Below, piece by piece: positions 1-64,000 of a DNA stretch of 64,000 nucleotides. The notes under the pieces were generated by a model. The model was not told where the DNA came from, ran no database searches, and was given only the letters and a program-made list of their open reading frames with translations. Position 1 is the first letter of the stretch. Every line of letters starts with the position of its first letter. The position numbers and the translations under genes were made by a program. This DNA is from Maribacter luteus (GTDB taxonomy: Bacteria; Bacteroidota; Bacteroidia; Flavobacteriales; Flavobacteriaceae), in NCBI RefSeq assembly GCF_009674825.1, contig NZ_WKJH01000021.1, positions 62,001 through 126,000 of the forward strand, given 5' to 3'.

Positions 1-1
1 G

Positions 2-1690
2 GGAGAATTGATCTTGGATAATAATGATCTTGAACGTGAACGTGGAATAACAATTACTTCCAAAAACGTTTCGGTTACTTATAAGGATACGAAAATAAAT
101 ATCATTGATACCCCTGGTCACGCCGATTTTGGTGGTGAAGTTGAAAGGGTGTTGAATATGGCCGATGGGGTATTGTTGTTGGTCGATGCTTTCGAAGGTC
201 CTATGCCACAAACGCGATTTGTATTGCAAAAGGCTATTGATCTTGGGTTAAAACCATGTGTGGTAATCAACAAGGTTGACAAGGAAAATTGTACCCCAGA
301 GGAAGTACATGAGAAGGTGTTCGATTTAATGTTTGAATTAGGGGCCGAGGAATGGCAATTGGATTTTCCAACGGTGTACGGTTCGGCAAAGAACAATTGG
401 ATGAGCGATGATTGGAGAAATGAAACTGATTCAATAGAACCTTTGTTGGATATGGTAATTGAACATATACCAACATTTGAACCTAAGGAAGGTAACACCC
501 AAATGTTGATCACTTCTTTGGATTTCTCTTCATTTACAGGAAGAATTGCTATCGGAAGGTTACAACGCGGTACGTTAAAAGAAGGTCAGCAAATATCTTT
601 GGTGAAACGTGATGGAAGCATCGTGAAATCGAGGATCAAGGAATTGTTCACCTTTGAAGGCCTTGGAAGAATAAAGGTTAAAGAAGTAATTACCGGCGAT
701 ATTTGCGCGATCGTAGGTCTTGAAGGATTTGAAATCGGGGATACCATTGCCGATTTCGAAAACCCTGAAGGTTTAAAGACCATCGCCATTGATGAGCCTA
801 CCATGAGTATGTTGTTCACCATCAACGATAGTCCGTTTTTCGGAAAGGATGGTAAATATGTAACATCAAGACATATCAAGGAACGTCTTGAAAAAGAATT
901 GGAAAAGAATTTGGCCCTACGAGTCGAAGAAACCGATAGTGCCGATAAGTTCATGGTATTTGGCCGTGGCGTATTGCATCTTTCCGTATTGATCGAGACC
1001 ATGAGAAGGGAAGGTTATGAATTACAGATAGGGCAACCTCAAGTAATCATAAGGGAAATAGATGGTGTTAAATGTGAACCCGTTGAACGTTTGACCATTG
1101 ATTTGCCGGACGAAGTTTCAGGTAAGGCCGTAGAAATGGTTTCTATCCGTAAAGGGGAAATGACCAGTATGGAAGCTAGGGGAAATCGTATGCATTGTGA
1201 GTTCGTTATTCCATCTAGGGGGATTATAGGTTTGCGTAACCAATTATTGACCGCTACCGCTGGTGAAGCCATTATGGCGCACAGATTCTTCGAATACCAA
1301 CCAATGAAAGGTGATGTGCCCCAAAGACAGAATGGTTCTTTGGTTTCTATGGAAACCGGAAAGGCCATACCTTATTCCATCGATAAATTACAGGATAGAG
1401 GTAAGTTCTTCGTAGACCCGGGAGAGGATATTTATGAAGGACAGGTTATCGGTGAAAATTCTAGAGGTGATGATATGACCATTAATATCACAAAGACCAA
1501 GAAACTATCCAACGTACGTTCTTCCGGAGCTGATGATAAGGCAAAGATCGTGCCCGCTATCAAATTCTCATTGGAAGAAGCTTTGGAATACATTCAGAAA
1601 GATGAATATGTAGAGGTAACTCCAAAATTCTTGAGATTGCGTAAAATACACTTGACCGAAGTGGATCGTAAGCGAAATAAAATAGCTTAA
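2..1690 (+). CDS. typA: Translational GTPase TypA/BipA (5' partial)
   Basis: This is a ribosome-associated GTPase of the EF-G/LepA class that assists ribosome assembly and stress growth. The window starts inside the gene. The open frame runs in from base 2, and the N-terminal P-loop (G1) with roughly the first 40 residues is missing. Visible are the switch region LERERGITI, the G3 motif DTPGHADFGGEVERV and the G4 motif NKVD, then EF-Tu domain II, an EF-G V-like domain and the BipA-specific C-terminal domain (RGIIGLRNQLLTATAG and following). The internal TTG at base 8 is not a real start, because homologous sequence continues upstream of it. A strong terminator follows 22 bases downstream. Confidence 0.97.
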   Translation, partial: GELILDNNDLERERGITITSKNVSVTYKDTKINIIDTPGHADFGGEVERVLNMADGVLLLVDAFEGPMPQTRFVLQKAIDLGLKPCVVINKVDKENCTPEEVHEKVFDLMFELGAEEWQLDFPTVYGSAKNNWMSDDWRNETDSIEPLLDMVIEHIPTFEPKEGNTQMLITSLDFSSFTGRIAIGRLQRGTLKEGQQISLVKRDGSIVKSRIKELFTFEGLGRIKVKEVITGDICAIVGLEGFEIGDTIADFENPEGLKTIAIDEPTMSMLFTINDSPFFGKDGKYVTSRHIKERLEKELEKNLALRVEETDSADKFMVFGRGVLHLSVLIETMRREGYELQIGQPQVIIREIDGVKCEPVERLTIDLPDEVSGKAVEMVSIRKGEMTSMEARGNRMHCEFVIPSRGIIGLRNQLLTATAGEAIMAHRFFEYQPMKGDVPQRQNGSLVSMETGKAIPYSIDKLQDRGKFFVDPGEDIYEGQVIGENSRGDDMTINITKTKKLSNVRSSGADDKAKIVPAIKFSLEEALEYIQKDEYVEVTPKFLRLRKIHLTEVDRKRNKIA

Positions 1691-1712
1691 AATCACTCGT
1701 ACTCAAATTTAT

Positions 1713-1744
1713 AAAGGCCCTGACGATACTGTCAGGGCCTTTTT
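1713..1744 (+). terminator. Intrinsic terminator of typA
   Basis: A perfect 12-bp stem (AAAGGCCCTGAC / GTCAGGGCCTTT) with a six-base loop is followed by a T run. Confidence 0.93.
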
Positions 1745-1810
1745 ATTTCAATATTATGAAAGGTTGTAAGGTTGGTTGCGACTGTTTGCCTTAAATATAA
1801 AATGATTTCT

Positions 1811-2716
1811 ATGAAAGTAATGATAATCGGTATGTTCACAATGGTAATTTTATTGTCTTCGTGTAAGGAACAACCCAAAGAAAATAAACCAGAAGAACAA
1901 GAAACCCATAAGGTAATGGTTCAAGATTATTCTATTCCTGAATCTTGGGTTAAAAAACGTGTTTCAAAAGCGAAAGAAAGACTGGGGAAGTCCGATGCAG
2001 GAAAAATAGTTTGGGCAGGAATGGAAGCACATGGCGGATTAGGTAAATGGTTTAGTAATGGGGCGTTATCTTTTCGATTCAATTATCAGCCTTTAGAGGG
2101 TAAAACTCAACGCGATAGCTATCAGGTAGTCGATGTATGGCGCAATAAGGCCGTTCATACGAGTGTTACCGATAGTACAGCTAAATATGGCTGGGATGGC
2201 AAAACGGCTTGGGTAAAGGCCAAAGATTCCACGGCCTTTGCTTATGATACCAAATTCTGGGCATTGACTCCTCTTTATTTAATGGGGCACCCATTTGTTT
2301 TGGATGGAGAAGGTGTTCATCTGGAATTATTACCTGAGGTAGTGTATAAGAACAAGGTCAATGATGTGGTAAAAGTAACTTTTGCTGCTGGTACCGGTGA
2401 TGCCCCGGATGATTATTATATATTACAATTTGACAAAGAAACCCATTTGTTGACAGCAACTAGGTACATTGTTTCTTATCCAGAATATTTTAAAAATGGC
2501 GGACACAATCCAGAAAAATTCATGGAAGTAGGAGAATTGTTGAATGTAAGTGGGGTTCTATTACCAAAAGAGCTAAAGACCCATTGGACGACAAATGAAG
2601 GTAAGCAAGGTGAATATATTACCCAAATAGATATTACCGATATGCAGTTTGTGAAAGATATAAACGATGATTTCTTTGCGGTCCCTGAAAATGCGACTAT
2701 ACTAAAAGGCCTTTAA
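1811..2716 (+). CDS. DUF6503-like exported lipoprotein
   Basis: About 301 residues, beginning MKVMIIGMFT with a lipobox LSSC near residue 18, so it is predicted to be a lipoprotein. The rest resembles the DUF6503 family of Bacteroidota: a KIVWAGMEAHGG segment and beta-rich repeats such as FRFNYQ and YGWDGKTAW, as in outer-membrane lipoprotein-sorting-like folds. Biochemical function is unknown. In-frame ATGs exist at 1802 and 1811. I prefer 1811 because it gives the most typical signal peptide. It is a single gene, bounded by the typA terminator upstream and a convergent kinase gene downstream. Confidence 0.8.
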   Translation: MKVMIIGMFTMVILLSSCKEQPKENKPEEQETHKVMVQDYSIPESWVKKRVSKAKERLGKSDAGKIVWAGMEAHGGLGKWFSNGALSFRFNYQPLEGKTQRDSYQVVDVWRNKAVHTSVTDSTAKYGWDGKTAWVKAKDSTAFAYDTKFWALTPLYLMGHPFVLDGEGVHLELLPEVVYKNKVNDVVKVTFAAGTGDAPDDYYILQFDKETHLLTATRYIVSYPEYFKNGGHNPEKFMEVGELLNVSGVLLPKELKTHWTTNEGKQGEYITQIDITDMQFVKDINDDFFAVPENATILKGL

Positions 2717-2733
2717 ATAAGCCTTTTAGTATA
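2698..2733. terminator. Hairpin between convergent genes
   Basis: A perfect 13-bp inverted repeat (TATACTAAAAGGC / GCCTTTTAGTATA) with a 10-base loop spans the stop codon of the upstream lipoprotein gene and the gap before the convergent ROK kinase. No long T tract follows on either strand. It is probably a 3'-end hairpin shared by both transcripts rather than a textbook terminator. Confidence 0.55.
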
Positions 2734-2747
2734 GATTGATAAGTTCT

Positions 2748-3509
2748 TTATTCCTTTACGAAATCTTTCGGGGCCTGGTGCATGGCTGAAGCTGCGGCTC
2801 CAATGATGCCAGCTTCATTCCTTAATTCTGCCGGTACAACAGGGGTGTCGATGGTGATGCATTTTTTAAATTGATTGTACTTTTTCGAGGTGCCTCCGCC
2901 AAGGATAATCAGGTCTGGCGAAACAATCAGTTCTACCAGTTCCAAAAAAGTATTGAAGCGTTTTCCCCATTTTTCATAGCTGAGGTCCTCACGTTCCTTG
3001 GCTCCGGCAGAAGCCCATGATTCAATTTTTTTAAATTTTTTATAAGGTATTTGGCCCAGTTCGAAATTAGGGATAAGTTCCCCATCTAAAAAAGCCCCAC
3101 TTCCAAGACCCGTTCCAATGGTGATCATCAGAACTAAACCCAATTTACCTTTACCTATTCCGTAATTCATTGTGGCGTACCCTGCGGCATCTGCATCATT
3201 AATGACCGTTACCGGAAGTCCGGTAGCCTCTGCGAATAATTCCTGAACATTTACTCCTAACCATTTTTTGTGTAGGTTGCCCGGCGATTTACAGATACCG
3301 TTCTTTATAACGGTAGGAAACCCGACACCTATTGGGCCTTTGTGATTGAAATGTTCAACGATTTCCTTTACGACCTGGGCCATTTCTGCAGGTTTCCTTG
3401 ATTCAGGGGTCGGAATCCGGTGTCTTTCGGTCAACATTTCACCTGTTAGCGAGTCTACTAACGCCCCTTTCATTCCAGAACCTCCAATATCAATACCAAG
3501 AACTACCAT
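2748..3509 (-). CDS. ROK-family kinase, polyphosphate glucokinase-like
   Basis: 253 residues of the ROK/hexokinase fold. The N-terminal phosphate-1 motif GIDIGGSGMKGALVD, the GVGFPT segment, a substrate-region INDADAAG and the phosphate-2 motif TIGTGLGSGAF are all visible. The closest family by pattern is polyphosphate glucokinase (PpgK-like), which phosphorylates glucose using polyphosphate or ATP, but donor use cannot be read from the sequence. It lacks the CxCGxxGC zinc motif of ROK repressors and long ROK kinases, and has no HTH, so it is an enzyme rather than a regulator. It is transcribed alone on the minus strand from a good Bacteroidota promoter. Confidence 0.88.
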   Translation of the reverse strand: MVVLGIDIGGSGMKGALVDSLTGEMLTERHRIPTPESRKPAEMAQVVKEIVEHFNHKGPIGVGFPTVIKNGICKSPGNLHKKWLGVNVQELFAEATGLPVTVINDADAAGYATMNYGIGKGKLGLVLMITIGTGLGSGAFLDGELIPNFELGQIPYKKFKKIESWASAGAKEREDLSYEKWGKRFNTFLELVELIVSPDLIILGGGTSKKYNQFKKCITIDTPVVPAELRNEAGIIGAAASAMHQAPKDFVKE

Positions 3510-3532
3510 TTTTTTTGTTTATGTTACGGACG

Positions 3533-3564
3533 CAAAGTAACAAAAAGAATTGGCTATAGGACAA
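3533..3564 (-). promoter_or_regulatory. Putative promoter of ROK kinase gene
   Basis: On the minus strand TTG (3564-3562), a 21-base spacer and TTACTTTG (3540-3533) resemble the Bacteroidota pattern TTG...TAnnTTTG with one mismatch, 24 bases upstream of the start codon. Confidence 0.5.
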
Positions 3565-3604
3565 GAGGTTGTCCTGAAATTGACTCATGTGAAACCACTT
3601 TTAA

Positions 3605-3631
3605 ATAAAAAAGGGGCGCGTAGCCCCTTTT
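3605..3631 (-). terminator. Intrinsic terminator of small exported-protein gene
   Basis: A 9-bp stem AAAAGGGGC / GCCCCTTTT with a five-base loop lies just past the stop of the minus-strand gene. Read on the minus strand it ends in a T run. Confidence 0.85.
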
Positions 3632-3636
3632 GACGG

Positions 3637-3945
3637 TTATTCTTTAATCTTTAATTCGGTTATGGTATTTACGGTGATTTCCTCATCAAGATCATCGGTC
3701 TCAACTTCGGAAATATAAGTTACTATAAATAATTTTCCTTTGTACATTTCATCGGTCAGGTCGTAACTTTCAAGTACTCCTTCAGTAACATGTTGAAATT
3801 CATTTGAAAATCCGTCATTATCGGTAAAATAATACGTGCCGTCTTCAAACCCCTCGTAAGTAGCGGTTATTTTTTCTGATTCTTGCACAATTGCCCCTCC
3901 AAGGCCGTTAACGATTAAAAACAAGGATATAAAAAGTGTTTTCAT
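3637..3945 (-). CDS. Small exported protein of unknown function
   Basis: 102 residues with an N-terminal signal peptide (MKTLFISLFLIVNGLGGA). The mature part is short, acidic and beta-strand-like, with TATYEGFEDGTYYFTDND and a C-terminal threonine/glutamate-rich stretch. I recognise no family. It stands alone, with its own terminator downstream and a long non-coding stretch upstream. Codon use and a clear signal peptide support it being a real gene. Confidence 0.7.
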   Translation of the reverse strand: MKTLFISLFLIVNGLGGAIVQESEKITATYEGFEDGTYYFTDNDGFSNEFQHVTEGVLESYDLTDEMYKGKLFIVTYISEVETDDLDEEITVNTITELKIKE

Positions 3946-4401
3946 AATAAATGGTATTTAATTAATGATTTAAAAAAATGGTACTACGGGTCTATAAGGT
4001 GCTAAACTCCATTCCGGGAGTCCAGCTCCAAAAAAGTAAGGTTTACCTCATCGAGTAATTAAAAAGTAAAGAAGAAATGAAGAGCGGAAAATCAAAAATA
4101 AAAATGGATGTCACCCGATTTTTTTGAATAAAATCGGAAGCTTTTAAAGCACAAATCGAACAACCCGAAGATAGGTTTGGCCCAAATGATTTCATACTGT
4201 TGATAAAGCAAGATTAGTATTGCTTTTACACGACAAATGAAATACATTTTTTTGAATTTACACTAATTTTTGGCTTTTTTTTATACATTGGAATATCAAT
4301 GTAAATTATTGTCGTAGAGTGGTTTATTGTCTTTTTTTAATTGCATGTGATTATTATTGGCTTATGCGTTAAAATAGACATTATCTTTGGTTGCTTTTAA
4401 T
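3946..4401. other. Long intergenic stretch with two inverted repeats
   Basis: These 456 bases between divergent genes contain no credible reading frame. Two hairpin-forming repeats are visible: CCGATTTT / AAAATCGG at 4115-4137 and AAAGCAA / TTGCTTT at 4206-4227. A promoter-like sequence lies near the right end (separate entry). I could not recognise a known RNA family. Confidence 0.5.
4357..4389 (+). promoter_or_regulatory. Putative promoter of GWD-like gene
   Basis: TTG at 4357-4359, a 22-base spacer and a perfect TATCTTTG at 4382-4389 match the Bacteroidota consensus. The implied leader before ATG 4402 is very short. Confidence 0.5.
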
Positions 4402-7323
4402 ATGAAATCGATGAAATTAAAGATTGTTTTCTATTTTGTTTTTGTTGTTGGAACCATGAATTCCGTTTTGTCACAAAAAGAGATTCCGGTAAACACCATA
4501 ATCGAGAATGTAGCTCGGTATAAAAATGATTTAAGGGGTCCTTATAAAGATATACGCTGGTTTTGTACCGATGGGAGTATACGGGCACCTAAGGATCCCT
4601 GCCCTGATAATATTGGTCCAGGGGTACAACATGCAAGATACAAAGATGAGGTGGTCGCTCTAGGTAAGGAGCATCATATTTATTTGGGTCAAATATTGGC
4701 ATTTACTGATGTTGAGGCGCTCTGGGACGCCGATTTTAACCATTCCCGATTAATACAGTACCAACTCGAAAAGTACTTAAAATCCGTAGATAATGGATGG
4801 ATACTTCAAAAAGGTCAATATTACAGGGGCTCCGTTCAGGTAGAGGATGAAGAAGCTTGGGGGATTAATTTTTATAAATGGCTTTTAACTAAGGACGAAT
4901 TCTTAAAAGGGAATTATTTTTTAATACGCCAATCGTTAAAGGATATTCCTCATACTGGTGACGATGATGTTGCACAGAAAATGCGAAGCCAGTCCAAAGT
5001 GATTTCAGATGAATTTTTGCCTTTTATGGATTTAAGAGTGAAAATACATGGGCAGCCTGAGTTTTCCGATATAGTAAAGGTTAAAAATTTTCGCCAGAAA
5101 CATGCTGCCGAACTAAGTTCTGACCTCAACAAAAAGATAGATGGGCTGATCGCTACAATGACTGTTTTTTTCAAGCCAGTAGATGTGACCAAACTGTTAC
5201 AGAAAGCCCCTTTGTTAAAGGGGACAACTTTGGGCAATTCCATTGAGCGGTTCATTGGCGATTTTGGTTCCGAGTCGCGTCCATCAATCCTGATTTCCGA
5301 AGCTTCCCAATTGTTGTTAGGGATACGCGAAGGAATTTTAAATGAAAAACGACCATTAGCCAGACTTCAATTGCTTGATGTTTCATTGAAGTTGGAGGAA
5401 ATCATTTTTAAGAACGCACAACAATGGCAGCCCCAAAGTGTAAAGGATCAGTTGGAAAAAATCTGTTATCTCGGATCGGCGTCTACCGGTGCCGGATTTT
5501 TGGAGCTCTGGGAATGGTCGCAGATAGAAAACACATTGAGCCAATCTGAAAACGAATCGATGACCCTTGCCGAATTGACTACATTTATGGAAAAAGCAAG
5601 GGGTGCGGTTGAATGGAGTGCGGCCATGGTCAAAGCCAATTATCAAGAAGTAACCAACACCTATGGGCAATTTGAACCCTTGGCATATGGATTTATAGAT
5701 GATCGCATACGTGGCTCAATTGCTTTACACCTAGGGAAGAGTGTAGGGGAGTTGGGAGATTTTATAGCCCGGGAGTCGGCCCTTACCAATATGGTTTTGG
5801 ATATTCCCAACCAAAGTACCTTACGCGGACTTAATCCAGGGTATGCTTTTGGAGAGCTGGTGGTGGTATCCGGTTCACCGGAAGAGGTGGAAGTGACTTC
5901 GGATAAGATCTATGTTTTTCAAAGATCCCCATCAGACTTGAAACCGGTTGCGGGGATTGCAACTGTTGCTGAGGGGAACATGGTGTCACATGTACAATTA
6001 CTTGCACGAAATTTAGGGATACCCAATGCTGCCCTGTCGGATGATAACTTACAAAGCCTTAAACAATATAATGGCCAACTGGTTTTTTATGCTGTTTCCG
6101 ATAAGGGAAATATCATAATGAAACTGGAAAAAAACATGACGGACCAAGAGCGGGCTCTTTTTGTTAAAAAAGAGCGAAGTGCCGGTAAAATTGAGATACC
6201 TGTTGGGCAGATAAGATTGGACCAGAACCTAATTTTGGATCTTCGTAGTGTTGATGCCAACGATTCCGGTAAGTTGTGTGGACCTAAGGCGGCCAACTTA
6301 GGGCAGTTAAAGAAAATGTTCCCAGATAAGGTAGTTGAAGGCCTGGTTATACCATTTGGGGTATTCAGGGATCATATGGATCAGCAAATGCCGGGGAAAT
6401 CTACATCGTATTGGGCGTTTTTGAATGATATGTTCGCGGAAGCGGAAAGAATGCATGCCAACCAGATACCGGAGTTGGAAGTGGAGAAATATCAATTGGG
6501 ACAATTGGGTATCTTGCGGGAGGCCATTGGTAAAATGCCCCTAAAACAAGACTTCTTAACCCAATTGGAATCAGATTTCAAAAAAGTATTGGGACAACCC
6601 TTAGGCGAAATCCCCGTATTTCTTAGAAGTGATACCAACATGGAAGATCTTAAGGAATTTACGGGTGCGGGGCTTAACCTCACCTTATTCAATGTTCTCG
6701 ACAAGGAAAGGATCTTGAACGGGATAAAGGATGTTTGGGCTTCTCCCTATACCGAGCGCAGCTTTAAATGGCGTCAAAAATATTTATTGAACCCGGAAAA
6801 CGTTTTCCCTTCTATTTTGGTTATCCCTTCGGTTGATGTTGATTATTCGGGAGTGTTGATCACTAAAGGTATTAATTCGGGAAATGATATGGATCTTACC
6901 ATTGCTTTCAGTCGTGGGGCCGGTGGTGCGGTCGATGGCCAATCGGCCGAAACCTATACCTTATTTCATAATGGGGATTATCGTCTTTTGGCCCCTTCGC
7001 GTGAGTTATATTTTAACGGACTTCCAAAGAATGGGGGAACAACTAAGCTTTCGGCCACTTTTGAAAAACCGATTGTCAATGATAACAATAGAAATGACAT
7101 TCAAGAACTGGCACAGGTCATTCGCACGACCATACCCAAAGAAACAAAATCGGATTACAGCGGTGCCTATGATGTGGAATTGGGATTTAAGGATGATAAA
7201 CTTTGGTTGTTCCAAATTCGTCCATTTGTCGAAAACAAAAAGGCATTGAGCTCTGATTACCTGCAATCCATAACTCCGATAATCGATCTAAACAAAGAAG
7301 TTTCACTTTCGAAAAAAATCTAA
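4402..7323 (+). CDS. Exported glucan-water-dikinase-like protein
   Basis: About 973 residues. An N-terminal signal peptide (KIVFYFVFVVGTMNSVLSQ) predicts export. The first ~450 residues are helical and unrecognised. A phosphohistidine (PEP-utiliser mobile) domain follows at about 474-575, with the motif MVSHVQLLARN and His530. The C-terminus (about 625-945) is a PPDK_N-type ATP-grasp: GPKAANLGQL, FLRSDTNMEDL, VWASPYTERSF and a closing LFQIRPF. The order histidine domain then ATP-binding domain, and the SHVxxxARN motif, match plant-type alpha-glucan water dikinases rather than PEP synthase or PPDK. There is no PEP-binding TIM barrel. Known relatives transfer the ATP beta-phosphate to glucan. 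An ATP-using enzyme outside the cytoplasm is odd. ATG 4402 was chosen over upstream TTG; ATG 4411 is also possible. The stop overlaps the next start. Confidence 0.8.
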   Translation: MKSMKLKIVFYFVFVVGTMNSVLSQKEIPVNTIIENVARYKNDLRGPYKDIRWFCTDGSIRAPKDPCPDNIGPGVQHARYKDEVVALGKEHHIYLGQILAFTDVEALWDADFNHSRLIQYQLEKYLKSVDNGWILQKGQYYRGSVQVEDEEAWGINFYKWLLTKDEFLKGNYFLIRQSLKDIPHTGDDDVAQKMRSQSKVISDEFLPFMDLRVKIHGQPEFSDIVKVKNFRQKHAAELSSDLNKKIDGLIATMTVFFKPVDVTKLLQKAPLLKGTTLGNSIERFIGDFGSESRPSILISEASQLLLGIREGILNEKRPLARLQLLDVSLKLEEIIFKNAQQWQPQSVKDQLEKICYLGSASTGAGFLELWEWSQIENTLSQSENESMTLAELTTFMEKARGAVEWSAAMVKANYQEVTNTYGQFEPLAYGFIDDRIRGSIALHLGKSVGELGDFIARESALTNMVLDIPNQSTLRGLNPGYAFGELVVVSGSPEEVEVTSDKIYVFQRSPSDLKPVAGIATVAEGNMVSHVQLLARNLGIPNAALSDDNLQSLKQYNGQLVFYAVSDKGNIIMKLEKNMTDQERALFVKKERSAGKIEIPVGQIRLDQNLILDLRSVDANDSGKLCGPKAANLGQLKKMFPDKVVEGLVIPFGVFRDHMDQQMPGKSTSYWAFLNDMFAEAERMHANQIPELEVEKYQLGQLGILREAIGKMPLKQDFLTQLESDFKKVLGQPLGEIPVFLRSDTNMEDLKEFTGAGLNLTLFNVLDKERILNGIKDVWASPYTERSFKWRQKYLLNPENVFPSILVIPSVDVDYSGVLITKGINSGNDMDLTIAFSRGAGGAVDGQSAETYTLFHNGDYRLLAPSRELYFNGLPKNGGTTKLSATFEKPIVNDNNRNDIQELAQVIRTTIPKETKSDYSGAYDVELGFKDDKLWLFQIRPFVENKKALSSDYLQSITPIIDLNKEVSLSKKI

Positions 7324-8585
7324 TGAAAAAGCCAATATTATATCTGATTTTATTTATTTCCTGTTCAGCATTCACCACATTGCACTATTACCCCATTGAT
7401 GGTTTTGAACATACGGGAATTAAAAGATTGAAACGCTTGGAACTCATAAAAAGTGGTGAGGTCAAAAGTACAACACCGTTACCGGCAGGTGCGTTCAAAA
7501 CTTACGATGAAATTCACCTGAACCTGCTTTCCAGAAACCAGGATAGTGCAACGGCTTTAATGTCGACTGATGCCGATTTTCAAAAAGAAATAAACAATCT
7601 ATTCCGAGGTCTTGATAAAAGTTATTCCCTAACGGTCTTGGATATTTCCGATGTTGACCATATTAGATATGCCGAACGAAATGAAACTGCAGGTTACCAA
7701 CCAGGGAGTGTGGGTAAATTGGCCGTATTGAATGGGTTATTTGTACAACTCGCTAAAATATATCCCGATTCATGGGAAAAGCGTACGCAACTTTTAAGGA
7801 ATAAGTCGGTAAAAGCAGGTGTGTGGGGGTTAACCGATGAACATACCATTCCCATTTACAATATTGAAAAGAATACATTGGTAAAAAGGCAAGTCGTTGC
7901 CAGTGATGTTTTTAATTTGTACGAATGGGTAGATCATATGCTTTCGGTCAGTAATAACGGTGCGGCGAGTATTGTTTGGAGCGAAGTAATGTTGATGGCC
8001 GCTTTCGGTGATAAGTACCCTGATTTAACCCTAGAAGAAAGCGAAGCCTATTTTAAGGGAACCCCAAAAAAGGAATTGACCGATTTAGGGAATGACGTAG
8101 TGAATCTTCCTTTGCGCGATTTGGGGATTTCAGCGGATGAATGGCGATTGGGCAGTTTTTTCACCAGAGGGGCCAATACCTATGTAGGAGACAAAGGGGG
8201 CAGTATAGGTACCCCTTACGGGCTAATGAAATTTTTGGTACAATTAGAGCAAGGAAAAGTTGTTGATGAGAATAGTAGTTTGGAAATGAAACGGTTAATG
8301 TATATGACAGACCGTAGAATACGATATGCCCAAGCACCTGCCTTGAAAGAAGCAGCGGTCTATTTTAAATCGGGAAGCCTTTATAAATGTGACCGAAGTA
8401 AAGGAGAGGAATGTGGAAAATATATGGGGAATGTCTCCAATTACATGAATTCGGTTGCCATAGTTGAACATCCTGACAATTGCAATTATTTAGTTGTGCT
8501 CATGACGAATGTACTTAGGAAAAATTCAGCTTCCGATCATATGTATTTAGCAGGTAATATCGATAAATTGATACGAATGGAGTAA
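7323..8585 (+). CDS. Serine hydrolase, beta-lactamase/PBP fold, coupled to GWD-like gene
   Basis: 420 residues with an N-terminal hydrophobic signal (KPILYLILFISCSAF). All three motifs of penicillin-interacting serine enzymes are seen: SxxK as SVGK at 129-132, SNN at 210-212 and KSG at 349-351. It therefore belongs to the beta-lactamase-like serine hydrolases (class A-like arrangement), acting in the periplasm or at the membrane. The substrate is unknown. It is longer than class A beta-lactamases and has an insertion around 230-290. The start ATG overlaps the upstream TAA (TAATG), so translation is coupled to the GWD-like gene. It converges with the NPT-HEAT gene with only seven bases between stops. 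Confidence 0.85.
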   Translation: MKKPILYLILFISCSAFTTLHYYPIDGFEHTGIKRLKRLELIKSGEVKSTTPLPAGAFKTYDEIHLNLLSRNQDSATALMSTDADFQKEINNLFRGLDKSYSLTVLDISDVDHIRYAERNETAGYQPGSVGKLAVLNGLFVQLAKIYPDSWEKRTQLLRNKSVKAGVWGLTDEHTIPIYNIEKNTLVKRQVVASDVFNLYEWVDHMLSVSNNGAASIVWSEVMLMAAFGDKYPDLTLEESEAYFKGTPKKELTDLGNDVVNLPLRDLGISADEWRLGSFFTRGANTYVGDKGGSIGTPYGLMKFLVQLEQGKVVDENSSLEMKRLMYMTDRRIRYAQAPALKEAAVYFKSGSLYKCDRSKGEECGKYMGNVSNYMNSVAIVEHPDNCNYLVVLMTNVLRKNSASDHMYLAGNIDKLIRME

Positions 8586-8592
8586 GGGTAGA

Positions 8593-11412
8593 CTAAGGTA
8601 AGCCCTGCAGCGCTTCGACCGCATCTTTCGCGAATGTTCGTATTTTAAAATCATCGCTTTTGGTTTCCTCTTCGGCCATAGCCAGGTATTTTTTGTCTTT
8701 TTGGTATTTGATCAGATAAAGGACGGCAAGTTTTATCCTTTGGTCCTTTCCTTGAAGAAGGGATTGAAAACACTCTATTTCCGTAGGTATTTTGTGTTTT
8801 ATTTTCCGTAGCTCTTCCTCAGATGATATTTCCAAGGCAGAATCCTCGATGATGGGCAATAATTTTCTTTTTAATTCACCGGTGAGAAGATTGTCTAAAA
8901 ATTCAATGGCATTGGTTTGCGCTTCTTGTTTATTGCTGAGAAGTCCTTCATAGGCAATTTCAACATCTTTTTGTTGATAGCGTAACCCTAGGAGTTTGAA
9001 TATGCGTTCTAGGCCTGCATCCAATCTCCTTTCCAAAAGGTCTAGCAAGCTGGTACGTGCATCTCTTTCTTGATCGCTGATTTCCTTTCGTGACTTTTTA
9101 CGGTTCCGATAAGAAATTATGATTTGGGTATGCATGGCCGATAAAGTGTGGTGGTACAGTTTACATTCCTCAAAAATTTGTGTAACGACTTTATTTCGGT
9201 TGAACCTTAATTCCGGATTTGTTTTTCTAATGTCACTCAAGGCCCGTATCGTTTCCAACCGTATACCTAAATCGGTATCTTCCAAAAGTTGTAAGAGGGT
9301 ATGAACGCATTCTTGTGTTTTGAATGATTTGATGACCATTGGGATAAAACGGCATGTTTCCAGAGGAGCTGAACGTTGCCTGATTGTGGCTGCAAGCACA
9401 ACCAAAATATTCGATCCATAATTTTTTAATGAATCAATGGTCTGGGTTCGAAATAACTTATTCGGTAAAAAATCTATTAATTCGGGAATGAACGCAGGAT
9501 GCATGGTCTTTCCAGATGCTTCAATCGCTGTTAGTACAATGGTGCTATCCTCATTATTGAAATGATCGGAAATAAAAGGGTAGAATTCTGGAATATTCGA
9601 TGCACCAATGGTTTTAATAAGAATGGTCAAATTGTTTTTATGATTGTCGGCCGACTTAAGTTTAGTAATTTCTTTTTTGATTCTATTCTTTAAATCGTAA
9701 GACTGCTTCAGTGAATTATTGTCGTGCGCCTCCCTAGCGAGACAGTAAAGGGCGGCAGTAGCGATCTGAGGGTTGTCATGGTCCAAATATCGGTCATAGA
9801 CCATTTTACTGTTTTTCTCGGCATGCAATAAAAGGTACTCCAAAGTAGCTAATGTCAAAGCTTCATCATCAGTGTTCAAAAGGTCTGATATTTCGGTTAC
9901 GACTGTTGAACTATTTAAAAAATACAGGTTTTGTATGGCCGCCGTACGTACTTTGGTCGATGGGTGTGAAAGAAGTTCTTGTACATCATTTTCAAATCTT
10001 TTGTCATTGATTTCCATTAATTTTTCAAGCATGAATAGGATTTGTCCTTCTGTTCCGTTCTTGAAAACCGCACGCATACCGGCAATAACGGAGGTACGTT
10101 TCACACGCTTATTGGTTTTTCCGATCCGCTCTGTTATAAGTTCCAAATTGTTTCGAAAAGTCTTGTAATATTCTTTACGTACCTGGAGGATAAAGTAAAG
10201 CCACAATGCCACTAAAACAATGATGAGAATTGCAATATAAAATGAGGGCAGGTCAAGGCCCCGAACAACGAAAATCAGGAGAAACCCTGCAATTCCCGTG
10301 GCAATACTATCGACCACAACATCTATAAAGGATTTGGTTCTGTTTTTTAAATCAAAAGGTAATGGCAGGGTTAAAAGCTCTGTAGCACTTTTGTTCACGG
10401 ATTGTTTCAAGATCCCGTCCATTGCCTTTATGACCACTACCGCGGAAAGTTCCGGAAGAATAATGAAAAGTAGTGATCCACCAAAAATGCCCAATGGCAA
10501 TAAGAGTAGAGAGAAACCGACGCCCCATATACCTACAATACGGTGGGTGAAAAACAATTGGATCACCAAGGAAAGTAGGTTGAAGGTTGAAAACCAAAAA
10601 GCGAAGAAAGATGTAAGTTCATCCGCATCGGTAATCGCTGCGGCCGCAAAATCACTGAACAGATAGTCTACAAGTTTGGCTACAAGAACACTTACTGCAA
10701 TGATCAAGGCTATATAAGTAAGATGTTTGGATTGCCGAATTAGTTTTAAAGGTCTTTCGGGAATTGTGGCCGTCCTTTTTTTTTCTTTGAATTTGCCTAA
10801 CTTTTTAACCCTGGACTTCCAAATCCTGTTGAGTAACGGAATACATGTCAAAAGAAGAAAGGCTGCCAAAAATATTAGATTCTCATTTCCTATTAAAGGG
10901 GCAAGGATAGAGGTTAGGTAACCTCCGAAGATTCCTCCAAGAATCGCCCCGGATCCAATGAAACCGAATAGTCTTTTCGCCTCCCTTACATTATAAACCA
11001 AATTTGCCAATACCCAAAATTGTGATGCGGACAAAACAGCATAAATGGCCACCCAGACATAAAAGAAATACAATAGCCATCCACTCACGATGCCCAATTT
11101 TAATAGAATGCCCAATCCTATTAAGACAGAAACCGAAATAATGAGGGTGAATTTAACTATTTTATGAAGGGAAAATTTGGCCAAGGCTTTTGAATAGAAA
11201 AAAGAGCTTATGACCGCCGCGATAGAAACCCATAGAAAAGCATAAGGCAATTGTTCAACGCCTAATTCCGATAAGAAAAGTGCGTTTACCGTAGGTTTTA
11301 TAATCAGTAAAACGGCTATGATCAAGAATATATAGGATAACATCAATAGGGAAACCTTGAATTCCCCTTCACGTACATCAAATACTTTTTTGATTAATTT
11401 TTGGATTATCAT
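8593..11412 (-). CDS. Nucleotide-carrier-like (Npt) membrane protein fused to HEAT repeats
   Basis: 939 residues. About residues 15-425 contain roughly 12 hydrophobic segments (SLLMLSYIFLIIAVLLIIKP, then YAFLWVSIAAVISSFFYSKA and so on) in the MFS-like arrangement of the Npt1/Npt2 ATP/ADP carrier family. Residues about 440-939 are soluble alpha-helical HEAT-like repeats (for example LLQLLEDTDLGIRLETIRAL). Such fusions occur in free-living bacteria, and their substrate is generally unproven. It shares an operon with the upstream serine hydrolase gene (18-base gap), which suggests an envelope role. Nucleotide transport is family-based inference, since the key basic and acidic substrate residues were not verified. 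Confidence 0.75.
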   Translation of the reverse strand: MIIQKLIKKVFDVREGEFKVSLLMLSYIFLIIAVLLIIKPTVNALFLSELGVEQLPYAFLWVSIAAVISSFFYSKALAKFSLHKIVKFTLIISVSVLIGLGILLKLGIVSGWLLYFFYVWVAIYAVLSASQFWVLANLVYNVREAKRLFGFIGSGAILGGIFGGYLTSILAPLIGNENLIFLAAFLLLTCIPLLNRIWKSRVKKLGKFKEKKRTATIPERPLKLIRQSKHLTYIALIIAVSVLVAKLVDYLFSDFAAAAITDADELTSFFAFWFSTFNLLSLVIQLFFTHRIVGIWGVGFSLLLLPLGIFGGSLLFIILPELSAVVVIKAMDGILKQSVNKSATELLTLPLPFDLKNRTKSFIDVVVDSIATGIAGFLLIFVVRGLDLPSFYIAILIIVLVALWLYFILQVRKEYYKTFRNNLELITERIGKTNKRVKRTSVIAGMRAVFKNGTEGQILFMLEKLMEINDKRFENDVQELLSHPSTKVRTAAIQNLYFLNSSTVVTEISDLLNTDDEALTLATLEYLLLHAEKNSKMVYDRYLDHDNPQIATAALYCLAREAHDNNSLKQSYDLKNRIKKEITKLKSADNHKNNLTILIKTIGASNIPEFYPFISDHFNNEDSTIVLTAIEASGKTMHPAFIPELIDFLPNKLFRTQTIDSLKNYGSNILVVLAATIRQRSAPLETCRFIPMVIKSFKTQECVHTLLQLLEDTDLGIRLETIRALSDIRKTNPELRFNRNKVVTQIFEECKLYHHTLSAMHTQIIISYRNRKKSRKEISDQERDARTSLLDLLERRLDAGLERIFKLLGLRYQQKDVEIAYEGLLSNKQEAQTNAIEFLDNLLTGELKRKLLPIIEDSALEISSEEELRKIKHKIPTEIECFQSLLQGKDQRIKLAVLYLIKYQKDKKYLAMAEEETKSDDFKIRTFAKDAVEALQGLP

Positions 11413-11430
11413 TTGCTAAAGTACCTTGTC

Positions 11431-12348
11431 CTAGTTTTTGGCCAAAGATATACGCTTCATTAATACTTTTTCTACCGGTTTCACCAAATCCCTTATAATT
11501 TGTTCCCCACTTGGATCGTCTACTAGTGCTACTAGTATATAACGCCTGTTCGGATTTTCTCCCCAAACTAATATAGAATCGGAATGATAGGTCTTCCAAG
11601 AACCGGATTTGCGGAACAATCGCGCATTGGGAGCGATCTTATCAAGGGTGTTGACGAACTTATGGTGCAGTTCCGGGTTTTCCATTATCGACAACATTTG
11701 TTTTGAACGGCTTTCATTGACCAATTTTCCGTTTGCCAATAGGTAATAATATCTACAGACTTGTGTTACGGTTGCTGCATGGCTAAGGTTTTTCAAAGGC
11801 TCTCTGTTTGTATCTCCGCCACCACCATAACGTTTGCCTACCCATAGTCCGCCACCTTTGTTCTCATTATAGAATTCGTACTTTGGGTCGGTCATTACCG
11901 CCTCGATTTTGTCATAACCTATGCGGTCTATCATTCTGGTCGATGCGGCATTGTTAGATTTGCTGATCATTAGGCGCATGTCCTTTCTTACTTCTGTGGT
12001 TTCCTTTAATTCCCCTTTTTCAATTGCATCCATCGCGGACAGTAGAATGGCTATTTTGGGTAAGCTGGCTGCATACATCATATGGTTGCCGTTTATTCGG
12101 GCGAACTTCACTTGCTCTGGATCGTGTAGGTCCACGATCCCAACGGCCATTTTCTTTTGGGAAATCAACTCTTTCCATTTGGTATTGGCCAGTAGTTCCT
12201 TTTCCAATTCGGTCTGAAACGAAATTTCAAATAAACTGTTCAAGGGTTTTATTTTCGTATCGTCTATCTTAATGGGTAATTTGTCTTGGGCATGTAAACC
12301 TAAAGCGGCCAGCATTAGAAAAGCGAAAAAAGAAAAGGTGTTCTTCAT
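11431..12348 (-). CDS. Serine hydrolase, class A beta-lactamase-like
   Basis: 305 residues with a clean signal peptide (MKNTFSFFAFLMLAALGLHA, then Q). SxxK is SLPK at 95-98, the second motif is SNN at 131-133, and the third is KSG at 247-249. Size and motif spacing are close to class A beta-lactamases, but I see no convincing omega-loop ExxLN signature, so hydrolysis of beta-lactams is not assured. A cell-wall or other ester/amide substrate is equally possible. It is the first gene of a two-gene minus-strand operon with the NPT-HEAT fusion and has a good -7 element 29 bases upstream. A second serine hydrolase sits in the facing operon. Confidence 0.85.
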   Translation of the reverse strand: MKNTFSFFAFLMLAALGLHAQDKLPIKIDDTKIKPLNSLFEISFQTELEKELLANTKWKELISQKKMAVGIVDLHDPEQVKFARINGNHMMYAASLPKIAILLSAMDAIEKGELKETTEVRKDMRLMISKSNNAASTRMIDRIGYDKIEAVMTDPKYEFYNENKGGGLWVGKRYGGGGDTNREPLKNLSHAATVTQVCRYYYLLANGKLVNESRSKQMLSIMENPELHHKFVNTLDKIAPNARLFRKSGSWKTYHSDSILVWGENPNRRYILVALVDDPSGEQIIRDLVKPVEKVLMKRISLAKN

Positions 12349-12376
12349 TGTTTGCTACTAGTTTTTAAAATGTACC

Positions 12377-12384
12377 CAAAAGTA
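12377..12384 (-). promoter_or_regulatory. -7 element upstream of serine hydrolase gene
   Basis: On the minus strand TACTTTTG, a perfect TAnnTTTG, lies 29 bases before the start codon. No TTG is seen at the usual distance upstream. Confidence 0.4.
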
Positions 12385-12615
12385 TACAATTGGCTGGTCT
12401 GCACTATGTTAAAATTTTTATTTCAACGGCTGGCGGTAATCTTGATAAAATGGCTTCTTTCCTATGTTTTGATAAAAAGGTGTGTTAAAATTTCAATTAA
12501 CATTGTATAAATATATTACCTATGTACCGGTTTTGACGATACGGTTCCATTAAAATTAATATGGAGTTCGCTTAAATAAATTACTTATCTTAATTAGATA
12601 AATGAACAATGCAAA

Positions 12616-13677
12616 ATGAACCTTAAAGACGGAGTTAAAACCTCGGAAAATAATGTTTCCGGGGAAGCTAGGGAATTGAGTGCTTTTGTAAAGGACAAGA
12701 CCAAATCTTTGGTCGATCGTCTAGAGTCGTTCGAGGACATCATCAATTTGGAAGTTGGGGATACGGGGCTCAACCGAGCCAAGACCATGGAGCGGGAATT
12801 CGGTATACGGCAATTGTATATTAAATATGAAGGGGATAACCCTACAGGGACCCAAAAAGACCGAATTGCCTTTGCCCAGATTTATGATGCCCTGCGAAGG
12901 GATTTTGGGGTGGTTTCCTTAGCTACATGTGGCAATTATGGGGTGTCGGTGGCCTTGGCGGCGAATTTAGCCGGTGTGGAATGTAAAATCTATATTCCGG
13001 AGACTTACCATACAGACCGTATTGAGGAAATGAAAGCCTTGGGGGCACATATTATAAGATTGCCGGGGAGTTATGAAGATGTGGTGGTTAAAAGTAGCAA
13101 GCTTGCCACGGAAAACGGTTGGTATGATGCTAATCCCGGAGGCTCCAATACACCACTTCAGATTTCGGCCTATTCGCAAATAGCAACGGAAATTTATGAG
13201 GATTTGGGCGATGCCCCCAAGTACTGTGCGGTTCCTGTTTCTAACGGAACATTGTTCGCCGGTATTTATAGGGGGTTCGTAAGTCTATATAAAAGAGGGA
13301 AAACTTCCCAGATACCGAAAATGATAGCGGCTTCATCCAGTCATAAGAATCCGATCGTGCAATCCTTTATTTTAGGATTGGATTACTGTAAGGATTTGAA
13401 TCCGGTAGCCATTAAAGAGACCAAATACAACGAGCCATTGATCAACTGGCATAGTTTTGATGGGGAAGAGGCACTTTATGCGTTGAAAGAATCCAATGGG
13501 GAGGCCTTTAATATCAGTGATAGGAAAATGAAGGAAATGACATCGTTGCTGGCTAAAAAGGAAGGGTTTAAAATATTACCTGCGGCTACGGCCGGACTCA
13601 TAGCACTTTTGGAATTGGACGAAAAAATGAATTTTGAACCAGGCCGTTTTGTGGCGGTTTTAACGGCAAAAAATTAA
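12616..13677 (+). CDS. PLP-dependent enzyme, threonine synthase-like fold
   Basis: 353 residues of fold type II PLP enzymes. The PLP lysine is Lys81 in NPTGTQKDR. The phosphate/substrate loop is ATCGNYGVSVALAA, and a glycine/asparagine stretch PVSNGTLFAGIYRGF binds the cofactor phosphate. Threonine synthase, threonine dehydratase, diaminopropionate ammonia-lyase and cysteate synthase relatives share this pattern, so the reaction is undetermined. It is unlikely to be the biosynthetic ThrC, because no thrA/thrB is nearby and the neighbours are unusual. It is first in a five-gene operon, six bases before the DUF1611 gene. ATG 12616 fits; ATGs at 12602 and 12609 are in other frames and terminate at once. 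Confidence 0.85.
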   Translation: MNLKDGVKTSENNVSGEARELSAFVKDKTKSLVDRLESFEDIINLEVGDTGLNRAKTMEREFGIRQLYIKYEGDNPTGTQKDRIAFAQIYDALRRDFGVVSLATCGNYGVSVALAANLAGVECKIYIPETYHTDRIEEMKALGAHIIRLPGSYEDVVVKSSKLATENGWYDANPGGSNTPLQISAYSQIATEIYEDLGDAPKYCAVPVSNGTLFAGIYRGFVSLYKRGKTSQIPKMIAASSSHKNPIVQSFILGLDYCKDLNPVAIKETKYNEPLINWHSFDGEEALYALKESNGEAFNISDRKMKEMTSLLAKKEGFKILPAATAGLIALLELDEKMNFEPGRFVAVLTAKN

Positions 13678-13683
13678 AAGAAC

Positions 13684-14757
13684 ATGAAAAAAACAATTGA
13701 TGGTAAGGCACTGGTATATTGCGAAGATGCTTTTAATACCCCAAATGGCAAAACTGCCCATGGTTTGGTGCGCTTTACGGAACGTTATGAAGTAATCGGC
13801 GTCTTGGATACAAAATATGCTGGGAAAGATGCTGGTCTTGTTTTAGATGGAAAAGCGAACGGTATTCCCATTTTCGGGAATATGGATGAGGCCGTTGCGG
13901 AACTTTCCACAGATAATACCCCTTTAACACTGGTGATAGGTTTGGCACCTGATGGGGGGCGTTTGCCTTTTGAAGCAAAAGGAACGATTAAAAAGGCATT
14001 ACGAATGGGGTGGAACGTAGATAGCGGATTGCACGATTTTTTGACCAATGACCCCAAAATGGTAGCATTGGCGAAAGAGAAAGGGAGTAGGATCCGTGAT
14101 GTAAGAAAAACTCCGGACAGGGATAAGCTTCATTTTTTCACTGGAGATATTGAAAAGGTCGATTGCTTAAAACTGGCCATCTTGGGTACCGATTCCGCGT
14201 TGGGCAAGCGTACCACGGCATGGATCATTGTACATGCTTTCCGCAATGCAGGCCTCAAGGCAGAAATGGTCGGTACGGGGCAAACAGCGTGGATGCAGGG
14301 TGCTAAGTACAGTATGGTCATGGATAGTTGTATCAACGATTTTGTTTCTGGCGAAATTGAACATGCTGTCGTTAGTGCGTATGAAAATGAAAATCCGGAT
14401 GTGATTGTGATCGAAGGGCAGGGGAGTCTTATGAATCCCGCATATCCTGGCGGATTCGAGATATTGGCTGCCGGGCGTCCCGACTTTGTGATCATGCAAC
14501 ATGCCCCAAAAAGGGTGGAGTACGATGGTTTTCCAGGCTATAAACTGCATTCCCTAAAAGAACAGATCAATGCCGTGGAAGTTATTTCCGGTAAAAAAGT
14601 AATTGCAGTAACCGTTAACCACGAGTTGATGGAAAGTGACGAGGAAATTTTGGAAGCCTGCAAGAACATTACCTTGGAGACCAAATTGCCGGCTTTCGAT
14701 GTGCTTAGGTTCAGTGCGGAACCCCTTATTTCATTATTAAAGGAACATTTAAAATGA
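13684..14757 (+). CDS. DUF1611 protein (DgcN-like), P-loop domain
   Basis: 357 residues. The N-terminal Rossmann-like part (1-150) is followed by a P-loop-type ATP/CoA-binding domain whose loop is GTDSALGKRTT at 168-178. Later motifs are GTGQTAWMQGA and VIVIEGQGSLMNPAYPG. This is the DUF1611 family. To my knowledge a member named DgcN was shown to act as a D-glutamate N-acetyltransferase working with an enolase-superfamily racemase (DgcA). Here an enolase-superfamily epimerase lies three genes downstream, which fits a related pathway. The stop overlaps the start of the PP-loop gene by four bases (ATGA), so the two are probably translationally coupled. Confidence 0.85.
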   Translation: MKKTIDGKALVYCEDAFNTPNGKTAHGLVRFTERYEVIGVLDTKYAGKDAGLVLDGKANGIPIFGNMDEAVAELSTDNTPLTLVIGLAPDGGRLPFEAKGTIKKALRMGWNVDSGLHDFLTNDPKMVALAKEKGSRIRDVRKTPDRDKLHFFTGDIEKVDCLKLAILGTDSALGKRTTAWIIVHAFRNAGLKAEMVGTGQTAWMQGAKYSMVMDSCINDFVSGEIEHAVVSAYENENPDVIVIEGQGSLMNPAYPGGFEILAAGRPDFVIMQHAPKRVEYDGFPGYKLHSLKEQINAVEVISGKKVIAVTVNHELMESDEEILEACKNITLETKLPAFDVLRFSAEPLISLLKEHLK

Positions 14758-16259
14758 CATCGATAAGGTCTCTTGTTGTTTTTCCCAAGCTTTCGGTTCA
14801 TCACATTGCTGTTGAGCCCAAAAGGGTTAAAGCGGTTTATACCCTTGATAAGGAAGATGGTTCCCAAGTTTCGAATGAATTGATTTATTCCTATGACCAA
14901 GTGTATTTTGATAGGAAGAATGCCGAGGACGTTAACTTGGCCTCCATGATGTTGGCACAGGTCGCGTTGAATTATGGACTCTTTTTCGAAACCATTCAAT
15001 TTGATGGTTTGTTCGACGATACCGATAAAAGCTTCCTGAGAGATATGATGGAGAACACCTCTAGGGAAATATTGGTGAATAAATTCTACCATAAAAATGA
15101 ATTTTTAAAACCACCCTTTGATAGTTTGAAGGTCGAGAAATTAAAGCGGTATACCGCTGCAAAAATCGAATTCATAAATACCGAATATGCCCATTTGAAG
15201 GTTGAAGGGAGAATCAATGAAACGGATAAAAATAAATATGCGATTCTAAGTAGTGGGGGCAAGGATAGTCTTTTGACTTACGGTATTATAAAGGAAATCG
15301 GTGAAGCCCATCCAATTTTCATTAATGAATCCGGCAGGCATTGGTTTACCGCAATAAATTCACACAAATACTATAAAGAAATTGAACCCAATACGGCAAA
15401 ACCTTGGTGTAATAGCGATCGTATCTTTAATTGGATGGTGAAACAAATGCCCTTCATCAAAGAGAACTTCCAGAACATCAGGGCCGATATCTATCCCATT
15501 CGTTTATGGACCGTCGCTGTTTTTCTTTTTGGAACGCTCCCAATCGTGCGAAAACGTAATATCGGGAACGTACTTATCGGGAACGAATATGATACTACGG
15601 TCAAGGGAAACCATGAGGGATTATCCCACTATAATTCCCTGTACGATCAAAGTAAATATTTTGACAATGCACTTACGAGATATTATAAAAAGAAGGGTTG
15701 GGACCTGTATCAATATTCAATTTTAAGAAGCACCTCGGAACTATTGATCTTGAAAGTGTTGGTAAAACGATATCCCGAACTGCAGACCCATCAAGTGTCT
15801 TGCCATGCGGCCCATGAGGAAAATGGTAGAATGATGCCCTGCGGTAACTGTGAAAAGTGTAGGCGTATAGTGGGAATGTTGAAGGCATTGGATGAAGATC
15901 CCAAACGATGTGGGTACACTGAGGACCAGATTGAAAAAGGCTTAAAAGCATTGTCGGCCCGGAGTATAAAACAAATCGGTAGCGATGCCTCCCACTTGTA
16001 TTACCTATTGATGGGGAAAGGGTTGGTCGAGAAAACCGACCACACGTTGAAATTAGCCAAGGAGCATCCTGAAATCGTGAAGTTACGCTTTGATAATGAG
16101 CGAAGTATGATGAGTGACCTGCCTGTGTATATCCGAAAACCGCTCTTTAAAATTTTAGCACAATATTCTGATGGGACAGTGCGCTTGCGTGATAGAAAAT
16201 GGCATACCTTCACCTTGCAAAATGAGGATTATGAAACCCCTTATTTTCTAACAAAATAA
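14754..16259 (+). CDS. PP-loop ATPase with QueC-like Cys cluster
   Basis: 501 residues, not a family I can name with certainty. The N-terminal ~155 residues are unique. Then comes a PP-loop signature SSGGKDSLLTYG with SGGKDS at 167-172, as in enzymes that activate a carboxylate or carbonyl as an acyl-adenylate and release PPi. A cysteine cluster C350, C363, C366, C369 (MPCGNCEKCRR) resembles the zinc site of QueC. The MurL family (ATP-dependent epimerase of UDP-MurNAc-L-Ala-L-Glu, giving AMP and PPi) is one candidate relation, given the glutamate-linked neighbours, but I could not check it. There is no signal peptide, so it is cytoplasmic. It overlaps the DUF1611 gene by four bases and lies two bases before the creatininase gene. 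Confidence 0.7.
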   Translation: MTSIRSLVVFPKLSVHHIAVEPKRVKAVYTLDKEDGSQVSNELIYSYDQVYFDRKNAEDVNLASMMLAQVALNYGLFFETIQFDGLFDDTDKSFLRDMMENTSREILVNKFYHKNEFLKPPFDSLKVEKLKRYTAAKIEFINTEYAHLKVEGRINETDKNKYAILSSGGKDSLLTYGIIKEIGEAHPIFINESGRHWFTAINSHKYYKEIEPNTAKPWCNSDRIFNWMVKQMPFIKENFQNIRADIYPIRLWTVAVFLFGTLPIVRKRNIGNVLIGNEYDTTVKGNHEGLSHYNSLYDQSKYFDNALTRYYKKKGWDLYQYSILRSTSELLILKVLVKRYPELQTHQVSCHAAHEENGRMMPCGNCEKCRRIVGMLKALDEDPKRCGYTEDQIEKGLKALSARSIKQIGSDASHLYYLLMGKGLVEKTDHTLKLAKEHPEIVKLRFDNERSMMSDLPVYIRKPLFKILAQYSDGTVRLRDRKWHTFTLQNEDYETPYFLTK

Positions 16260-16261
16260 CA

Positions 16262-17062
16262 ATGAAGACAAATAATAAAAGGTCCGGTTTTTTATGGGAA
16301 GAATTTACCTGGCCAGAAATTGAAGCTTATTTAAAAACGGTTGATACAGTTATCCTACCCTGTGGGGCCATTGAACAACATGGCCCACATTTACCATTGG
16401 ATGTAGATTACTTTGATGCCAAATACATGGCCTTTAAAGTGGCCGAGGCCTGTAAAGACCCTAAACCTTTGGTGTTGCCTCCTATACCCTTTGGCGTATC
16501 TTACCATCATGATGGTTTTAAGGGAACGTTGAGCGTAACAAATGATGCCTTGTCCAAATTCGTTTACGATTTGGGAATGAGTTTGGCGAAGAACGGCGTA
16601 AAGAAGATAATTATTCTAAACGGCCATGGGGATAACGCCCCGACCTTAAGCTATGCCGCCCAAATGATCAACCGCGATGCAAAGATTTTCGTGGGTGTGG
16701 ATACCGGCGAAACCAGTGATGTGGATTTGGCGGGTATGGTAGAGACCCCTAACGATGCCCATGCAGGGGAAATTGAAACAAGTACCACCTTGGCCATACG
16801 TCCAGAAATGGTGCAAATGGATAAAGCCTTGGAATCGACCCTTAAATTCGGTAGCGATTACCTCGATTTTGATGATGACCGTAGTATAAGCTGGTATGTA
16901 CGTACCGATAAGATCTCTGAAAGTGGAATCATGGGAGATGCCACAAAAGCATCAAAGGAGAAAGGAGAGAAAATGTGGGAGGTCATGATCAAGAATATGG
17001 TGCGTTTTGTTGAATCGATCAAGAATACCCCATTGGACGAATTGTATCAAAAAAGATATTGA
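16262..17062 (+). CDS. Creatininase-family amidohydrolase
   Basis: 266 residues with the full metal-binding pattern of the creatininase family: GAIEQHGPHLPLDVD at 35-49 (Glu38, His40, Asp47/49), NGHGDN with His122, and DAHAGEIETS with His167 and Glu170. Family members hydrolyse a cyclic or linear amide bond (creatinine, formamidopyrimidine precursors, the mycofactocin peptide MftE). The substrate here is unknown. In this operon it could deacylate an N-acyl amino acid or cleave a small peptide, which is inference. It is cytoplasmic, with no signal. The stop TGA overlaps the ATG of the epimerase (TGATG), implying coupled expression. Confidence 0.9.
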   Translation: MKTNNKRSGFLWEEFTWPEIEAYLKTVDTVILPCGAIEQHGPHLPLDVDYFDAKYMAFKVAEACKDPKPLVLPPIPFGVSYHHDGFKGTLSVTNDALSKFVYDLGMSLAKNGVKKIIILNGHGDNAPTLSYAAQMINRDAKIFVGVDTGETSDVDLAGMVETPNDAHAGEIETSTTLAIRPEMVQMDKALESTLKFGSDYLDFDDDRSISWYVRTDKISESGIMGDATKASKEKGEKMWEVMIKNMVRFVESIKNTPLDELYQKRY

Positions 17063-18123
17063 TGAGAATCACGGCGGTTTCATACGAACGGTTGGATATT
17101 GATTTATCCGTGCCTTATACCATTGCCTACGAGACCATTAGCAAGACGACCAATTTTATCCTGAAATTGGAGACCGATGGCAAATGGCTGGGCTTTGGTT
17201 GTGCCGCACCCGATTTGGTGGTGACAGGAGAGAACCCTAAGGATGTTGAACATGCCATTACCACCATAATAGCTCCATATTTAGTTGGTAAAGATCCTTT
17301 TTCCTATGCTTTTGTATTGATGGAGTTAAAGCAATTGCTGGGTAAGCGATCTTCTGCATTGGCCATGGTAGATATGGCGTTGTACGATTTGATTTCCAAA
17401 AAGGCCGAAGTGCCTTTGTATAAATTTTTGGGAGGATATCGCAATAGTATTGCCACAAGTATTACCATTGGTATTTTGCCTGTGGAAGAGACCTTAAGGC
17501 ATGCACGGGAATATGTGCAGCAAGGTTTTACAATCTTAAAGGTAAAGGGAGGGGACAACCTTCAGGATGATATTGATAAAATGACCAAAATCCATGAAAA
17601 ATTTCCGCAGATTGCCCTTCGTTTTGATGGGAATCAGGGGTACTCGGTAAAGGATTCGGTCGCTTTTGTAAAGGCCACAAAGGATATAGGAATAGAGATC
17701 TTTGAACAACCTACCAAGCAGGAAGTGGAAGAGCGTTTGGGACAGGTTACAGATCAGGTGCATATTCCTGTGATGGCTGACGAAAGCTTAAAGACTTTGA
17801 CCGACGCTTTTCGTTTGGCACAGAATGAACGGGTGGATATGGTGAATATAAAACTGCAGAAAGTAGGGGGTATTATGGTCGGAACCCACATTGATTCCGT
17901 TGCCAAAGCGGCACGGTTGGAGGCCATGGTCGGGTGTATTGATGAATGTGGACTCGGTATAGCGGCAGGTTTACATTTTGCTTTGTCGAGACAAAATGTG
18001 AAGTATGCGGATCTTGACGGACATTTAGAGCTGGTTTCAGACCCTTATAAGGATATATTTCGCCTTGAGAAAGGGGTGTTGTACCCAACTGATAGACCAG
18101 GTTTAGGTGTGATAGATTTTTAA
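17062..18123 (+). CDS. Dipeptide epimerase, L-Ala-D/L-Glu type
   Basis: 353 residues of the muconate-lactonizing/enolase superfamily. Catalytic positions are all visible: KVK (Lys160, Lys162), Asp189 in RFDGNQ, Glu215 in FEQPT, Asp240 in MADES, Lys264 in NIKLQK and a C-terminal DLD (Asp317, Asp319). From memory of the Bacillus L-Ala-D/L-Glu epimerase, these sit at nearly the same numbers, and its DxD motif binds the free ammonium of the dipeptide. That favours an Ala-Glu-like dipeptide over an N-acetyl amino acid. Such enzymes recycle the D-Glu of murein peptides. ATG 17062 is preferred over TTG 17059. It is last in the operon and converges with a small membrane-protein gene after ten bases. 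Confidence 0.9.
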   Translation: MRITAVSYERLDIDLSVPYTIAYETISKTTNFILKLETDGKWLGFGCAAPDLVVTGENPKDVEHAITTIIAPYLVGKDPFSYAFVLMELKQLLGKRSSALAMVDMALYDLISKKAEVPLYKFLGGYRNSIATSITIGILPVEETLRHAREYVQQGFTILKVKGGDNLQDDIDKMTKIHEKFPQIALRFDGNQGYSVKDSVAFVKATKDIGIEIFEQPTKQEVEERLGQVTDQVHIPVMADESLKTLTDAFRLAQNERVDMVNIKLQKVGGIMVGTHIDSVAKAARLEAMVGCIDECGLGIAAGLHFALSRQNVKYADLDGHLELVSDPYKDIFRLEKGVLYPTDRPGLGVIDF

Positions 18124-18133
18124 TGCCATTTTC

Positions 18134-18556
18134 TTAATGGTTCGGTTCCACGTAATAATCAATGGAATTCAAGGAATGATTGGGGTCAATGATATCCAAG
18201 ATCTTATCAATGGCTTTTCCGAAACCGGTCAATGTATCACTTTGTTTGTTCTTTCCGAGTACGCTGGAAATGGTTTCATCCCGATTACCAAATCGATAAC
18301 CTGCTTTTTTAATCCAAAGTTGGTTCAATAAATGCTGCATCATTACATTTCCCAACTGGTCTATTGATATGGCGATTTTCAAAAGGAATTCCCCAATACC
18401 TGAAAATCCTTGAGTGAATAAAGAATGGAAAATCCCATAAATGAAACCCAGTGGGCCGGTAACGAGCATTAAAATGATTGAGATACAGAATAGTAATAGT
18501 CCTATTAACGGACTTACTTTCTTATCGGGTCGGGCGTCTTTTTGTTTTTTTATCAT
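18134..18556 (-). CDS. Small membrane protein of unknown function
   Basis: 140 residues. The charged start MIKKQKDARPDKK is followed by a long hydrophobic stretch (PLIGLLLFCISIILMLVTGP) and a second moderately hydrophobic amphipathic region around 45-75. The C-terminal half is soluble. I do not recognise the family. It begins only two bases after the stop of the ComEC-like hydrolase gene, so the two are almost certainly co-transcribed and may work together at the inner membrane. Confidence 0.7.
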   Translation of the reverse strand: MIKKQKDARPDKKVSPLIGLLLFCISIILMLVTGPLGFIYGIFHSLFTQGFSGIGEFLLKIAISIDQLGNVMMQHLLNQLWIKKAGYRFGNRDETISSVLGKNKQSDTLTGFGKAIDKILDIIDPNHSLNSIDYYVEPNH

Positions 18557-18558
18557 AA

Positions 18559-20067
18559 TTATTTAGGAACGTATTTGAAACGTCCCATATTGTTTTTTTC
18601 CAATTTATAAATATCCCAAACTTTGCTTCCGCCACCTTTTTCCAACTTCTGGGCAATGATACACCGTTCCCCATCGGTGCGGAGATTTATTGAGCCGTAT
18701 ACCGTGACGTTACGTTCCTTAAGCTTTTCGTTCTTTTCTTGGATTTGGTCGATGAGTTTAAGTCTTCGGGCATTTGTGGTCGCGGTTGCCAATTTAATTT
18801 CTAGTTCATTGATTTCTGAAAGGGTTTTTCTTTCATCTTCCCTGTGTGATCGGGCCAACTCCGTACTAAAGATCAAAGGCCTGTCCCCTCGCCCGTTTAC
18901 ACCTATGGCACCCAAGGTATCCGGTCTGGGGTGGGAGTGTTGTTCTTCATCACCGCTAGATATTACCGTGGCCACTGAGTTTAAGCATCTAAGGAACAAA
19001 CTGGTGAAATCCGCACTACCATGATGGCAGGCTTTTGAAACGTCGGTCTCGAAAAAACGACGCGCATTTTCAATGAATTCGTTTTCCTCCGTGGCAGAGT
19101 TGAAGTCCAATTTCATTCCCGTATGTTTTTCCATTAAAAACTCTTCGGCCTTGATGTTCAGGTCACCACCAAGAAAGATATTGATGTCCTTATAATTCAG
19201 TTTAAAGACAATGGAATGTCCGTTTTTGGTTTTGCCCTTATTCCCTAAGGAACGCAATGCCTTTTTACCGTTGACCGTTTCGGTCACCGGTCCAAGGACT
19301 TGTATATTAAGTGTTTTGTCCTTTTCAAACCCATCAAGATATTTATCAGCTTCACTGAGCATGCGGATTTCCCCATTGATTTTGTTGTTGTCTAACATGC
19401 GCTTTAGAAGCTTGGCGTAATTCTTATCCCATTGTTCGTTGCCGGAAGGATGCTTCCAATTGGGTTCATGGGCTAGATAATCGATGACTTTTTGTTTGCT
19501 ATCGAACAGTTCTGTGTAGTACGTACGATCTGTTTTTTCCGTTTCCCCGAAGTACGAAGGTTTAATGTTTTTTTGATATTCGAGTAACCCATTATGTAAA
19601 AATTCATTGAAGAACACATTGGGTTCGCCTGCCAGAAAATGATAGCCCCCATAATGGTCCTGATCAGGGTGACTGGCAATCGCGTATTTAAAAGTCCATT
19701 CAGTTTTGAATTCATTGTAACGCCATTTGAGAAAGCGCCACATATTGTCGCCCAATCCGGCATCGATTATGATATGTTCATCATCCGGGGTTACGACCAA
19801 TGCCCCATCACCTTGGCCAACATCCAAGAAAACAATTTCCAGAACACGGTCATCGCGAAGGTCGTCTTTATGCATCCAACCATTTTCCCCACGTACGCGA
19901 ACGAATAAATAATCGCCATTGGTCTTTTCGGGTTTAAGAATACCGACCCAATCCCCAAAGATGATCTGGTGTATCTTTTTTTCGCCCTTATTTCCATTGT
20001 CATCTTTATAGAGGTATGCAAAAGGATATTGGGCATATTTAAACCCTGTATATTCAAATCGAGGCAT
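18559..20067 (-). CDS. ComEC/Rec2-like MBL-fold hydrolase, stand-alone
   Basis: About 502 residues from ATG 20067 (MPRFEYTGFK); an upstream TTG extension is unlikely. Residues ~30-70 look like an SH3b-type beta module (FGDWVGILK, NGWMHKDDL). An MBL domain follows: FLDVGQGDGALV, the metal motif SHPDQDH at 132-138, FLGGDLN with Asp302, HHGS at 348-351 and a SSGDEEQHSHP segment, all characteristic of ComEC-type MBL domains. Near 408-455 is a charged, heptad-like helix. There are no transmembrane channel domains, so it is not the DNA-uptake ComEC itself. Stand-alone homologues are thought to act on nucleic acid or phosphodiesters, but the substrate here is unknown. It has no evident signal peptide and forms an operon with the small membrane protein. 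Confidence 0.8.
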   Translation of the reverse strand: MPRFEYTGFKYAQYPFAYLYKDDNGNKGEKKIHQIIFGDWVGILKPEKTNGDYLFVRVRGENGWMHKDDLRDDRVLEIVFLDVGQGDGALVVTPDDEHIIIDAGLGDNMWRFLKWRYNEFKTEWTFKYAIASHPDQDHYGGYHFLAGEPNVFFNEFLHNGLLEYQKNIKPSYFGETEKTDRTYYTELFDSKQKVIDYLAHEPNWKHPSGNEQWDKNYAKLLKRMLDNNKINGEIRMLSEADKYLDGFEKDKTLNIQVLGPVTETVNGKKALRSLGNKGKTKNGHSIVFKLNYKDINIFLGGDLNIKAEEFLMEKHTGMKLDFNSATEENEFIENARRFFETDVSKACHHGSADFTSLFLRCLNSVATVISSGDEEQHSHPRPDTLGAIGVNGRGDRPLIFSTELARSHREDERKTLSEINELEIKLATATTNARRLKLIDQIQEKNEKLKERNVTVYGSINLRTDGERCIIAQKLEKGGGSKVWDIYKLEKNNMGRFKYVPK

Positions 20068-20335
20068 AACTTTTATGGTTTTTCTTAAAGTTATTGAATA
20101 ATTAGGTCGGTAAAAGGTTTTATTGTAAGAAGTTACCTGATTTTTGTAGGTGTGGACCAGTTTTACATGATTTTGGTTTTGTGGATAATTGAATTTTTTG
20201 GAACCTTCCAAAAAGGCTCTTACTTTTCATTTTGAAACCCTTCCTTTCTTTTAAATCCGTAATTTTATAAAAGAAGAAGAGAGGTTTTTAAAGCCTTGTT
20301 TTATCAATTACAGTATCGATTGAAATTTTAAAGAA

Positions 20336-21529
20336 ATGGTCAAGGTAGCTACAGGGTTGGATGTTTTATGTAATGATTTCCATCTTCAAAAGGAATTCAA
20401 AGGAAACGTAGCGTTACTTTGTCATAATGCCTCGGTCGACAAGGGTTTTGTACCTGCGGCAGTACGCTTTAAAGAATTGTTCGGATCCAGGTTCATTAAG
20501 CTATTCGGTCCGCAACATGGCTTTTCTACGGATGCACAGGATAATATGATCGAAACGGACCACTATGTACACCCACATTTTAAGTTTCCGGTATATTCAC
20601 TTTACTCGGAAACTCGTGTCCCAACCGATGAAATGCTCAATGGTATAGATCATTTTTTTGTAGACCTACAAGATGTGGGTTGCCGTATGTATACCTACAT
20701 ATACTCTTTGACGCTTTTATTGGAAAAGTGTATCGACAAGGATATTGAGGTCATTGTTTTGGATCGGCCAAATCCATTGAACGGCATAACTTTGGAAGGC
20801 AATGTTCTGGATCCCAAATACGCTTCCTTCATTGGCCGGCACCCTATTCCGGTACGGCATGGAATGACCATTGGGGAAGTTGGGCTAATGCATCAAAAGT
20901 ACTGGGCCGATAAACCAATGAATTATAGAGTGATAAAAATGCGTAACTGGGAACGGAACATGTATTTTGAAGATACGGGTTTATCGTGGTTATTGCCTTC
21001 ACCAAATTTATCCAGATATGAAAGTGCCATGACTTTTCCTGGGATTGTCCTTTTTGAGGGTACCCAACTTAGCGAGGGAAGGGGGACTACACAATCCTTG
21101 GAGTTGGTGGGTCATCCATCAATAGAACCTTTTGGTTGGTATGATCGGCATTTGAAGCAAGCTTTGGAAAAGTCGGGATTAAAAGGTGTTGCCATAAGAC
21201 CGATAACCTTTTTGCCGACATTCAATAAACATGCTGATAGCGTCTGTGGTGGATTTCAAATTCATGTAACCGATAGAAACGTTTTTCAGCCTTGGCGTGT
21301 TGGTCAATGGTTGTTGCGGGAGTTATACCATCTTATGGAAGGGGATTTTAAATGGTTGCAACCACCGTACGAATATGATTATACGAATATGCCCATTGAT
21401 ATCATTAACGGGACGGATAGATTAAGGTGTTGGGTTGAGCAGAAAGGAAGCCTGCAAATGCTAGGGTCCTTGGAAAATTACAGTGACTACGAACCCAAGT
21501 TTCGTGCCATTCAAATCTATTGGTCGTAA
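20336..21529 (+). CDS. namZ: Exo-beta-N-acetylmuramidase NamZ-like (DUF1343)
   Basis: 397 residues of the DUF1343 family, now known as NamZ, which releases terminal MurNAc from the non-reducing end of murein fragments. Family features visible are ATGLDVLC and NVALLCHNAS near the start, LFGPQHGF, the DLQDVGCRMYTYIYSL segment, VLDRPNPLNG and PSPNLSRYESA. Characterised members are exported, but this one starts MVKVATGLDV directly with no signal peptide, suggesting a cytoplasmic recycling role or a mis-set start. No in-frame upstream start with a hydrophobic segment is apparent. It is encoded alone, downstream of a divergent ComEC-like gene and convergent with ftsE. Confidence 0.88.
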   Translation: MVKVATGLDVLCNDFHLQKEFKGNVALLCHNASVDKGFVPAAVRFKELFGSRFIKLFGPQHGFSTDAQDNMIETDHYVHPHFKFPVYSLYSETRVPTDEMLNGIDHFFVDLQDVGCRMYTYIYSLTLLLEKCIDKDIEVIVLDRPNPLNGITLEGNVLDPKYASFIGRHPIPVRHGMTIGEVGLMHQKYWADKPMNYRVIKMRNWERNMYFEDTGLSWLLPSPNLSRYESAMTFPGIVLFEGTQLSEGRGTTQSLELVGHPSIEPFGWYDRHLKQALEKSGLKGVAIRPITFLPTFNKHADSVCGGFQIHVTDRNVFQPWRVGQWLLRELYHLMEGDFKWLQPPYEYDYTNMPIDIINGTDRLRCWVEQKGSLQMLGSLENYSDYEPKFRAIQIYWS

Positions 21530-21557
21530 TTTGAAATAGCAGGGTGTTTCTGGTCAG

Positions 21558-22241
21558 TTATACAGCGTTTTGAACCACTTCAAAGACTTTGCTGCCGTCA
21601 CATTTGAGCGTTTTTGAAGGGTATTTCAAGATCAAGGCATAATCATGGGTGGCCATTAAAATGGTGCGTCCCGATTTGTTGATTTCCTGAAGAACCTTCA
21701 TCACTTCCACACTGGTTTGGGGATCAAGGTTACCTGTTGGCTCATCGGCCAAAATAAGCTCGGGGTCGTTCAATAAGGCACGAGCAATGGCAATACGTTG
21801 TTGTTCCCCCCCGGATAGTTCGTGAGGAAATTTGAATCCTTTGGTTTTCATACCGACCTTGTCCAGCACTTCTGTAATTTGCGTGTCCATCTTGGCCTGG
21901 TCTTTCCAGCCGGTGGCCTTGAGTACAAATTGTAAGTTGTTGTTGATATTCCTATCCGGCAACAATTTAAAATCCTGGAAAACGATTCCCAGTTTCCTTC
22001 GTAAGAAAGGTATGTCCTTTTCTTTTAGGGTCTTAAGGTCAAAACCAACGATATTCCCTTCCCCATGTCGAAGGGGAAGATCCCCGTACAGGGTTTTCAT
22101 AAAGCTACTTTTTCCACTTCCGGTCTTTCCGATCAAGTAGACGAACTCACCTTTTTTAATGTCGAGGCTAATCTCGTTCAATACCATATTTTCCTTTTGG
22201 AAAACTCCGACATCTTTTAATGCTAAAATTGATTCTGACAT
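21558..22241 (-). CDS. ftsE: Cell division ATP-binding protein FtsE
   Basis: About 227 residues. The Walker A is [11 protein letters not shown], the signature [10 protein letters not shown], Walker [14 protein letters not shown] and the switch His lies in [17 protein letters not shown] is typical of FtsE. With FtsX it forms an inner-membrane ABC complex that controls murein hydrolases at the septum. ftsX is not adjacent, so the partner must lie outside the window. The start was set at ATG 22241 (MSESILAL) rather than the TTG- or GTG-like extension upstream, which is not conserved in this family. Confidence 0.9.
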
Positions 22242-22514
22242 AGTAACTTTGTTGATATAAAAGTAATAAGTTCTGGATGAAATCAAAGGAGCCCCAAGTA
22301 AAATATTTTACTTTGTCCTTGTTACATTTATGTTAAGGTTATACTTAGGTATAATATTTGCCGTTATTGTCTTTAGACGATAAGAATACGGAATTTCGTA
22401 ACAAGAAATTCTTTTTTGTTTGAGTATATCTTAAAAGTTGTTGCCGGCAAGGCGAAATTCGTATAAGGAGTTATTGAATTCCATCACGGAATTTTTTAAA
22501 ATAGTTAGAACACT

Positions 22515-25500
22515 ATGCTGAAAAGAATCACCGTTTTTATTCCCATTTTCATGGGAATGTTTTACTTGGGAACCGCCCAAGAAACCAAAATCTACACCCA
22601 CGAACAAAAAGACTACCAAGATGCCCTGGCACTGTACAATAATGAGCAGTACCAAGCAGCCCAGACTATTTTCGAGAAGGTTAAACTATCTACTAAAGAT
22701 TATGAGACCGAAGCGAACAGTGCTTATTATGCTGCAAATGCCGCGGTAAGGCTGAACCAATTGGGTGCCGACCGCCTAATGGAAGATTTTGTGGCAACGT
22801 ACCCGACTTCGACTAAACGTAATTCGGCCTATTCCGATGTTGCCGACTATTATTTTGAAACCGGTAAATATCCGTATGCCTTAAAATGGTACAATAAAGT
22901 GGATCAAAGTGCCTTGTCTCGAAAGGAGATGGACCAGTTCAATTTCAATTATGGATATTCATTATTTTCTTCCGGAAAGGGCAAACAGGCCGAAAGCTAT
23001 CTGAACAAGGTGGTCAGTTCACCGGTTTATGGTTCCCAAGCGAAATATTACCTTGGGTATATCGCCTATCAACAGGATGATTATGAAGGGGCCAATGAAC
23101 GTTTTGACCAAATCACCGATCCAGAATTGTTAGATGAGAAATTATCGTACTACCAGGCCGATATGAATTTTAAACTGGGAAAATTTGAAGAGGCCATTGC
23201 CTTGGCCAAAAAACAATTGCCCAAATCGGATAGGAATGAGGTTTCCGAACTCAATAAGATCATTGGGGAGAGTTACTTTAATTTAGGGCAATATGCTAAC
23301 GCCATTCCCTATTTGGAAGCGTATAAAGGAAAAAGGGGAAAATGGAACAATACGGATTATTACTTGTTGGGATATTGTTTTTACAAGCAAGGTGATTTCG
23401 CCAATGCCATTCAGCAATTCAATAAAATTATAGGTGGTACCAATAGTGTTTCCCAAAACGCCTATTACCATTTGGCGGAATGTTATTTAAAATTGGATAA
23501 GAAACAGGAAGCCTTGAATGCGTTTCGAAATGCTTCCCAAATGGACTTTTCCCAAGAAATACAAAAGGATGCCTATTTGAATTATGCTCGTTTAAGCTAT
23601 GAAATAGGTAATGCCTATGAGCCGGTTCCAAAAGTAATATTGGATTATTTGGAGAAATATCCCAATGATGCCCACACTCAGGAAATGCAAGGCTTGTTGG
23701 TAGATTCCTATATTACCTCGAAGAACTTTGAAGGTGCTATGGAACTCCTTGAAAAGAATAAAAACTACGCTAGTAAGACAACCTATCAAAAGGTGGCCTT
23801 TTATCGTGGGGTTGAATTGTTCATAGATGGGGATTATGCGGCTGCCCATGAGAATTTCAGTAAGTCCTTGTCAAGTGCCCAGGACGCGTTATTTAAAGCA
23901 AGGGCAAATTACTGGAATGCGGAATCATTGTATGTAATGAACCGTTTTGATGAGGCCTTGTCCAATTTCAAGGATTTTAAAGAGAATTCCAATGCCTCAC
24001 TAACTGAGGAGTCAAAGGATGTGGATTATAATTTGGGGTACACTTATTTTAAATTGAAGGATTATACCAATGCCATTACATACTTTGATGCTTTTTCCAA
24101 ATCTGGTGTAACCGATCAAGATAAACTGAATGATGCTTATCTGCGATTGGGCGACAGCTATTTTGTGACCAGTAAATATTGGCCGGCTATAGAAACATAT
24201 AATAAGTCATTGGCACTTACCGGTCCTGAAAAGGATTACGCTGCATTCCAAAAAGCCCTGAGCTATGGCTTCGTGGGTAAGAGTGAATCGAAAATCGAGG
24301 AGCTGGATAAATTTGTCTCAAAATATCCAAAATCCACTTTAAAGGATGATGCCCTTTTTGAACTGGGTAATTCGTACATTTCCGCAGGTCAGGAAAATAA
24401 GGGGTTGATCACTTATGACCGTCTTATCGAAGGCTATAAGGGAAGTTCATTGGTGCCCCAAGCTATTATGCGGCAAGGATTGGTTCATTACAATGCCAAC
24501 AGAAATGAAAAGGCATTGGAGGAATTTAAGCAGGTAGTTCGTGATTTTCCCAATACCCAAGAGGCCATCCAAGCCGTGGCAACCGCCAAATTGGTGTACG
24601 TTGATTTGGGACGTGTTGACGAATATGCGGCATGGGTACGTGATTTGGATTTTGTTGAGGTTACCGATACCGAATTGGACAATGCAAGTTTTGAATCTGC
24701 CGATAAACAGCATATGGAGGGCAATACCAATGCGGCCATTAGGGGGTATGAAAGTTATTTAAAACAATTCCCGAATGGAATGCATGCCGTCAAAGCCAAC
24801 TTTAATTTGGCCCAATTATATTTCGCCAAAGATGAAAGGGATAAGGCATTGCCATATTTTAAGAAAGTTGCCGATTTAGGTGGTAGCGAGTATACGGAAC
24901 AAGCGCTTACAAGGGTTTGTGAGATTTACATTGGCAAGAACGATTATAATAACGCATTGCCTTATTTACAGCGATTGGAAGAACAGGCCGATATTCAACA
25001 GAATAGGACCTTTGCCCAATCTAACTTGATGAAAGGGTATTACGAACAAGGTAATTACGCACAAACATTGGCGTATGCCCAAAAAGTTTTGGCTACCTCA
25101 AGTATCGATGATCGTATAAGAAGTGATGCCCATATTATGATCGCCCGTTCTGCCGTTCAGACCAATGATATGGCCAAGGCGGAAACTGCCTATGCCGAAG
25201 TATTGAAAATTGCCAGTGGTGAGACTGCCGCAGAGGCTCTTTATTATGATGCTTATTTTAAGAATGAGGCAGGAAAACATGAAGCTTCCAACACTTCGGT
25301 GCAGAAATTGGCCAAGGATTTTTCGAGCTATAAAGAATGGGGAGGTAAAGGTCTTGTGCTTATGGCCAAGAATTTTTATGCTTTGGATGATGCGTACCAA
25401 GCCACTTATATTCTCGAAAGTGTAATCACTAATTTTAGTCAATATCCGGAAATCGTTGCTGAGGCAAAAGGGGAGTTGGCCATTATTAAATCCAAGGAAG

Positions 25501-25538
25501 CCCAGCGAAACTCATCAGTAGACCCCAACGGAAATTAA
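22515..25538 (+). CDS. Large exported TPR protein
   Basis: 1007 residues with a signal peptide (KRITVFIPIFMGMFYLGTAQ) followed by at least 15-20 tetratricopeptide-like repeats along the whole length (for example ALALYNNEQYQAAQTIFEKV and LLGYCFYKQGDFANAIQQFN). It is predicted to be a periplasmic scaffold for protein interactions. Long TPR proteins next to a plug-less TonB-receptor-like barrel are a recurring pair in Flavobacteriia, and the barrel gene starts 21 bases after this stop. The exact partner and process are unknown. Confidence 0.85.
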   Translation: MLKRITVFIPIFMGMFYLGTAQETKIYTHEQKDYQDALALYNNEQYQAAQTIFEKVKLSTKDYETEANSAYYAANAAVRLNQLGADRLMEDFVATYPTSTKRNSAYSDVADYYFETGKYPYALKWYNKVDQSALSRKEMDQFNFNYGYSLFSSGKGKQAESYLNKVVSSPVYGSQAKYYLGYIAYQQDDYEGANERFDQITDPELLDEKLSYYQADMNFKLGKFEEAIALAKKQLPKSDRNEVSELNKIIGESYFNLGQYANAIPYLEAYKGKRGKWNNTDYYLLGYCFYKQGDFANAIQQFNKIIGGTNSVSQNAYYHLAECYLKLDKKQEALNAFRNASQMDFSQEIQKDAYLNYARLSYEIGNAYEPVPKVILDYLEKYPNDAHTQEMQGLLVDSYITSKNFEGAMELLEKNKNYASKTTYQKVAFYRGVELFIDGDYAAAHENFSKSLSSAQDALFKARANYWNAESLYVMNRFDEALSNFKDFKENSNASLTEESKDVDYNLGYTYFKLKDYTNAITYFDAFSKSGVTDQDKLNDAYLRLGDSYFVTSKYWPAIETYNKSLALTGPEKDYAAFQKALSYGFVGKSESKIEELDKFVSKYPKSTLKDDALFELGNSYISAGQENKGLITYDRLIEGYKGSSLVPQAIMRQGLVHYNANRNEKALEEFKQVVRDFPNTQEAIQAVATAKLVYVDLGRVDEYAAWVRDLDFVEVTDTELDNASFESADKQHMEGNTNAAIRGYESYLKQFPNGMHAVKANFNLAQLYFAKDERDKALPYFKKVADLGGSEYTEQALTRVCEIYIGKNDYNNALPYLQRLEEQADIQQNRTFAQSNLMKGYYEQGNYAQTLAYAQKVLATSSIDDRIRSDAHIMIARSAVQTNDMAKAETAYAEVLKIASGETAAEALYYDAYFKNEAGKHEASNTSVQKLAKDFSSYKEWGGKGLVLMAKNFYALDDAYQATYILESVITNFSQYPEIVAEAKGELAIIKSKEAQRNSSVDPNGN

Positions 25539-25559
25539 TATCCCTATAAAGAACACATT

Positions 25560-27308
25560 ATGTTTAAGCATTTATATTTGATCATTATATTTTTAGGGCT
25601 TTCCCAAATGGTCCTGGCCCAAGAAGAGGAAGATAATATCGGCACGGAAACGGTTACGGTGACCAAGGCGTATTCACCCACCATATCCGATGCATTTAAG
25701 ATTAAATCCGTTCCCAATCTTAACGATTCGATCGTGCTTCAGAAAAAGGAAATAGAATACAGAATATTTTCGGTACCTGTGGCTTCCACTTTTACTCCTG
25801 CAAAAGGGAAGGCTTCGGCGGTACAGAAATTACCTCCTCCTGAACTATATAATTCTTATGCTTCGGCAGGTCTTGGGAACCCAGGCAACCTAATGGCCAA
25901 ATTTTACACCAGTAGGGCAATCAATAGGGATGAAAGACTGGATGTAGGTTTTGATCATTATTCATCTTTGGCCAATATAGATAATGTTGATCTGGACAGT
26001 AAGTATGCGAACACTGAAATTGATGCTTCTTACTCAAAAAGGGATCGTGACCTTAATTGGGGCGCCGATGTTGGTCTACAACATCAAATGTACAATTGGT
26101 ACGGATTACCGGAAGACACCTATGATGCTGAAACCATAAATGATATAGATTCAAAACAGAATTACTTTATGGGTGAGGTCGGTGCTTATGTAAACGTGGA
26201 AGACTCCTATTTTAAAAATGCCGATATTAAATATAGACGTTTCTGGGATGCTGTTGAATCCGGGGAAAATAGGTTTATCGTTGGTGGCGGTCTTGAATTA
26301 CCTGTTGGGGAAGAAGTTTTGGGTATTAATGTAAAACTCGATTATGTTGGCGGTAGTTTTGCCAATGCCGATGTAGATGATACCAATAACGAGCAGGGAA
26401 TAGATTATAGTAATTTCCAGTTAGGGGTAAACCCTACAATACGTATGCTCAGGGATGATCTTACGGTAGATTTGGGTCTGAACATTGTCTATGGTATGGA
26501 TATGGAAGCAAGTGAAAACAACTTTTATATCTATCCGGCAGTTGCCGCATCATATCGCTTGTTAGAGGACAATGTTATTGTCTACGGAGGGGTGAAAGGG
26601 GAGTTGAAACAAAATTCATATTATGGTTTTGTAGAAGAGAACCCTTACGTGTCGCCAACCTTGGCCATTCAACCAACCGATTCGCAATATAATGCCTATG
26701 TCGGATTCAAGGGGCAGTTATTGCCCAACTTAAGTTATAATGTGAAAGGATCGTATACTGCTGAAAATCGGACCCCATTGTTCATTTTGAATCCAGAAAA
26801 CAGTTTTAGGGATGATGAAAAAGGGTATTATTACGGCAACTCTTTCCAATTGTTTTATGATGATATAAAAACCATAGGTTTGTTCGCAGAACTGAATGTT
26901 GATGTAAATCGAAATTTTACACTGGGCGTAAATGCCGAAGTATATGATTATGACACCGAAACGGACAATCCGGCTTGGAACCTTCCAGAGCTAAAAGGAT
27001 CTTTGTTCATGGATTATCAGATTGATGAAAAATGGTATATGGGTGTAAATCTGTTTTTTGTGGGCGAGCGGGAAGATTTCTCAACAGTTGCCATTCAAAA
27101 CCCAATACCAGGGGAGATCAATGCTACTTTAATAACCTTGGATAGTTATTTTGATGCCAATGCCCATGTAGGGTATCGAGTTAACGAACAATTGTCCTTT
27201 TTTGTAAAAGGGGCGAACCTGACCAATAATGACTATCAAAAATGGGCGAATTTTGCCGTTCAGGGATTTCAGATTCTTGGGGGTGCCACCTATAAATTCG
27301 ATTTTTGA
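25560..27308 (+). CDS. Outer-membrane barrel, plug-less TonB-receptor-like
   Basis: 582 residues with a signal peptide (ending MVLAQ) and an acidic N-terminus. VTVTKAYSPTISDAFKIK resembles a TonB-box/plug start, but the 130-residue plug domain is absent. The remainder alternates aromatic beta strands (ADIKYRRFWDAV, FYIYPAVAASYRLL) and ends in a C-terminal Phe (GGATYKFDF), the usual BAM recognition end of outer-membrane barrels. It is translated with the upstream TPR gene. It is probably a structural or assembly barrel rather than an active importer. Confidence 0.8.
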   Translation: MFKHLYLIIIFLGLSQMVLAQEEEDNIGTETVTVTKAYSPTISDAFKIKSVPNLNDSIVLQKKEIEYRIFSVPVASTFTPAKGKASAVQKLPPPELYNSYASAGLGNPGNLMAKFYTSRAINRDERLDVGFDHYSSLANIDNVDLDSKYANTEIDASYSKRDRDLNWGADVGLQHQMYNWYGLPEDTYDAETINDIDSKQNYFMGEVGAYVNVEDSYFKNADIKYRRFWDAVESGENRFIVGGGLELPVGEEVLGINVKLDYVGGSFANADVDDTNNEQGIDYSNFQLGVNPTIRMLRDDLTVDLGLNIVYGMDMEASENNFYIYPAVAASYRLLEDNVIVYGGVKGELKQNSYYGFVEENPYVSPTLAIQPTDSQYNAYVGFKGQLLPNLSYNVKGSYTAENRTPLFILNPENSFRDDEKGYYYGNSFQLFYDDIKTIGLFAELNVDVNRNFTLGVNAEVYDYDTETDNPAWNLPELKGSLFMDYQIDEKWYMGVNLFFVGEREDFSTVAIQNPIPGEINATLITLDSYFDANAHVGYRVNEQLSFFVKGANLTNNDYQKWANFAVQGFQILGGATYKFDF

Positions 27309-27413
27309 GAGTTGGGGAGCACAGCTCTTTGATAATCGATAAACGGTCATTTGCAACCCGTGTCAAAATGATGTAATACGTAAGAATTTACTACTTTAGA
27401 GGTGTCGTAAATA

Positions 27414-28544
27414 GTGGTATTTCTATTGTCTCCCTTTCAAAAACATATCTCTTGGGTAGCATGCATCTTTTGCGTGGCTTTGGGCATGACTCAAAACCTG
27501 ATCGTAAATCCTAGTTTTGAGGCGCATGTTGGTTGCCCTCAGATATTGGGCAGTTTTAATGAAGATGTTGAAGGTTGGTCTACCCCGACAACCGGTTCCA
27601 CTGATTATTTCAATGGTTGTAGTACCGCAATGGGAACCCCCGAAAATTTTAACGGTTCACAGCCCGCAGATTTCGGTATAGGGTATGCGGGGTTGTATCT
27701 GTATGCGCCGGGGGATTATCGGGAGTATATTCAAGCTGGGTTATTACAACCTCTTAAAAAAGGGAAAAAATATAAGATCTCATTTTATGTAAGTCTTGCT
27801 GAACGATCAGATTTTGCCATAAAGGAATTCGGACTTCTTTTTTCAAAGAACAAGTTGGATTTTCCCATTCGGAAAGAGCTTTCAAAAATGCATTTGTACA
27901 AAGACACCGAAAATGAATATCACTACATGGAAATAGGGTATTCGAACTTTTTGGATGATACCAAGGATTGGATCTTGGTCCATTCCCAATTCGTGGCAAA
28001 AGGTAATGAGCGGTTCCTGACTTTCGGGAATTTCAAGAACAATAAGCGCACCCGATTGTTCAAAACCAAACGAAATGCCAAACAAGGGGCATACTATTAT
28101 ATTGATATGGTATTATTGGAGTCGGCCGAAAAAACCGATTTTGCCGAAAAGCCGAGGACTATTGTGAATGTACCGGAAAAAGGGAAAATCACATTGGATC
28201 AAAACCATGTCTTTGAAAATGTTTTCTTTCATTTTGATAAAGCAGGGTTATTGCCGGAATCCTCTAAAGAAATAGAACATATTTATGATGTCTTACAACT
28301 GGATCCCACTTTGGATATCCAAATTCATGGGCACACCGATTCTATTGGTTCAGAAGAATACAATCTAACCTTGTCAGAATCTAGGGCAAAAGCAGTTGCA
28401 GCGTATTTAATTGCCTTAGGGCTCGCAGAAAACCGCATTTTATGGCAGGGCCATGGTGGAGCCAAACCCATTGTCAGTAATGCATCTGAAGATGGAAGAA
28501 AACAGAACCGAAGGGTAGAGTTCATAATCACTGAAAGAAAGTAA
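27414..28544 (+). CDS. OmpA-family outer-membrane/peptidoglycan-binding protein
   Basis: 376 residues. An N-terminal hydrophobic signal (WVACIFCVALGM) is followed by a beta-rich domain of about 220 residues starting NLIVNPSFE, a carbohydrate-binding-like beta-jelly-roll pattern. The C-terminal OmpA domain is at about 265-376: FFHFDKAGLL, IQIHGHTDSIGS, the TLSESRAKAVAAYL helix and GRKQNRRVEF. The OmpA domain binds diaminopimelate in murein. There is no suitable ATG. GTG 27414 or TTG 27426 must serve as the start, since both lie just before the signal peptide. Confidence 0.82.
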   Translation: MVFLLSPFQKHISWVACIFCVALGMTQNLIVNPSFEAHVGCPQILGSFNEDVEGWSTPTTGSTDYFNGCSTAMGTPENFNGSQPADFGIGYAGLYLYAPGDYREYIQAGLLQPLKKGKKYKISFYVSLAERSDFAIKEFGLLFSKNKLDFPIRKELSKMHLYKDTENEYHYMEIGYSNFLDDTKDWILVHSQFVAKGNERFLTFGNFKNNKRTRLFKTKRNAKQGAYYYIDMVLLESAEKTDFAEKPRTIVNVPEKGKITLDQNHVFENVFFHFDKAGLLPESSKEIEHIYDVLQLDPTLDIQIHGHTDSIGSEEYNLTLSESRAKAVAAYLIALGLAENRILWQGHGGAKPIVSNASEDGRKQNRRVEFIITERK

Positions 28545-28618
28545 ATTGTCATCTTGGGGGCTACCTCTTTTATGTAACAAATGTTAAAAAAAACCCAAAG
28601 AAACAAATGTTAATTCGT

Positions 28619-28626
28619 TAACTTTG
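28619..28626 (+). promoter_or_regulatory. -7 element of TPR-LuxR regulator gene
   Basis: TAACTTTG is a perfect TAnnTTTG, 27 bases before the TTG start codon at 28653. This supports that unusual start. No clear TTG is seen at -33. Confidence 0.45.
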
Positions 28627-28652
28627 GTTACACCTTAAAATGTAGTTTACCA

Positions 28653-30260
28653 TTGTCGTTAATTCGTTTTAAAGATTTCCTTTTTGTTTTAGTATTCTGG
28701 TTTTTGCTTCTAGGAAAATCATATGGCCAGAATAGCAAATCCCTTGTCGATATTTCCAACGAGTTCAGTGTACTGAAAAGTCAGGTAAATGATACCTTGA
28801 AGGTCGAGAAACTAATCGAACTATATAAAACTTCCATCTATCAGGGTGCTATACGAAAAGATATTCTAGACGAAGCCCTGCTCATATCCGAATCCATATT
28901 TTATATAAATGGAATAGGTAAATGCTACAATAGATTGGGTATCACGGCACGGTATGAGCATGATTATATTCAGTCTATTACGTATCACAAACGTGCATTG
29001 AGTTATTTTGAGAAAAGTACGGATACCTTGTCAAAGATCAAATGCCTGAACAGTATAGGGGTATCTTATAGAAAATTGAATTTAGAGAGTGAGGCTTACG
29101 ATAATTACTTAAATGCTTTACGGCTTTCAGAAGCAACAAATGATGACAAAAGCATCGCTATAGCACTGAGCGGTATAGGCAATGTTTTTTTAGATACTGA
29201 AGAATACGATCAAGCGCTTCCCATTTTCAAAAGGGCCTTGATGATTGAAAGGGAAAGCGATAATTTTAGGGGTCAAGAGTATGCTTTTGCCAATATAGGG
29301 GAGGTGTATCTTAATCTGAAAAAATTCGATTCAGCCCGGGTTTATTTCAATAGGGCCTTGAAGCTTGCCGTTGACCACCCAAGGAAAGAAGGAGTAGCTT
29401 TGATAAATAATTATCAGGGCCTGTTATCCCAAAAAGAAGGAAATTTCAAGGAATCTACCAGAAACTATGAGAAGGCGATTCCGTTATTGAAAAAATTCAA
29501 TAACACAAGATATTTAAGCAACACCCAAATTAATATCGGAATAAATAAAACCTTCACAGAAGAATATCCCCAAGCATTGGAATTTATTAATGCCGGATTG
29601 CAAAATGCCTTAAAAATACAATCTCGACAGAATATTGAGTTGGGCTATGATGCGTTGGCAACTTACCATACGAAAACCAATAATTACAAAGAGGCCCTAC
29701 AGGCGTATAAAAAAGCTACTAAATACCATGATAGTATAGTGAATGTGGTATCAAAGAAGAATATGATCGCCGCGCAAATACAATATGAAAGTGCAAAGAA
29801 AGATGCTCAGATCAAAAATTTGGCAGAAGCGAATAAATTGAGTTTGGAAAAGACCAGAAGAAGGTCACTTTCATTATGGATAGGTACTATCGTCAGTGCC
29901 TTGATTATATCACTTTTATTGGTGTTCATTAATTTATTGCGCAAAAACCGGGCGTTGGATTTGGAAAGGAAAAATATTGAGCTTAAAAAATATATGGGGC
30001 AAATAAACGATCTACGTGCACAAATGCAATCTAAAAGTGACGAAGATGAAAATGAATGGATATCGAACTTGGATCAATTCGATCTATCCAAAAGAGAGAT
30101 AGAAGTACTTCAGTTGATCTCCGATGGTTTTAATAATGATGAAATAGCGGAGCAATTATTTGTTTCAAAAAACACGGTTAAAACACATATTCAACATATC
30201 TATTCAAAATTGGATGTAAAAAACAGGGTTCAGGCCATGAAGAAGGTCGCTATCGTATAA
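28653..30260 (+). CDS. Membrane-spanning TPR / LuxR-type transcriptional regulator
   Basis: 535 residues. A signal or anchor segment ([18 protein letters not shown]) is followed by about eight TPR repeats (residues 40-390). A transmembrane helix lies at about 403-425 ([20 protein letters not shown]), then a basic coiled-coil linker, and a LuxR/GerE helix-turn-helix at the C-terminus ([34 protein letters not shown]). The layout implies a periplasmic TPR sensor connected through the membrane to a cytoplasmic DNA-binding domain, a form common in Bacteroidota. Target genes are unknown. The neighbouring OmpA and lipoprotein genes are candidates. The start codon is TTG. Confidence 0.85.
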
Positions 30261-30399
30261 TTTGTTCAGTATCCCCTTATTTACTTGATGCTTACACCTT
30301 TAAATCATCCTTTCGGGTGATATAAATCACACTTTTTGATGACGATCCATAGTATAGGGTAAGGTAATTTCAACCTTAAATTAATATAAAACCTAAACT

Positions 30400-31674
30400 A
30401 TGAAATCACTCTTAAGATTATCTGTCTTATTGGCCATTTTCTTGTTTGCGCCGCAAGTTTCCCATGGTCAATTTTTAAAAAAACTCACTAAAAAAGCGAA
30501 GGCCAAAATAGAACAGGAAGCTGAAAACCGTTCGGAAAAAAGGGTCAACGACAAGATCGATGAAGAATTCGATAAGGCAGAGGATGCCATCGATGGAAAG
30601 GAAAAAGATAGTACGGCCAAAGGGAGCGAACAGAAGGGAAATCAGTCCGGCTCAACAGAAAATGGTACTGAAACTTCCGATTCGCAACGGCAAAAAGGAC
30701 CTAATGTGGTTTGGAGCAAATTTGACTTTATTCCCGGTGATACCGTGATTTTTGAAGACGGTCCGAGTATCGATGAAGAAAACGGGGAATTTCCAAGTCG
30801 ATGGGATTTAGTAAAAGGGCAAGTCGAAATCGCTAATATCGATGGTGAAAATGTAATGATGTTTATTGATGGAAACCCTACGATTGTTCCATACTTGAAA
30901 AATTCAAAAGAAGATTACTTACCAGAAGTTTTTACCATAGAATTTGATTTCTACAAACCTGTAAATGGAAATAGAATATCTGTGAGTTTATTTGATGATA
31001 AGAATCAGAAGGATGCCCCTTCCGCTATGTATATGGATATAGGTTCTGGTCGAGTAGCTGAAAAATTGGCCGGGGTAAATGGGGAAATGCCCGGTATAGA
31101 TCATACCAATTCTGACGATGCTCGTTGGATCCATATTTCAATCGCGTTCACAAAAGGCAAACTAAAAGTGTATATGGATGATACACGCCTTATAAATATT
31201 CCCCATTATTCAGGAAATCCGTCGGGTCTTACTTTACAAGCCTATTGGGCTGATTTAGGGGAAGACAAAGCTTTTTATTTTAAAAATATTCGTATTGCCA
31301 AAGGCGGCGTAAAATATTACGACCGGGTACTTTCGGAGGGGAAGATTATTGTAAACGGAATCAAGTTCGATGTGAATAAAGCAACACTTAAAGCTGAAAG
31401 TATGGGGCCGATCAACAAGATATTCCAGCTAATGCAAAAACAACCCGATCTTAACTTTAGTGTAGAAGGCCATACGGACAGTGATGGCAGTGAGACTTCA
31501 AATATGACCTTATCCAAGGCAAGGGGAAAAACAGTCATGGATAAATTAATTGAAATGGGAATTGCTCCGAACAGACTTAAATCAGACGGTTTTGGAGAGT
31601 CTAAGCCCATTGATAATAATAGTACCCCAGAAGGAAAAGCAAATAATAGACGTGTAGAGTTTGTAAAATTTTAA
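30400..31674 (+). CDS. OmpA-family protein
   Basis: 424 residues: signal peptide (LSVLLAIFLFAPQVSHGQ), a lysine/glutamate-rich helical linker (about 25-95), a beta-rich lectin-like middle part (105-310, for example FTIEFDFYKP and LKVYMDDTRLINIPHYSG) and a C-terminal OmpA domain at about 315-424 (GIKFDVNKATL, SVEGHTDSDGS, TLSKARGKTVMDKLIEMG, ANNRRVEFVKF). It is predicted to be periplasmic or outer-membrane associated and to bind murein. It is first of three co-oriented genes with short gaps (3 and 13 bases). Confidence 0.85.
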   Translation: MKSLLRLSVLLAIFLFAPQVSHGQFLKKLTKKAKAKIEQEAENRSEKRVNDKIDEEFDKAEDAIDGKEKDSTAKGSEQKGNQSGSTENGTETSDSQRQKGPNVVWSKFDFIPGDTVIFEDGPSIDEENGEFPSRWDLVKGQVEIANIDGENVMMFIDGNPTIVPYLKNSKEDYLPEVFTIEFDFYKPVNGNRISVSLFDDKNQKDAPSAMYMDIGSGRVAEKLAGVNGEMPGIDHTNSDDARWIHISIAFTKGKLKVYMDDTRLINIPHYSGNPSGLTLQAYWADLGEDKAFYFKNIRIAKGGVKYYDRVLSEGKIIVNGIKFDVNKATLKAESMGPINKIFQLMQKQPDLNFSVEGHTDSDGSETSNMTLSKARGKTVMDKLIEMGIAPNRLKSDGFGESKPIDNNSTPEGKANNRRVEFVKF

Positions 31675-31677
31675 AAC

Positions 31678-32916
31678 ATGAAAAAAGTATATCTATTACT
31701 AATGGTCTTTTCCATATTGGTAGAATTTGCCAATGCACAAAAATCACAAATCGTAGGAAATTGGCTGGTACAAAAAGTTGAAGTCGATAATAAGGTAGAA
31801 GAACCTTATATGGTCGCTGATTTTATGGGTGATGGCAAAATGGTTATGATGGGAGTGGAAGTCGGTACTTGGGATTACAACAAGAAAGAGCATTCCGTCG
31901 TAATGAAATCAGGGTTTGATAAAGATTTCAATGGTGAAGGAAAGATTTTGGAATTGAACGATCGTGAGTTGATCGTTCTAAAAGACGGGGCAAAAGTTTT
32001 TTATGACAAACTGGACTTGAATAAAATCATGGAAGAGAACAAAAACTCCGGACTACTGGGAATATGGGAATTCAAGAATATGCCATACCAAGATACTAAT
32101 TCGGTTATGACTTTTGAAGAACCTGATGTATTCACTTTTGTTCAAAAAGAAGAATACCATGAAACCAACATAAATGGCACCTGGATTTTTGATAAAAAGA
32201 AACGTTCAGTGATTCTTATTGGTTTCCGAAGTGATGCTATGTTAAGAGGGGAAAGTGAAATAATGACCATAAACGAGGCTGGTTTTGAATTGAGGAACAA
32301 GGGAAAGGTATATAAGGCCATTAAAAAAGTTAGGCCCATAACAATAGCCGAAAGTGATATGAACATTGAACAACTTGCATTTTCTGAAGAAGATTTTTTT
32401 ACGGAAGATGGGGATTATAAATATTACAGCGAAGTAGAAAAGTTGCCATGGCACGACATGCATTTATTACTTGATCAACTTTCGGGAATTAAGCAGTTGG
32501 TCTATTCATACAATAAGTTGAATGAGGAATCGAATACTTTCGACACTGAAATACTCAAAGCAAATGTCTTTGTTGAAAAAGAGCAGCAAAGGTTAAAGGT
32601 AGATAATATTTTTTACGGTTTTGATAGATTTAGTTCACCAGAAGATGTTGACTTTCCTGAAAATGATGAAAATGGGGATAATGATTTATACCCCTTAAAT
32701 GAAAGTATGTACCGGGTCTTGGGCCAAGAAGAACTTGACCTTGGTTTAGGAACCTTTGCCTGTACGGTCGTTGAAGCCCTTAATAGTAATGGGGAGCAAC
32801 TCAAAATTTGGCTTATTAACGACAAACCTGCCGTTATTGCCAAACTCATAAAAGCATCTGATTCATATGATCATTATTATTCGGTTTATGAATTACAAGA
32901 AATTATCAATAAATAA
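31678..32916 (+). CDS. Exported protein of unknown function, lipocalin-like repeats
   Basis: 412 residues with a signal peptide (KVYLLLMVFSILVEFANA). Two consecutive beta-rich segments begin with a lipocalin-like GNW or GIWEF motif (near 27 and 123), suggesting a duplicated small barrel. The last 200 residues are unrecognised. The start lies three bases after the OmpA-family stop, so co-translation is likely. Function is unknown. Confidence 0.75.
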   Translation: MKKVYLLLMVFSILVEFANAQKSQIVGNWLVQKVEVDNKVEEPYMVADFMGDGKMVMMGVEVGTWDYNKKEHSVVMKSGFDKDFNGEGKILELNDRELIVLKDGAKVFYDKLDLNKIMEENKNSGLLGIWEFKNMPYQDTNSVMTFEEPDVFTFVQKEEYHETNINGTWIFDKKKRSVILIGFRSDAMLRGESEIMTINEAGFELRNKGKVYKAIKKVRPITIAESDMNIEQLAFSEEDFFTEDGDYKYYSEVEKLPWHDMHLLLDQLSGIKQLVYSYNKLNEESNTFDTEILKANVFVEKEQQRLKVDNIFYGFDRFSSPEDVDFPENDENGDNDLYPLNESMYRVLGQEELDLGLGTFACTVVEALNSNGEQLKIWLINDKPAVIAKLIKASDSYDHYYSVYELQEIINK

Positions 32917-32929
32917 TACCTTATTTGAA

Positions 32930-33817
32930 ATGAAAAAATTAAGCATACTCCTTTTGTTATGTTTTGTGGCCATGGGCTGCAAAGGAAATGGCGAGAATAA
33001 AATCGATAGCGCGCTAGCTAGCGCAAATACCCAGGACAAACAATTAAAACGGTATGGGATTGAATCTGGTAGCATAGCCTATAAGTCGAGTATTTCGGGA
33101 AAAGTCATGGGATCTACGATTTCCGGTTCCGGTACCGAAAGTCTATATTTTAAGGATTGGGGTGCGGTTGAGTTGTTAGAGGAGGAATCTACACAGACTA
33201 CGACTTCAACGATTTTTGGTAAAACAAGCACGGAAACCTCGTCTACACATACCATGAATAAGTTGGAAAATGGGGATGGTTATGCCGTGGATTTCAAAAG
33301 GAAGGAAATTCGCAAGAACAAAGATATGGCCATGGGAATGACCAAAATGTTCCAAAAAGATGCCGATGCCGGTAAGGTAGGGAAAGAACTTTTTGAAAGC
33401 ATGGGAGGTAAACTTATAGGTTCAGAGGTGGTTCTGGGCTATGAGTGTGAAATTTGGGATTTAATGGGGATAAAACAATGGCTGTATAAAGGGGTGTTGA
33501 TGAAATCTGAAGGTACTTTAATGGGCATTACGACCGTTAAAGAGGCAACTCATGCAAAGTTCAATCAAAGCCTTCCCGATTCTAGTTTTGACTTGCCCGA
33601 TTTTCCTGTTATAGAAACGGAGGGTTTTATGGGCGATGAATCCTTTGATGTTGATATGGATGAAATGAAGGCAGATATGGATCGTATGAAAAGTATGTCA
33701 TATGAAGATTGGAAAAAAATGGCAACAGCCGATGATCCGGAAATGCAAGCTATGGGTGAGGAAGAATTAAGGCAGACTTACGATATGATGCAGAAAGTGA
33801 TACGAATGGGCCAATAG
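32930..33817 (+). CDS. Lipoprotein, DUF4412-like
   Basis: About 295 residues starting MKKLSILLLLCFVAMGC, a lipobox with AMGC. The beta-rich middle (KVMGSTISGSGTESLYFKDW, YECEIWDLMGIKQWLYKGV) resembles DUF4412/LolA-like lipoprotein folds. The C-terminal 50 residues are methionine- and acid-rich and helical (DMDEMKADMDRMKSM), which is unusual. Start ATG 32930 was chosen because the frame upstream lacks a signal. It is third in an operon that ends at the terminator 33854-33885. Confidence 0.75.
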   Translation: MKKLSILLLLCFVAMGCKGNGENKIDSALASANTQDKQLKRYGIESGSIAYKSSISGKVMGSTISGSGTESLYFKDWGAVELLEEESTQTTTSTIFGKTSTETSSTHTMNKLENGDGYAVDFKRKEIRKNKDMAMGMTKMFQKDADAGKVGKELFESMGGKLIGSEVVLGYECEIWDLMGIKQWLYKGVLMKSEGTLMGITTVKEATHAKFNQSLPDSSFDLPDFPVIETEGFMGDESFDVDMDEMKADMDRMKSMSYEDWKKMATADDPEMQAMGEEELRQTYDMMQKVIRMGQ

Positions 33818-33853
33818 ATTCGTGATCACTTATTCGGAATTTTAAGATTAGCG

Positions 33854-33885
33854 AAAAAAACCTGACGGAATCGTCGGGTTTTTTT
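33854..33885 (+). terminator. Intrinsic terminator of OmpA operon
   Basis: An AAAACCTGACG / CGTCGGGTTTT stem with one wobble pair and a four-base loop is followed by a T run. Confidence 0.88.
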
Positions 33886-34046
33886 GTGTAACGGGTAATT
33901 TAAAGATGAAGGAAACAAATTAAAATAAAGTCGCATCTGAGAATAAAACTTCAATAATTTCCAATAGAAGTTAAACTGATGTAAAAAACGGTTTCAATCC
34001 TGTTGTTTAATACAAAACACGTAATTTCGCCCTTTGAATTTTCGCT

Positions 34047-35351
34047 ATGGATAAGGTAAATCGTTTTTCACTTGTAAATCCTGCTAAAAGTCCTTTTTTT
34101 TATGGTTATGTGATACTTGTAGTAGGTACATTGGGTATTTACTTCAGTATTCCCGGTCAGACCATTGGGGTGTCGGTTTTTACCGACCCCGTAAAAGATG
34201 CTTTGGGGCTTTCAAGAAATCAGTTCAGTAATGCCTATATGATCGGTACTATTCTCAGTTCTTTATTCATAGGTAGGGCCGGTATTTGGTTTGATAAATA
34301 TGGGGCAAGATATACGGCTTTCTTTGCAGCCCTTACGTTGGCGATCGCTCTGGTACTTTGTTCTTGGTCGCTGAAAATGAGTAATCTCGTAAAGGATATC
34401 TTGGTTTTGGATTCATGGTTGATCCCTTTTACGATAATGACATTACTCTTCTTTTTGATCCGTTTTTCTGGTCAAGGGGTATTGACCATGGCCTCGCGGA
34501 ACGTTATAATGATTTGGTTCGATAAAAACAGGGGCAAGGTGAACGCTTTCAGTAGTATTGCCATTTCCTTTGGTTTCTCATCATCCCCTTTATGGGTCAA
34601 TTTTTTGATAGAGGATTATAATTGGGAAGGGGCGTGGCGCATAATGGCCCTCGGGCTTTTGGTTTTTAGCGTTGTCATAATTCAATTTTATAAAAATAGA
34701 CCGGAAGAACACGGCCTATTGCCAGATGGTGTTGGTAAGCCGGAAAAAACAACAGAAGTAACTAAGGAAGAAAAGAAACAATATACCTTACAAGAGGCGA
34801 AAGGCACCAGGGCATTTTGGATGTATGCCTTAATGCTGTCTTTCAATAGTTTCTTTATTACGGGTCTTACCTTTCATGTAGTTTCCATTTTCGCCAGTGA
34901 AGGCTATCCGAAGTCAGTGGCCATTTCCATATTTTTACCTGCTTCAGTAGTGGCGGTCAGTATTTCCACGATATTTAATTATTTAAGTGATTACCTTTCA
35001 CTGAAACTGTATTTATTTCTTATGATAGTGGGTGGTATACTCGCTTCAATGGGACTTATGGTGCTGTCCTCTTCGTTTGGTATTTATCTGTTAATAGCTG
35101 GGATCGGTACCATGGGCGGTTTTTTTGCCGTTCTGAATGCCATTGCTTGGCCTCGGTTTTATGGGCGTAACCATCTTGGGGCCATAACAGGGAAGATTAT
35201 GGGGCTGATCGTTTTAGCGAGTGCATTGGCTCCCTCTGTTTTTAGCTTATGGTACGATACATTGGATTCATACAGCTTATTGGGTTATGTAGGTTTGGCA
35301 TTCTTGACCTTTCTGACCATTGGGTCTTTAAAGGCAAACAACCCACAATAG
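34047..35351 (+). CDS. MFS transporter
   Basis: 434 residues with about 12 hydrophobic helices and a central cytoplasmic loop rich in lysine and glutamate (about 225-250). The loop-2/3 signature appears as GRAGIWFDKYGARY. By general pattern it is closest to the oxalate/formate antiporter-like and monocarboxylate branch of MFS, but the substrate cannot be assigned. A near-consensus -7 (TAATTTCG) lies just upstream. It is encoded alone before the B1 metallo-beta-lactamase gene, about 110 bases apart, so operon membership is uncertain. Confidence 0.88.
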   Translation: MDKVNRFSLVNPAKSPFFYGYVILVVGTLGIYFSIPGQTIGVSVFTDPVKDALGLSRNQFSNAYMIGTILSSLFIGRAGIWFDKYGARYTAFFAALTLAIALVLCSWSLKMSNLVKDILVLDSWLIPFTIMTLLFFLIRFSGQGVLTMASRNVIMIWFDKNRGKVNAFSSIAISFGFSSSPLWVNFLIEDYNWEGAWRIMALGLLVFSVVIIQFYKNRPEEHGLLPDGVGKPEKTTEVTKEEKKQYTLQEAKGTRAFWMYALMLSFNSFFITGLTFHVVSIFASEGYPKSVAISIFLPASVVAVSISTIFNYLSDYLSLKLYLFLMIVGGILASMGLMVLSSSFGIYLLIAGIGTMGGFFAVLNAIAWPRFYGRNHLGAITGKIMGLIVLASALAPSVFSLWYDTLDSYSLLGYVGLAFLTFLTIGSLKANNPQ

Positions 35352-35461
35352 GGATTCGGTGTATTTATGAGTAAGGAAAGTTCACCTATGGTAAAGGCGC
35401 TTTTGTTTTTTTATTCTTTAACTTGCTATGTTTAGATGTAAAAAGTTAAGTTGGTCTACCT

Positions 35462-36199
35462 ATGAGAATCAGAAAAATCCTTCCTCTAGCGTTTTTTATT
35501 GTTTTTGTTGGATGCAGGTCCCAAGAAACCGATAAACCTGTTTACGAATCGGAGAATTTGAGGGTTGAAAAATTAACGGCACATACTTTCGTACACGTTT
35601 CATATTTGGAAACCCAGGATTACGGAAAAGTACCTTGTAACGGAATGGTCGTTATACATAAGGGCGAAGCCGTTGTTTTTGATACTCCAACAAATATTAT
35701 GGCCTCTGATGAATTGATAAATTGGATAGAGAACCAAGATGGCGTTGAGGTCAAAGCGGTGGTGGCCACCCATTTTCATGATGATTGTTTGGGTGGATTG
35801 GAAGCATTCCACCGTAAAAATATTACTTCTTATGCTACGAAACTTACAAAGGATTTGGCTGAAGATAGAGGTGTTCCCGTACCACAAAACGGATTTGAAT
35901 CCCATTTAGAACTTATGATCGGAGGAAAGAAGGTTATAAGTGAATTTCTGGGGGAAGGCCATACAAGGGATAATATCATTGGTTATCTGGCGAGCGACAA
36001 AGTGATGTTCGGCGGTTGTTTGATAAAGTCCGACGGAGCAGGGAAAGGAAATTTGAATGATGCCAATACAAAGGAATGGTCAAATACCGTGGAAAGATTG
36101 AAAGCAAAATATCCCGATGTTGAAGTTGTTATTCCCGGTCACGGAGATTCAGGGGGGATACAATTGTTAGATTATACCATTGATTTATTTAAGGAATAG
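35462..36199 (+). CDS. Subclass B1 metallo-beta-lactamase, lipoprotein form
   Basis: 245 residues. The N-terminus carries a lipobox FVGC with Cys18, so it is predicted to be membrane-anchored as in NDM-1. All six B1 zinc ligands are visible: HFHDD (His104, His106, Asp108), His167 in GEGHTRDN, Cys186 in FGGCLIKS and His227 in PGHGDSGG. The LIKS lysine that binds the beta-lactam carboxylate is present. Full B1 hydrolysis of penicillins and carbapenems is expected by family, though activity and expression are untested. It lies six bases before the GyrI-like gene. No mobile element is nearby, so it looks like a resident chromosomal gene. Confidence 0.92.
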   Translation: MRIRKILPLAFFIVFVGCRSQETDKPVYESENLRVEKLTAHTFVHVSYLETQDYGKVPCNGMVVIHKGEAVVFDTPTNIMASDELINWIENQDGVEVKAVVATHFHDDCLGGLEAFHRKNITSYATKLTKDLAEDRGVPVPQNGFESHLELMIGGKKVISEFLGEGHTRDNIIGYLASDKVMFGGCLIKSDGAGKGNLNDANTKEWSNTVERLKAKYPDVEVVIPGHGDSGGIQLLDYTIDLFKE

Positions 36200-36205
36200 A
36201 AGTTT

Positions 36206-36682
36206 ATGTTGAAACCAAGAATTACCGAGTTACAAGAGAAAAAGTTGGTGGGCAAACACTTGAAAATGTCCTTGGTGAACAACAGGACAGGAGAACTTTG
36301 GGGTAACTTTATGTCGAACGTTAAAGAAGTTCGAAACATAATTGGGAACGACAAAATTTCGTTGCAGGTGTATCCTAAAAACTATTTTGATAGTTTTGAT
36401 CCTGCACTTGAATTTGAGAAATGGGCGACTGCTGAAGTTGCGGATTTTGACAATGTACCTGGTCAATGGGAAACTTTTGTGTTACAGGGTGGTATGTATG
36501 CCGTATTTGACCATAAAGGTACCTCGGATAACGGAATTTTCGAATACATTTATGCTACATGGTTGCCCAAATCGGACTTCTTTTTGGATGATCGGCCACA
36601 TTTTGAATTGTTGGGCGAAAAATATAGGAACAACCATCCGGATTCCGAAGAGGAAATATGGATTCCAATCCGGCCTAAATAA
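36206..36682 (+). CDS. GyrI-like small-molecule-binding domain protein
   Basis: 158 residues with the pattern of GyrI-like/AraC effector-binding domains: N-terminal KKLVGKHLKMSLVNN, the central YPKNYFDSFDPALEFEKWATAEV, GGMYAVFDHKG and C-terminal HFELLGEKY / EEEIWIPI. This fold binds small hydrophobic ligands, and some members sequester or hydrolyse them. No DNA-binding domain is attached. It is located immediately downstream of the metallo-beta-lactamase gene, six bases apart, so it is likely co-transcribed. A functional link is only inferred. Confidence 0.8.
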   Translation: MLKPRITELQEKKLVGKHLKMSLVNNRTGELWGNFMSNVKEVRNIIGNDKISLQVYPKNYFDSFDPALEFEKWATAEVADFDNVPGQWETFVLQGGMYAVFDHKGTSDNGIFEYIYATWLPKSDFFLDDRPHFELLGEKYRNNHPDSEEEIWIPIRPK

Positions 36683-36781
36683 TAGGCCAAGAGTAGAAAT
36701 AACGATTCAATTAAAGTAAAGAAATCAAAAAAGGACTCGGAAAACGAACCTTTATATAACAAAGAATAAAATTAAATTACA

Positions 36782-37543
36782 ATGGATGTAAATATAGCAG
36801 TTTTGATAGATGGGGATAATATACCGTCGGCCTATGTCAAGGAAATGATGCAGGAGATAGCCAAATACGGTAACCCTACGATCAAACGAATTTATGGTGA
36901 TTGGACCAATCCACGGTTAGGTAAGTGGAAGAACGTTTTGTTGGAAAATGCCATTACGCCCATTCAACAATACGGTTATACTACAGGTAAGAATGCTACC
37001 GATTCGGCCATGATCATTGATGCCATGGATATTTTGTATTCCGGAAAGGTAAATGGTTTCTGTATTGTAAGTAGTGATAGCGATTTTACCCGTTTGGCCA
37101 CCAGGTTGCGGGAAGCGGGTATGCAGGTAATAGGTATGGGGGAAAAGAAAACCCCGAATCCTTTTATCGTGGCATGCGATAGGTTCATTTATATTGAGAT
37201 ATTAAGGGCACAATCCGAGGAAATTTCAGATGCAAACAAAAGTAAGAGTGCTCCCGATAGTTCTGTGGACAAGATTACACCGAAAGATATCCGTTTAATT
37301 GCTTCTACCATTGATGATGTAGCGGATGACGATGGTTGGGCCTTTTTGGGAGATGTGGGAAGTTTGCTTCAAAAACGACATCCTAATTTCGATTCCCGTA
37401 ACTATGGATTCCAAAAGTTGACACCTTTAATGGGTGCAATCAGTAATTTCGAATTGGAGCGTCGTGAGGATTCCCGAGGTCGAAATAAACTGATCTATGT
37501 AAAGGTGAAGGAGAAAAACGGTTCAAAAACCAAGAAAAAGTAA
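36782..37543 (+). CDS. NYN-domain (PIN-like) protein with OST-HTH/LOTUS domain
   Basis: 253 residues. The N-terminal NYN nuclease-like domain (LabA/DUF88) has acidic positions in VLIDGDNIP, ATDSAMIIDAMD and SSDSDFTRLA that normally bind metal for RNA cleavage. The C-terminal OST-HTH/LOTUS module (about 165-240) has the GWAFLGDVGSLLQKRHPNFD pattern and probably binds RNA. This pairing is widespread in bacteria and thought to act in RNA turnover. The basic tail ends in KNGSKTKKK. It stands alone, about 100 bases after the GyrI-like gene. Confidence 0.88.
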   Translation: MDVNIAVLIDGDNIPSAYVKEMMQEIAKYGNPTIKRIYGDWTNPRLGKWKNVLLENAITPIQQYGYTTGKNATDSAMIIDAMDILYSGKVNGFCIVSSDSDFTRLATRLREAGMQVIGMGEKKTPNPFIVACDRFIYIEILRAQSEEISDANKSKSAPDSSVDKITPKDIRLIASTIDDVADDDGWAFLGDVGSLLQKRHPNFDSRNYGFQKLTPLMGAISNFELERREDSRGRNKLIYVKVKEKNGSKTKKK

Positions 37544-37670
37544 AGGATTCCGTTTTGGGTTATGGCATTGGTATACGATGATCGTTTTTTTCCATACCAA
37601 AAAAACGAAGGTGTAATTGATTTCAGATTGCTGATTTTAAAGGAAGTGTGAAAGATCTGCACATTTTACT

Positions 37671-37678
37671 TAAATTTG
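37671..37678 (+). promoter_or_regulatory. -7 element of amidohydrolase gene
   Basis: TAAATTTG is a perfect TAnnTTTG, 38 bases upstream of the start codon. No clear -33 partner is seen. Confidence 0.4.
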
Positions 37679-37716
37679 AAAATAACGCAATCCGATAAAT
37701 TCAAACCAATCAAATT

Positions 37717-39342
37717 ATGTCTATGAAATATCTATTACCCTTCTTTTTATCAATGTTTGTGGCCTGCGGCCAAAAAAAGGAAAATGTTGATTTGATCGTA
37801 ATCAACTCAAACACCTATACGGTAGATGCCGATTTTTCCAAAGCAGAGGCATTTGCCATAAACGACGGTAAGTTCGTGGCAGTTGGCACATCGGATGAAA
37901 TCCAAGGAAAATATACTTCGGAAGCTGTTGTTGACGCACAAGGAAAAACCGTTACTCCCGGACTTATAGATGCACATTGCCATTTTTATGGTTTGGGTCG
38001 AAATCAACAAGTGGTCGATTTGATGGGGACCAATAGTTATGAAGAAATTTTGGAAAAGGTAAAGGAGTTTCAAGAACAAAATCCGAAAAACTTTATTTTA
38101 GGTAGAGGATGGGATCAGAATGATTGGGAGGTAAAGGAATTTCCCACTAAAGATAAATTGGATGCCCTCTTTCCTGATACACCGGTAGCATTGACCAGAA
38201 TAGATGGGCATGCGCTTTTGGTCAACCAGAAAGCACTGGATATGGCAGGGATTAAAAAGAGAACAAAGGTTAAAGGGGGTGAAATAGTTAAGAAGGACGG
38301 AAAGTTAACAGGTGTTTTGGTCGATAATCCCATGGATATGGTCTATGCGATAATTCCGCCTATGGATAGGAAAGCACAAATCCAAGCCTTAAAAGATGCC
38401 GAACGCATTTGTTTGGATTATGGACTGACCACAGTGAATGATGCCGGACTTGGCCGTTCTACCATTGAGTTGATCGATAGCCTTCAGCAAACGGGTGACC
38501 TATCTATTCGGGTATATGCAATGGTGAGTGCATCCCCGGGTAATCTGGATTATTATTTAAGTCGTGAGCCTATAAAAACAGAGCGATTGAACGTACGTTC
38601 GGTAAAAGTTTATGGGGATGGCGCTTTAGGTTCAAGAGGGGCTGCCATGCGAGAACCTTATTCCGATAAGCCCGGTCATTTTGGGGCTATGGTGACTCCG
38701 GTTGATGCTATTGAGGCTTTGGCCGATAGAATCGCGGCCACTGAATATCAAATGAATACACATGCCATAGGTGATTCTGCCAATGTGGTGGTATTAAGGG
38801 CGTATAAAAGAGCCTTGGCAGGTAAAAAAGATAGACGTTGGAAAGTGGAACACGCACAGATAATATCACCTGAATATTTTGACTATTTCAAGGAAGGGGT
38901 TATCCCTTCAGTACAACCGACCCATGCAACCAGTGATATGTATTGGGCAGGTGACCGTATCGGGGAAGAACGTGAAAAAGGGGCTTATGCCTATAAGGCG
39001 TTGTTAGAGAAAGCGGGTACGGTGGCTTTAGGAACTGATTTTCCTGTGGAGAAAGTAAGTCCGTTCCTAACTTTCTACGCTGCTGTGGCAAGGAAGGATT
39101 TGGATAACTACCCTGAAGGTGGTTATCAAATGAAAGATGCTTTGACAAGGGAAGAAACATTGAAGGGGATGACCATTTGGGCTGCGTATTCCAATTTTGA
39201 GGAAGATGAAAAGGGCAGTATAGAAGTTGGTAAATTTGCCGATTTTACCCTGTATAGCGATAACCTTATGGAAGTTCCTATTGAGGATGTCCCTAAAATA
39301 GAAGTGGAACAAACTTATATAGCAGGGAAACGAGTTCATTAA
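37717..39342 (+). CDS. Exported amidohydrolase (YtcJ-like), lipoprotein
   Basis: 541 residues. MSMKYLLPFFLSMFVACG contains a lipobox VACG, so it is predicted to be a lipoprotein. The metal-dependent amidohydrolase_3 motifs are VTPGLIDAHCHFYGLG near the N-terminus, ILGRGWDQNDW, KVYGDGALGSRGA, NTHAIGDSAN and ALGTDFPVEKV. This YtcJ-type group is of uncertain substrate. The family hydrolyses amide or related bonds in small molecules. The gene is monocistronic and ends at a strong bidirectional terminator. The second ATG at 37723 is an alternative start. Confidence 0.88.
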   Translation: MSMKYLLPFFLSMFVACGQKKENVDLIVINSNTYTVDADFSKAEAFAINDGKFVAVGTSDEIQGKYTSEAVVDAQGKTVTPGLIDAHCHFYGLGRNQQVVDLMGTNSYEEILEKVKEFQEQNPKNFILGRGWDQNDWEVKEFPTKDKLDALFPDTPVALTRIDGHALLVNQKALDMAGIKKRTKVKGGEIVKKDGKLTGVLVDNPMDMVYAIIPPMDRKAQIQALKDAERICLDYGLTTVNDAGLGRSTIELIDSLQQTGDLSIRVYAMVSASPGNLDYYLSREPIKTERLNVRSVKVYGDGALGSRGAAMREPYSDKPGHFGAMVTPVDAIEALADRIAATEYQMNTHAIGDSANVVVLRAYKRALAGKKDRRWKVEHAQIISPEYFDYFKEGVIPSVQPTHATSDMYWAGDRIGEEREKGAYAYKALLEKAGTVALGTDFPVEKVSPFLTFYAAVARKDLDNYPEGGYQMKDALTREETLKGMTIWAAYSNFEEDEKGSIEVGKFADFTLYSDNLMEVPIEDVPKIEVEQTYIAGKRVH

Positions 39343-39346
39343 AAAC

Positions 39347-39379
39347 AAAAAAACCGAAGCAAATCGCTTCGGTTTTTTT
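39347..39379. terminator. Bidirectional terminator
   Basis: An AAAAAAACCGAAGC / GCTTCGGTTTTTTT stem of 14 bp with a five-base loop lies between convergent genes and serves both strands. Confidence 0.93.
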
Positions 39380-39398
39380 TATTTCGATTCAATGGGTT

Positions 39399-39938
39399 TT
39401 ACATCATAATCGGCAAAGCGACCCTAACGGTTCCCCATCCCATAACCAAATGGGCTCCACCTTCTACCTCCTTAAAGGCTATAGAGAAAGCATCCAAAGA
39501 TTCGCTATCCGAACTAACGGTAGCCATAACCCTAGCAACATCGGCACTTTTATCATAAGAATATGCACCCCATTGGTTCAATTTACTGTTTAGGATAACT
39601 GTCCATTCCCCTTTTCCAGGAATGGTGAACAAAGAATAAGTTCCTGCTTTTACATCGGTACCTCCAACATTGGCATCTTTGTAAAATGTGATTTCAACGG
39701 CTTCATTGGCCCCTGTTCTCCAAACTTCACCGGCTGGGGCAAGTTCAGATACGGATCTGCCTTTCAATTGAGGACGGCTGTAAGTAACACGAACGGATTT
39801 GTCCGCAATTTTATAACTTGATGGGAACGAAGTCATATCCATCGGACTTTTGTCCAAACCACTGAATTTCTGGGCAGAAAGATCGTTCGTGAATACCAAC
39901 GCGAGCATTAATAAAGAAAGTGTTGCTAGTTTTTTCAT
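39399..39938 (-). CDS. DUF2911 exported protein
   Basis: About 179 residues with a signal peptide (KKLATLSLLMLALVFTNDLSA). DUF2911 features are visible: VRVTYSRPQLKGRSV, GEVWRTGANEA, ITFYKDANVGG, GTYSLFTIPGKGEWTVILN and a closing GWGTVRVALPI. It is an exported Bacteroidota-specific family of unknown function. Start ATG 39938 is preferred to 39944, and there is a perfect -7 element 56 bases upstream. Confidence 0.88.
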   Translation of the reverse strand: MKKLATLSLLMLALVFTNDLSAQKFSGLDKSPMDMTSFPSSYKIADKSVRVTYSRPQLKGRSVSELAPAGEVWRTGANEAVEITFYKDANVGGTDVKAGTYSLFTIPGKGEWTVILNSKLNQWGAYSYDKSADVARVMATVSSDSESLDAFSIAFKEVEGGAHLVMGWGTVRVALPIMM

Positions 39939-39993
39939 AATCATAATTTGTCTTTGTTTTTCGACCTGAACTCGTTTCAGGCTTAGTTTTTTC

Positions 39994-40001
39994 CAAAACT
40001 A
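39994..40001 (-). promoter_or_regulatory. -7 element of DUF2911 gene
   Basis: On the minus strand TAGTTTTG is a perfect TAnnTTTG, with a TTG 24 bases further upstream. Two small hairpins are nearby: CCTGAA / TTCAGG at 39965-39981 in the leader, and TAGTTTT / AAAACTA overlapping the element itself. Confidence 0.4.
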
Positions 40002-40212
40002 AATAGTTCTATATTTTTTGGAATACAAAAAGTCGTTAAAATTATCCCAACTTACAAAATGGTCTAATATTTTTGGTTTTATCCAAAAAACATATCAATA
40101 TGTAGTTGTATTAGGGCTTTATATTTTAAAATATAATCATTTAAGGTAATTATGTTTTTTAATTGAAAGTTTAAATTGATATTTGCCTCTAAATTGATAT
40201 AAATATTTAATT

Positions 40213-41883
40213 ATGTGTGGAATTGTTTGTGCCTTTGATGTAAAGGAAAGTACAGAAGTTTTAAGGCCTCAATTATTGGAAATGTCCAAGAAGATCAGGC
40301 ATAGAGGGCCTGATTGGAGTGGTATTTATGCGGATGAAAAAGCCGTTTTGGCCCATGAAAGATTGTCAATTGTTGATCCGGCATCCGGGAAACAACCGTT
40401 GTTCAGTCCTGATAATAAGTTAGTGCTTGCCGCCAATGGCGAAATATATAACCATAGGGAGCTACGTAAGCAGTTCGAAGGTAAATATGATTTTCGAACA
40501 GAATCGGATTGTGAAGTAATTTTGGCATTATACCAAGAAAAAGGTGTTGATTTTATTGATGAGATGAACGGTATATTCGGTTTTGCCATCTATGATTCAG
40601 AGAAAGATGAATATTTCGTAGCCCGTGATCACATGGGTATTATTCCTCTATATATGGGTTGGGATCAGAACGGAACGTTCTATGTGGCTTCTGAACTAAA
40701 AGCTTTGGAAGGGACTTGCACTAAAATAGAATTGTTTCCTCCCGGACATTACTTACATAGTAGTGATGGGGAATTAAAGAAATGGTATACCCGTGATTGG
40801 ATGGAGTATGATGCCGTTAAAGAGAACGAGACCAGTATTCAAGAGATAAAGGAAGCTTTGGAAGCTGCGGTTCATAGACAGTTGATGTCAGATGTACCTT
40901 ATGGTGTTCTGCTTTCAGGTGGTTTGGATTCTTCGGTAACTTCTGCCATAGCGAAAAAATATGCACAGAAACGTATCGAGTCAGATGATACTACCGATGC
41001 CTGGTGGCCTCAATTACATTCCTTTTCCGTTGGTTTGGAGGGTTCACCCGATTTGGCTGCGGCTCAAAAAGTTGCCGATCATATAGGTACGGTGCACCAT
41101 GAAATAAAATTCACGATCCAGGAAGGCCTAGATGCTATCAAAGATGTGGTGTACAACTTGGAGACCTATGATATAACAACGATTAGGGCTTCGACCCCAA
41201 TGTATCTTATGGCAAGGGTAATCAAGTCTATGGGGATAAAAATGGTATTGTCAGGTGAAGGTGCCGATGAGTTGTTCGGTGGTTATCTGTATTTCCATAA
41301 AGCACCGAGTCCAAAAGATTTTCATGAGGAGACGGTTCGTAAGCTGGATAAACTACATATGTACGATTGTCTTAGGGCCAACAAATCTTTGGCGGCATGG
41401 GGCATAGAAGGGCGAGTGCCTTTCTTGGATAAGGAATTTATGGATGTGGCCATGCGTATCAACCCAAAAGATAAGATGATCAACGGGGAACGAATGGAGA
41501 AATGGGTAGTTCGTAAGGCTTTTGAAGATATGTTGCCCGAAAGTGTTGCTTGGAGGCAAAAAGAACAATTCTCAGACGGAGTTGGTTATAGTTGGATCGA
41601 TACTTTGAAAGAAGTCGTGGCAACTGAAGTTACCGATGAACAATTGGCAAATGCTAAATTCAGGTTCCCATTGCAGACGCCGACCACAAAAGAGGAATTC
41701 TATTACCGTTCCATTTTTGAACAACATTTCCCGTCGGATGCAGCTGCACTATGCGTACCCCAAGAGCCTTCAGTGGCCTGTAGTACAAAAATTGCCTTGG
41801 AATGGGATGAAGCCTTTAAGAACATGAACGACCCATCCGGTAGGGCGGTCGCCAATGTGCATGATGACGCATATAAAAAGTAA
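40213..41883 (+). CDS. asnB: Asparagine synthase B (glutamine-hydrolysing)
   Basis: 556 residues. The N-terminal glutaminase class II domain begins with the catalytic cysteine MCGIVCAFDV. The C-terminal synthetase PP-loop is LLSGGLDSSV, and the ATP-site SGEGADELFGGY follows. It converts aspartate plus glutamine and ATP to asparagine, glutamate, AMP and PPi in the cytoplasm. The length is typical for AsnB. It is monocistronic and followed by two consecutive terminators before gyrB. Confidence 0.97.
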   Translation: MCGIVCAFDVKESTEVLRPQLLEMSKKIRHRGPDWSGIYADEKAVLAHERLSIVDPASGKQPLFSPDNKLVLAANGEIYNHRELRKQFEGKYDFRTESDCEVILALYQEKGVDFIDEMNGIFGFAIYDSEKDEYFVARDHMGIIPLYMGWDQNGTFYVASELKALEGTCTKIELFPPGHYLHSSDGELKKWYTRDWMEYDAVKENETSIQEIKEALEAAVHRQLMSDVPYGVLLSGGLDSSVTSAIAKKYAQKRIESDDTTDAWWPQLHSFSVGLEGSPDLAAAQKVADHIGTVHHEIKFTIQEGLDAIKDVVYNLETYDITTIRASTPMYLMARVIKSMGIKMVLSGEGADELFGGYLYFHKAPSPKDFHEETVRKLDKLHMYDCLRANKSLAAWGIEGRVPFLDKEFMDVAMRINPKDKMINGERMEKWVVRKAFEDMLPESVAWRQKEQFSDGVGYSWIDTLKEVVATEVTDEQLANAKFRFPLQTPTTKEEFYYRSIFEQHFPSDAAALCVPQEPSVACSTKIALEWDEAFKNMNDPSGRAVANVHDDAYKK

Positions 41884-41908
41884 TTGAAAAAGATTTACAT
41901 GGACAATA

Positions 41909-41943
41909 ATCGACCTGTCCATATAGGGCAGGTTCGGTTTTTG
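41909..41943 (+). terminator. First terminator after asnB
   Basis: A CCTGTCC / GGGCAGG stem (extended by flanking pairs) is followed by a T-rich stretch. Confidence 0.75.
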
Positions 41944-41960
41944 ATTGGATTAGTTAAAAG

Positions 41961-41992
41961 GAAGTATCATTGATTTGATGCTTCTTTTTTTT
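41961..41992 (+). terminator. Second terminator after asnB
   Basis: A GAAGTATCA / TGATGCTTC stem (one wobble) with a short loop is followed by eight T residues. Confidence 0.8.
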
Positions 41993-42132
41993 GTCCTAAA
42001 ATTGGGAAGGTGAATCCGGGATATTGTTTCTTGCTAAAAAAACAAATTACCAGTGCTATATTTTCCACAATTTTTGTTGATAACTTCATTGTATAACATG
42101 GGTCAAAAGCCCTTATATCATAGGGTATTGGT

Positions 42133-42140
42133 TATATTTG
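42133..42140 (+). promoter_or_regulatory. -7 element of gyrB
   Basis: TATATTTG is a perfect TAnnTTTG about 40 bases before the gyrB start codon. No clear TTG is seen at the normal spacing. Confidence 0.45.
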
Positions 42141-42177
42141 TAAGATTGCTAAAATTATAATGATTACAACAACTTAA

Positions 42178-44121
<1,944 letters not shown>

Positions 44122-44140
44122 GAAACGGTAGTTACACAAC

Positions 44141-44170
44141 AAAAATCCTGACGGTCACGTCAGGATTTTT
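44141..44170 (+). terminator. Terminator of gyrB
   Basis: A 13-bp stem AAAAATCCTGACG / CGTCAGGATTTTT with a four-base loop sits 23 bases upstream of the next start codon. Confidence 0.92.
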
Positions 44171-44193
44171 AGTTTTAGGGAAAATTCAGACAA

Positions 44194-45198
44194 ATGAAAC
44201 GAATATTATCCCTATTAGCAGTGGCATGTGGTTTCCAAGCCATGGCCCAATCCAATATCAATGAGGTGTTGGCGGCAGGTCTCGATGATGCCGAAAGATT
44301 TACAACCGATTATATAGCTCCGGCCTCTGAAGGTTTCATGTATAGCCTTTCCAGTGGTTGGTATAATACCGCAGATGCGAAGCCGCTGGGCGGGTTCGAA
44401 ATATCAATAATCGGGAATATGGCCGGTTTTAAGAACAAGGACGATAAAAAGACCTTTGAAATGAATGTGGCCGATTATGACAATCTGAAATTTGTTGACG
44501 GTAGTACGTCAAAATTGGTATCGACCTCTTTAGGTGATATTGAAAATGTGATGGTCTATGTAGAAGATGAAAATGGATTGTTCAGGGAGGAATTTGAGCT
44601 ACCGACCGGTTTAGCTTCAGAAAATATCAATTTTGTGCCATCGGGTTTTGTGCAAGCAAGTGTAGGTCTCATAAAAGGTACCGAAATCAAGGCAAGGTTC
44701 TTGCCAAAGATCAGTACCGATGATTATGAAATTGGAATGTACGGCGTTGGAATACAGCATGAACTTACAAAACATTTGCCGGCAGATAAGATTTTGCCTA
44801 TTGCCATATCGGCGGTAATCGGTTATACCCATTTAGATGGGTCATATGACTTTACGAATTCAAACATAGTTGCTGGTCAAGACCAAAAATTGGAGGTTGA
44901 TGTGAATACTTGGGTTTTTCAGGCCGTGGTATCCACCAAGCTCCCTATTATTAATTTTTATGGCGGTCTAGGCTATATTACGGGAAAATCTACAACAGAT
45001 GTTCTTGGTACGTATGTTGTGCAGTCCGGACCTTTTCAGCAAACTTATGAAGATCCTTTTTCAATAGATAAAAAAGCCAATGGCGTAACGGCTAATATTG
45101 GAACTAAATTGAAATTGGGATTCTTTAGGCTACACGCCGACTATGCTTTGGCCGAATTCAATACCTTATCTGTAGGTGTCAATTTTGGTTTTAGATAG
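44194..45198 (+). CDS. DUF6588-like exported barrel protein
   Basis: 334 residues with a signal peptide (KRILSLLAVACGFQAMA). The mature part starts NINEVLAAGLDDAERFTTDYIAP and consists of alternating beta strands, ending VGVNFGFR, like Bacteroidota DUF6588/OM-barrel proteins. Function is unknown. The terminator of gyrB lies only 24 bases before its start, so its promoter must overlap that hairpin or read-through occurs. Confidence 0.8.
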   Translation: MKRILSLLAVACGFQAMAQSNINEVLAAGLDDAERFTTDYIAPASEGFMYSLSSGWYNTADAKPLGGFEISIIGNMAGFKNKDDKKTFEMNVADYDNLKFVDGSTSKLVSTSLGDIENVMVYVEDENGLFREEFELPTGLASENINFVPSGFVQASVGLIKGTEIKARFLPKISTDDYEIGMYGVGIQHELTKHLPADKILPIAISAVIGYTHLDGSYDFTNSNIVAGQDQKLEVDVNTWVFQAVVSTKLPIINFYGGLGYITGKSTTDVLGTYVVQSGPFQQTYEDPFSIDKKANGVTANIGTKLKLGFFRLHADYALAEFNTLSVGVNFGFR

Positions 45199-45216
45199 CA
45201 CTTAGTTTAAAAATAG

Positions 45217-45250
45217 AAAAGCCCTGGCAAAAATTTTGCCAGGGCTTTTT
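45217..45250. terminator. Bidirectional terminator
   Basis: A long stem AAAAGCCCTGGCAAAA / TTTTGCCAGGGCTTTT lies between convergent genes. Confidence 0.92.
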
Positions 45251-45273
45251 CATGTTAATCCATATTAGGTTTT

Positions 45274-45651
45274 TTACTCCCTAATGGCAAGTATAGCTCC
45301 TTTACTATCTACTAGTGTAGCTTGCTCTTCAGTGACTGCGTTCATGGTCACCTTGTCATCGGGCTTGTCATCCATTCCAGGATAGGTAATGGTGTATACT
45401 CCGTCTTCCTCTGTCCATCTAAAATCGGTCTTGGCAATGACGGTACCATTTTCCTTGATGTGATAGCGCCCAAGGTAAGCATCGTTGAAAATCCATTCAA
45501 AACGAGTTGATACTTTTCCGGAGTCACCATCTGTCAGGGTAGATGCGCTTGACCAAATTCCAATTACAGGATCATTGTTCTCTTGTATTCTAGAGCAATT
45601 ACTAGCGAGTATAATACTAACGATTGCACAGAATGAAAATAGCTTCTTCAT
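45274..45651 (-). CDS. Small lipoprotein, lipocalin-like
   Basis: 125 residues. The signal ends in a lipobox with SNC (FCAIVSIILASNCS). The mature part resembles small lipocalin-like/META-type barrels of Bacteroidota: PVIGIWSS, FEWIFND, GRYHIKENGTVI and WTEEDGVYTITYPGMDD. Function is unknown. It is a single gene, convergent with the DUF6588-like gene. Confidence 0.75.
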   Translation of the reverse strand: MKKLFSFCAIVSIILASNCSRIQENNDPVIGIWSSASTLTDGDSGKVSTRFEWIFNDAYLGRYHIKENGTVIAKTDFRWTEEDGVYTITYPGMDDKPDDKVTMNAVTEEQATLVDSKGAILAIRE

Positions 45652-45859
45652 TTGTAGGTAATTATAGATTCGGGGTTTATGATTATAGAACGAAAAGGGT
45701 GTGATCGGTATTGCTAAAATTCGATGAATTGCACTAAATTTCGAATATCTTCGTTGAAAGGTAAATTTCTTTAACAGTTGCCCTATTTTGAGTGCACTTT
45801 GTCGGAAATGAATAAAAATATAAACTGATTTTTGTCATATTTTTTTCCCCACGATTCAG

Positions 45860-45867
45860 TACTTTTG
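45860..45867 (+). promoter_or_regulatory. -7 element of mdh
   Basis: TACTTTTG is a perfect TAnnTTTG 35 bases before the mdh start codon. A TTTTTG lies upstream with a spacer of about 25 bases, slightly long. Confidence 0.5.
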
Positions 45868-45902
45868 TACCGTTAAAATTTTCAACATAAAAACAAGATA
45901 AT

Positions 45903-46829
45903 ATGAAAGTTACCGTAGTAGGTGCAGGTGCTGTAGGCGCTAGTTGTGCCGAGTATATTGCCATTAAGGATTTTGCTTCTGAAGTCGTAATATTGGATAT
46001 TAAGGAAGGCTATGCCGAAGGCAAGGCAATGGACTTGATGCAAACAGCTTCTTTAAACGGATTTGATACAAAAATCACGGGATCTACCAGTGATTACTCT
46101 AAAACCGCAGGTAGTGATATCGCTGTCATTACTTCAGGTATTCCAAGAAAGCCTGGAATGACACGTGAGGAATTGATCGGAATAAATGCCGGTATCGTTA
46201 AAACAGTTGCACAGAACCTTGTAAAAGAATCTCCAAATGTTATTTTGATCGTTGTTAGTAATCCTATGGATACAATGACATATTTGGCTCATAAAGTAAC
46301 AGGATTGCCTAAAAACAGAATTATAGGTATGGGTGGTGCTTTGGACAGTGCACGCTTTAAATATCGTTTAGCTGAAGCCTTAGAAGCACCAATATCCGAT
46401 ATCGATGGTATGGTTATAGGTGGCCATAGTGATACAGGAATGGTCCCATTGGCTTCACAAGCAACTAGAAATAGTGTTAGAGTATCTGAATTCATCAGTG
46501 AAGATCGTTTACAACAAGTTGTTGAGGATACAAAGGTTGGTGGTGCTACCTTGACCAAATTATTAGGAACTAGTGCTTGGTATGCCCCTGGTGCGGCAGT
46601 ATCCGCATTGGTTCAGGCGATTGCTTGTGATCAGAAAAAAATGTTCCCTTGCTCCACTATGTTAGACGGTGAATATGGTCTTTCTGATATTTGCATAGGT
46701 GTACCGGTTATTTTAGGTAAGAATGGTATTGAGAAAATCGTTGACGTGCCTCTTTCAGATGCTGAAAAAGCTAAAATGAAAGAAAGCGCAGAAGGTGTTA
46801 AGAAAACTAACGGACTTTTAGACGTTTAA
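45903..46829 (+). CDS. mdh: Malate dehydrogenase
   Basis: 308 residues, NAD-dependent, of the LDH-like MDH type. The nucleotide fold begins VVGAGAVGASCAEYIA. The substrate arginine loop is SGIPRKPGMTREELI, VSNPMDTMTYLA follows, and the catalytic histidine is in GGHSDTGMVP. It oxidises malate to oxaloacetate in the TCA cycle. It is monocistronic, with its own promoter and terminator. Confidence 0.96.
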   Translation: MKVTVVGAGAVGASCAEYIAIKDFASEVVILDIKEGYAEGKAMDLMQTASLNGFDTKITGSTSDYSKTAGSDIAVITSGIPRKPGMTREELIGINAGIVKTVAQNLVKESPNVILIVVSNPMDTMTYLAHKVTGLPKNRIIGMGGALDSARFKYRLAEALEAPISDIDGMVIGGHSDTGMVPLASQATRNSVRVSEFISEDRLQQVVEDTKVGGATLTKLLGTSAWYAPGAAVSALVQAIACDQKKMFPCSTMLDGEYGLSDICIGVPVILGKNGIEKIVDVPLSDAEKAKMKESAEGVKKTNGLLDV

Positions 46830-46854
46830 GACAACACTTTAATATAATGTTACA

Positions 46855-46896
46855 AAAGGCATCCTGATTTATTTGATCAGGGTGCCTTTGTTTTTT
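46855..46896 (+). terminator. Terminator of mdh
   Basis: An AAAGGCATCCTGAT / ATCAGGGTGCCTTT stem with one wobble is followed by T-rich sequence. Confidence 0.85.
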
Positions 46897-46915
46897 ACAT
46901 TAACTTACAAATATA

Positions 46916-46946
46916 TTGCCAATTCTTAGGGTAAATCATATATTTG
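46916..46946 (+). promoter_or_regulatory. Promoter of secDF
   Basis: TTG at 46916-46918, exactly 20 bases of spacer, and TATATTTG (followed by C) at 46939-46946 form a complete Bacteroidota primary sigma promoter 40 bases before the start codon. Confidence 0.7.
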
Positions 46947-46986
46947 CAGGCTGTTGAGAAAAGCACACATAAAATATTCATAACCA

Positions 46987-49959
46987 ATGCAAAATAAAGG
47001 ACTTATAAAGCTTTTTGCCTTCTTATTCGGGCTTGTTAGTATCTATCAATTATCGTATACCTTCATTACGAGTAAGATTGAAAATGATGCTGAAGAATAT
47101 GCGACCAATAAAATTTCCAATGCTGAGGAAGATTATCTTTCTAAAAGGGAAGCTTTGGAAATCAGCTATTTAGATTCTATAGGGAGCAATCCTATATTAG
47201 GGTTTACTTCTTATGATGAAGCCAAAAAGAAGGAATTGAACAAAGGTCTCGACCTTAAAGGGGGGATCAATGTTACCCTGCAAATATCCGTAAAGGATAT
47301 TTTGAAAGGGTTGGCGGATAATTCTAAGAGTCCAATATTCAATAAAGCCTTGGCAGATGCCGATTTGGCATCGAAAAGTAGTGATGATACCTATGTAGAT
47401 CTCTTTTTTGATGCTTTCGACAATATCAAGGGAGATACCAAATTGGCTTCACCGGATATTTTCGCGAATAAGACGTTGAGCGATGAAATCAACTTCCAAA
47501 TGACAGATGATGAGGTTAAACCCATTATCCGTAGGAAAATAGATGAATCCATTGTTTCCGCTTTTGAGGTATTGCGTGAACGTATTGATGGTTTTGGGGT
47601 AACCCAACCTAATATCCAAAGGGAAGGTAATTCAGGAAGGATTCTGGTCGAATTGCCAGGTGCTAGGGATATTGCAAGGGCCCAAGAGCTTTTGTCCAGT
47701 ACCGCTCAATTGGAGTTTTGGGAAACCTATGAACAGAACAATCCAAGTTTTGGAAACTTTATAGTAGCCGCCAATGAAAGGCTTAAAACCCTTGTTAAAA
47801 CGGAAAAGGTCGAAGAACCGGTAAAAGAGGAATCAGAATTGGATTCCTTGTTATCCGATGTTACCGATTCATTGGATCTTCCGACTCAGGTGAATCCATT
47901 GTATGATATATTGCTTCCTGCTAACCCAGGTACGCATGCCATGTTCAGGGCCGCTGTTAAAGATACGGCCAAAGTGGGTGAATATCTTAGGATGCCGGAG
48001 ATACAACGATTATTGCCAGCTGATATCCAATTTACCAAGTTCTTATGGGAAAGGCCTTCTTCCGACGATGTTGAAGTACTTGATCTGTATGCTTTGAAAT
48101 CAAATAGAAGTGGTTCACCTAGGATAAGTGGTGATGTGGTAAGTGATGCTCGGGATACCTATGATGAATTCAACAAGCCTGCGGTATCAATGAGTATGAA
48201 CTCAAGAGGTGCAAAAGAGTGGCAGAAGTTAACAAGTGATGCGAATATCAACAACACGGGGATTGCCGTTGTTCTTGACAATAAAGTATATACCGCTCCG
48301 GGTTGTTCGGTTGTTGGTGGTATTTCCGGTGGTGGTACCGAAATCACAGGTAGTTTTACCGTAGAGGAAACCAAGGATATCGCAAATGTATTGCGAGCTG
48401 GTAAATTACCGGCAAAAGCTGAGATCATTCAATCCAATGTTGTTGGTCCTTCATTGGGTCAAGAAGCTATTAATAGCGGATTTATATCTTTCTTGATCGC
48501 TATGGCTATCGTATTGGTGTGGATGGTGTTTTACTATGGTAAAGCAGGTCTTTTCGCCGATATCGCATTGTTGTTGAATATTCTTTTGATATTCGGTGTT
48601 TTAACTAGTTTAAGTGCTGTTCTTACGTTACCTGGTATTGCCGGTATTGTTTTGACCATTGGTATGTCGGTAGATGCGAACGTACTGATCTTTGAACGGA
48701 TCAAAGAAGAATTGGATAGGGGCAAAGGAAGGTCCCAAGCGGTTGCCGATGGTTTCGGTAATGCCCTTTCTTCTATTTTGGATGCGAATATCACCACAGG
48801 TTTAACGGCCTTGATCTTATTCTTGTTCGGTACTGGTCCGATAAAAGGTTTTGCAACGACCTTATTAATAGGTATCGTTACTTCATTGTTCACCGCAATA
48901 TTCATTACTAGACTCTTAGTGGATTGGTATTTAAGTGGAAAAGGAAGAACATTGGATTTTTCAACCGGACTTACAAAGAACTTGTTCAAAAATTTGGACA
49001 TCGATTTCTTGAGCAAGAGAAAAATAGCATATGTGATCTCATTGATTTTGGTCGCCGTAAGTATATTTTCCTTGTTCTTTGGACAAGGGTTACAACAAGG
49101 TGTGGACTTTATCGGTGGACGTTCATACCAAGTACGTTTTGAGCATGAGGTTAGTGCTTCTGAGATTGCTTCCGAATTGAATACCGTTTTCGGAAGTGGT
49201 ACCAATGTTAAAACTTATGGAGAGGATAATCAGATAAAAATCACAACACCTTATAAGGTTGATGTCGAAGGTGTAGAGGTTGATGATGAGATTCAGACTA
49301 AATTGTATACGTCGCTTCAAAAATATCTTCCTGATGGATTGTCGAAAGATGATTTTATACTCGGTAGCGAGGATAAGGCCGTAGGTATTATGCAATCTGT
49401 GAAAGTAGGGCCTACTATTGCGGATGATATTAAAAAGAATGCGTTTTTGGCCATTATCGGGTCTTTAGCTGTGGTGTTCCTATATATCCTATTGCGTTTT
49501 AGAAAATGGCAATTTTCTTTAGGAGCGGTCGTAGCGGTATTCCATGATGTTATGATCGTGTTGGGTATCTTCTCTTTGACCGGAAAGATAATGCCGTTCA
49601 ATATGGAAATTGATCAAGCTTTTATAGCGGCAATACTAACGGTTATCGGTTACTCATTGAATGATACCGTGGTTGTTTTTGACCGTATTCGTGAAATAAC
49701 CGGAGAGCGTGGCTGGCATGGTGGTGTCAATATCAACAATGCAGTAAATAGTACTTTAGGTCGTACCTTGAATACTTCGTTAACTACATTGGTAGTGTTA
49801 TTGGCCATATTCATATTTGGGGGCGAATCTTTACGAGGCTTTATGTTCGCGATGATCGTTGGTGTTGTAGTAGGTACGTACTCATCTGTATTTATAGCAA
49901 CTCCCGTAATGTTCGATACCTTGAAGAATAAGATTAGTGGTCCTGAGGAAAAGGCATAA
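46987..49959 (+). CDS. secDF: Fused protein translocase subunit SecDF
   Basis: 990 residues combining SecD (about 1-650) and SecF (about 680-985) in one chain, as usual in Bacteroidota. SecD shows TM1, GLDLKGGINVTLQIS, FEVLRERIDGFGVTQPNIQ, a large periplasmic P1 domain and the multi-TM core with DANVLIFERIKEEL. SecF shows GVDFIGGRSYQVRF and DTVVVFDRIREITG. It couples proton flow to the release of proteins translocated by SecYEG. The start is ATG 46987 and it has its own promoter. It ends at a palindromic terminator. Confidence 0.97.
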   Translation: MQNKGLIKLFAFLFGLVSIYQLSYTFITSKIENDAEEYATNKISNAEEDYLSKREALEISYLDSIGSNPILGFTSYDEAKKKELNKGLDLKGGINVTLQISVKDILKGLADNSKSPIFNKALADADLASKSSDDTYVDLFFDAFDNIKGDTKLASPDIFANKTLSDEINFQMTDDEVKPIIRRKIDESIVSAFEVLRERIDGFGVTQPNIQREGNSGRILVELPGARDIARAQELLSSTAQLEFWETYEQNNPSFGNFIVAANERLKTLVKTEKVEEPVKEESELDSLLSDVTDSLDLPTQVNPLYDILLPANPGTHAMFRAAVKDTAKVGEYLRMPEIQRLLPADIQFTKFLWERPSSDDVEVLDLYALKSNRSGSPRISGDVVSDARDTYDEFNKPAVSMSMNSRGAKEWQKLTSDANINNTGIAVVLDNKVYTAPGCSVVGGISGGGTEITGSFTVEETKDIANVLRAGKLPAKAEIIQSNVVGPSLGQEAINSGFISFLIAMAIVLVWMVFYYGKAGLFADIALLLNILLIFGVLTSLSAVLTLPGIAGIVLTIGMSVDANVLIFERIKEELDRGKGRSQAVADGFGNALSSILDANITTGLTALILFLFGTGPIKGFATTLLIGIVTSLFTAIFITRLLVDWYLSGKGRTLDFSTGLTKNLFKNLDIDFLSKRKIAYVISLILVAVSIFSLFFGQGLQQGVDFIGGRSYQVRFEHEVSASEIASELNTVFGSGTNVKTYGEDNQIKITTPYKVDVEGVEVDDEIQTKLYTSLQKYLPDGLSKDDFILGSEDKAVGIMQSVKVGPTIADDIKKNAFLAIIGSLAVVFLYILLRFRKWQFSLGAVVAVFHDVMIVLGIFSLTGKIMPFNMEIDQAFIAAILTVIGYSLNDTVVVFDRIREITGERGWHGGVNINNAVNSTLGRTLNTSLTTLVVLLAIFIFGGESLRGFMFAMIVGVVVGTYSSVFIATPVMFDTLKNKISGPEEKA

Positions 49960-49980
49960 GAAATATTTAAAAGAAGCAAT

Positions 49981-50012
49981 AAAAAAAGGCCGCTGATCAG
50001 CGGCCTTTTTTT
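49981..50012. terminator. Bidirectional terminator after secDF
   Basis: A perfect 32-base palindrome (arm AAAAAAAGGCCGCTGA), transcribed as a hairpin with A and T tracts on both sides, between convergent genes. Confidence 0.92.
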
Positions 50013-50020
50013 ATATCTTT

Positions 50021-50401
50021 TTAGGAGTGTAACAACCATTTTTTAGCCTCTTTCTCTGTTGCGAATATTTCGCACTCATAGCCAAAGTTGCGGATAAACG
50101 TGGCCAAAACCTCGTATTCCAGGCGCAGTTTGTCGTTTGGGATAACAGCAGTAAGTTTATAATCGGGCATAAACCCTATTGCGACGAGTTTGTCGGCAAG
50201 AGCAAAGGAATGGTCAAGTTTAAGCCTTTTGTCTAAATGGGTGACCGCCATTATTTTATTTAATCCATGCTTTTTGCATAACGGGGGTATTTCTGACCAT
50301 GCGTTGAGGGTTTCCTCTAATTCATTATCGATATCTCGCGTTCCGGTAAATTCGGCTTCAACAAAGTCGTCATGTACTTTTAAGCGTAATGTAATAGGCA
50401 T
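50021..50401 (-). CDS. SpoIIAA-like (STAS/SEC14-type) protein
   Basis: 126 residues without a signal peptide. The pattern matches small SpoIIAA-like proteins: starts MPITLRLKVHDDFVEAEFTG, has a central helix region LADKLVAIGFMPDYKLTAV and ends FATEKEAKKWLL. The family is thought to bind lipid or small molecules or act as an antagonist-type regulator, and function is open. A paralogue with the same organisation lies 478 bases upstream on the same strand. Confidence 0.7.
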   Translation of the reverse strand: MPITLRLKVHDDFVEAEFTGTRDIDNELEETLNAWSEIPPLCKKHGLNKIMAVTHLDKRLKLDHSFALADKLVAIGFMPDYKLTAVIPNDKLRLEYEVLATFIRNFGYECEIFATEKEAKKWLLHS

Positions 50402-50879
50402 AATCAGTTGTTTTTGATATGATTTGGTTTATTTGAATCCATGCATTGTCAATCTTCATTAAAAGTCAGAATTAGTTAATGTTCCAGTTTCTTGTACAAA
50501 ACTGACGGATAATGAAATTTAATAAAGTTGTCAGGTTTAAAAAGGAATTGGGGAAATATGGATAGGCGTTGAAATAACCTAAGTTTCTTTCAAAAGAATA
50601 TAATAAGAGTACACAGTGGGTTTATATTGCTCCTTTGTTTATTCATTTCCATATGACCTCCTAAGCATCTCGTATAAATTAAATGCAAACATTAAAATAA
50701 TTCAAAGAGCCCTGTTAAAAAACAGTTCGCGTATCCATCATTGAAACGGACAAAAAATAAAAATTCAAATTTACTTCAGTTAAAGCGAATTTTCAACTAT
50801 TAATTGAAATAATGTGTTTTTATTTACAAGGAAACCATAGAAAAAAACTACACTGATCGTAGTTAAAGAACCTATGTGC
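50402..50879. other. 478-base non-coding gap between paralogues
   Basis: AT-rich, with no credible reading frame on either strand. It holds a minus-strand terminator at its right edge and probably the promoter of the left gene, but I see no clear TAnnTTTG on the minus strand. A small CTGTT / AACAG hairpin occurs near 50714-50727. Confidence 0.5.
50841..50864 (-). terminator. Terminator of right SpoIIAA-like gene
   Basis: Read on the minus strand, AACTAC / GTAGTT with a seven-base loop is followed by seven T residues, 16 bases past the stop codon. Confidence 0.7.
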
Positions 50880-51266
50880 TTAATGTGATTTTTTCAATAA
50901 CCATTTTAAGGCTTCAGATTCTGATAGGAATAATTTTATTTTATAATTCAGGCGGGAGGCACAGTTTTCAAAAAAGGTTAAATTGGCATACTCGATTTGA
51001 TTTGATCCAACACCGGCAATTTTAAAATCTTTGCCAAAAGAAAGTTTATCTATGGCCTCGGCTACTTCGAACATGCTACTTGGTGGTATACGACCTTCTA
51101 TCTTTGAACGAACCAATATCTGATTCATATTGCTTGCCTCGCACAGACGGGTAATCTCTGTCCATATTCGTATGCCTTCCTGACCTTCTTGCCCTAAGGT
51201 TCTTTGGCCAGTTAGTACTATTTTTAAATGGTCCTTTTGTAGTCGGGGGGTTAATTCTACAGGCAT
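50880..51266 (-). CDS. SpoIIAA-like protein, paralogue of neighbour
   Basis: 128 residues. It aligns in outline with the protein at 50021-50401: N-terminal MPVELTPRLQKDHLKIVLTG, helix VAEAIDKLSFGKDFKIAGVG and ending FLSESEALKWLLKK. Sequence identity is low, so the duplication is old. It is cytoplasmic and of unknown function. It has its own terminator and is therefore probably expressed separately from its paralogue. Confidence 0.7.
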   Translation of the reverse strand: MPVELTPRLQKDHLKIVLTGQRTLGQEGQEGIRIWTEITRLCEASNMNQILVRSKIEGRIPPSSMFEVAEAIDKLSFGKDFKIAGVGSNQIEYANLTFFENCASRLNYKIKLFLSESEALKWLLKKSH

Positions 51267-51343
51267 TTCAATTATTTTTCAAATGCGTAATATATTGAAA
51301 AATAATAAATTAACGTCAGTTATCTATCCAAAAAAGTGTATTG

Positions 51344-52585
51344 TTAAGGAATAACAACTTTACCTGAAGAGCCTTCGTTACTACTTTTTAGTACAAACTT
51401 ATACTGTGGTTTTAAACCCACTTCTTCACGATGCGATACAAATATGATGGTAGTCTGGGTTTCGTTGGCCATTTTATTGACTAAAGAAACCAATAGCGCT
51501 GCAGATTCATCATCAAGGCCTGCTGTCGGTTCATCCAATATCAATAATAAAGGATGTTTTATCATGGCCCTTGTGGTCATCACCAATCGCTTTTGACCTA
51601 GGGTCAAATCATGAAAAAGGGTATTTTTTAAATGCCACATCCCTATGAGTTGAAGCCATTCCTTGGCAAGTCTTAACTGTGCCTCGGTAGGTAATACATA
51701 TAATCCTATGGAATCTAAAATGCCAGAGATCATCATATGTTCCAACGAGTGGTAGCCTGTGAATTTGTCGGTCATTGATGGTGTAAAGTACCCTATGTTC
51801 TTTTTAATGTCCCAGATACTCTCCCCACTTCCTTTTTTTTGCCCAAAAAGAAAAAGTTCCTGTCCGTAACCTTTTGGATTTTCCCCAGTGATCATAGAAA
51901 GAATCGTGGTCTTTCCACTGCCGTTTTCGCCACTGAGTTCCCAAAATTGACCTCTATCTATTTTCCATGTGATATTGTTTAAAATGGGCCTATTGTTATA
52001 ACTGACATTAATTCCTTTTAATGAAATCAAATTATCTTGGTTATATTCTACTTCTTTTATGGGAGGGGGAATATCTCCGGTTAGTTTTTGATGATTTACC
52101 GAGGTTATCGATTTTAAGTTGGGTAGTTCCATAATTGAATTTCCAACAAGTTCAATAAAGTTGGTAATGAAGGGTAAGAGGTCTTCCTTTCTACTTATAA
52201 TTTGTATTAGGATTATGTCTTTGGCAATGTTTGTAAGCTCTTCCCTTAATACTGTCTGGTACTGTTTGTCAAGATTGTCAAAAGGATTGTCCAGGATTAT
52301 ATAATCCGGTTTTGATTTCAATAGGTGGCGGAGTAAGGCTTTTTTCTGTTCTCCACTCGACATGGATTGTAGGCTTTGTGGACGGTTAAGGGTTAGTCCG
52401 CTATCACCGTGTCTACTTTCCTCGTCAATTAGTTTCGTTAAGGCAATTTTTGAAAAAAGGGCACCTTGTAAGCCTTTCAGTCCGTCGAAATATTTCGTGG
52501 CTTTTCCATCCAGGATTTCATTGATGAAATCCGTTGTTCTGGATTCGTTCGTGATGAAAACGGCCCAATGTTTTGCTTTTTTCAT
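51344..52585 (-). CDS. Tandem ABC ATPase, ModF-like, first half degenerate
   Basis: 413 residues containing two ABC domains. The first (about 1-165) keeps a signature-like MSSGEQKKAL and Walker B DYIILDNPFDNLD but has no Walker A. The second (about 185-405) is complete: GENGSGKTTIL, signature LTLGQKRL, Walker B LLILDEPTAGLDD and the switch His in VSHREE. This resembles ModF (PhrA)-type soluble double ATPases. No permease or binding-protein gene is adjacent. The transported or regulated target is unknown. A cytoplasmic or non-transport role is plausible. Confidence 0.8.
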   Translation of the reverse strand: MKKAKHWAVFITNESRTTDFINEILDGKATKYFDGLKGLQGALFSKIALTKLIDEESRHGDSGLTLNRPQSLQSMSSGEQKKALLRHLLKSKPDYIILDNPFDNLDKQYQTVLREELTNIAKDIILIQIISRKEDLLPFITNFIELVGNSIMELPNLKSITSVNHQKLTGDIPPPIKEVEYNQDNLISLKGINVSYNNRPILNNITWKIDRGQFWELSGENGSGKTTILSMITGENPKGYGQELFLFGQKKGSGESIWDIKKNIGYFTPSMTDKFTGYHSLEHMMISGILDSIGLYVLPTEAQLRLAKEWLQLIGMWHLKNTLFHDLTLGQKRLVMTTRAMIKHPLLLILDEPTAGLDDESAALLVSLVNKMANETQTTIIFVSHREEVGLKPQYKFVLKSSNEGSSGKVVIP

Positions 52586-52790
52586 TTCTAAAAGGAAATT
52601 TTAATCAAAGATACGCTGAAAAGAAGGCATATAAAAGGTTGTTGGCCGGTCGGAAAGGTTGTACTCCTTAATAATAACTTCAATTGTCATCAAAATATTA
52701 TTTTATGTTTTCTATTGTAGATGCTCTTTGTTTTTCGAATATTATGAGGTATTTTCAGTGCTTGAAAAAGCTGATTAAAATTGAATCGAA

Positions 52791-55562
52791 ATGGAAGAAG
52801 CAATAACACTTAAGAGCGTAGAGAAGGAAATGGGTAAGGCTTTTAAGGGGCTTAGGTTTTTACTAGAGGCCTTACATGAAGTATTGGTTGAGAACGGTGA
52901 ACGTGAAATTGCGAAATCAATTCCATGGATCAATGAGGGGCAGCTTCAGGAAGTACCCATTACCCCTAAAACCCTTCAATTGTATTCCCTAATATTTCAA
53001 TTGGTGAATATGGTCGAGATCAATAATGCCGTGCAGAAGCGAAGGGCTTTGGAAGAAAGCGATCTAGCTGGTGTTAATGGTCTATGGGCTTCAAACCTTA
53101 AATCTTTAAAAGAAGCGGGTATGGGGGAAAACGAGGTCATACCTATTTTGAAGGAAATCTCAGTTGAACCGGTTCTAACTGCGCACCCTACCGAGGCTAA
53201 GAGGGCTACGGTATTGGAACATCATCGTGAGCTTTACCTTCTTTTGGTGAAAATGGAGAATACCATGTATTCCCAGTATGAGAAAGCCAATATCAGGAAT
53301 ACCATAAAACTTAGTTTATACCGTCTTTGGAAGACAGGTGAGATATATTTGGAAAAACCCGATGTAGAATCGGAATTGAGAAATATTGTACATTATTTGG
53401 TCAATGTATTTCCCGAGGTCATTCCCATCATTGATCAGCGATTAGTACAGGCTGCTCAGATATTGGACATGAATAAGGGAGCAATACAAAGCAGCCATGC
53501 CTATCCTAAGATTACTTTTGGTAACTGGGTGGGTGGTGATCGTGACGGCCATCCTTTGGTGACAGCAGATGTAACCCAGAATACTTTACTGCACTTACGG
53601 CTCAATGCTTTTGTGGTCATAAGCAGAAAACTAAACGAGTTGGTTAGGCGACTTAGTTTTAGTATTCCTTTGGAGGGTTGCTCCAAACCTTACCAAACCC
53701 GTGTCCTAGAGATGGTTTCTGAATTGGGAGACGAAAGAGGAAATAGGGTTTTGGGAAGAAATACAGGGGAAGCGTTTAGGCAAATTATTTCTTTGATGTT
53801 GGCGAAATTGCCAGTAGACACAGAACGTGGCCATGCGACCAAATTATCCAATACCAAAGGGGCCTATATACATTCTTCCCAGTTAAGATCCGATCTAGGG
53901 TTGTTGCAAAATGAATTGTTAAGTTATGGGGCTAAATCAGTCGCATATGAAGATGTGACTTCCGCTTTGCGTATTGTCGAGGTTTTCGGTTTTCATCTTG
54001 CTGCATTGGATATACGTCAAAACAGTACATTTCATGATAAGGCCATAGAGCAGTTACTGAAAGCGGCCCATTGGGAGCAAAGTTCTTTTAGTGAATGGAA
54101 TGAAGAAAAGAGGACTGCCTTTTTGTTAAAGGAGCTACAGCATGCCAGGCCGTTTGTACACTTTAAAACCCCATTGGATAAGGAGGCCAAAGCGGTTATG
54201 GAATGTTATAGAACCATTGAGGAGCATACGGCAACTTATGGTTTTAACTGTATAGGGTCGTTTATCGTAAGTATGACGCGTTCTTTCTCTGATCTAATGA
54301 CCGTTTATCTCTTGGCCAAGGAAGCCGGACTCACATTTATGTCAGACGATGGATTGGTTTCTAAAATGCACGTGGTGCCGCTTTTGGAAACGATAGAAGA
54401 TTTAAAGAACGGTCCCGTTATTCTGGCGGAATACTTTTTGAACCCGATTGTTCAGCGTTCTCTAAAATACCAACAAGAGCAACAAGGACTGTCTAGACCT
54501 ATGCAACAGATCATGATAGGCTATAGTGACAGTAATAAGGATGGAGGTATCATGTCCAGTAATTGGCAGTTGTACAAAGCCCAATACAAATTAGCACAGT
54601 TAGGGGAAGAGTATAATATAGACATTCGGTTCTTTCATGGTAAGGGTGGATCTATAAGTAGGGGTTCGGGTCCTACGCATTATTTTATCAAGGCACTTCC
54701 TTTTAAATCGCCAAATGGTAATATGCGACTGACAGAGCAAGGGGAGACCATTGCCCAGAAATATGCGCACAAGATGAATGCGGCCTTCAATTTGGAGTTG
54801 TTGGTAGCAAATACATTGACTAAAACATTAATGGATAATAATAGTGAGCGTAGCTATCATGAAAATGCAACTATTATCGAGTGGTTGGCCCAAGAGAGTA
54901 AAAACCAATATGCAAATCTTATAAATTCTGAAGGTTTTATAGAATATTTTAGGACCGCCACACCTATAGATGCTATTGAAACCAGTAAAATCGGTTCTAG
55001 GCCATCAAAAAGGACCGGCGCCAATACCTTGGCAGATTTAAGGGCCATACCTTGGGTGTTTTCTTGGAGCCAGGCGAGCTACCATATGACGAGTTGGTAC
55101 GGATTGGGGTCGGCCTTGGAAAAATTGAAGACCACAAAGCCATCAGAATATGAAGAGCTTAAAAAAGCCCTGGAAACAGATGCATTTCTTAAATATGTAT
55201 TTACGAATGTTGACAGTAGTCTTGTTGCAACCGATGAGAAAACGATGGAAATGTATTCTGAATTGGTGCCCAATGCGGAATTAAAGAATAAGTTTTTATC
55301 AAAATTCTTGGCAGAGTTGAAATTGATGCATTTTTATATGGATGACCTTACGGGTAAACGAATAGAGGAAAGGAGAAAGGATCTTTACTATTCCAATCAC
55401 CTAAGGGCTCCTCTGATGGATAGGTTGCATAAAAAGCAGATAGAACTTTTAGGCAAATGGAGGGTAGAAAAAACTGAAAACCCGGAAGCGGCCCAAAAGA
55501 CCCAGATAGAACTGATGTTGACTATCAATGCCATAGCAGGCGCCAATCGAAATACCGGTTGA
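52791..55562 (+). CDS. ppc: Phosphoenolpyruvate carboxylase
   Basis: 923 residues. Active-site motifs are VEPVLTAHPTEAKRATVLEH (catalytic His), GNWVGGDRDGHPLVT, GYSDSNKDGGIMSSNW and FHGKGGSISRGSGPTH. The C-terminus ends GANRNTG, where most family members end xNTG. It carboxylates PEP with bicarbonate to oxaloacetate and feeds the TCA cycle, complementing mdh in this window. Monocistronic. No clear promoter element was seen. Confidence 0.96.
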   Translation: MEEAITLKSVEKEMGKAFKGLRFLLEALHEVLVENGEREIAKSIPWINEGQLQEVPITPKTLQLYSLIFQLVNMVEINNAVQKRRALEESDLAGVNGLWASNLKSLKEAGMGENEVIPILKEISVEPVLTAHPTEAKRATVLEHHRELYLLLVKMENTMYSQYEKANIRNTIKLSLYRLWKTGEIYLEKPDVESELRNIVHYLVNVFPEVIPIIDQRLVQAAQILDMNKGAIQSSHAYPKITFGNWVGGDRDGHPLVTADVTQNTLLHLRLNAFVVISRKLNELVRRLSFSIPLEGCSKPYQTRVLEMVSELGDERGNRVLGRNTGEAFRQIISLMLAKLPVDTERGHATKLSNTKGAYIHSSQLRSDLGLLQNELLSYGAKSVAYEDVTSALRIVEVFGFHLAALDIRQNSTFHDKAIEQLLKAAHWEQSSFSEWNEEKRTAFLLKELQHARPFVHFKTPLDKEAKAVMECYRTIEEHTATYGFNCIGSFIVSMTRSFSDLMTVYLLAKEAGLTFMSDDGLVSKMHVVPLLETIEDLKNGPVILAEYFLNPIVQRSLKYQQEQQGLSRPMQQIMIGYSDSNKDGGIMSSNWQLYKAQYKLAQLGEEYNIDIRFFHGKGGSISRGSGPTHYFIKALPFKSPNGNMRLTEQGETIAQKYAHKMNAAFNLELLVANTLTKTLMDNNSERSYHENATIIEWLAQESKNQYANLINSEGFIEYFRTATPIDAIETSKIGSRPSKRTGANTLADLRAIPWVFSWSQASYHMTSWYGLGSALEKLKTTKPSEYEELKKALETDAFLKYVFTNVDSSLVATDEKTMEMYSELVPNAELKNKFLSKFLAELKLMHFYMDDLTGKRIEERRKDLYYSNHLRAPLMDRLHKKQIELLGKWRVEKTENPEAAQKTQIELMLTINAIAGANRNTG

Positions 55563-55597
55563 TCAATGGCTGGATTATTCTTTAAATGTTGAAGCCA

Positions 55598-56125
55598 TTA
55601 AGCTTTTTCTACGGTTACCCTGTATATATGAACGGGATTGTCTTTGTAGGTAGTTGTCTTGTCCAATAACATGCCGTTTTTAAGTGCTACTTGTTGGGAT
55701 GGCTTGTTATCTATATGAATGATCGATATCAATGACTTGGCCAAGTTATGCTCAAAGGCGAAAGATTTGCATTTTATTGCGGCCTCGGTCGCATAGCCCA
55801 TGTTTCTAAAAGGTCGGAGTAAAGAATACCCGATTTCTAGCTCTTCAATATCATCAACGGTTTGTGTAAGGAGTCCGCATTGCCCAATAAAAGTTCCATT
55901 CTCTTTTAGGATAAGGGCGTTCATGTCTCCTAGATTGTTCCTGTAACGATAGAAGGCTTTCTCAAACCAATTTTCACAGGCCTGCACGGGGTTCTTTATT
56001 TCTTCGGACCAATATTGAAAACTTGATGGGTCTGAATAGTATGGGAGCCAAAGGTCAAAATCTGAAGGCAATAATTTTCTATAGGTCAATCTTTCAGATG
56101 TCTCTCCATGTAAAAGATAATCCAT
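55598..56125 (-). CDS. GNAT-family N-acetyltransferase (RimJ/RimL-like)
   Basis: About 175 residues from ATG 56125 (MDYLLHGETSERLTYR). The acetyl-CoA site is in IEELEIGYSLLRPFRNMGYATEA, as in RimJ/RimL-like GNAT enzymes that acetylate N-termini or small amines. The substrate is unknown. It follows the DUF192 gene by four bases on the same strand, in the order lgt, DUF192, GNAT. Confidence 0.82.
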   Translation of the reverse strand: MDYLLHGETSERLTYRKLLPSDFDLWLPYYSDPSSFQYWSEEIKNPVQACENWFEKAFYRYRNNLGDMNALILKENGTFIGQCGLLTQTVDDIEELEIGYSLLRPFRNMGYATEAAIKCKSFAFEHNLAKSLISIIHIDNKPSQQVALKNGMLLDKTTTYKDNPVHIYRVTVEKA

Positions 56126-56129
56126 TAGT

Positions 56130-56624
56130 TTAATCTTTCGTGAACTCGACCCTATCGCCAACCTCTAATAACCATTCTTCCGCAAGACCGGCATTGATTT
56201 CCAATGCATATTTTACGGGCACCTGGGATGGCAAGGTTTTTTCGTCAAAAGGTTGGGCATTTTCCTGAAAACTGGCAATCTTCATATTCTCACCGATAAA
56301 TACGATATCCAAACCGATTTCGGTGTTTTTCATATGAAAGTAATGTTGTCTCACATCAGGAAATATAAATAACATTCCATGGTTTTTGGCCATACTTTTT
56401 CGGTACATGAGACCGGTTTCGGTCTCATAATCCGTTTCGGCGATTTCTATGTCCAAATTGGTTAGGACAGAATCGGTCTGCGCTTTGTAAATGGTCAACG
56501 TACCCTCTTTGGTAAAAGAGATTTTTTCTGTTTTAATGGTTTTTTTGGTTTCTTCCTTGCAGGAAACGAAAAATACCGAGATACTTAAGAAAAGCAGTAA
56601 TAAGAGGCTGTGTTTTTTCATCAT
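56130..56624 (-). CDS. DUF192 lipoprotein
   Basis: 164 residues with a signal and lipobox FVSC (KHSLLLLLFLSISVFFVSC). The DUF192 fold shows EIAETDYETETGLMYRKSM, GMLFIFPD, FHMKNTEIGLDIVFIGENM and ALEINAGLAEEWLLEVGD. Family members are small exported proteins of unknown function. It is encoded between lgt and a GNAT gene in a minus-strand operon. Confidence 0.88.
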   Translation of the reverse strand: MMKKHSLLLLLFLSISVFFVSCKEETKKTIKTEKISFTKEGTLTIYKAQTDSVLTNLDIEIAETDYETETGLMYRKSMAKNHGMLFIFPDVRQHYFHMKNTEIGLDIVFIGENMKIASFQENAQPFDEKTLPSQVPVKYALEINAGLAEEWLLEVGDRVEFTKD

Positions 56625-56656
56625 ACAATGTTTGTAAAGGCCAGGTTGAATACCGA

Positions 56657-57619
56657 CTATGAATTTTTGGCACTAGGTCTCAACATAAAATAAAGACCGA
56701 TTATAATGAAAGGAATGCTTAACCATTGCCCTGTGGATAATAGGCCTAGTGTTTCCTCAAAACCACCCTGACTTTTCTTAACAAATTCTACAAAGAACCT
56801 TATGGTCCATAGTATAACCAGGAACAGTCCAAAAAGATATCCCAATTTATCCTTTTTATCGGTTTTCCAATAAAGGAAGTATAATAGGATAAAGAGGAAA
56901 ATATAACACACCCCTTCGTACAATTGGGCAGGATGTCTATACGGAATCTGATTTAGGTACTCGGCAAATTCAGCTTTATGTGCAATAGCGTCATAAGCGG
57001 CATTCACCGTTTTTTCTTTGGTAACGGCCATGGCTTTCTGCGGGTGCATGTCATCGGAATCCCGAATGAACTTGGTGGCGAAAATGAAGGATTCATCGGT
57101 AACTTTGCCATTGATCTCTGAATTGAAAAAGTTGCCCAAACGAACAAAAAAAGCTCCGATGGATACGGGTATTACCAATCGGTCCAAAATCCAAAGTAAT
57201 TTGAATTCAGGAAATTTTCTCGTGTACAAGTACATACCTATGATAACCCCTATTGCAGCCCCATGGCTTGCCAATCCTGTGAAACCAGTAAATTCATAAC
57301 CATTTATGATCCCGAACAGGGTGCTGCCTGCACTTTCTCGAATGGGTAAAAGTATTTCCGCTATATGATTTTTATAATATGGCCAATCGTAGAAAAAAAC
57401 GTGCCCTAAACGCGCACCGAGCATTGTGGCCAAAACGGTATGTATGAAAAGCGAATCAAGCTGTTCAACGGACTTTTTTTCGTTGGAGAAAATACGTTTC
57501 ATGATGAACCACCCCACTGCAAAGGCGATAATCCATAATAAATTGTAATATTTTATCTGAAGGAAACCGATTTTGAACAAAGTATCGTTCGGATTCCAAA
57601 TGAGGCCTAAAAAGTGCAT
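56657..57619 (-). CDS. lgt: Prolipoprotein diacylglyceryl transferase
   Basis: 320 residues, polytopic (about seven transmembrane segments). Family motifs are GARLGHVFFYDWPYY, GLASHGAAIGVIIGMYLYTR, VRLGNFFNSEI and HPAQLYEGVCYIFLF. It transfers diacylglycerol to the lipobox cysteine of prolipoproteins in the inner membrane, as needed for the many lipoproteins in this window. The C-terminus ends in a final transmembrane helix. It is first of three genes, with DUF192 and GNAT following. Confidence 0.95.
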   Translation of the reverse strand: MHFLGLIWNPNDTLFKIGFLQIKYYNLLWIIAFAVGWFIMKRIFSNEKKSVEQLDSLFIHTVLATMLGARLGHVFFYDWPYYKNHIAEILLPIRESAGSTLFGIINGYEFTGFTGLASHGAAIGVIIGMYLYTRKFPEFKLLWILDRLVIPVSIGAFFVRLGNFFNSEINGKVTDESFIFATKFIRDSDDMHPQKAMAVTKEKTVNAAYDAIAHKAEFAEYLNQIPYRHPAQLYEGVCYIFLFILLYFLYWKTDKKDKLGYLFGLFLVILWTIRFFVEFVKKSQGGFEETLGLLSTGQWLSIPFIIIGLYFMLRPSAKNS

Positions 57620-57861
57620 ATGTAAAATTTGAAAAGCTAAGATAATAAAATAGATGGGCTAGACCGCTACGCTTTTAGAAAATAGATATAAGACTGATAT
57701 TATCATATTAAATTTTTTCCATTTTTGTTATGAGAGTTCTAATTGTTTTCAATTAAGTACTCAAAATAAATCGGGTTACTTTTTTAGGTTGTCCTCAGAA
57801 GGAGAGGGTAATTCAGGGTTTTCATATTGGTGCTTGGAACTTGATTTTGGGATTTGTCTTT

Positions 57862-58101
57862 TTATGGTACGGGGTCGTAACCTTTACCGCCCCATGGGTG
57901 ACAACTGAAGATTCGTTTTAATGCCAGCCATCCACCTTTGAACAAACCATGCTTTTGTAAGGCTTCTACGGTGTATTGGGAACAGGTAGGGGAGTATCGG
58001 CATGTTGCCGGAGTATAAGGGGATATGGCATATTGGTAAAATCGCACCAATAATATAAAAGGGGCAATCAGAATTTTTTTTAAAGTAATTTTCGATGCCA
58101 T
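57862..58101 (-). CDS. yidD: Membrane protein insertion efficiency factor YidD
   Basis: 79 residues. The characteristic YidD signature [19 protein letters not shown] and [13 protein letters not shown] are both present, preceded by an amphipathic membrane-associated helix. It assists YidC-dependent protein insertion. It is encoded 36 bases after cysS on the same strand, so it may be co-transcribed with folE-cysS. Confidence 0.93.
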
Positions 58102-58137
58102 ATCCTTATGAAATCGGATTTATTCCTTGTTAAGTGT

Positions 58138-59619
58138 TCAGGATACGCTGAACGTAGTCCCTTCTTTGCCGTCTTTCAACTGAATTCCCATGGCCGACAA
58201 CTGGTCACGTATTTTATCGGAAGTCGAAAAATCCCTATTGCTTCGGGCTTCGTTTCGTAGTTCGATCAATAATTCAACAACACCTTGTAGTTTGTTCGAA
58301 TCTTGGTTACTTTCCGTTTTATGTTCCAAGCCCAATACATCAAATATGAAATCGCTCATGGTTTGTTGTAAAAGGTCTTTGTCAGTTGAGGTTATCTTTT
58401 CTTTTCCTTCTTTGATCAGATTGATGTGTTTTACCCCCTCGAATAAATGTGCGATTAGAATAGGTGTATTAAAATCGTCATTCATGGCGTCATAACATTT
58501 CTGTCTCCATCCGGGAACATCGAAATCGGATATTGTGTCGGTTTCAAGATTCTTAAGGTTGTCAAAAGCATCCATTAATCTATGGTATCCTTTCTCGGAG
58601 GCTAATAGCGCATCATTGCTTAAGTCCAAAATACTGGTATAGTGGGCCTGCATCATGAAAAACCGGACTACGGAGGGCGAGAAAGGTTTACTTAATATGG
58701 TGTTTTCCCCTGAGAAAATTTCCCCAGGTAGTATATTGTTCCCCGTGGATTTTGCCATTTTCTTTCCGTTCATGGTCAGCATATTGGCATGTAACCAATA
58801 GTTGACGGGAGAATGGCCATTACTGGCTTCGGCCTGGGCAATTTCGCATTCATGATGTGGGAATTTCAAATCCATTCCACCACCATGGATATCGAAGGTT
58901 TCCCCAAGATATTTTGTGCTCATTGCCGTACATTCCAAATGCCATCCTGGAAAACCGTCTCCCCATGGGGAAGGCCAGCGCATAATATGTTGCGGCTCGG
59001 CTTTTTTCCAAAGGGCAAAATCCTGAGGATTTTTTTTCTCGCTCTGTGCGGCCAATTCCCGGGTATTGGCAATCATGTCTTCCAATTTCCTGCCACTCAA
59101 TTTTCCATACTCAAATGTGTCATTGAATTTTTTAACATCAAAATAAACGGAACCGTTGATTTCATAGGCATATCCTTTTTCAAGAATTTCTTTTATGATT
59201 TCCAACTGTTCTATAATGTGGCCGGTTGCCGTGGGTTCGATACTTGGTGGTAAAAAATTGAATTGATCCAAGATGTAATGAAAGTCAACGGTATAACGTT
59301 GTACGACTTCCATTGGTTCAATTTTCTCCAATCTTGCCTTTTTTGCAATCTTATCCTCACCTTCATCCGCATCATCTACCAAATGACCTGCGTCGGTAAT
59401 GTTACGAACATAGCGGACCTTATAGCCTAAATGACGCAAATACCTGAAAATCATGTCGAAGGACATAAAAGTTCGGCAGTTGCCCAAATGTACATTACTA
59501 TAAACTGTTGGGCCACAGACATACATGCCTACATGACCTTCGTTTATGGGTTTGAATATTTCCTTTTTACCACTAAGTGAATTGGTGATCTTTAGGGTTT
59601 GTTCCTGGTACAATTGCAT
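58138..59619 (-). CDS. cysS: Cysteinyl-tRNA synthetase
   Basis: 493 residues. The zinc-cysteine and HIGH region reads [14 protein letters not shown], zinc-binding residues lie in HLECTAMS and [11 protein letters not shown], and the KMSKS loop reads KMAKSTGN. It charges tRNA-Cys with cysteine. The C-terminal anticodon-binding domain is normal. It lies 15 bases downstream of folE on the same strand, so likely in one operon. Confidence 0.97.
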
Positions 59620-59634
59620 TTTGGCGAAAGAAGA

Positions 59635-60315
59635 TTAAAACTTTGTTTCTAGATTCAAGTATTCCAAAAATTCGCTTCGAAGGGCTTCGTTTTTGAATTT
59701 ACCTCCGTATTCCGCGGTTACGGTACTACTTTCTATATCCCTGATTCCTCTGGAATTTACACATAAATGTTTGGCATCGATAACGCAGGCCACGTCTTCA
59801 GTATTCAAAACCCTTTGGAGTTCCCGAACTATCTGAATGGTAAGACGTTCCTGTACTTGCGGCCGTTTTGCATAATAGTCTACAATACGGTTCATTTTTG
59901 AAAGTCCAACAACATTGCCATTACTGATGTAGGCTACATGCGCCCTACCGACTATGGGCAATAAATGGTGTTCACAAGTAGAATACAGTGTAATGTTCTT
60001 TTCAACCAACATTTCACCATACTTATATTTATTGTCAAAGGTAGAGGAGTTGGGTTTTTTCTTCGGGTCTAGCCCACTGAAAATTTCCTTTACGAACATT
60101 TTGGCTACCCGGTTAGGGGTGCCCATTAGACTATCGTCTTCCAGGTCAAGGCCTAAAGTGAGCATTATCTCTCGTACGTTGGTCCTTATTCGTTCCATCT
60201 TTTCATCATCACTCAATACAAACGCATCCTCACGTAGTGGAGTGTCCTCGGCAGAAGAAACATGGTCGTTTCCCATTTCCTCATATTGCTCTTCCAATGT
60301 GCTGTCAATTTTCAT
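59635..60315 (-). CDS. folE: GTP cyclohydrolase I
   Basis: 226 residues. The zinc motif TLYSTCEHHLLP, the GLSKMNRIVDYYAKRPQVQERLT helix region and VIDAKHLCVNSRGI are diagnostic. It converts GTP to 7,8-dihydroneopterin triphosphate, the first step of folate and tetrahydrobiopterin biosynthesis. It has a 55-residue acidic N-terminal extension before the core. It is first gene in the folE-cysS-yidD transcription unit, with a perfect -7 element just upstream. Confidence 0.97.
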   Translation of the reverse strand: MKIDSTLEEQYEEMGNDHVSSAEDTPLREDAFVLSDDEKMERIRTNVREIMLTLGLDLEDDSLMGTPNRVAKMFVKEIFSGLDPKKKPNSSTFDNKYKYGEMLVEKNITLYSTCEHHLLPIVGRAHVAYISNGNVVGLSKMNRIVDYYAKRPQVQERLTIQIVRELQRVLNTEDVACVIDAKHLCVNSRGIRDIESSTVTAEYGGKFKNEALRSEFLEYLNLETKF

Positions 60316-60336
60316 TTAAAAAACTTTAAAGAACGG

Positions 60337-60344
60337 CAAAGATA
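60337..60344 (-). promoter_or_regulatory. -7 element of folE
   Basis: On the minus strand TATCTTTG (followed by C) is a perfect TAnnTTTG 22 bases before the start codon. No clear TTG at -33. Confidence 0.45.
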
Positions 60345-60448
60345 TACATTATATGGCACTTTATAGTTGTATTGACCTAATACACAACATAAATTAGTGT
60401 TAAGGGAAATTGCCGGTTATTTTTATGTTCTAGTAGCTTAAACGATGT

Positions 60449-62257
60449 ATGAAGCATAAGGGTATTTGGATTTGTTTAACCTTCATGTTGGGGATTTCCC
60501 GTGCTTTCGCGCAGGTAGCTCCCGATTGTGGCAACGCCGTGCCTATTTGTAATAGTACTCCCATAAATGGGGGTACTCAAGGATTTGGGGTCGATGATTT
60601 TAATGGGGCCAGAAAGACCGGATGCCTTGAAGCAACTACTACTGGGGCTATAGAATCGAATTCTGCTTGGTATCGTTTTAGGACTGGGGCCTCGGGCCAG
60701 TTGGGTTTTAATATTGGCTTTGATGATTCGGAAGACTGGGATTTTGCTTTGTATAAAACGAATGATTGTAATGCTTTGGGTGAACCCGTTCGTTGTAATT
60801 TTTTTGATAATAAAGATGAAGATTCCTTTATGGGCGTGGGGGAGGATCCAACCGGTTCCGTAGCAAATCTCCAGTATGAGGATTGGCTCCAGGTAGAAGC
60901 GGGGGAGGACTACTATTTAATGATCAATAATTTCAGTAATAACAATTCAGGGTTTTCAATCCAGTTTTCCGGTAGTATTTTTGTAACGAATCCTTATGAT
61001 GCTTTGGATTGTTCCATAATCAGTAACTTATTGGGGCCTCCCGTGGCTGCCTGTGAAAATGATATCATTACTTTGGACGCTTCTGCCGCAACGGCGGTTA
61101 ACTACGATTGGTTTCAAGATGTAGGTAGTGGTTTCCAGGCTATTGTAGGTGAACATGGTTCTTTGCTCGAGGTGGTTTCCAATGGTACATATAGGGTCAA
61201 TGCTGCACTTTCGGACGGTAGCTCAATTGTCAGTGATGTGCAAGTGAGCTTTTCGGCCAATCCTGTTGCGTTTCCCGTAGCCGACGATTCATCATGCTCA
61301 GGGGCAACGACCTATGACCTTTCACAAAAGGATATTGAGGTTTTGGGAACCCAGGATCCTTCAGCGTTTATTGTGAGTTACCACACGACCTTGGCTGATG
61401 CCGTTAATGGCATTGATTTTTTGCCTAAATCCTTGGAAACAGATAATAGTTCACAGACCATTTATGTGCGGGTCACCTCTTTAAGCAATCCCAAATGTTA
61501 CGATGCGTCAAAATATTTTCAGTTGACCAATCTTGAATCCCCTGTGATGGATTTTGATACAGAGGTTTTTCTGTGTAATGGAAACCCAAGTATCGTTATA
61601 GGGGAAACCACACCTCCAGACCCAAACTATACCTATTTGTGGGATACAGGGGAGACTTCATCCAGTCTTGAGGTTTCTCAAGAAGGGACTTATTTGCTAA
61701 CGGCAACTAATTCACAGGGAGGATTGTCCTGTAGTGATTCTAGGACTATTGTAGTTGCTAGGTCGGTAACACCTGTAATAACCAATGTGTTGATCGAAGA
61801 TTTGCAAGCCAATAATAAAGTAACAGTTTTAACGAATGTCACTGAAAATATAGAGTTTCAGTTAGATGAGGGGGATTTTCAAACATCTAATGTTTTTGTC
61901 GATGTTTTACCTGGTCCGCATACGATAACCATTAATGATATTAATGGCTGTGGAATGGTTTCCGAGGAGATTGTTGTGGTCGGATTTCAGAAATTCTTTA
62001 CTCCAAACGGCGATGGTAAAAACGATTATTGGAATATATTGGAGATTTCGGAACTAGAAAACCCTATTGTGAGTATCTACGACCGCTTTGGTAAATTGGT
62101 GAAAGTGCTTAATGCAAATACTATAGGATGGGATGGTACATACAATGGGAAAGCACTGCCCTCATCTGATTATTGGTTTAAATTGAGTTATACGGATTCT
62201 AGTGGGGAACGGTCCTTCGCAAAATATATCAATAATCACTTTTCTCTTAAAAGGTAG
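60449..62257 (+). CDS. T9SS type B cargo protein (gliding-motility-associated C-terminus)
   Basis: 602 residues. A signal peptide (WICLTFMLGISRAFA) is followed by a cysteine-bearing N-terminal domain (PDCGNAVPIC) that looks like an exported jelly-roll module, then two Ig/PKD-like repeats. It ends in a type B sorting domain: KFFTPNGDGKNDYWNI, SIYDRFGKLVKVL, GWDGTYNGKALPSSDYWFKL and NHFSLKR. It is predicted to be secreted through the type IX system. Function is unknown. The paralogue downstream shares the N-terminal domain and sorting domain. Confidence 0.9.
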   Translation: MKHKGIWICLTFMLGISRAFAQVAPDCGNAVPICNSTPINGGTQGFGVDDFNGARKTGCLEATTTGAIESNSAWYRFRTGASGQLGFNIGFDDSEDWDFALYKTNDCNALGEPVRCNFFDNKDEDSFMGVGEDPTGSVANLQYEDWLQVEAGEDYYLMINNFSNNNSGFSIQFSGSIFVTNPYDALDCSIISNLLGPPVAACENDIITLDASAATAVNYDWFQDVGSGFQAIVGEHGSLLEVVSNGTYRVNAALSDGSSIVSDVQVSFSANPVAFPVADDSSCSGATTYDLSQKDIEVLGTQDPSAFIVSYHTTLADAVNGIDFLPKSLETDNSSQTIYVRVTSLSNPKCYDASKYFQLTNLESPVMDFDTEVFLCNGNPSIVIGETTPPDPNYTYLWDTGETSSSLEVSQEGTYLLTATNSQGGLSCSDSRTIVVARSVTPVITNVLIEDLQANNKVTVLTNVTENIEFQLDEGDFQTSNVFVDVLPGPHTITINDINGCGMVSEEIVVVGFQKFFTPNGDGKNDYWNILEISELENPIVSIYDRFGKLVKVLNANTIGWDGTYNGKALPSSDYWFKLSYTDSSGERSFAKYINNHFSLKR

Positions 62258-62384
62258 ATGCTTGTTAAATGATAATATCCCTGTATTTTATCGATTAACG
62301 ACATAAAATTCCGTCAAAATATAATAAAATAGGGGTGCTAGAGTTATACTAGTTGTTACTGGTACAATGTTAGCCCCATTTTCT

Positions 62385-63803
62385 ATGCGAACACTCATTT
62401 TTGTTTTCTGTTGTTTATTCCTGTCTTATACGGGTTTGAACGCCCAAAACTCCCCGGATTGTAGAAGCGCCATTCCCGTTTGTGCGGATGGGGAACCTAT
62501 AATGCCTTTTGTGGATGGTAGTGGTGATATCGATGATTTTGATCCCGATGTGATTCGGCAAAGTGGTTGTTTGGAAAAAGGAAGTGTCAGTTCTGCCAAT
62601 ATTGAAAACAACACTTCATGGTTTGTTTTTAGGGCCGGTACCGGTGGTCAAGTCGGTTTTGATATCGAAGCTTTGCCCATTGGAGGAACGGGAACACCTA
62701 CTGCTGAGTGGGATTTTGCCGTTTATGGTCCTGATGTTGATTGTGCAAGTATCAGTAATGGTACGGCTCAACCAATTCGATGTAACTACGAAGTAAACAA
62801 TACCAATTTTACGGGTATAGGAGTTAATCCCGAAAACGGCGTTGCCGGAGGCCCCTTTGTAAAAGGTAGCCAGAATACCTATGATGAATGGTTGGATGTA
62901 ATTCCAGGTGAAATCTATTATATTCTTATCAATAATTTCAATACAAATTTTGATGGTGATCCCGAACAGTTTTCATTGACCTTTACGGGTAGTTCTGTAG
63001 ATGCAGATCAAGACAACGTACTGGATTGCACCCTTCGGGATGAATTTTTGGGATTGGATATCGTTGCCTGTGAGGGTGATCCGGATATAACCTTGAGTGC
63101 CCTTAATTCTCCGGCTGGGCCAGATATAACCAATGTGACATGGACTGTGGATTATGAAGATGATGGTGTAGTGGATGCTACTTTGGCAGATGGCCCTTCG
63201 GAAACGGAACTAACGGTTACAAGCCCTAATTCCGGACGTTATTTCGTTGAAATCCAAACCTCTTTGGCAACGGTCATAACCGATGATATATTGATTACCT
63301 ATTATGGCACCCCGGTTTTGGATGAAGTAATCATACTTGATGATTTGGCCGATAGTAATAATGTAGAGATCGTTGTTATTGGTGACGGTGACTATGAATA
63401 TGCGATTAACGGTGGTGAATTTCAAGAAAACCCTGTTTTCAATGATGTACCCCCAGGAATTAATTCGGTGATCATTAATGATCTAAATGGTTGTGGAACT
63501 ACCGAACCGATTGATTTTTTAGTTGTAGGTTATCCTAAATTCTTTACGCCAAATAACGATACGTATAATGATTATTGGAATGTTAAGGGGATAGAGACAC
63601 TTATAGACCCGGTTGTACATATATTCGATCGTTATGGTAAATTGATAAAACAGTTAGATGCGTCGACCATAGGATGGGACGGAACTTTTAATGGTAAACC
63701 CATGCCTTCATCCGATTATTGGTTTAAAATGGATTATTCACGGGATGAGGAAGGTGTTATTGTGGCTAGGACCTTGCGTACGCATTTTACATTGAAAAGA
63801 TAA
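62385..63803 (+). CDS. T9SS type B cargo protein, paralogue
   Basis: About 472 residues (ATG 62385; ATG 62367 is an alternative). The signal peptide is RTLIFVFCCLFLSYTGLNA. The N-terminal domain begins PDCRSAIPVC as in the upstream protein. A single spacer region is followed by the type B sorting domain: KFFTPNNDTYNDYWNV, HIFDRYGKLIKQL, GWDGTFNGKPMPSSDYWFKM and HFTLKR. It has one repeat fewer than its neighbour, so the pair arose by duplication with loss or gain of an Ig-like unit. Confidence 0.88.
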   Translation: MRTLIFVFCCLFLSYTGLNAQNSPDCRSAIPVCADGEPIMPFVDGSGDIDDFDPDVIRQSGCLEKGSVSSANIENNTSWFVFRAGTGGQVGFDIEALPIGGTGTPTAEWDFAVYGPDVDCASISNGTAQPIRCNYEVNNTNFTGIGVNPENGVAGGPFVKGSQNTYDEWLDVIPGEIYYILINNFNTNFDGDPEQFSLTFTGSSVDADQDNVLDCTLRDEFLGLDIVACEGDPDITLSALNSPAGPDITNVTWTVDYEDDGVVDATLADGPSETELTVTSPNSGRYFVEIQTSLATVITDDILITYYGTPVLDEVIILDDLADSNNVEIVVIGDGDYEYAINGGEFQENPVFNDVPPGINSVIINDLNGCGTTEPIDFLVVGYPKFFTPNNDTYNDYWNVKGIETLIDPVVHIFDRYGKLIKQLDASTIGWDGTFNGKPMPSSDYWFKMDYSRDEEGVIVARTLRTHFTLKR

Positions 63804-63822
63804 AACGCTTTTTACGGATATA

Positions 63823-63855
63823 AAAAATGCCCTGACGTTCAGTCAGGGCATTTTT
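63823..63855. terminator. Bidirectional terminator
   Basis: A perfect 14-bp stem AAAAATGCCCTGAC / GTCAGGGCATTTTT with a five-base loop lies between convergent genes. Confidence 0.93.
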
Positions 63856-63883
63856 GTTTGATAGTGTCTTAATTTATGCTTGG

Positions 63884-64000
63884 CTAAAAATTCAAAGTGT
63901 AACTTAAGGTGATATTTGTATTTTGTTTGTTGATAAGGGCCGGGGTGGGTAGGCCGGTATCGAACAACTGTAGATTATAATCACGTTCGGTCCTGTTATA
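63884..64000 (-). CDS. C-terminus of an outer-membrane barrel protein (5' partial)
   Basis: The window cuts this minus-strand gene. The last 38 codons translate from YNRTERDYNLQLFDTG to NITLSYTLNF, then TAG. The alternating pattern ending in a terminal Phe is typical of outer-membrane barrels such as TonB-dependent receptors. Too little is visible to name the family. Confidence 0.7.
   Translation of the reverse strand, partial: YNRTERDYNLQLFDTGLPTPALINKQNTNITLSYTLNF

Follow-up and report, generated by a model that had tools for sequence, protein, structure and literature searches.

A conserved, apparently undescribed five-gene set of Maribacter luteus as a possible cassette for inverting acylated amino acids

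Results

Five adjacent genes of Maribacter luteus proved to be a genuine set that is conserved and apparently undescribed. They encode a threonine-synthase-like PLP enzyme, a DUF1611 protein, a PP-loop ATPase, a creatininase-family amidohydrolase and an enolase-superfamily protein resembling dipeptide epimerases. With confidence somewhat short of even, we propose that the set is a metabolic cassette, mobile by horizontal transfer, whose enzymes invert the stereochemistry of a non-acidic amino-acid residue that carries an acyl group and then set the product free. The initial annotation of this DNA knew of no described pathway with this combination, and our literature search likewise found no description of the five-gene enzyme set.

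Arrangement and conservation of the gene set

An open reading frame listing places all five genes on the + strand at 12616-18123 of the window, the whole 64,000-nucleotide stretch of DNA that was analysed (Table 1). The PLP and DUF1611 genes are separated by 6 bases and the PP-loop and creatininase genes by 2, the DUF1611 and PP-loop genes overlap in ATGA (14754-14757), and the creatininase stop codon (17060-17062) overlaps the epimerase start (ATG at 17062; the open reading frame listing starts at the upstream TTG, 17059) in TGATG. The genes thus lie where the initial annotation put them. A scan of promoter-like elements gave 19 against 14.2 +/- 4.0 by chance and one of terminator-like elements gave 4 against 6.1 +/- 2.9, neither clearly above chance.

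Table 1 Window positions of the five genes and their motifs discussed in the text. Epimerase residues are numbered from the TTG at 17059 (E25 and D295 are E24 and D294 from the ATG).
Feature	Position	Strand	Remark
PLP enzyme, PALP fold, threonine-synthase-like	12616..13677	+	353 aa
PLP lysine K81 of the PLP enzyme	codon 12856-12858	+	NPTGTQKDR motif aligned with threonine synthase NPTGSFKDR
DUF1611 protein, DgcN relative	13684..14757	+	357 aa
Walker-A type loop of the DUF1611 protein	14185-14217	+	GTDSALGKRTT
PP-loop ATPase	14754..16259	+	501 aa
N-terminal domain of the PP-loop protein	residues about 1-157
PP-loop in the QueC-like domain	15249-15269	+	SSGGKDS
Zinc-type motif of the PP-loop protein	15801-15860	+	C350-x12-CGxCxxC369
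Creatininase-family metal amidohydrolase	16262..17062	+	266 aa
Motif of the creatininase-family protein	16373-16390	+	EQHGPH
Enolase-superfamily dipeptide-epimerase-like protein	17062..18123	+	353 aa if started at the overlapping ATG
Same protein from the upstream TTG	from 17059	+	354 aa
E25 of the epimerase, proposed specificity residue	17131..17133	+	replaces YkfB Arg24; alignment to 1jpm
D295 of the epimerase, near the expected side-chain pocket	17941..17943	+	second conserved acidic residue, in GC-x-D-E

Seven of 296 Bacteroidota genomes have the PP-loop gene, and these seven are also the ones with the creatininase orthologue. The PLP-enzyme orthologue was found in 16, those seven included, and a DUF1611 gene adjoins it in each of the 16. 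Of the 21 other PP-loop loci, 17 carry all five orthologues, 15 of them contiguously; in L023 and L026 an insertion of genes, about 8.2 kb long, interrupts the set. In L015 the epimerase is absent within the fetched 20 kb, and tblastn found the DUF1611 and PLP genes there. The contigs of L025 and L028 end inside the set, the PP-loop frame of L028 ceasing to align near residue 475, and L027 holds only the PP-loop and creatininase orthologues in a contig of 18.7 kb. Four of the 21 loci encode the PP-loop protein and the creatininase as a single fusion. Across 18 complete sets the five proteins diverge in step, their pairwise divergence correlating at r = 0.82-0.97 (the pairs are not independent), and gene order within the set is the same while the flanks differ between loci. 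That unrelated genes were grouped here by chance has practically no probability against the nested co-occurrence and adjacency, the fusion, the correlated divergence and the constant order between differing flanks.

The sets are nested: a DUF1611 gene with an epimerase gene, then the same pair with the PLP enzyme, then these three with PP-loop and creatininase genes. As judged from these gene contents, the core is three genes, PLP enzyme included, to which the PP-loop and creatininase genes are added as an optional, sometimes fused module. The three-gene sets lack this module, which therefore cannot be essential to the core reaction. Six of the nine genomes with the PLP enzyme but without the PP-loop gene were read (G038, G100 and G163 were left out), and a DUF1611 tree, from which L015 is absent, needed three changes of the PP-loop module among its PLP-linked rows. 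The single, tightly coupled unit of the initial annotation was therefore borne out in its junctions, co-occurrence and gene order, but as to its make-up only three of the five genes belong to the core.

The pairing of DUF1611 with an inverting enzyme extends further. An enolase-fold epimerase gene adjoins DUF1611 in 24 of 36 further DUF1611 loci, and the fetched stretch of the other 12 gave no epimerase match. On proteobacterial plasmids the partner is a PLP racemase gene in all five loci read (annotated as alanine/ornithine racemase family in four and as alanine racemase in one), and on haloarchaeal plasmids it is an enolase-fold epimerase in both loci read; partners of differing fold are what would be expected of an acylation/inversion pair. 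In a search for the set beyond this phylum, the PP-loop protein had no match in 72,556 plasmid records, and relatives of the PLP enzyme and the creatininase were 28-35% identical among the 15 rows listed for each, with none above 60% among the matches listed.

The PLP, creatininase-family and DUF1611 proteins

The catalytic motifs are intact in all five proteins, and the family names first given to them were supported by Pfam matches for PALP, DUF1611, creatininase and MR_MLE, and for the PP-loop protein by its SGGKDS loop and fold. The PLP enzyme matches Pfam PALP (199 bits) and the 'threonine synthase' model NF004996 (399.7 bits, above the cut-off of 266), and scores below cut-off with TIGR00260 thrC (89 bits, cut-off 167). 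Its lysine K81 is kept in every row with residues at that position (24 of 27; three partial rows are gapped). Housekeeping thrC and ilvA lie elsewhere in the same genome, with thrC, above cut-off, on another contig, which suggests that the PLP enzyme of the set is specialised.

Creatininase is a ring-opening amidohydrolase that opens creatinine. The set's member of its family has a full-length match to Pfam creatininase (PF02633, 236.7 bits) and shares with creatininase, MftE and IolN the metal-site motifs, with E38, H40, D49, H122 and H167 invariant in 21 of 21 rows and D124 in 20. However, it misses the curated cut-offs for creatininase proper (TIGR04448, 116 bits against 235), MftE (140 against 172) and IolN (91 against 245), and differs from these also in being fused to the PP-loop enzyme in some genomes. 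MftE, of the mycofactocin system, is described in the available part of PMC10885120 as a creatininase homologue that cleaves a peptide.

The DUF1611 protein is a two-domain protein with matches above cut-off to Pfam DUF1611_C (209 bits) and DUF1611_N (84.6 bits), its best solved relatives are 2g0t, 2obn and 7xrj, and the loop residues G168, G174, K175, T177 and T178 are invariant in 27 of 27 rows. DgcN and DgcA reportedly form a D-glutamate catabolic pathway in which DgcN is said to acylate D-Glu. The set resembles this pair in that a DUF1611 protein adjoins an enolase-fold racemase, probably with the same logic of acylating and then inverting. It differs in that both of its proteins miss the curated cut-offs (DgcN model NF041892, 150 bits against 480; DgcA model NF042940, 136 against 400), in the Glu at the side-chain position of its epimerase and in its three extra enzymes. 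A second DUF1611 and epimerase pair in the same genome, to whose proteins those of the set are about 28% (DUF1611) and 31% (epimerase) identical, scores 244 (DgcN) and 176 bits (DgcA), also below the cut-offs.

The epimerase and its putative specificity residue

The epimerase matches Pfam MR_MLE_C (147 bits) and MR_MLE_N (51 bits), and its best solved relative is the L-Ala-D/L-Glu epimerase YkfB (1jpm/1tkk, E 1.8e-65). It shares with YkfB and the dipeptide epimerases 3rit and 3jva the fold family, the KxK lysines, the metal ligands and the DxD motif, and the catalytic K161/K163, D190, E216, D241 and K265 are retained. It differs from YkfB in having Glu in place of Arg24, which we take, as we do the role of the DxD motif, from structure work on YkfB, where this Arg reportedly binds the Glu side chain. 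At the aligned position Glu stands in all 18 five-gene epimerases, in five of six three-gene epimerases (Gln in L072) and in one of 21 epimerases outside the PLP-linked set (L082; Thr in L096); L090, whose nearby PLP protein is unrelated at 25% identity, was counted with these 21. Glu here does not go strictly with the PLP enzyme: the three-gene L072 has Gln and the two-gene L082 has Glu. A second acidic residue, D295, is kept in every five- or three-gene row covering that position (L012 is truncated) and in most two-gene relatives; it is also D in 3rit, which we take to be a cationic-dipeptide epimerase, and I in YkfB.

The replacement of Arg by Glu makes D-Glu or an Ala-Glu compound an unlikely substrate and suggests that the target residue is basic or hydroxylated. 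The initial annotation had named just such a D-Glu or Ala-Glu compound, a claim that we do not find supported: besides the exchange at Arg24, the cut-offs for DgcN, DgcA and Ala-Glu epimerase (NF041118, 237 bits against 500) are all missed, and the second pair of the genome scores higher against DgcN and DgcA. The PRK15129 model is missed too (87 bits, cut-off 343). We weighed the DxD motif as a possible proof that the substrate is a dipeptide, but gave this up because the DgcA-like L016 also has DxD; the motif cannot tell dipeptide substrates from N-acyl amino acids.

The PP-loop protein

The PP-loop protein matched no Pfam family at E <= 0.001 and was recognised by its SGGKDS loop and by its fold. 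Searched with Foldseek, its AlphaFold model (pLDDT 79, pTM 0.81) had QueC (2pg3/3bl5) and Cap9 (9nto) as best matches (probability 1.00, E 8e-4 to 1e-2), with TM scores for 2pg3 and 3bl5 of 0.61-0.70 by target and about 0.30 by query, and a QueC-type core fold is thereby predicted. The N-terminal domain modelled alone gave no convincing match, the best being a designed protein (TM by query 0.35). Four Cys are invariant in 22 of 22 rows, and one of the 22 reads SGGKES in place of SGGKDS. The motifs of the QueC family are given in the available part of PMC13329287 as an SGGxDS loop and a Cys4 motif C(x)8CxxCxxC. The set's protein shares the loop, a zinc-type Cys4 motif and the core fold with QueC, QatC and Cap9, but spaces its cysteines as C(x)12CxxCxxC, carries an extra N-terminal domain of about 157 residues and has a creatininase partner.

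None of 15 PP-loop members matched PF06508 (QueC) at E <= 1, and 14 of the 15 matched the MurL model NF041275 (best E 1.4e-5), the only NCBIfam model matched by more than one of them. The window's own protein reaches 20.2 bits against a cut-off of 700 over only about 100 residues, a weak similarity that marks it as a very distant MurL relative. A search for true MurL in 198 genomes gave only two matches, both PP-loop proteins of this set. MurL is described, in the available parts of PMC8788868 and PMC5808125, as a one-way epimerase that uses ATP and gives AMP by a mechanism called unclear. The set differs from the MurL system in having no MurD2 or Mur ligase among its five genes and in the creatininase partner, of which no counterpart for MurL appears in the available parts of those two papers.

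Discussion

In the pathway that we favour, the DUF1611 protein would attach an acyl group to the amino acid, like its relative DgcN with D-Glu, and the enolase-fold enzyme would epimerise the C-alpha of the acylated, basic or hydroxylated residue. The PP-loop protein may then adenylate the carboxylate, as proposed for QueC and MurL, with either ATP-driven ligation or one-way epimerisation as the outcome; the creatininase-family hydrolase would break the resulting amide or open the activated ring, and the threonine-synthase-like enzyme would catalyse elimination or replacement, at the beta or gamma position, on the amino acid thus released. The DgcN-like acyl step, ATP-dependent activation, amidohydrolase and epimerase of the initial annotation are supported as family-level guesses. 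The sequences themselves show the gene families, the intact catalytic motifs, the nesting of the sets, the fusion and the switch at the specificity residue. We infer every substrate, the step order and the PLP step, and likewise the catabolic direction, since no transporter or regulator was constantly linked to the set across the 21 PP-loop loci. A bolder idea, which we regard as doubtful, is that PP-loop protein and creatininase constitute a new kind of machine, of the QueC/MurL superfold, that inverts stereocentres or ligates at the expense of ATP and in some genomes is physically linked to a ring-opening amidohydrolase. It would have been grafted onto a DgcN/DgcA-like core whose specificity changed, from acidic residues to basic or hydroxylated ones, at about the time the threonine-synthase-like enzyme was gained. 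If true, it would be a new bacterial route for the turnover, or the making, of a D-amino-acid compound.

The same genes could also serve biosynthesis, which we hold possible if on the unlikely side: the PLP enzyme would make an acid of unusual kind, such as a diamino acid, the PP-loop protein would ligate it into a dipeptide-like product, the epimerase would invert one centre and the creatininase would trim a blocking group, like MftE in mycofactocin, giving a small metabolite kept in the cell or exported. The patchy, mobile occurrence (seven of 296 genomes and three module changes in the DUF1611 tree), the lack of a constantly linked transporter, the peptide cleavage by MftE, the acidic pocket residues, which fit a basic side chain, and the relatives Cap9 and QatC, which in the available part of the literature join deazaguanine to protein, all agree with this. 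Against it, the DgcN/DgcA pair to which the core is related has been described as catabolic, no product is known, and no carrier protein, exporter or oxygenase stands among the annotated neighbours (only some are annotated). Amino-acid-permease-family genes, moreover, adjoin the set in two unrelated genomes (L014 and L019, two of the 21 PP-loop loci); these are 50% identical to each other and hint weakly at uptake. An ATP-driven inversion through a cyclic intermediate seems improbable to us; here adenylation of an N-acyl residue would give an oxazolone-like ring that loses its chirality, the creatininase domain would open it stereospecifically, and the enolase-fold enzyme would act on a second centre or in the reverse direction. 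The fusion, the ATP-to-AMP chemistry of MurL and the ring opening by creatininase speak for such a route, but it has no substrate, the MurL similarity is weak and comes with no creatininase partner in the two MurL papers as available, and the set would then hold two epimerases that partly duplicate each other. This route overlaps with our favoured pathway, as a variant of its third and fourth steps.

Salvage of D-glutamate or L-Ala-D-Glu from peptidoglycan is quite improbable. The Ala-Glu epimerase as best solved relative and the DgcN family of DUF1611 would suit it, as would the genes for a NamZ muramidase and beta-lactamase-fold hydrolases near the set in the window and the NlpC/P60 and DacB genes adjoining a haloarchaeal DUF1611 set. 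Yet NamZ lies near the set only in Maribacter loci (the window, L017, L018 and L030) and not in all of them (L019), the Arg24 position is Glu throughout the five-gene rows, the three NCBIfam cut-offs are missed widely, and a second pair in the genome stands closer to DgcN/DgcA.

To our knowledge, few routes for D-amino acids have been elucidated apart from the common ones. A conserved cassette in which a switch of specificity is visible offers a direct, testable entry to another. The PP-loop/creatininase fusion would also extend the QueC superfold by a new chemistry and may be relevant to the mechanism of MurL. D-amino acids are described, in the available part of the literature, as an important part of the recalcitrant dissolved organic matter in the sea.

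Other neighbouring genes

A fusion of GNAT and CN-hydrolase domains was considered as a sixth member but is kept only as a loose association, being common (87 of the 296 genomes); it lies within 10 kb in five of the 21 PP-loop loci (L013, L023, L024, L026 and L029) and, among ten sampled genomes with both the fusion and a PLP-enzyme orthologue, near the set only in G116. At three of the 21 loci (L022, L024 and L031) a sigma-70-family factor is encoded upstream of the PLP gene, no more than about 2.4 kb away.

Conservation and modularity of the cassette

The initial annotation described five tightly joined ORFs encoding a PLP enzyme, a DUF1611 protein, a PP-loop protein, a creatininase-family protein and an epimerase, and both the ORF calls and the junction sequences agree with it in gene content, order and spacing. 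Four of the five products were recognised by Pfam, and no Pfam family at E <= 0.001 was found for the PP-loop product, whose closest relatives (Maribacter polysiphoniae and M. aquimaris) are 94% identical. These relatives place the window in a Maribacter-like flavobacterium.

The co-occurrence check proposed at that stage was run on 296 Bacteroidota genomes, searched with DUF1611, the PLP enzyme, the PP-loop protein and the creatininase in turn, and the cassette genes were found together across genomes, as expected of one unit. DUF1611 scored above the cut-off in 58 genomes. A PLP-enzyme orthologue (E <= 1e-60) was present in 16, and by coordinates adjoined the DUF1611 gene in all 16; the PP-loop protein occurred in seven, all within these 16, and those seven genomes also carry a creatininase orthologue (E <= 1e-60). 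These are counts of genomes rather than independent events, the seven representing five genera and three families. Fifteen named loci from outside the sample brought the total to 21 PP-loop loci besides the window, 17 of which carry the complete set. Among the others, L015 is without a nearby epimerase, L025 and L028 are cut short where their contigs end, and at L027 the PP-loop and creatininase orthologues alone are present, adjoined by an enolase-fold gene similar to sugar-acid dehydratases. Across the PP-loop loci compared, cassette order is constant while the flanking genes vary by genus.

The cassette is modular and layered: DUF1611 with the enolase-fold epimerase, the PLP enzyme with that pair, and the full five genes. 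In 36 further DUF1611 loci, drawn from only part of the 58 genomes, an epimerase adjoins DUF1611 in 24, and none was found in 12. The three-gene layer was seen at six loci (L072-L075, L099 and L100), and the search of the 296-genome sample found the PP-loop protein in none of these genomes. On a DUF1611 tree from a quick search only, the PLP-linked rows form one group (SH-aLRT 88, below the 95 mark), among which three gains or losses of the PP-loop module are required. At L012-L015, in four genomes from three genera and two families, a single open frame of 781-802 codons encodes PP-loop and creatininase together; these are separate genes at the remaining loci spanning both, including the distant Melioribacteraceae locus L029.

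The claim that no described pathway has this combination holds for open-licence PubMed Central papers, in which no account of the five-gene set was found. In the QueC-family survey PMC13329287, a word search for creatininase, epimerase and MurL gave no hits. The families themselves are already known; what is new is their combination, the PP-loop/creatininase fusion and the specificity switch described below.

Predicted functions of the products

By profile scores and alignment, the PLP enzyme is threonine-synthase-like with a conserved PLP lysine, and thrC and ilvA of this genome are located away from the cassette. Alignment showed an intact nucleotide-loop motif in the DUF1611 protein, whose solved relatives are 2g0t, 2obn and 7xrj, the last of which we take to be DgcN. 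The epimerase retains its catalytic residues. The presumed metal-binding residues of the creatininase-family protein are intact, one of them being Asp in place of the Glu of creatininase.

AlphaFold modelled the PP-loop protein with moderate confidence (pLDDT 79, poor at residues 278-298). In a structure search with this model, the middle part of the protein matched QueC 2pg3, QueC 3bl5 and Cap9 9nto with probability 1.00, E < 0.001 being reached for 2pg3 only; TM by query was just 0.25-0.31, since the match covers one part of the chain. SGGKDS is conserved, one of 22 aligned rows having E in place of D, as is C(x)12CxxCxxC, which differs in spacing from the QueC zinc motif set out in excerpts of PMC13329287. 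The MurL model was matched by 14 of 15 PP-loop members (best E 1.4e-5). The N-terminal domain is confidently predicted (pLDDT 87), and no convincing match to it was found among solved folds.

Proposed reaction set, direction and substrate

The best-supported picture is that the cassette would carry out acylation, inversion, ATP-driven activation and hydrolysis, proposed from the analogy with the ATP-dependent epimerase MurL and with DgcN/DgcA, reported as a pathway of D-glutamate catabolism. Excerpts of PMC12363236 and PMC10845958 name the DgcN/DgcA pathway, and those of PMC8788868 and PMC5808125 concern MurL. We prefer a catabolic over a biosynthetic role, mainly because the core pair has catabolic precedent. 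An amino-acid-permease-family gene adjoins the cassette in two unrelated genomes (50% identical to each other) and a sigma-70-family factor gene at three loci; neither is constant.

A D-Glu or Ala-Glu substrate, as first suggested, is disfavoured by the epimerase. Its E25 (counted from TTG 17059) aligns with Arg24 of the L-Ala-D/L-Glu epimerase YkfB, a residue reported in structural work on YkfB to contact the Glu side chain. Glu occupies this position in the window and all 17 five-gene rows, and in five of six three-gene epimerases (L072 has Q). Among 21 other rows it occurs once, at L082, whose DUF1611 lies close to the PLP-linked rows in the DUF1611 tree, and K or R occurs in ten. Asp295 is present in all five- and three-gene rows covering the site and in most two-gene rows. 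The exchange of Arg for Glu at the Arg24 position inverts the charge, which speaks against a Glu substrate and in favour of a basic or hydroxylated residue.

As an independent line of evidence, on Vibrio and roseobacter plasmids (L032, L033, L034, L112 and L113) DUF1611 relatives 41-43% identical overlap a PLP racemase gene by 4 bases at all five loci read, by annotated coordinates, a pairing of which we know of no description. Four racemases are annotated as alanine/ornithine racemase family and one as alanine racemase; the one scored resembles ornithine racemase Orr, below cut-off. These loci show that DUF1611 partners are not confined to glutamate, but they do not themselves name the cassette substrate. 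At L083, L093, L097 and L035, which represent three Bacteroidota genomes and a haloarchaeon, D-aminoacylase-like genes are found near DUF1611 and epimerase pairs, in keeping with an N-acyl-D-amino-acid theme.

Genomic neighbourhood

A four-protein block just upstream of the cassette also adjoins it in M. polysiphoniae (L017); it lacks the HEAT protein at L019, is missing from that place at L018 and L030, and at L023, L026 and L028, in Eudoraea and Muriicola, separates DUF1611 from PP-loop within the cassette. A NamZ gene lies close to the cassette in the window and, among the four other Maribacter loci, at L017, L018 and L030 but not L019; it is absent from the other loci examined. A GNAT and CN-hydrolase fusion protein is encoded within 10 kb at five of 21 PP-loop loci (L013, L023, L024, L026 and L029), although this gene is common in the phylum at large.

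Coordinates of features in the window and at comparison loci
Feature	Locus	Position	Remarks
Four-protein block	window	4387-12348	978-aa protein with PPDK_N ATP-binding domain; beta-lactamase-fold; 939-aa HEAT-repeat; second beta-lactamase-fold
PP-loop N-terminal domain	window	14754-15227	
NamZ-type exo-beta-N-acetylmuramidase	window	20336-21529	Pfam NamZ_N + NamZ_C
Amino-acid-permease-family gene	L014	4320-6542	upstream of cassette
Amino-acid-permease-family gene	L019	14236-16653	downstream of cassette
Sigma-70-family factor gene	L022	5233-5847	upstream of cassette
Sigma-70-family factor gene	L024	6963-7586	upstream of cassette
Sigma-70-family factor gene	L031	6976-7596	upstream of cassette
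Second DUF1611 + epimerase pair	L016 (G000:C21)	8234-10318	same genome as window

The second, divergent DUF1611 and epimerase pair of this genome is closer to DgcN/DgcA than the cassette is, yet below their cut-offs, and sits two genes downstream of an M14-type carboxypeptidase gene.
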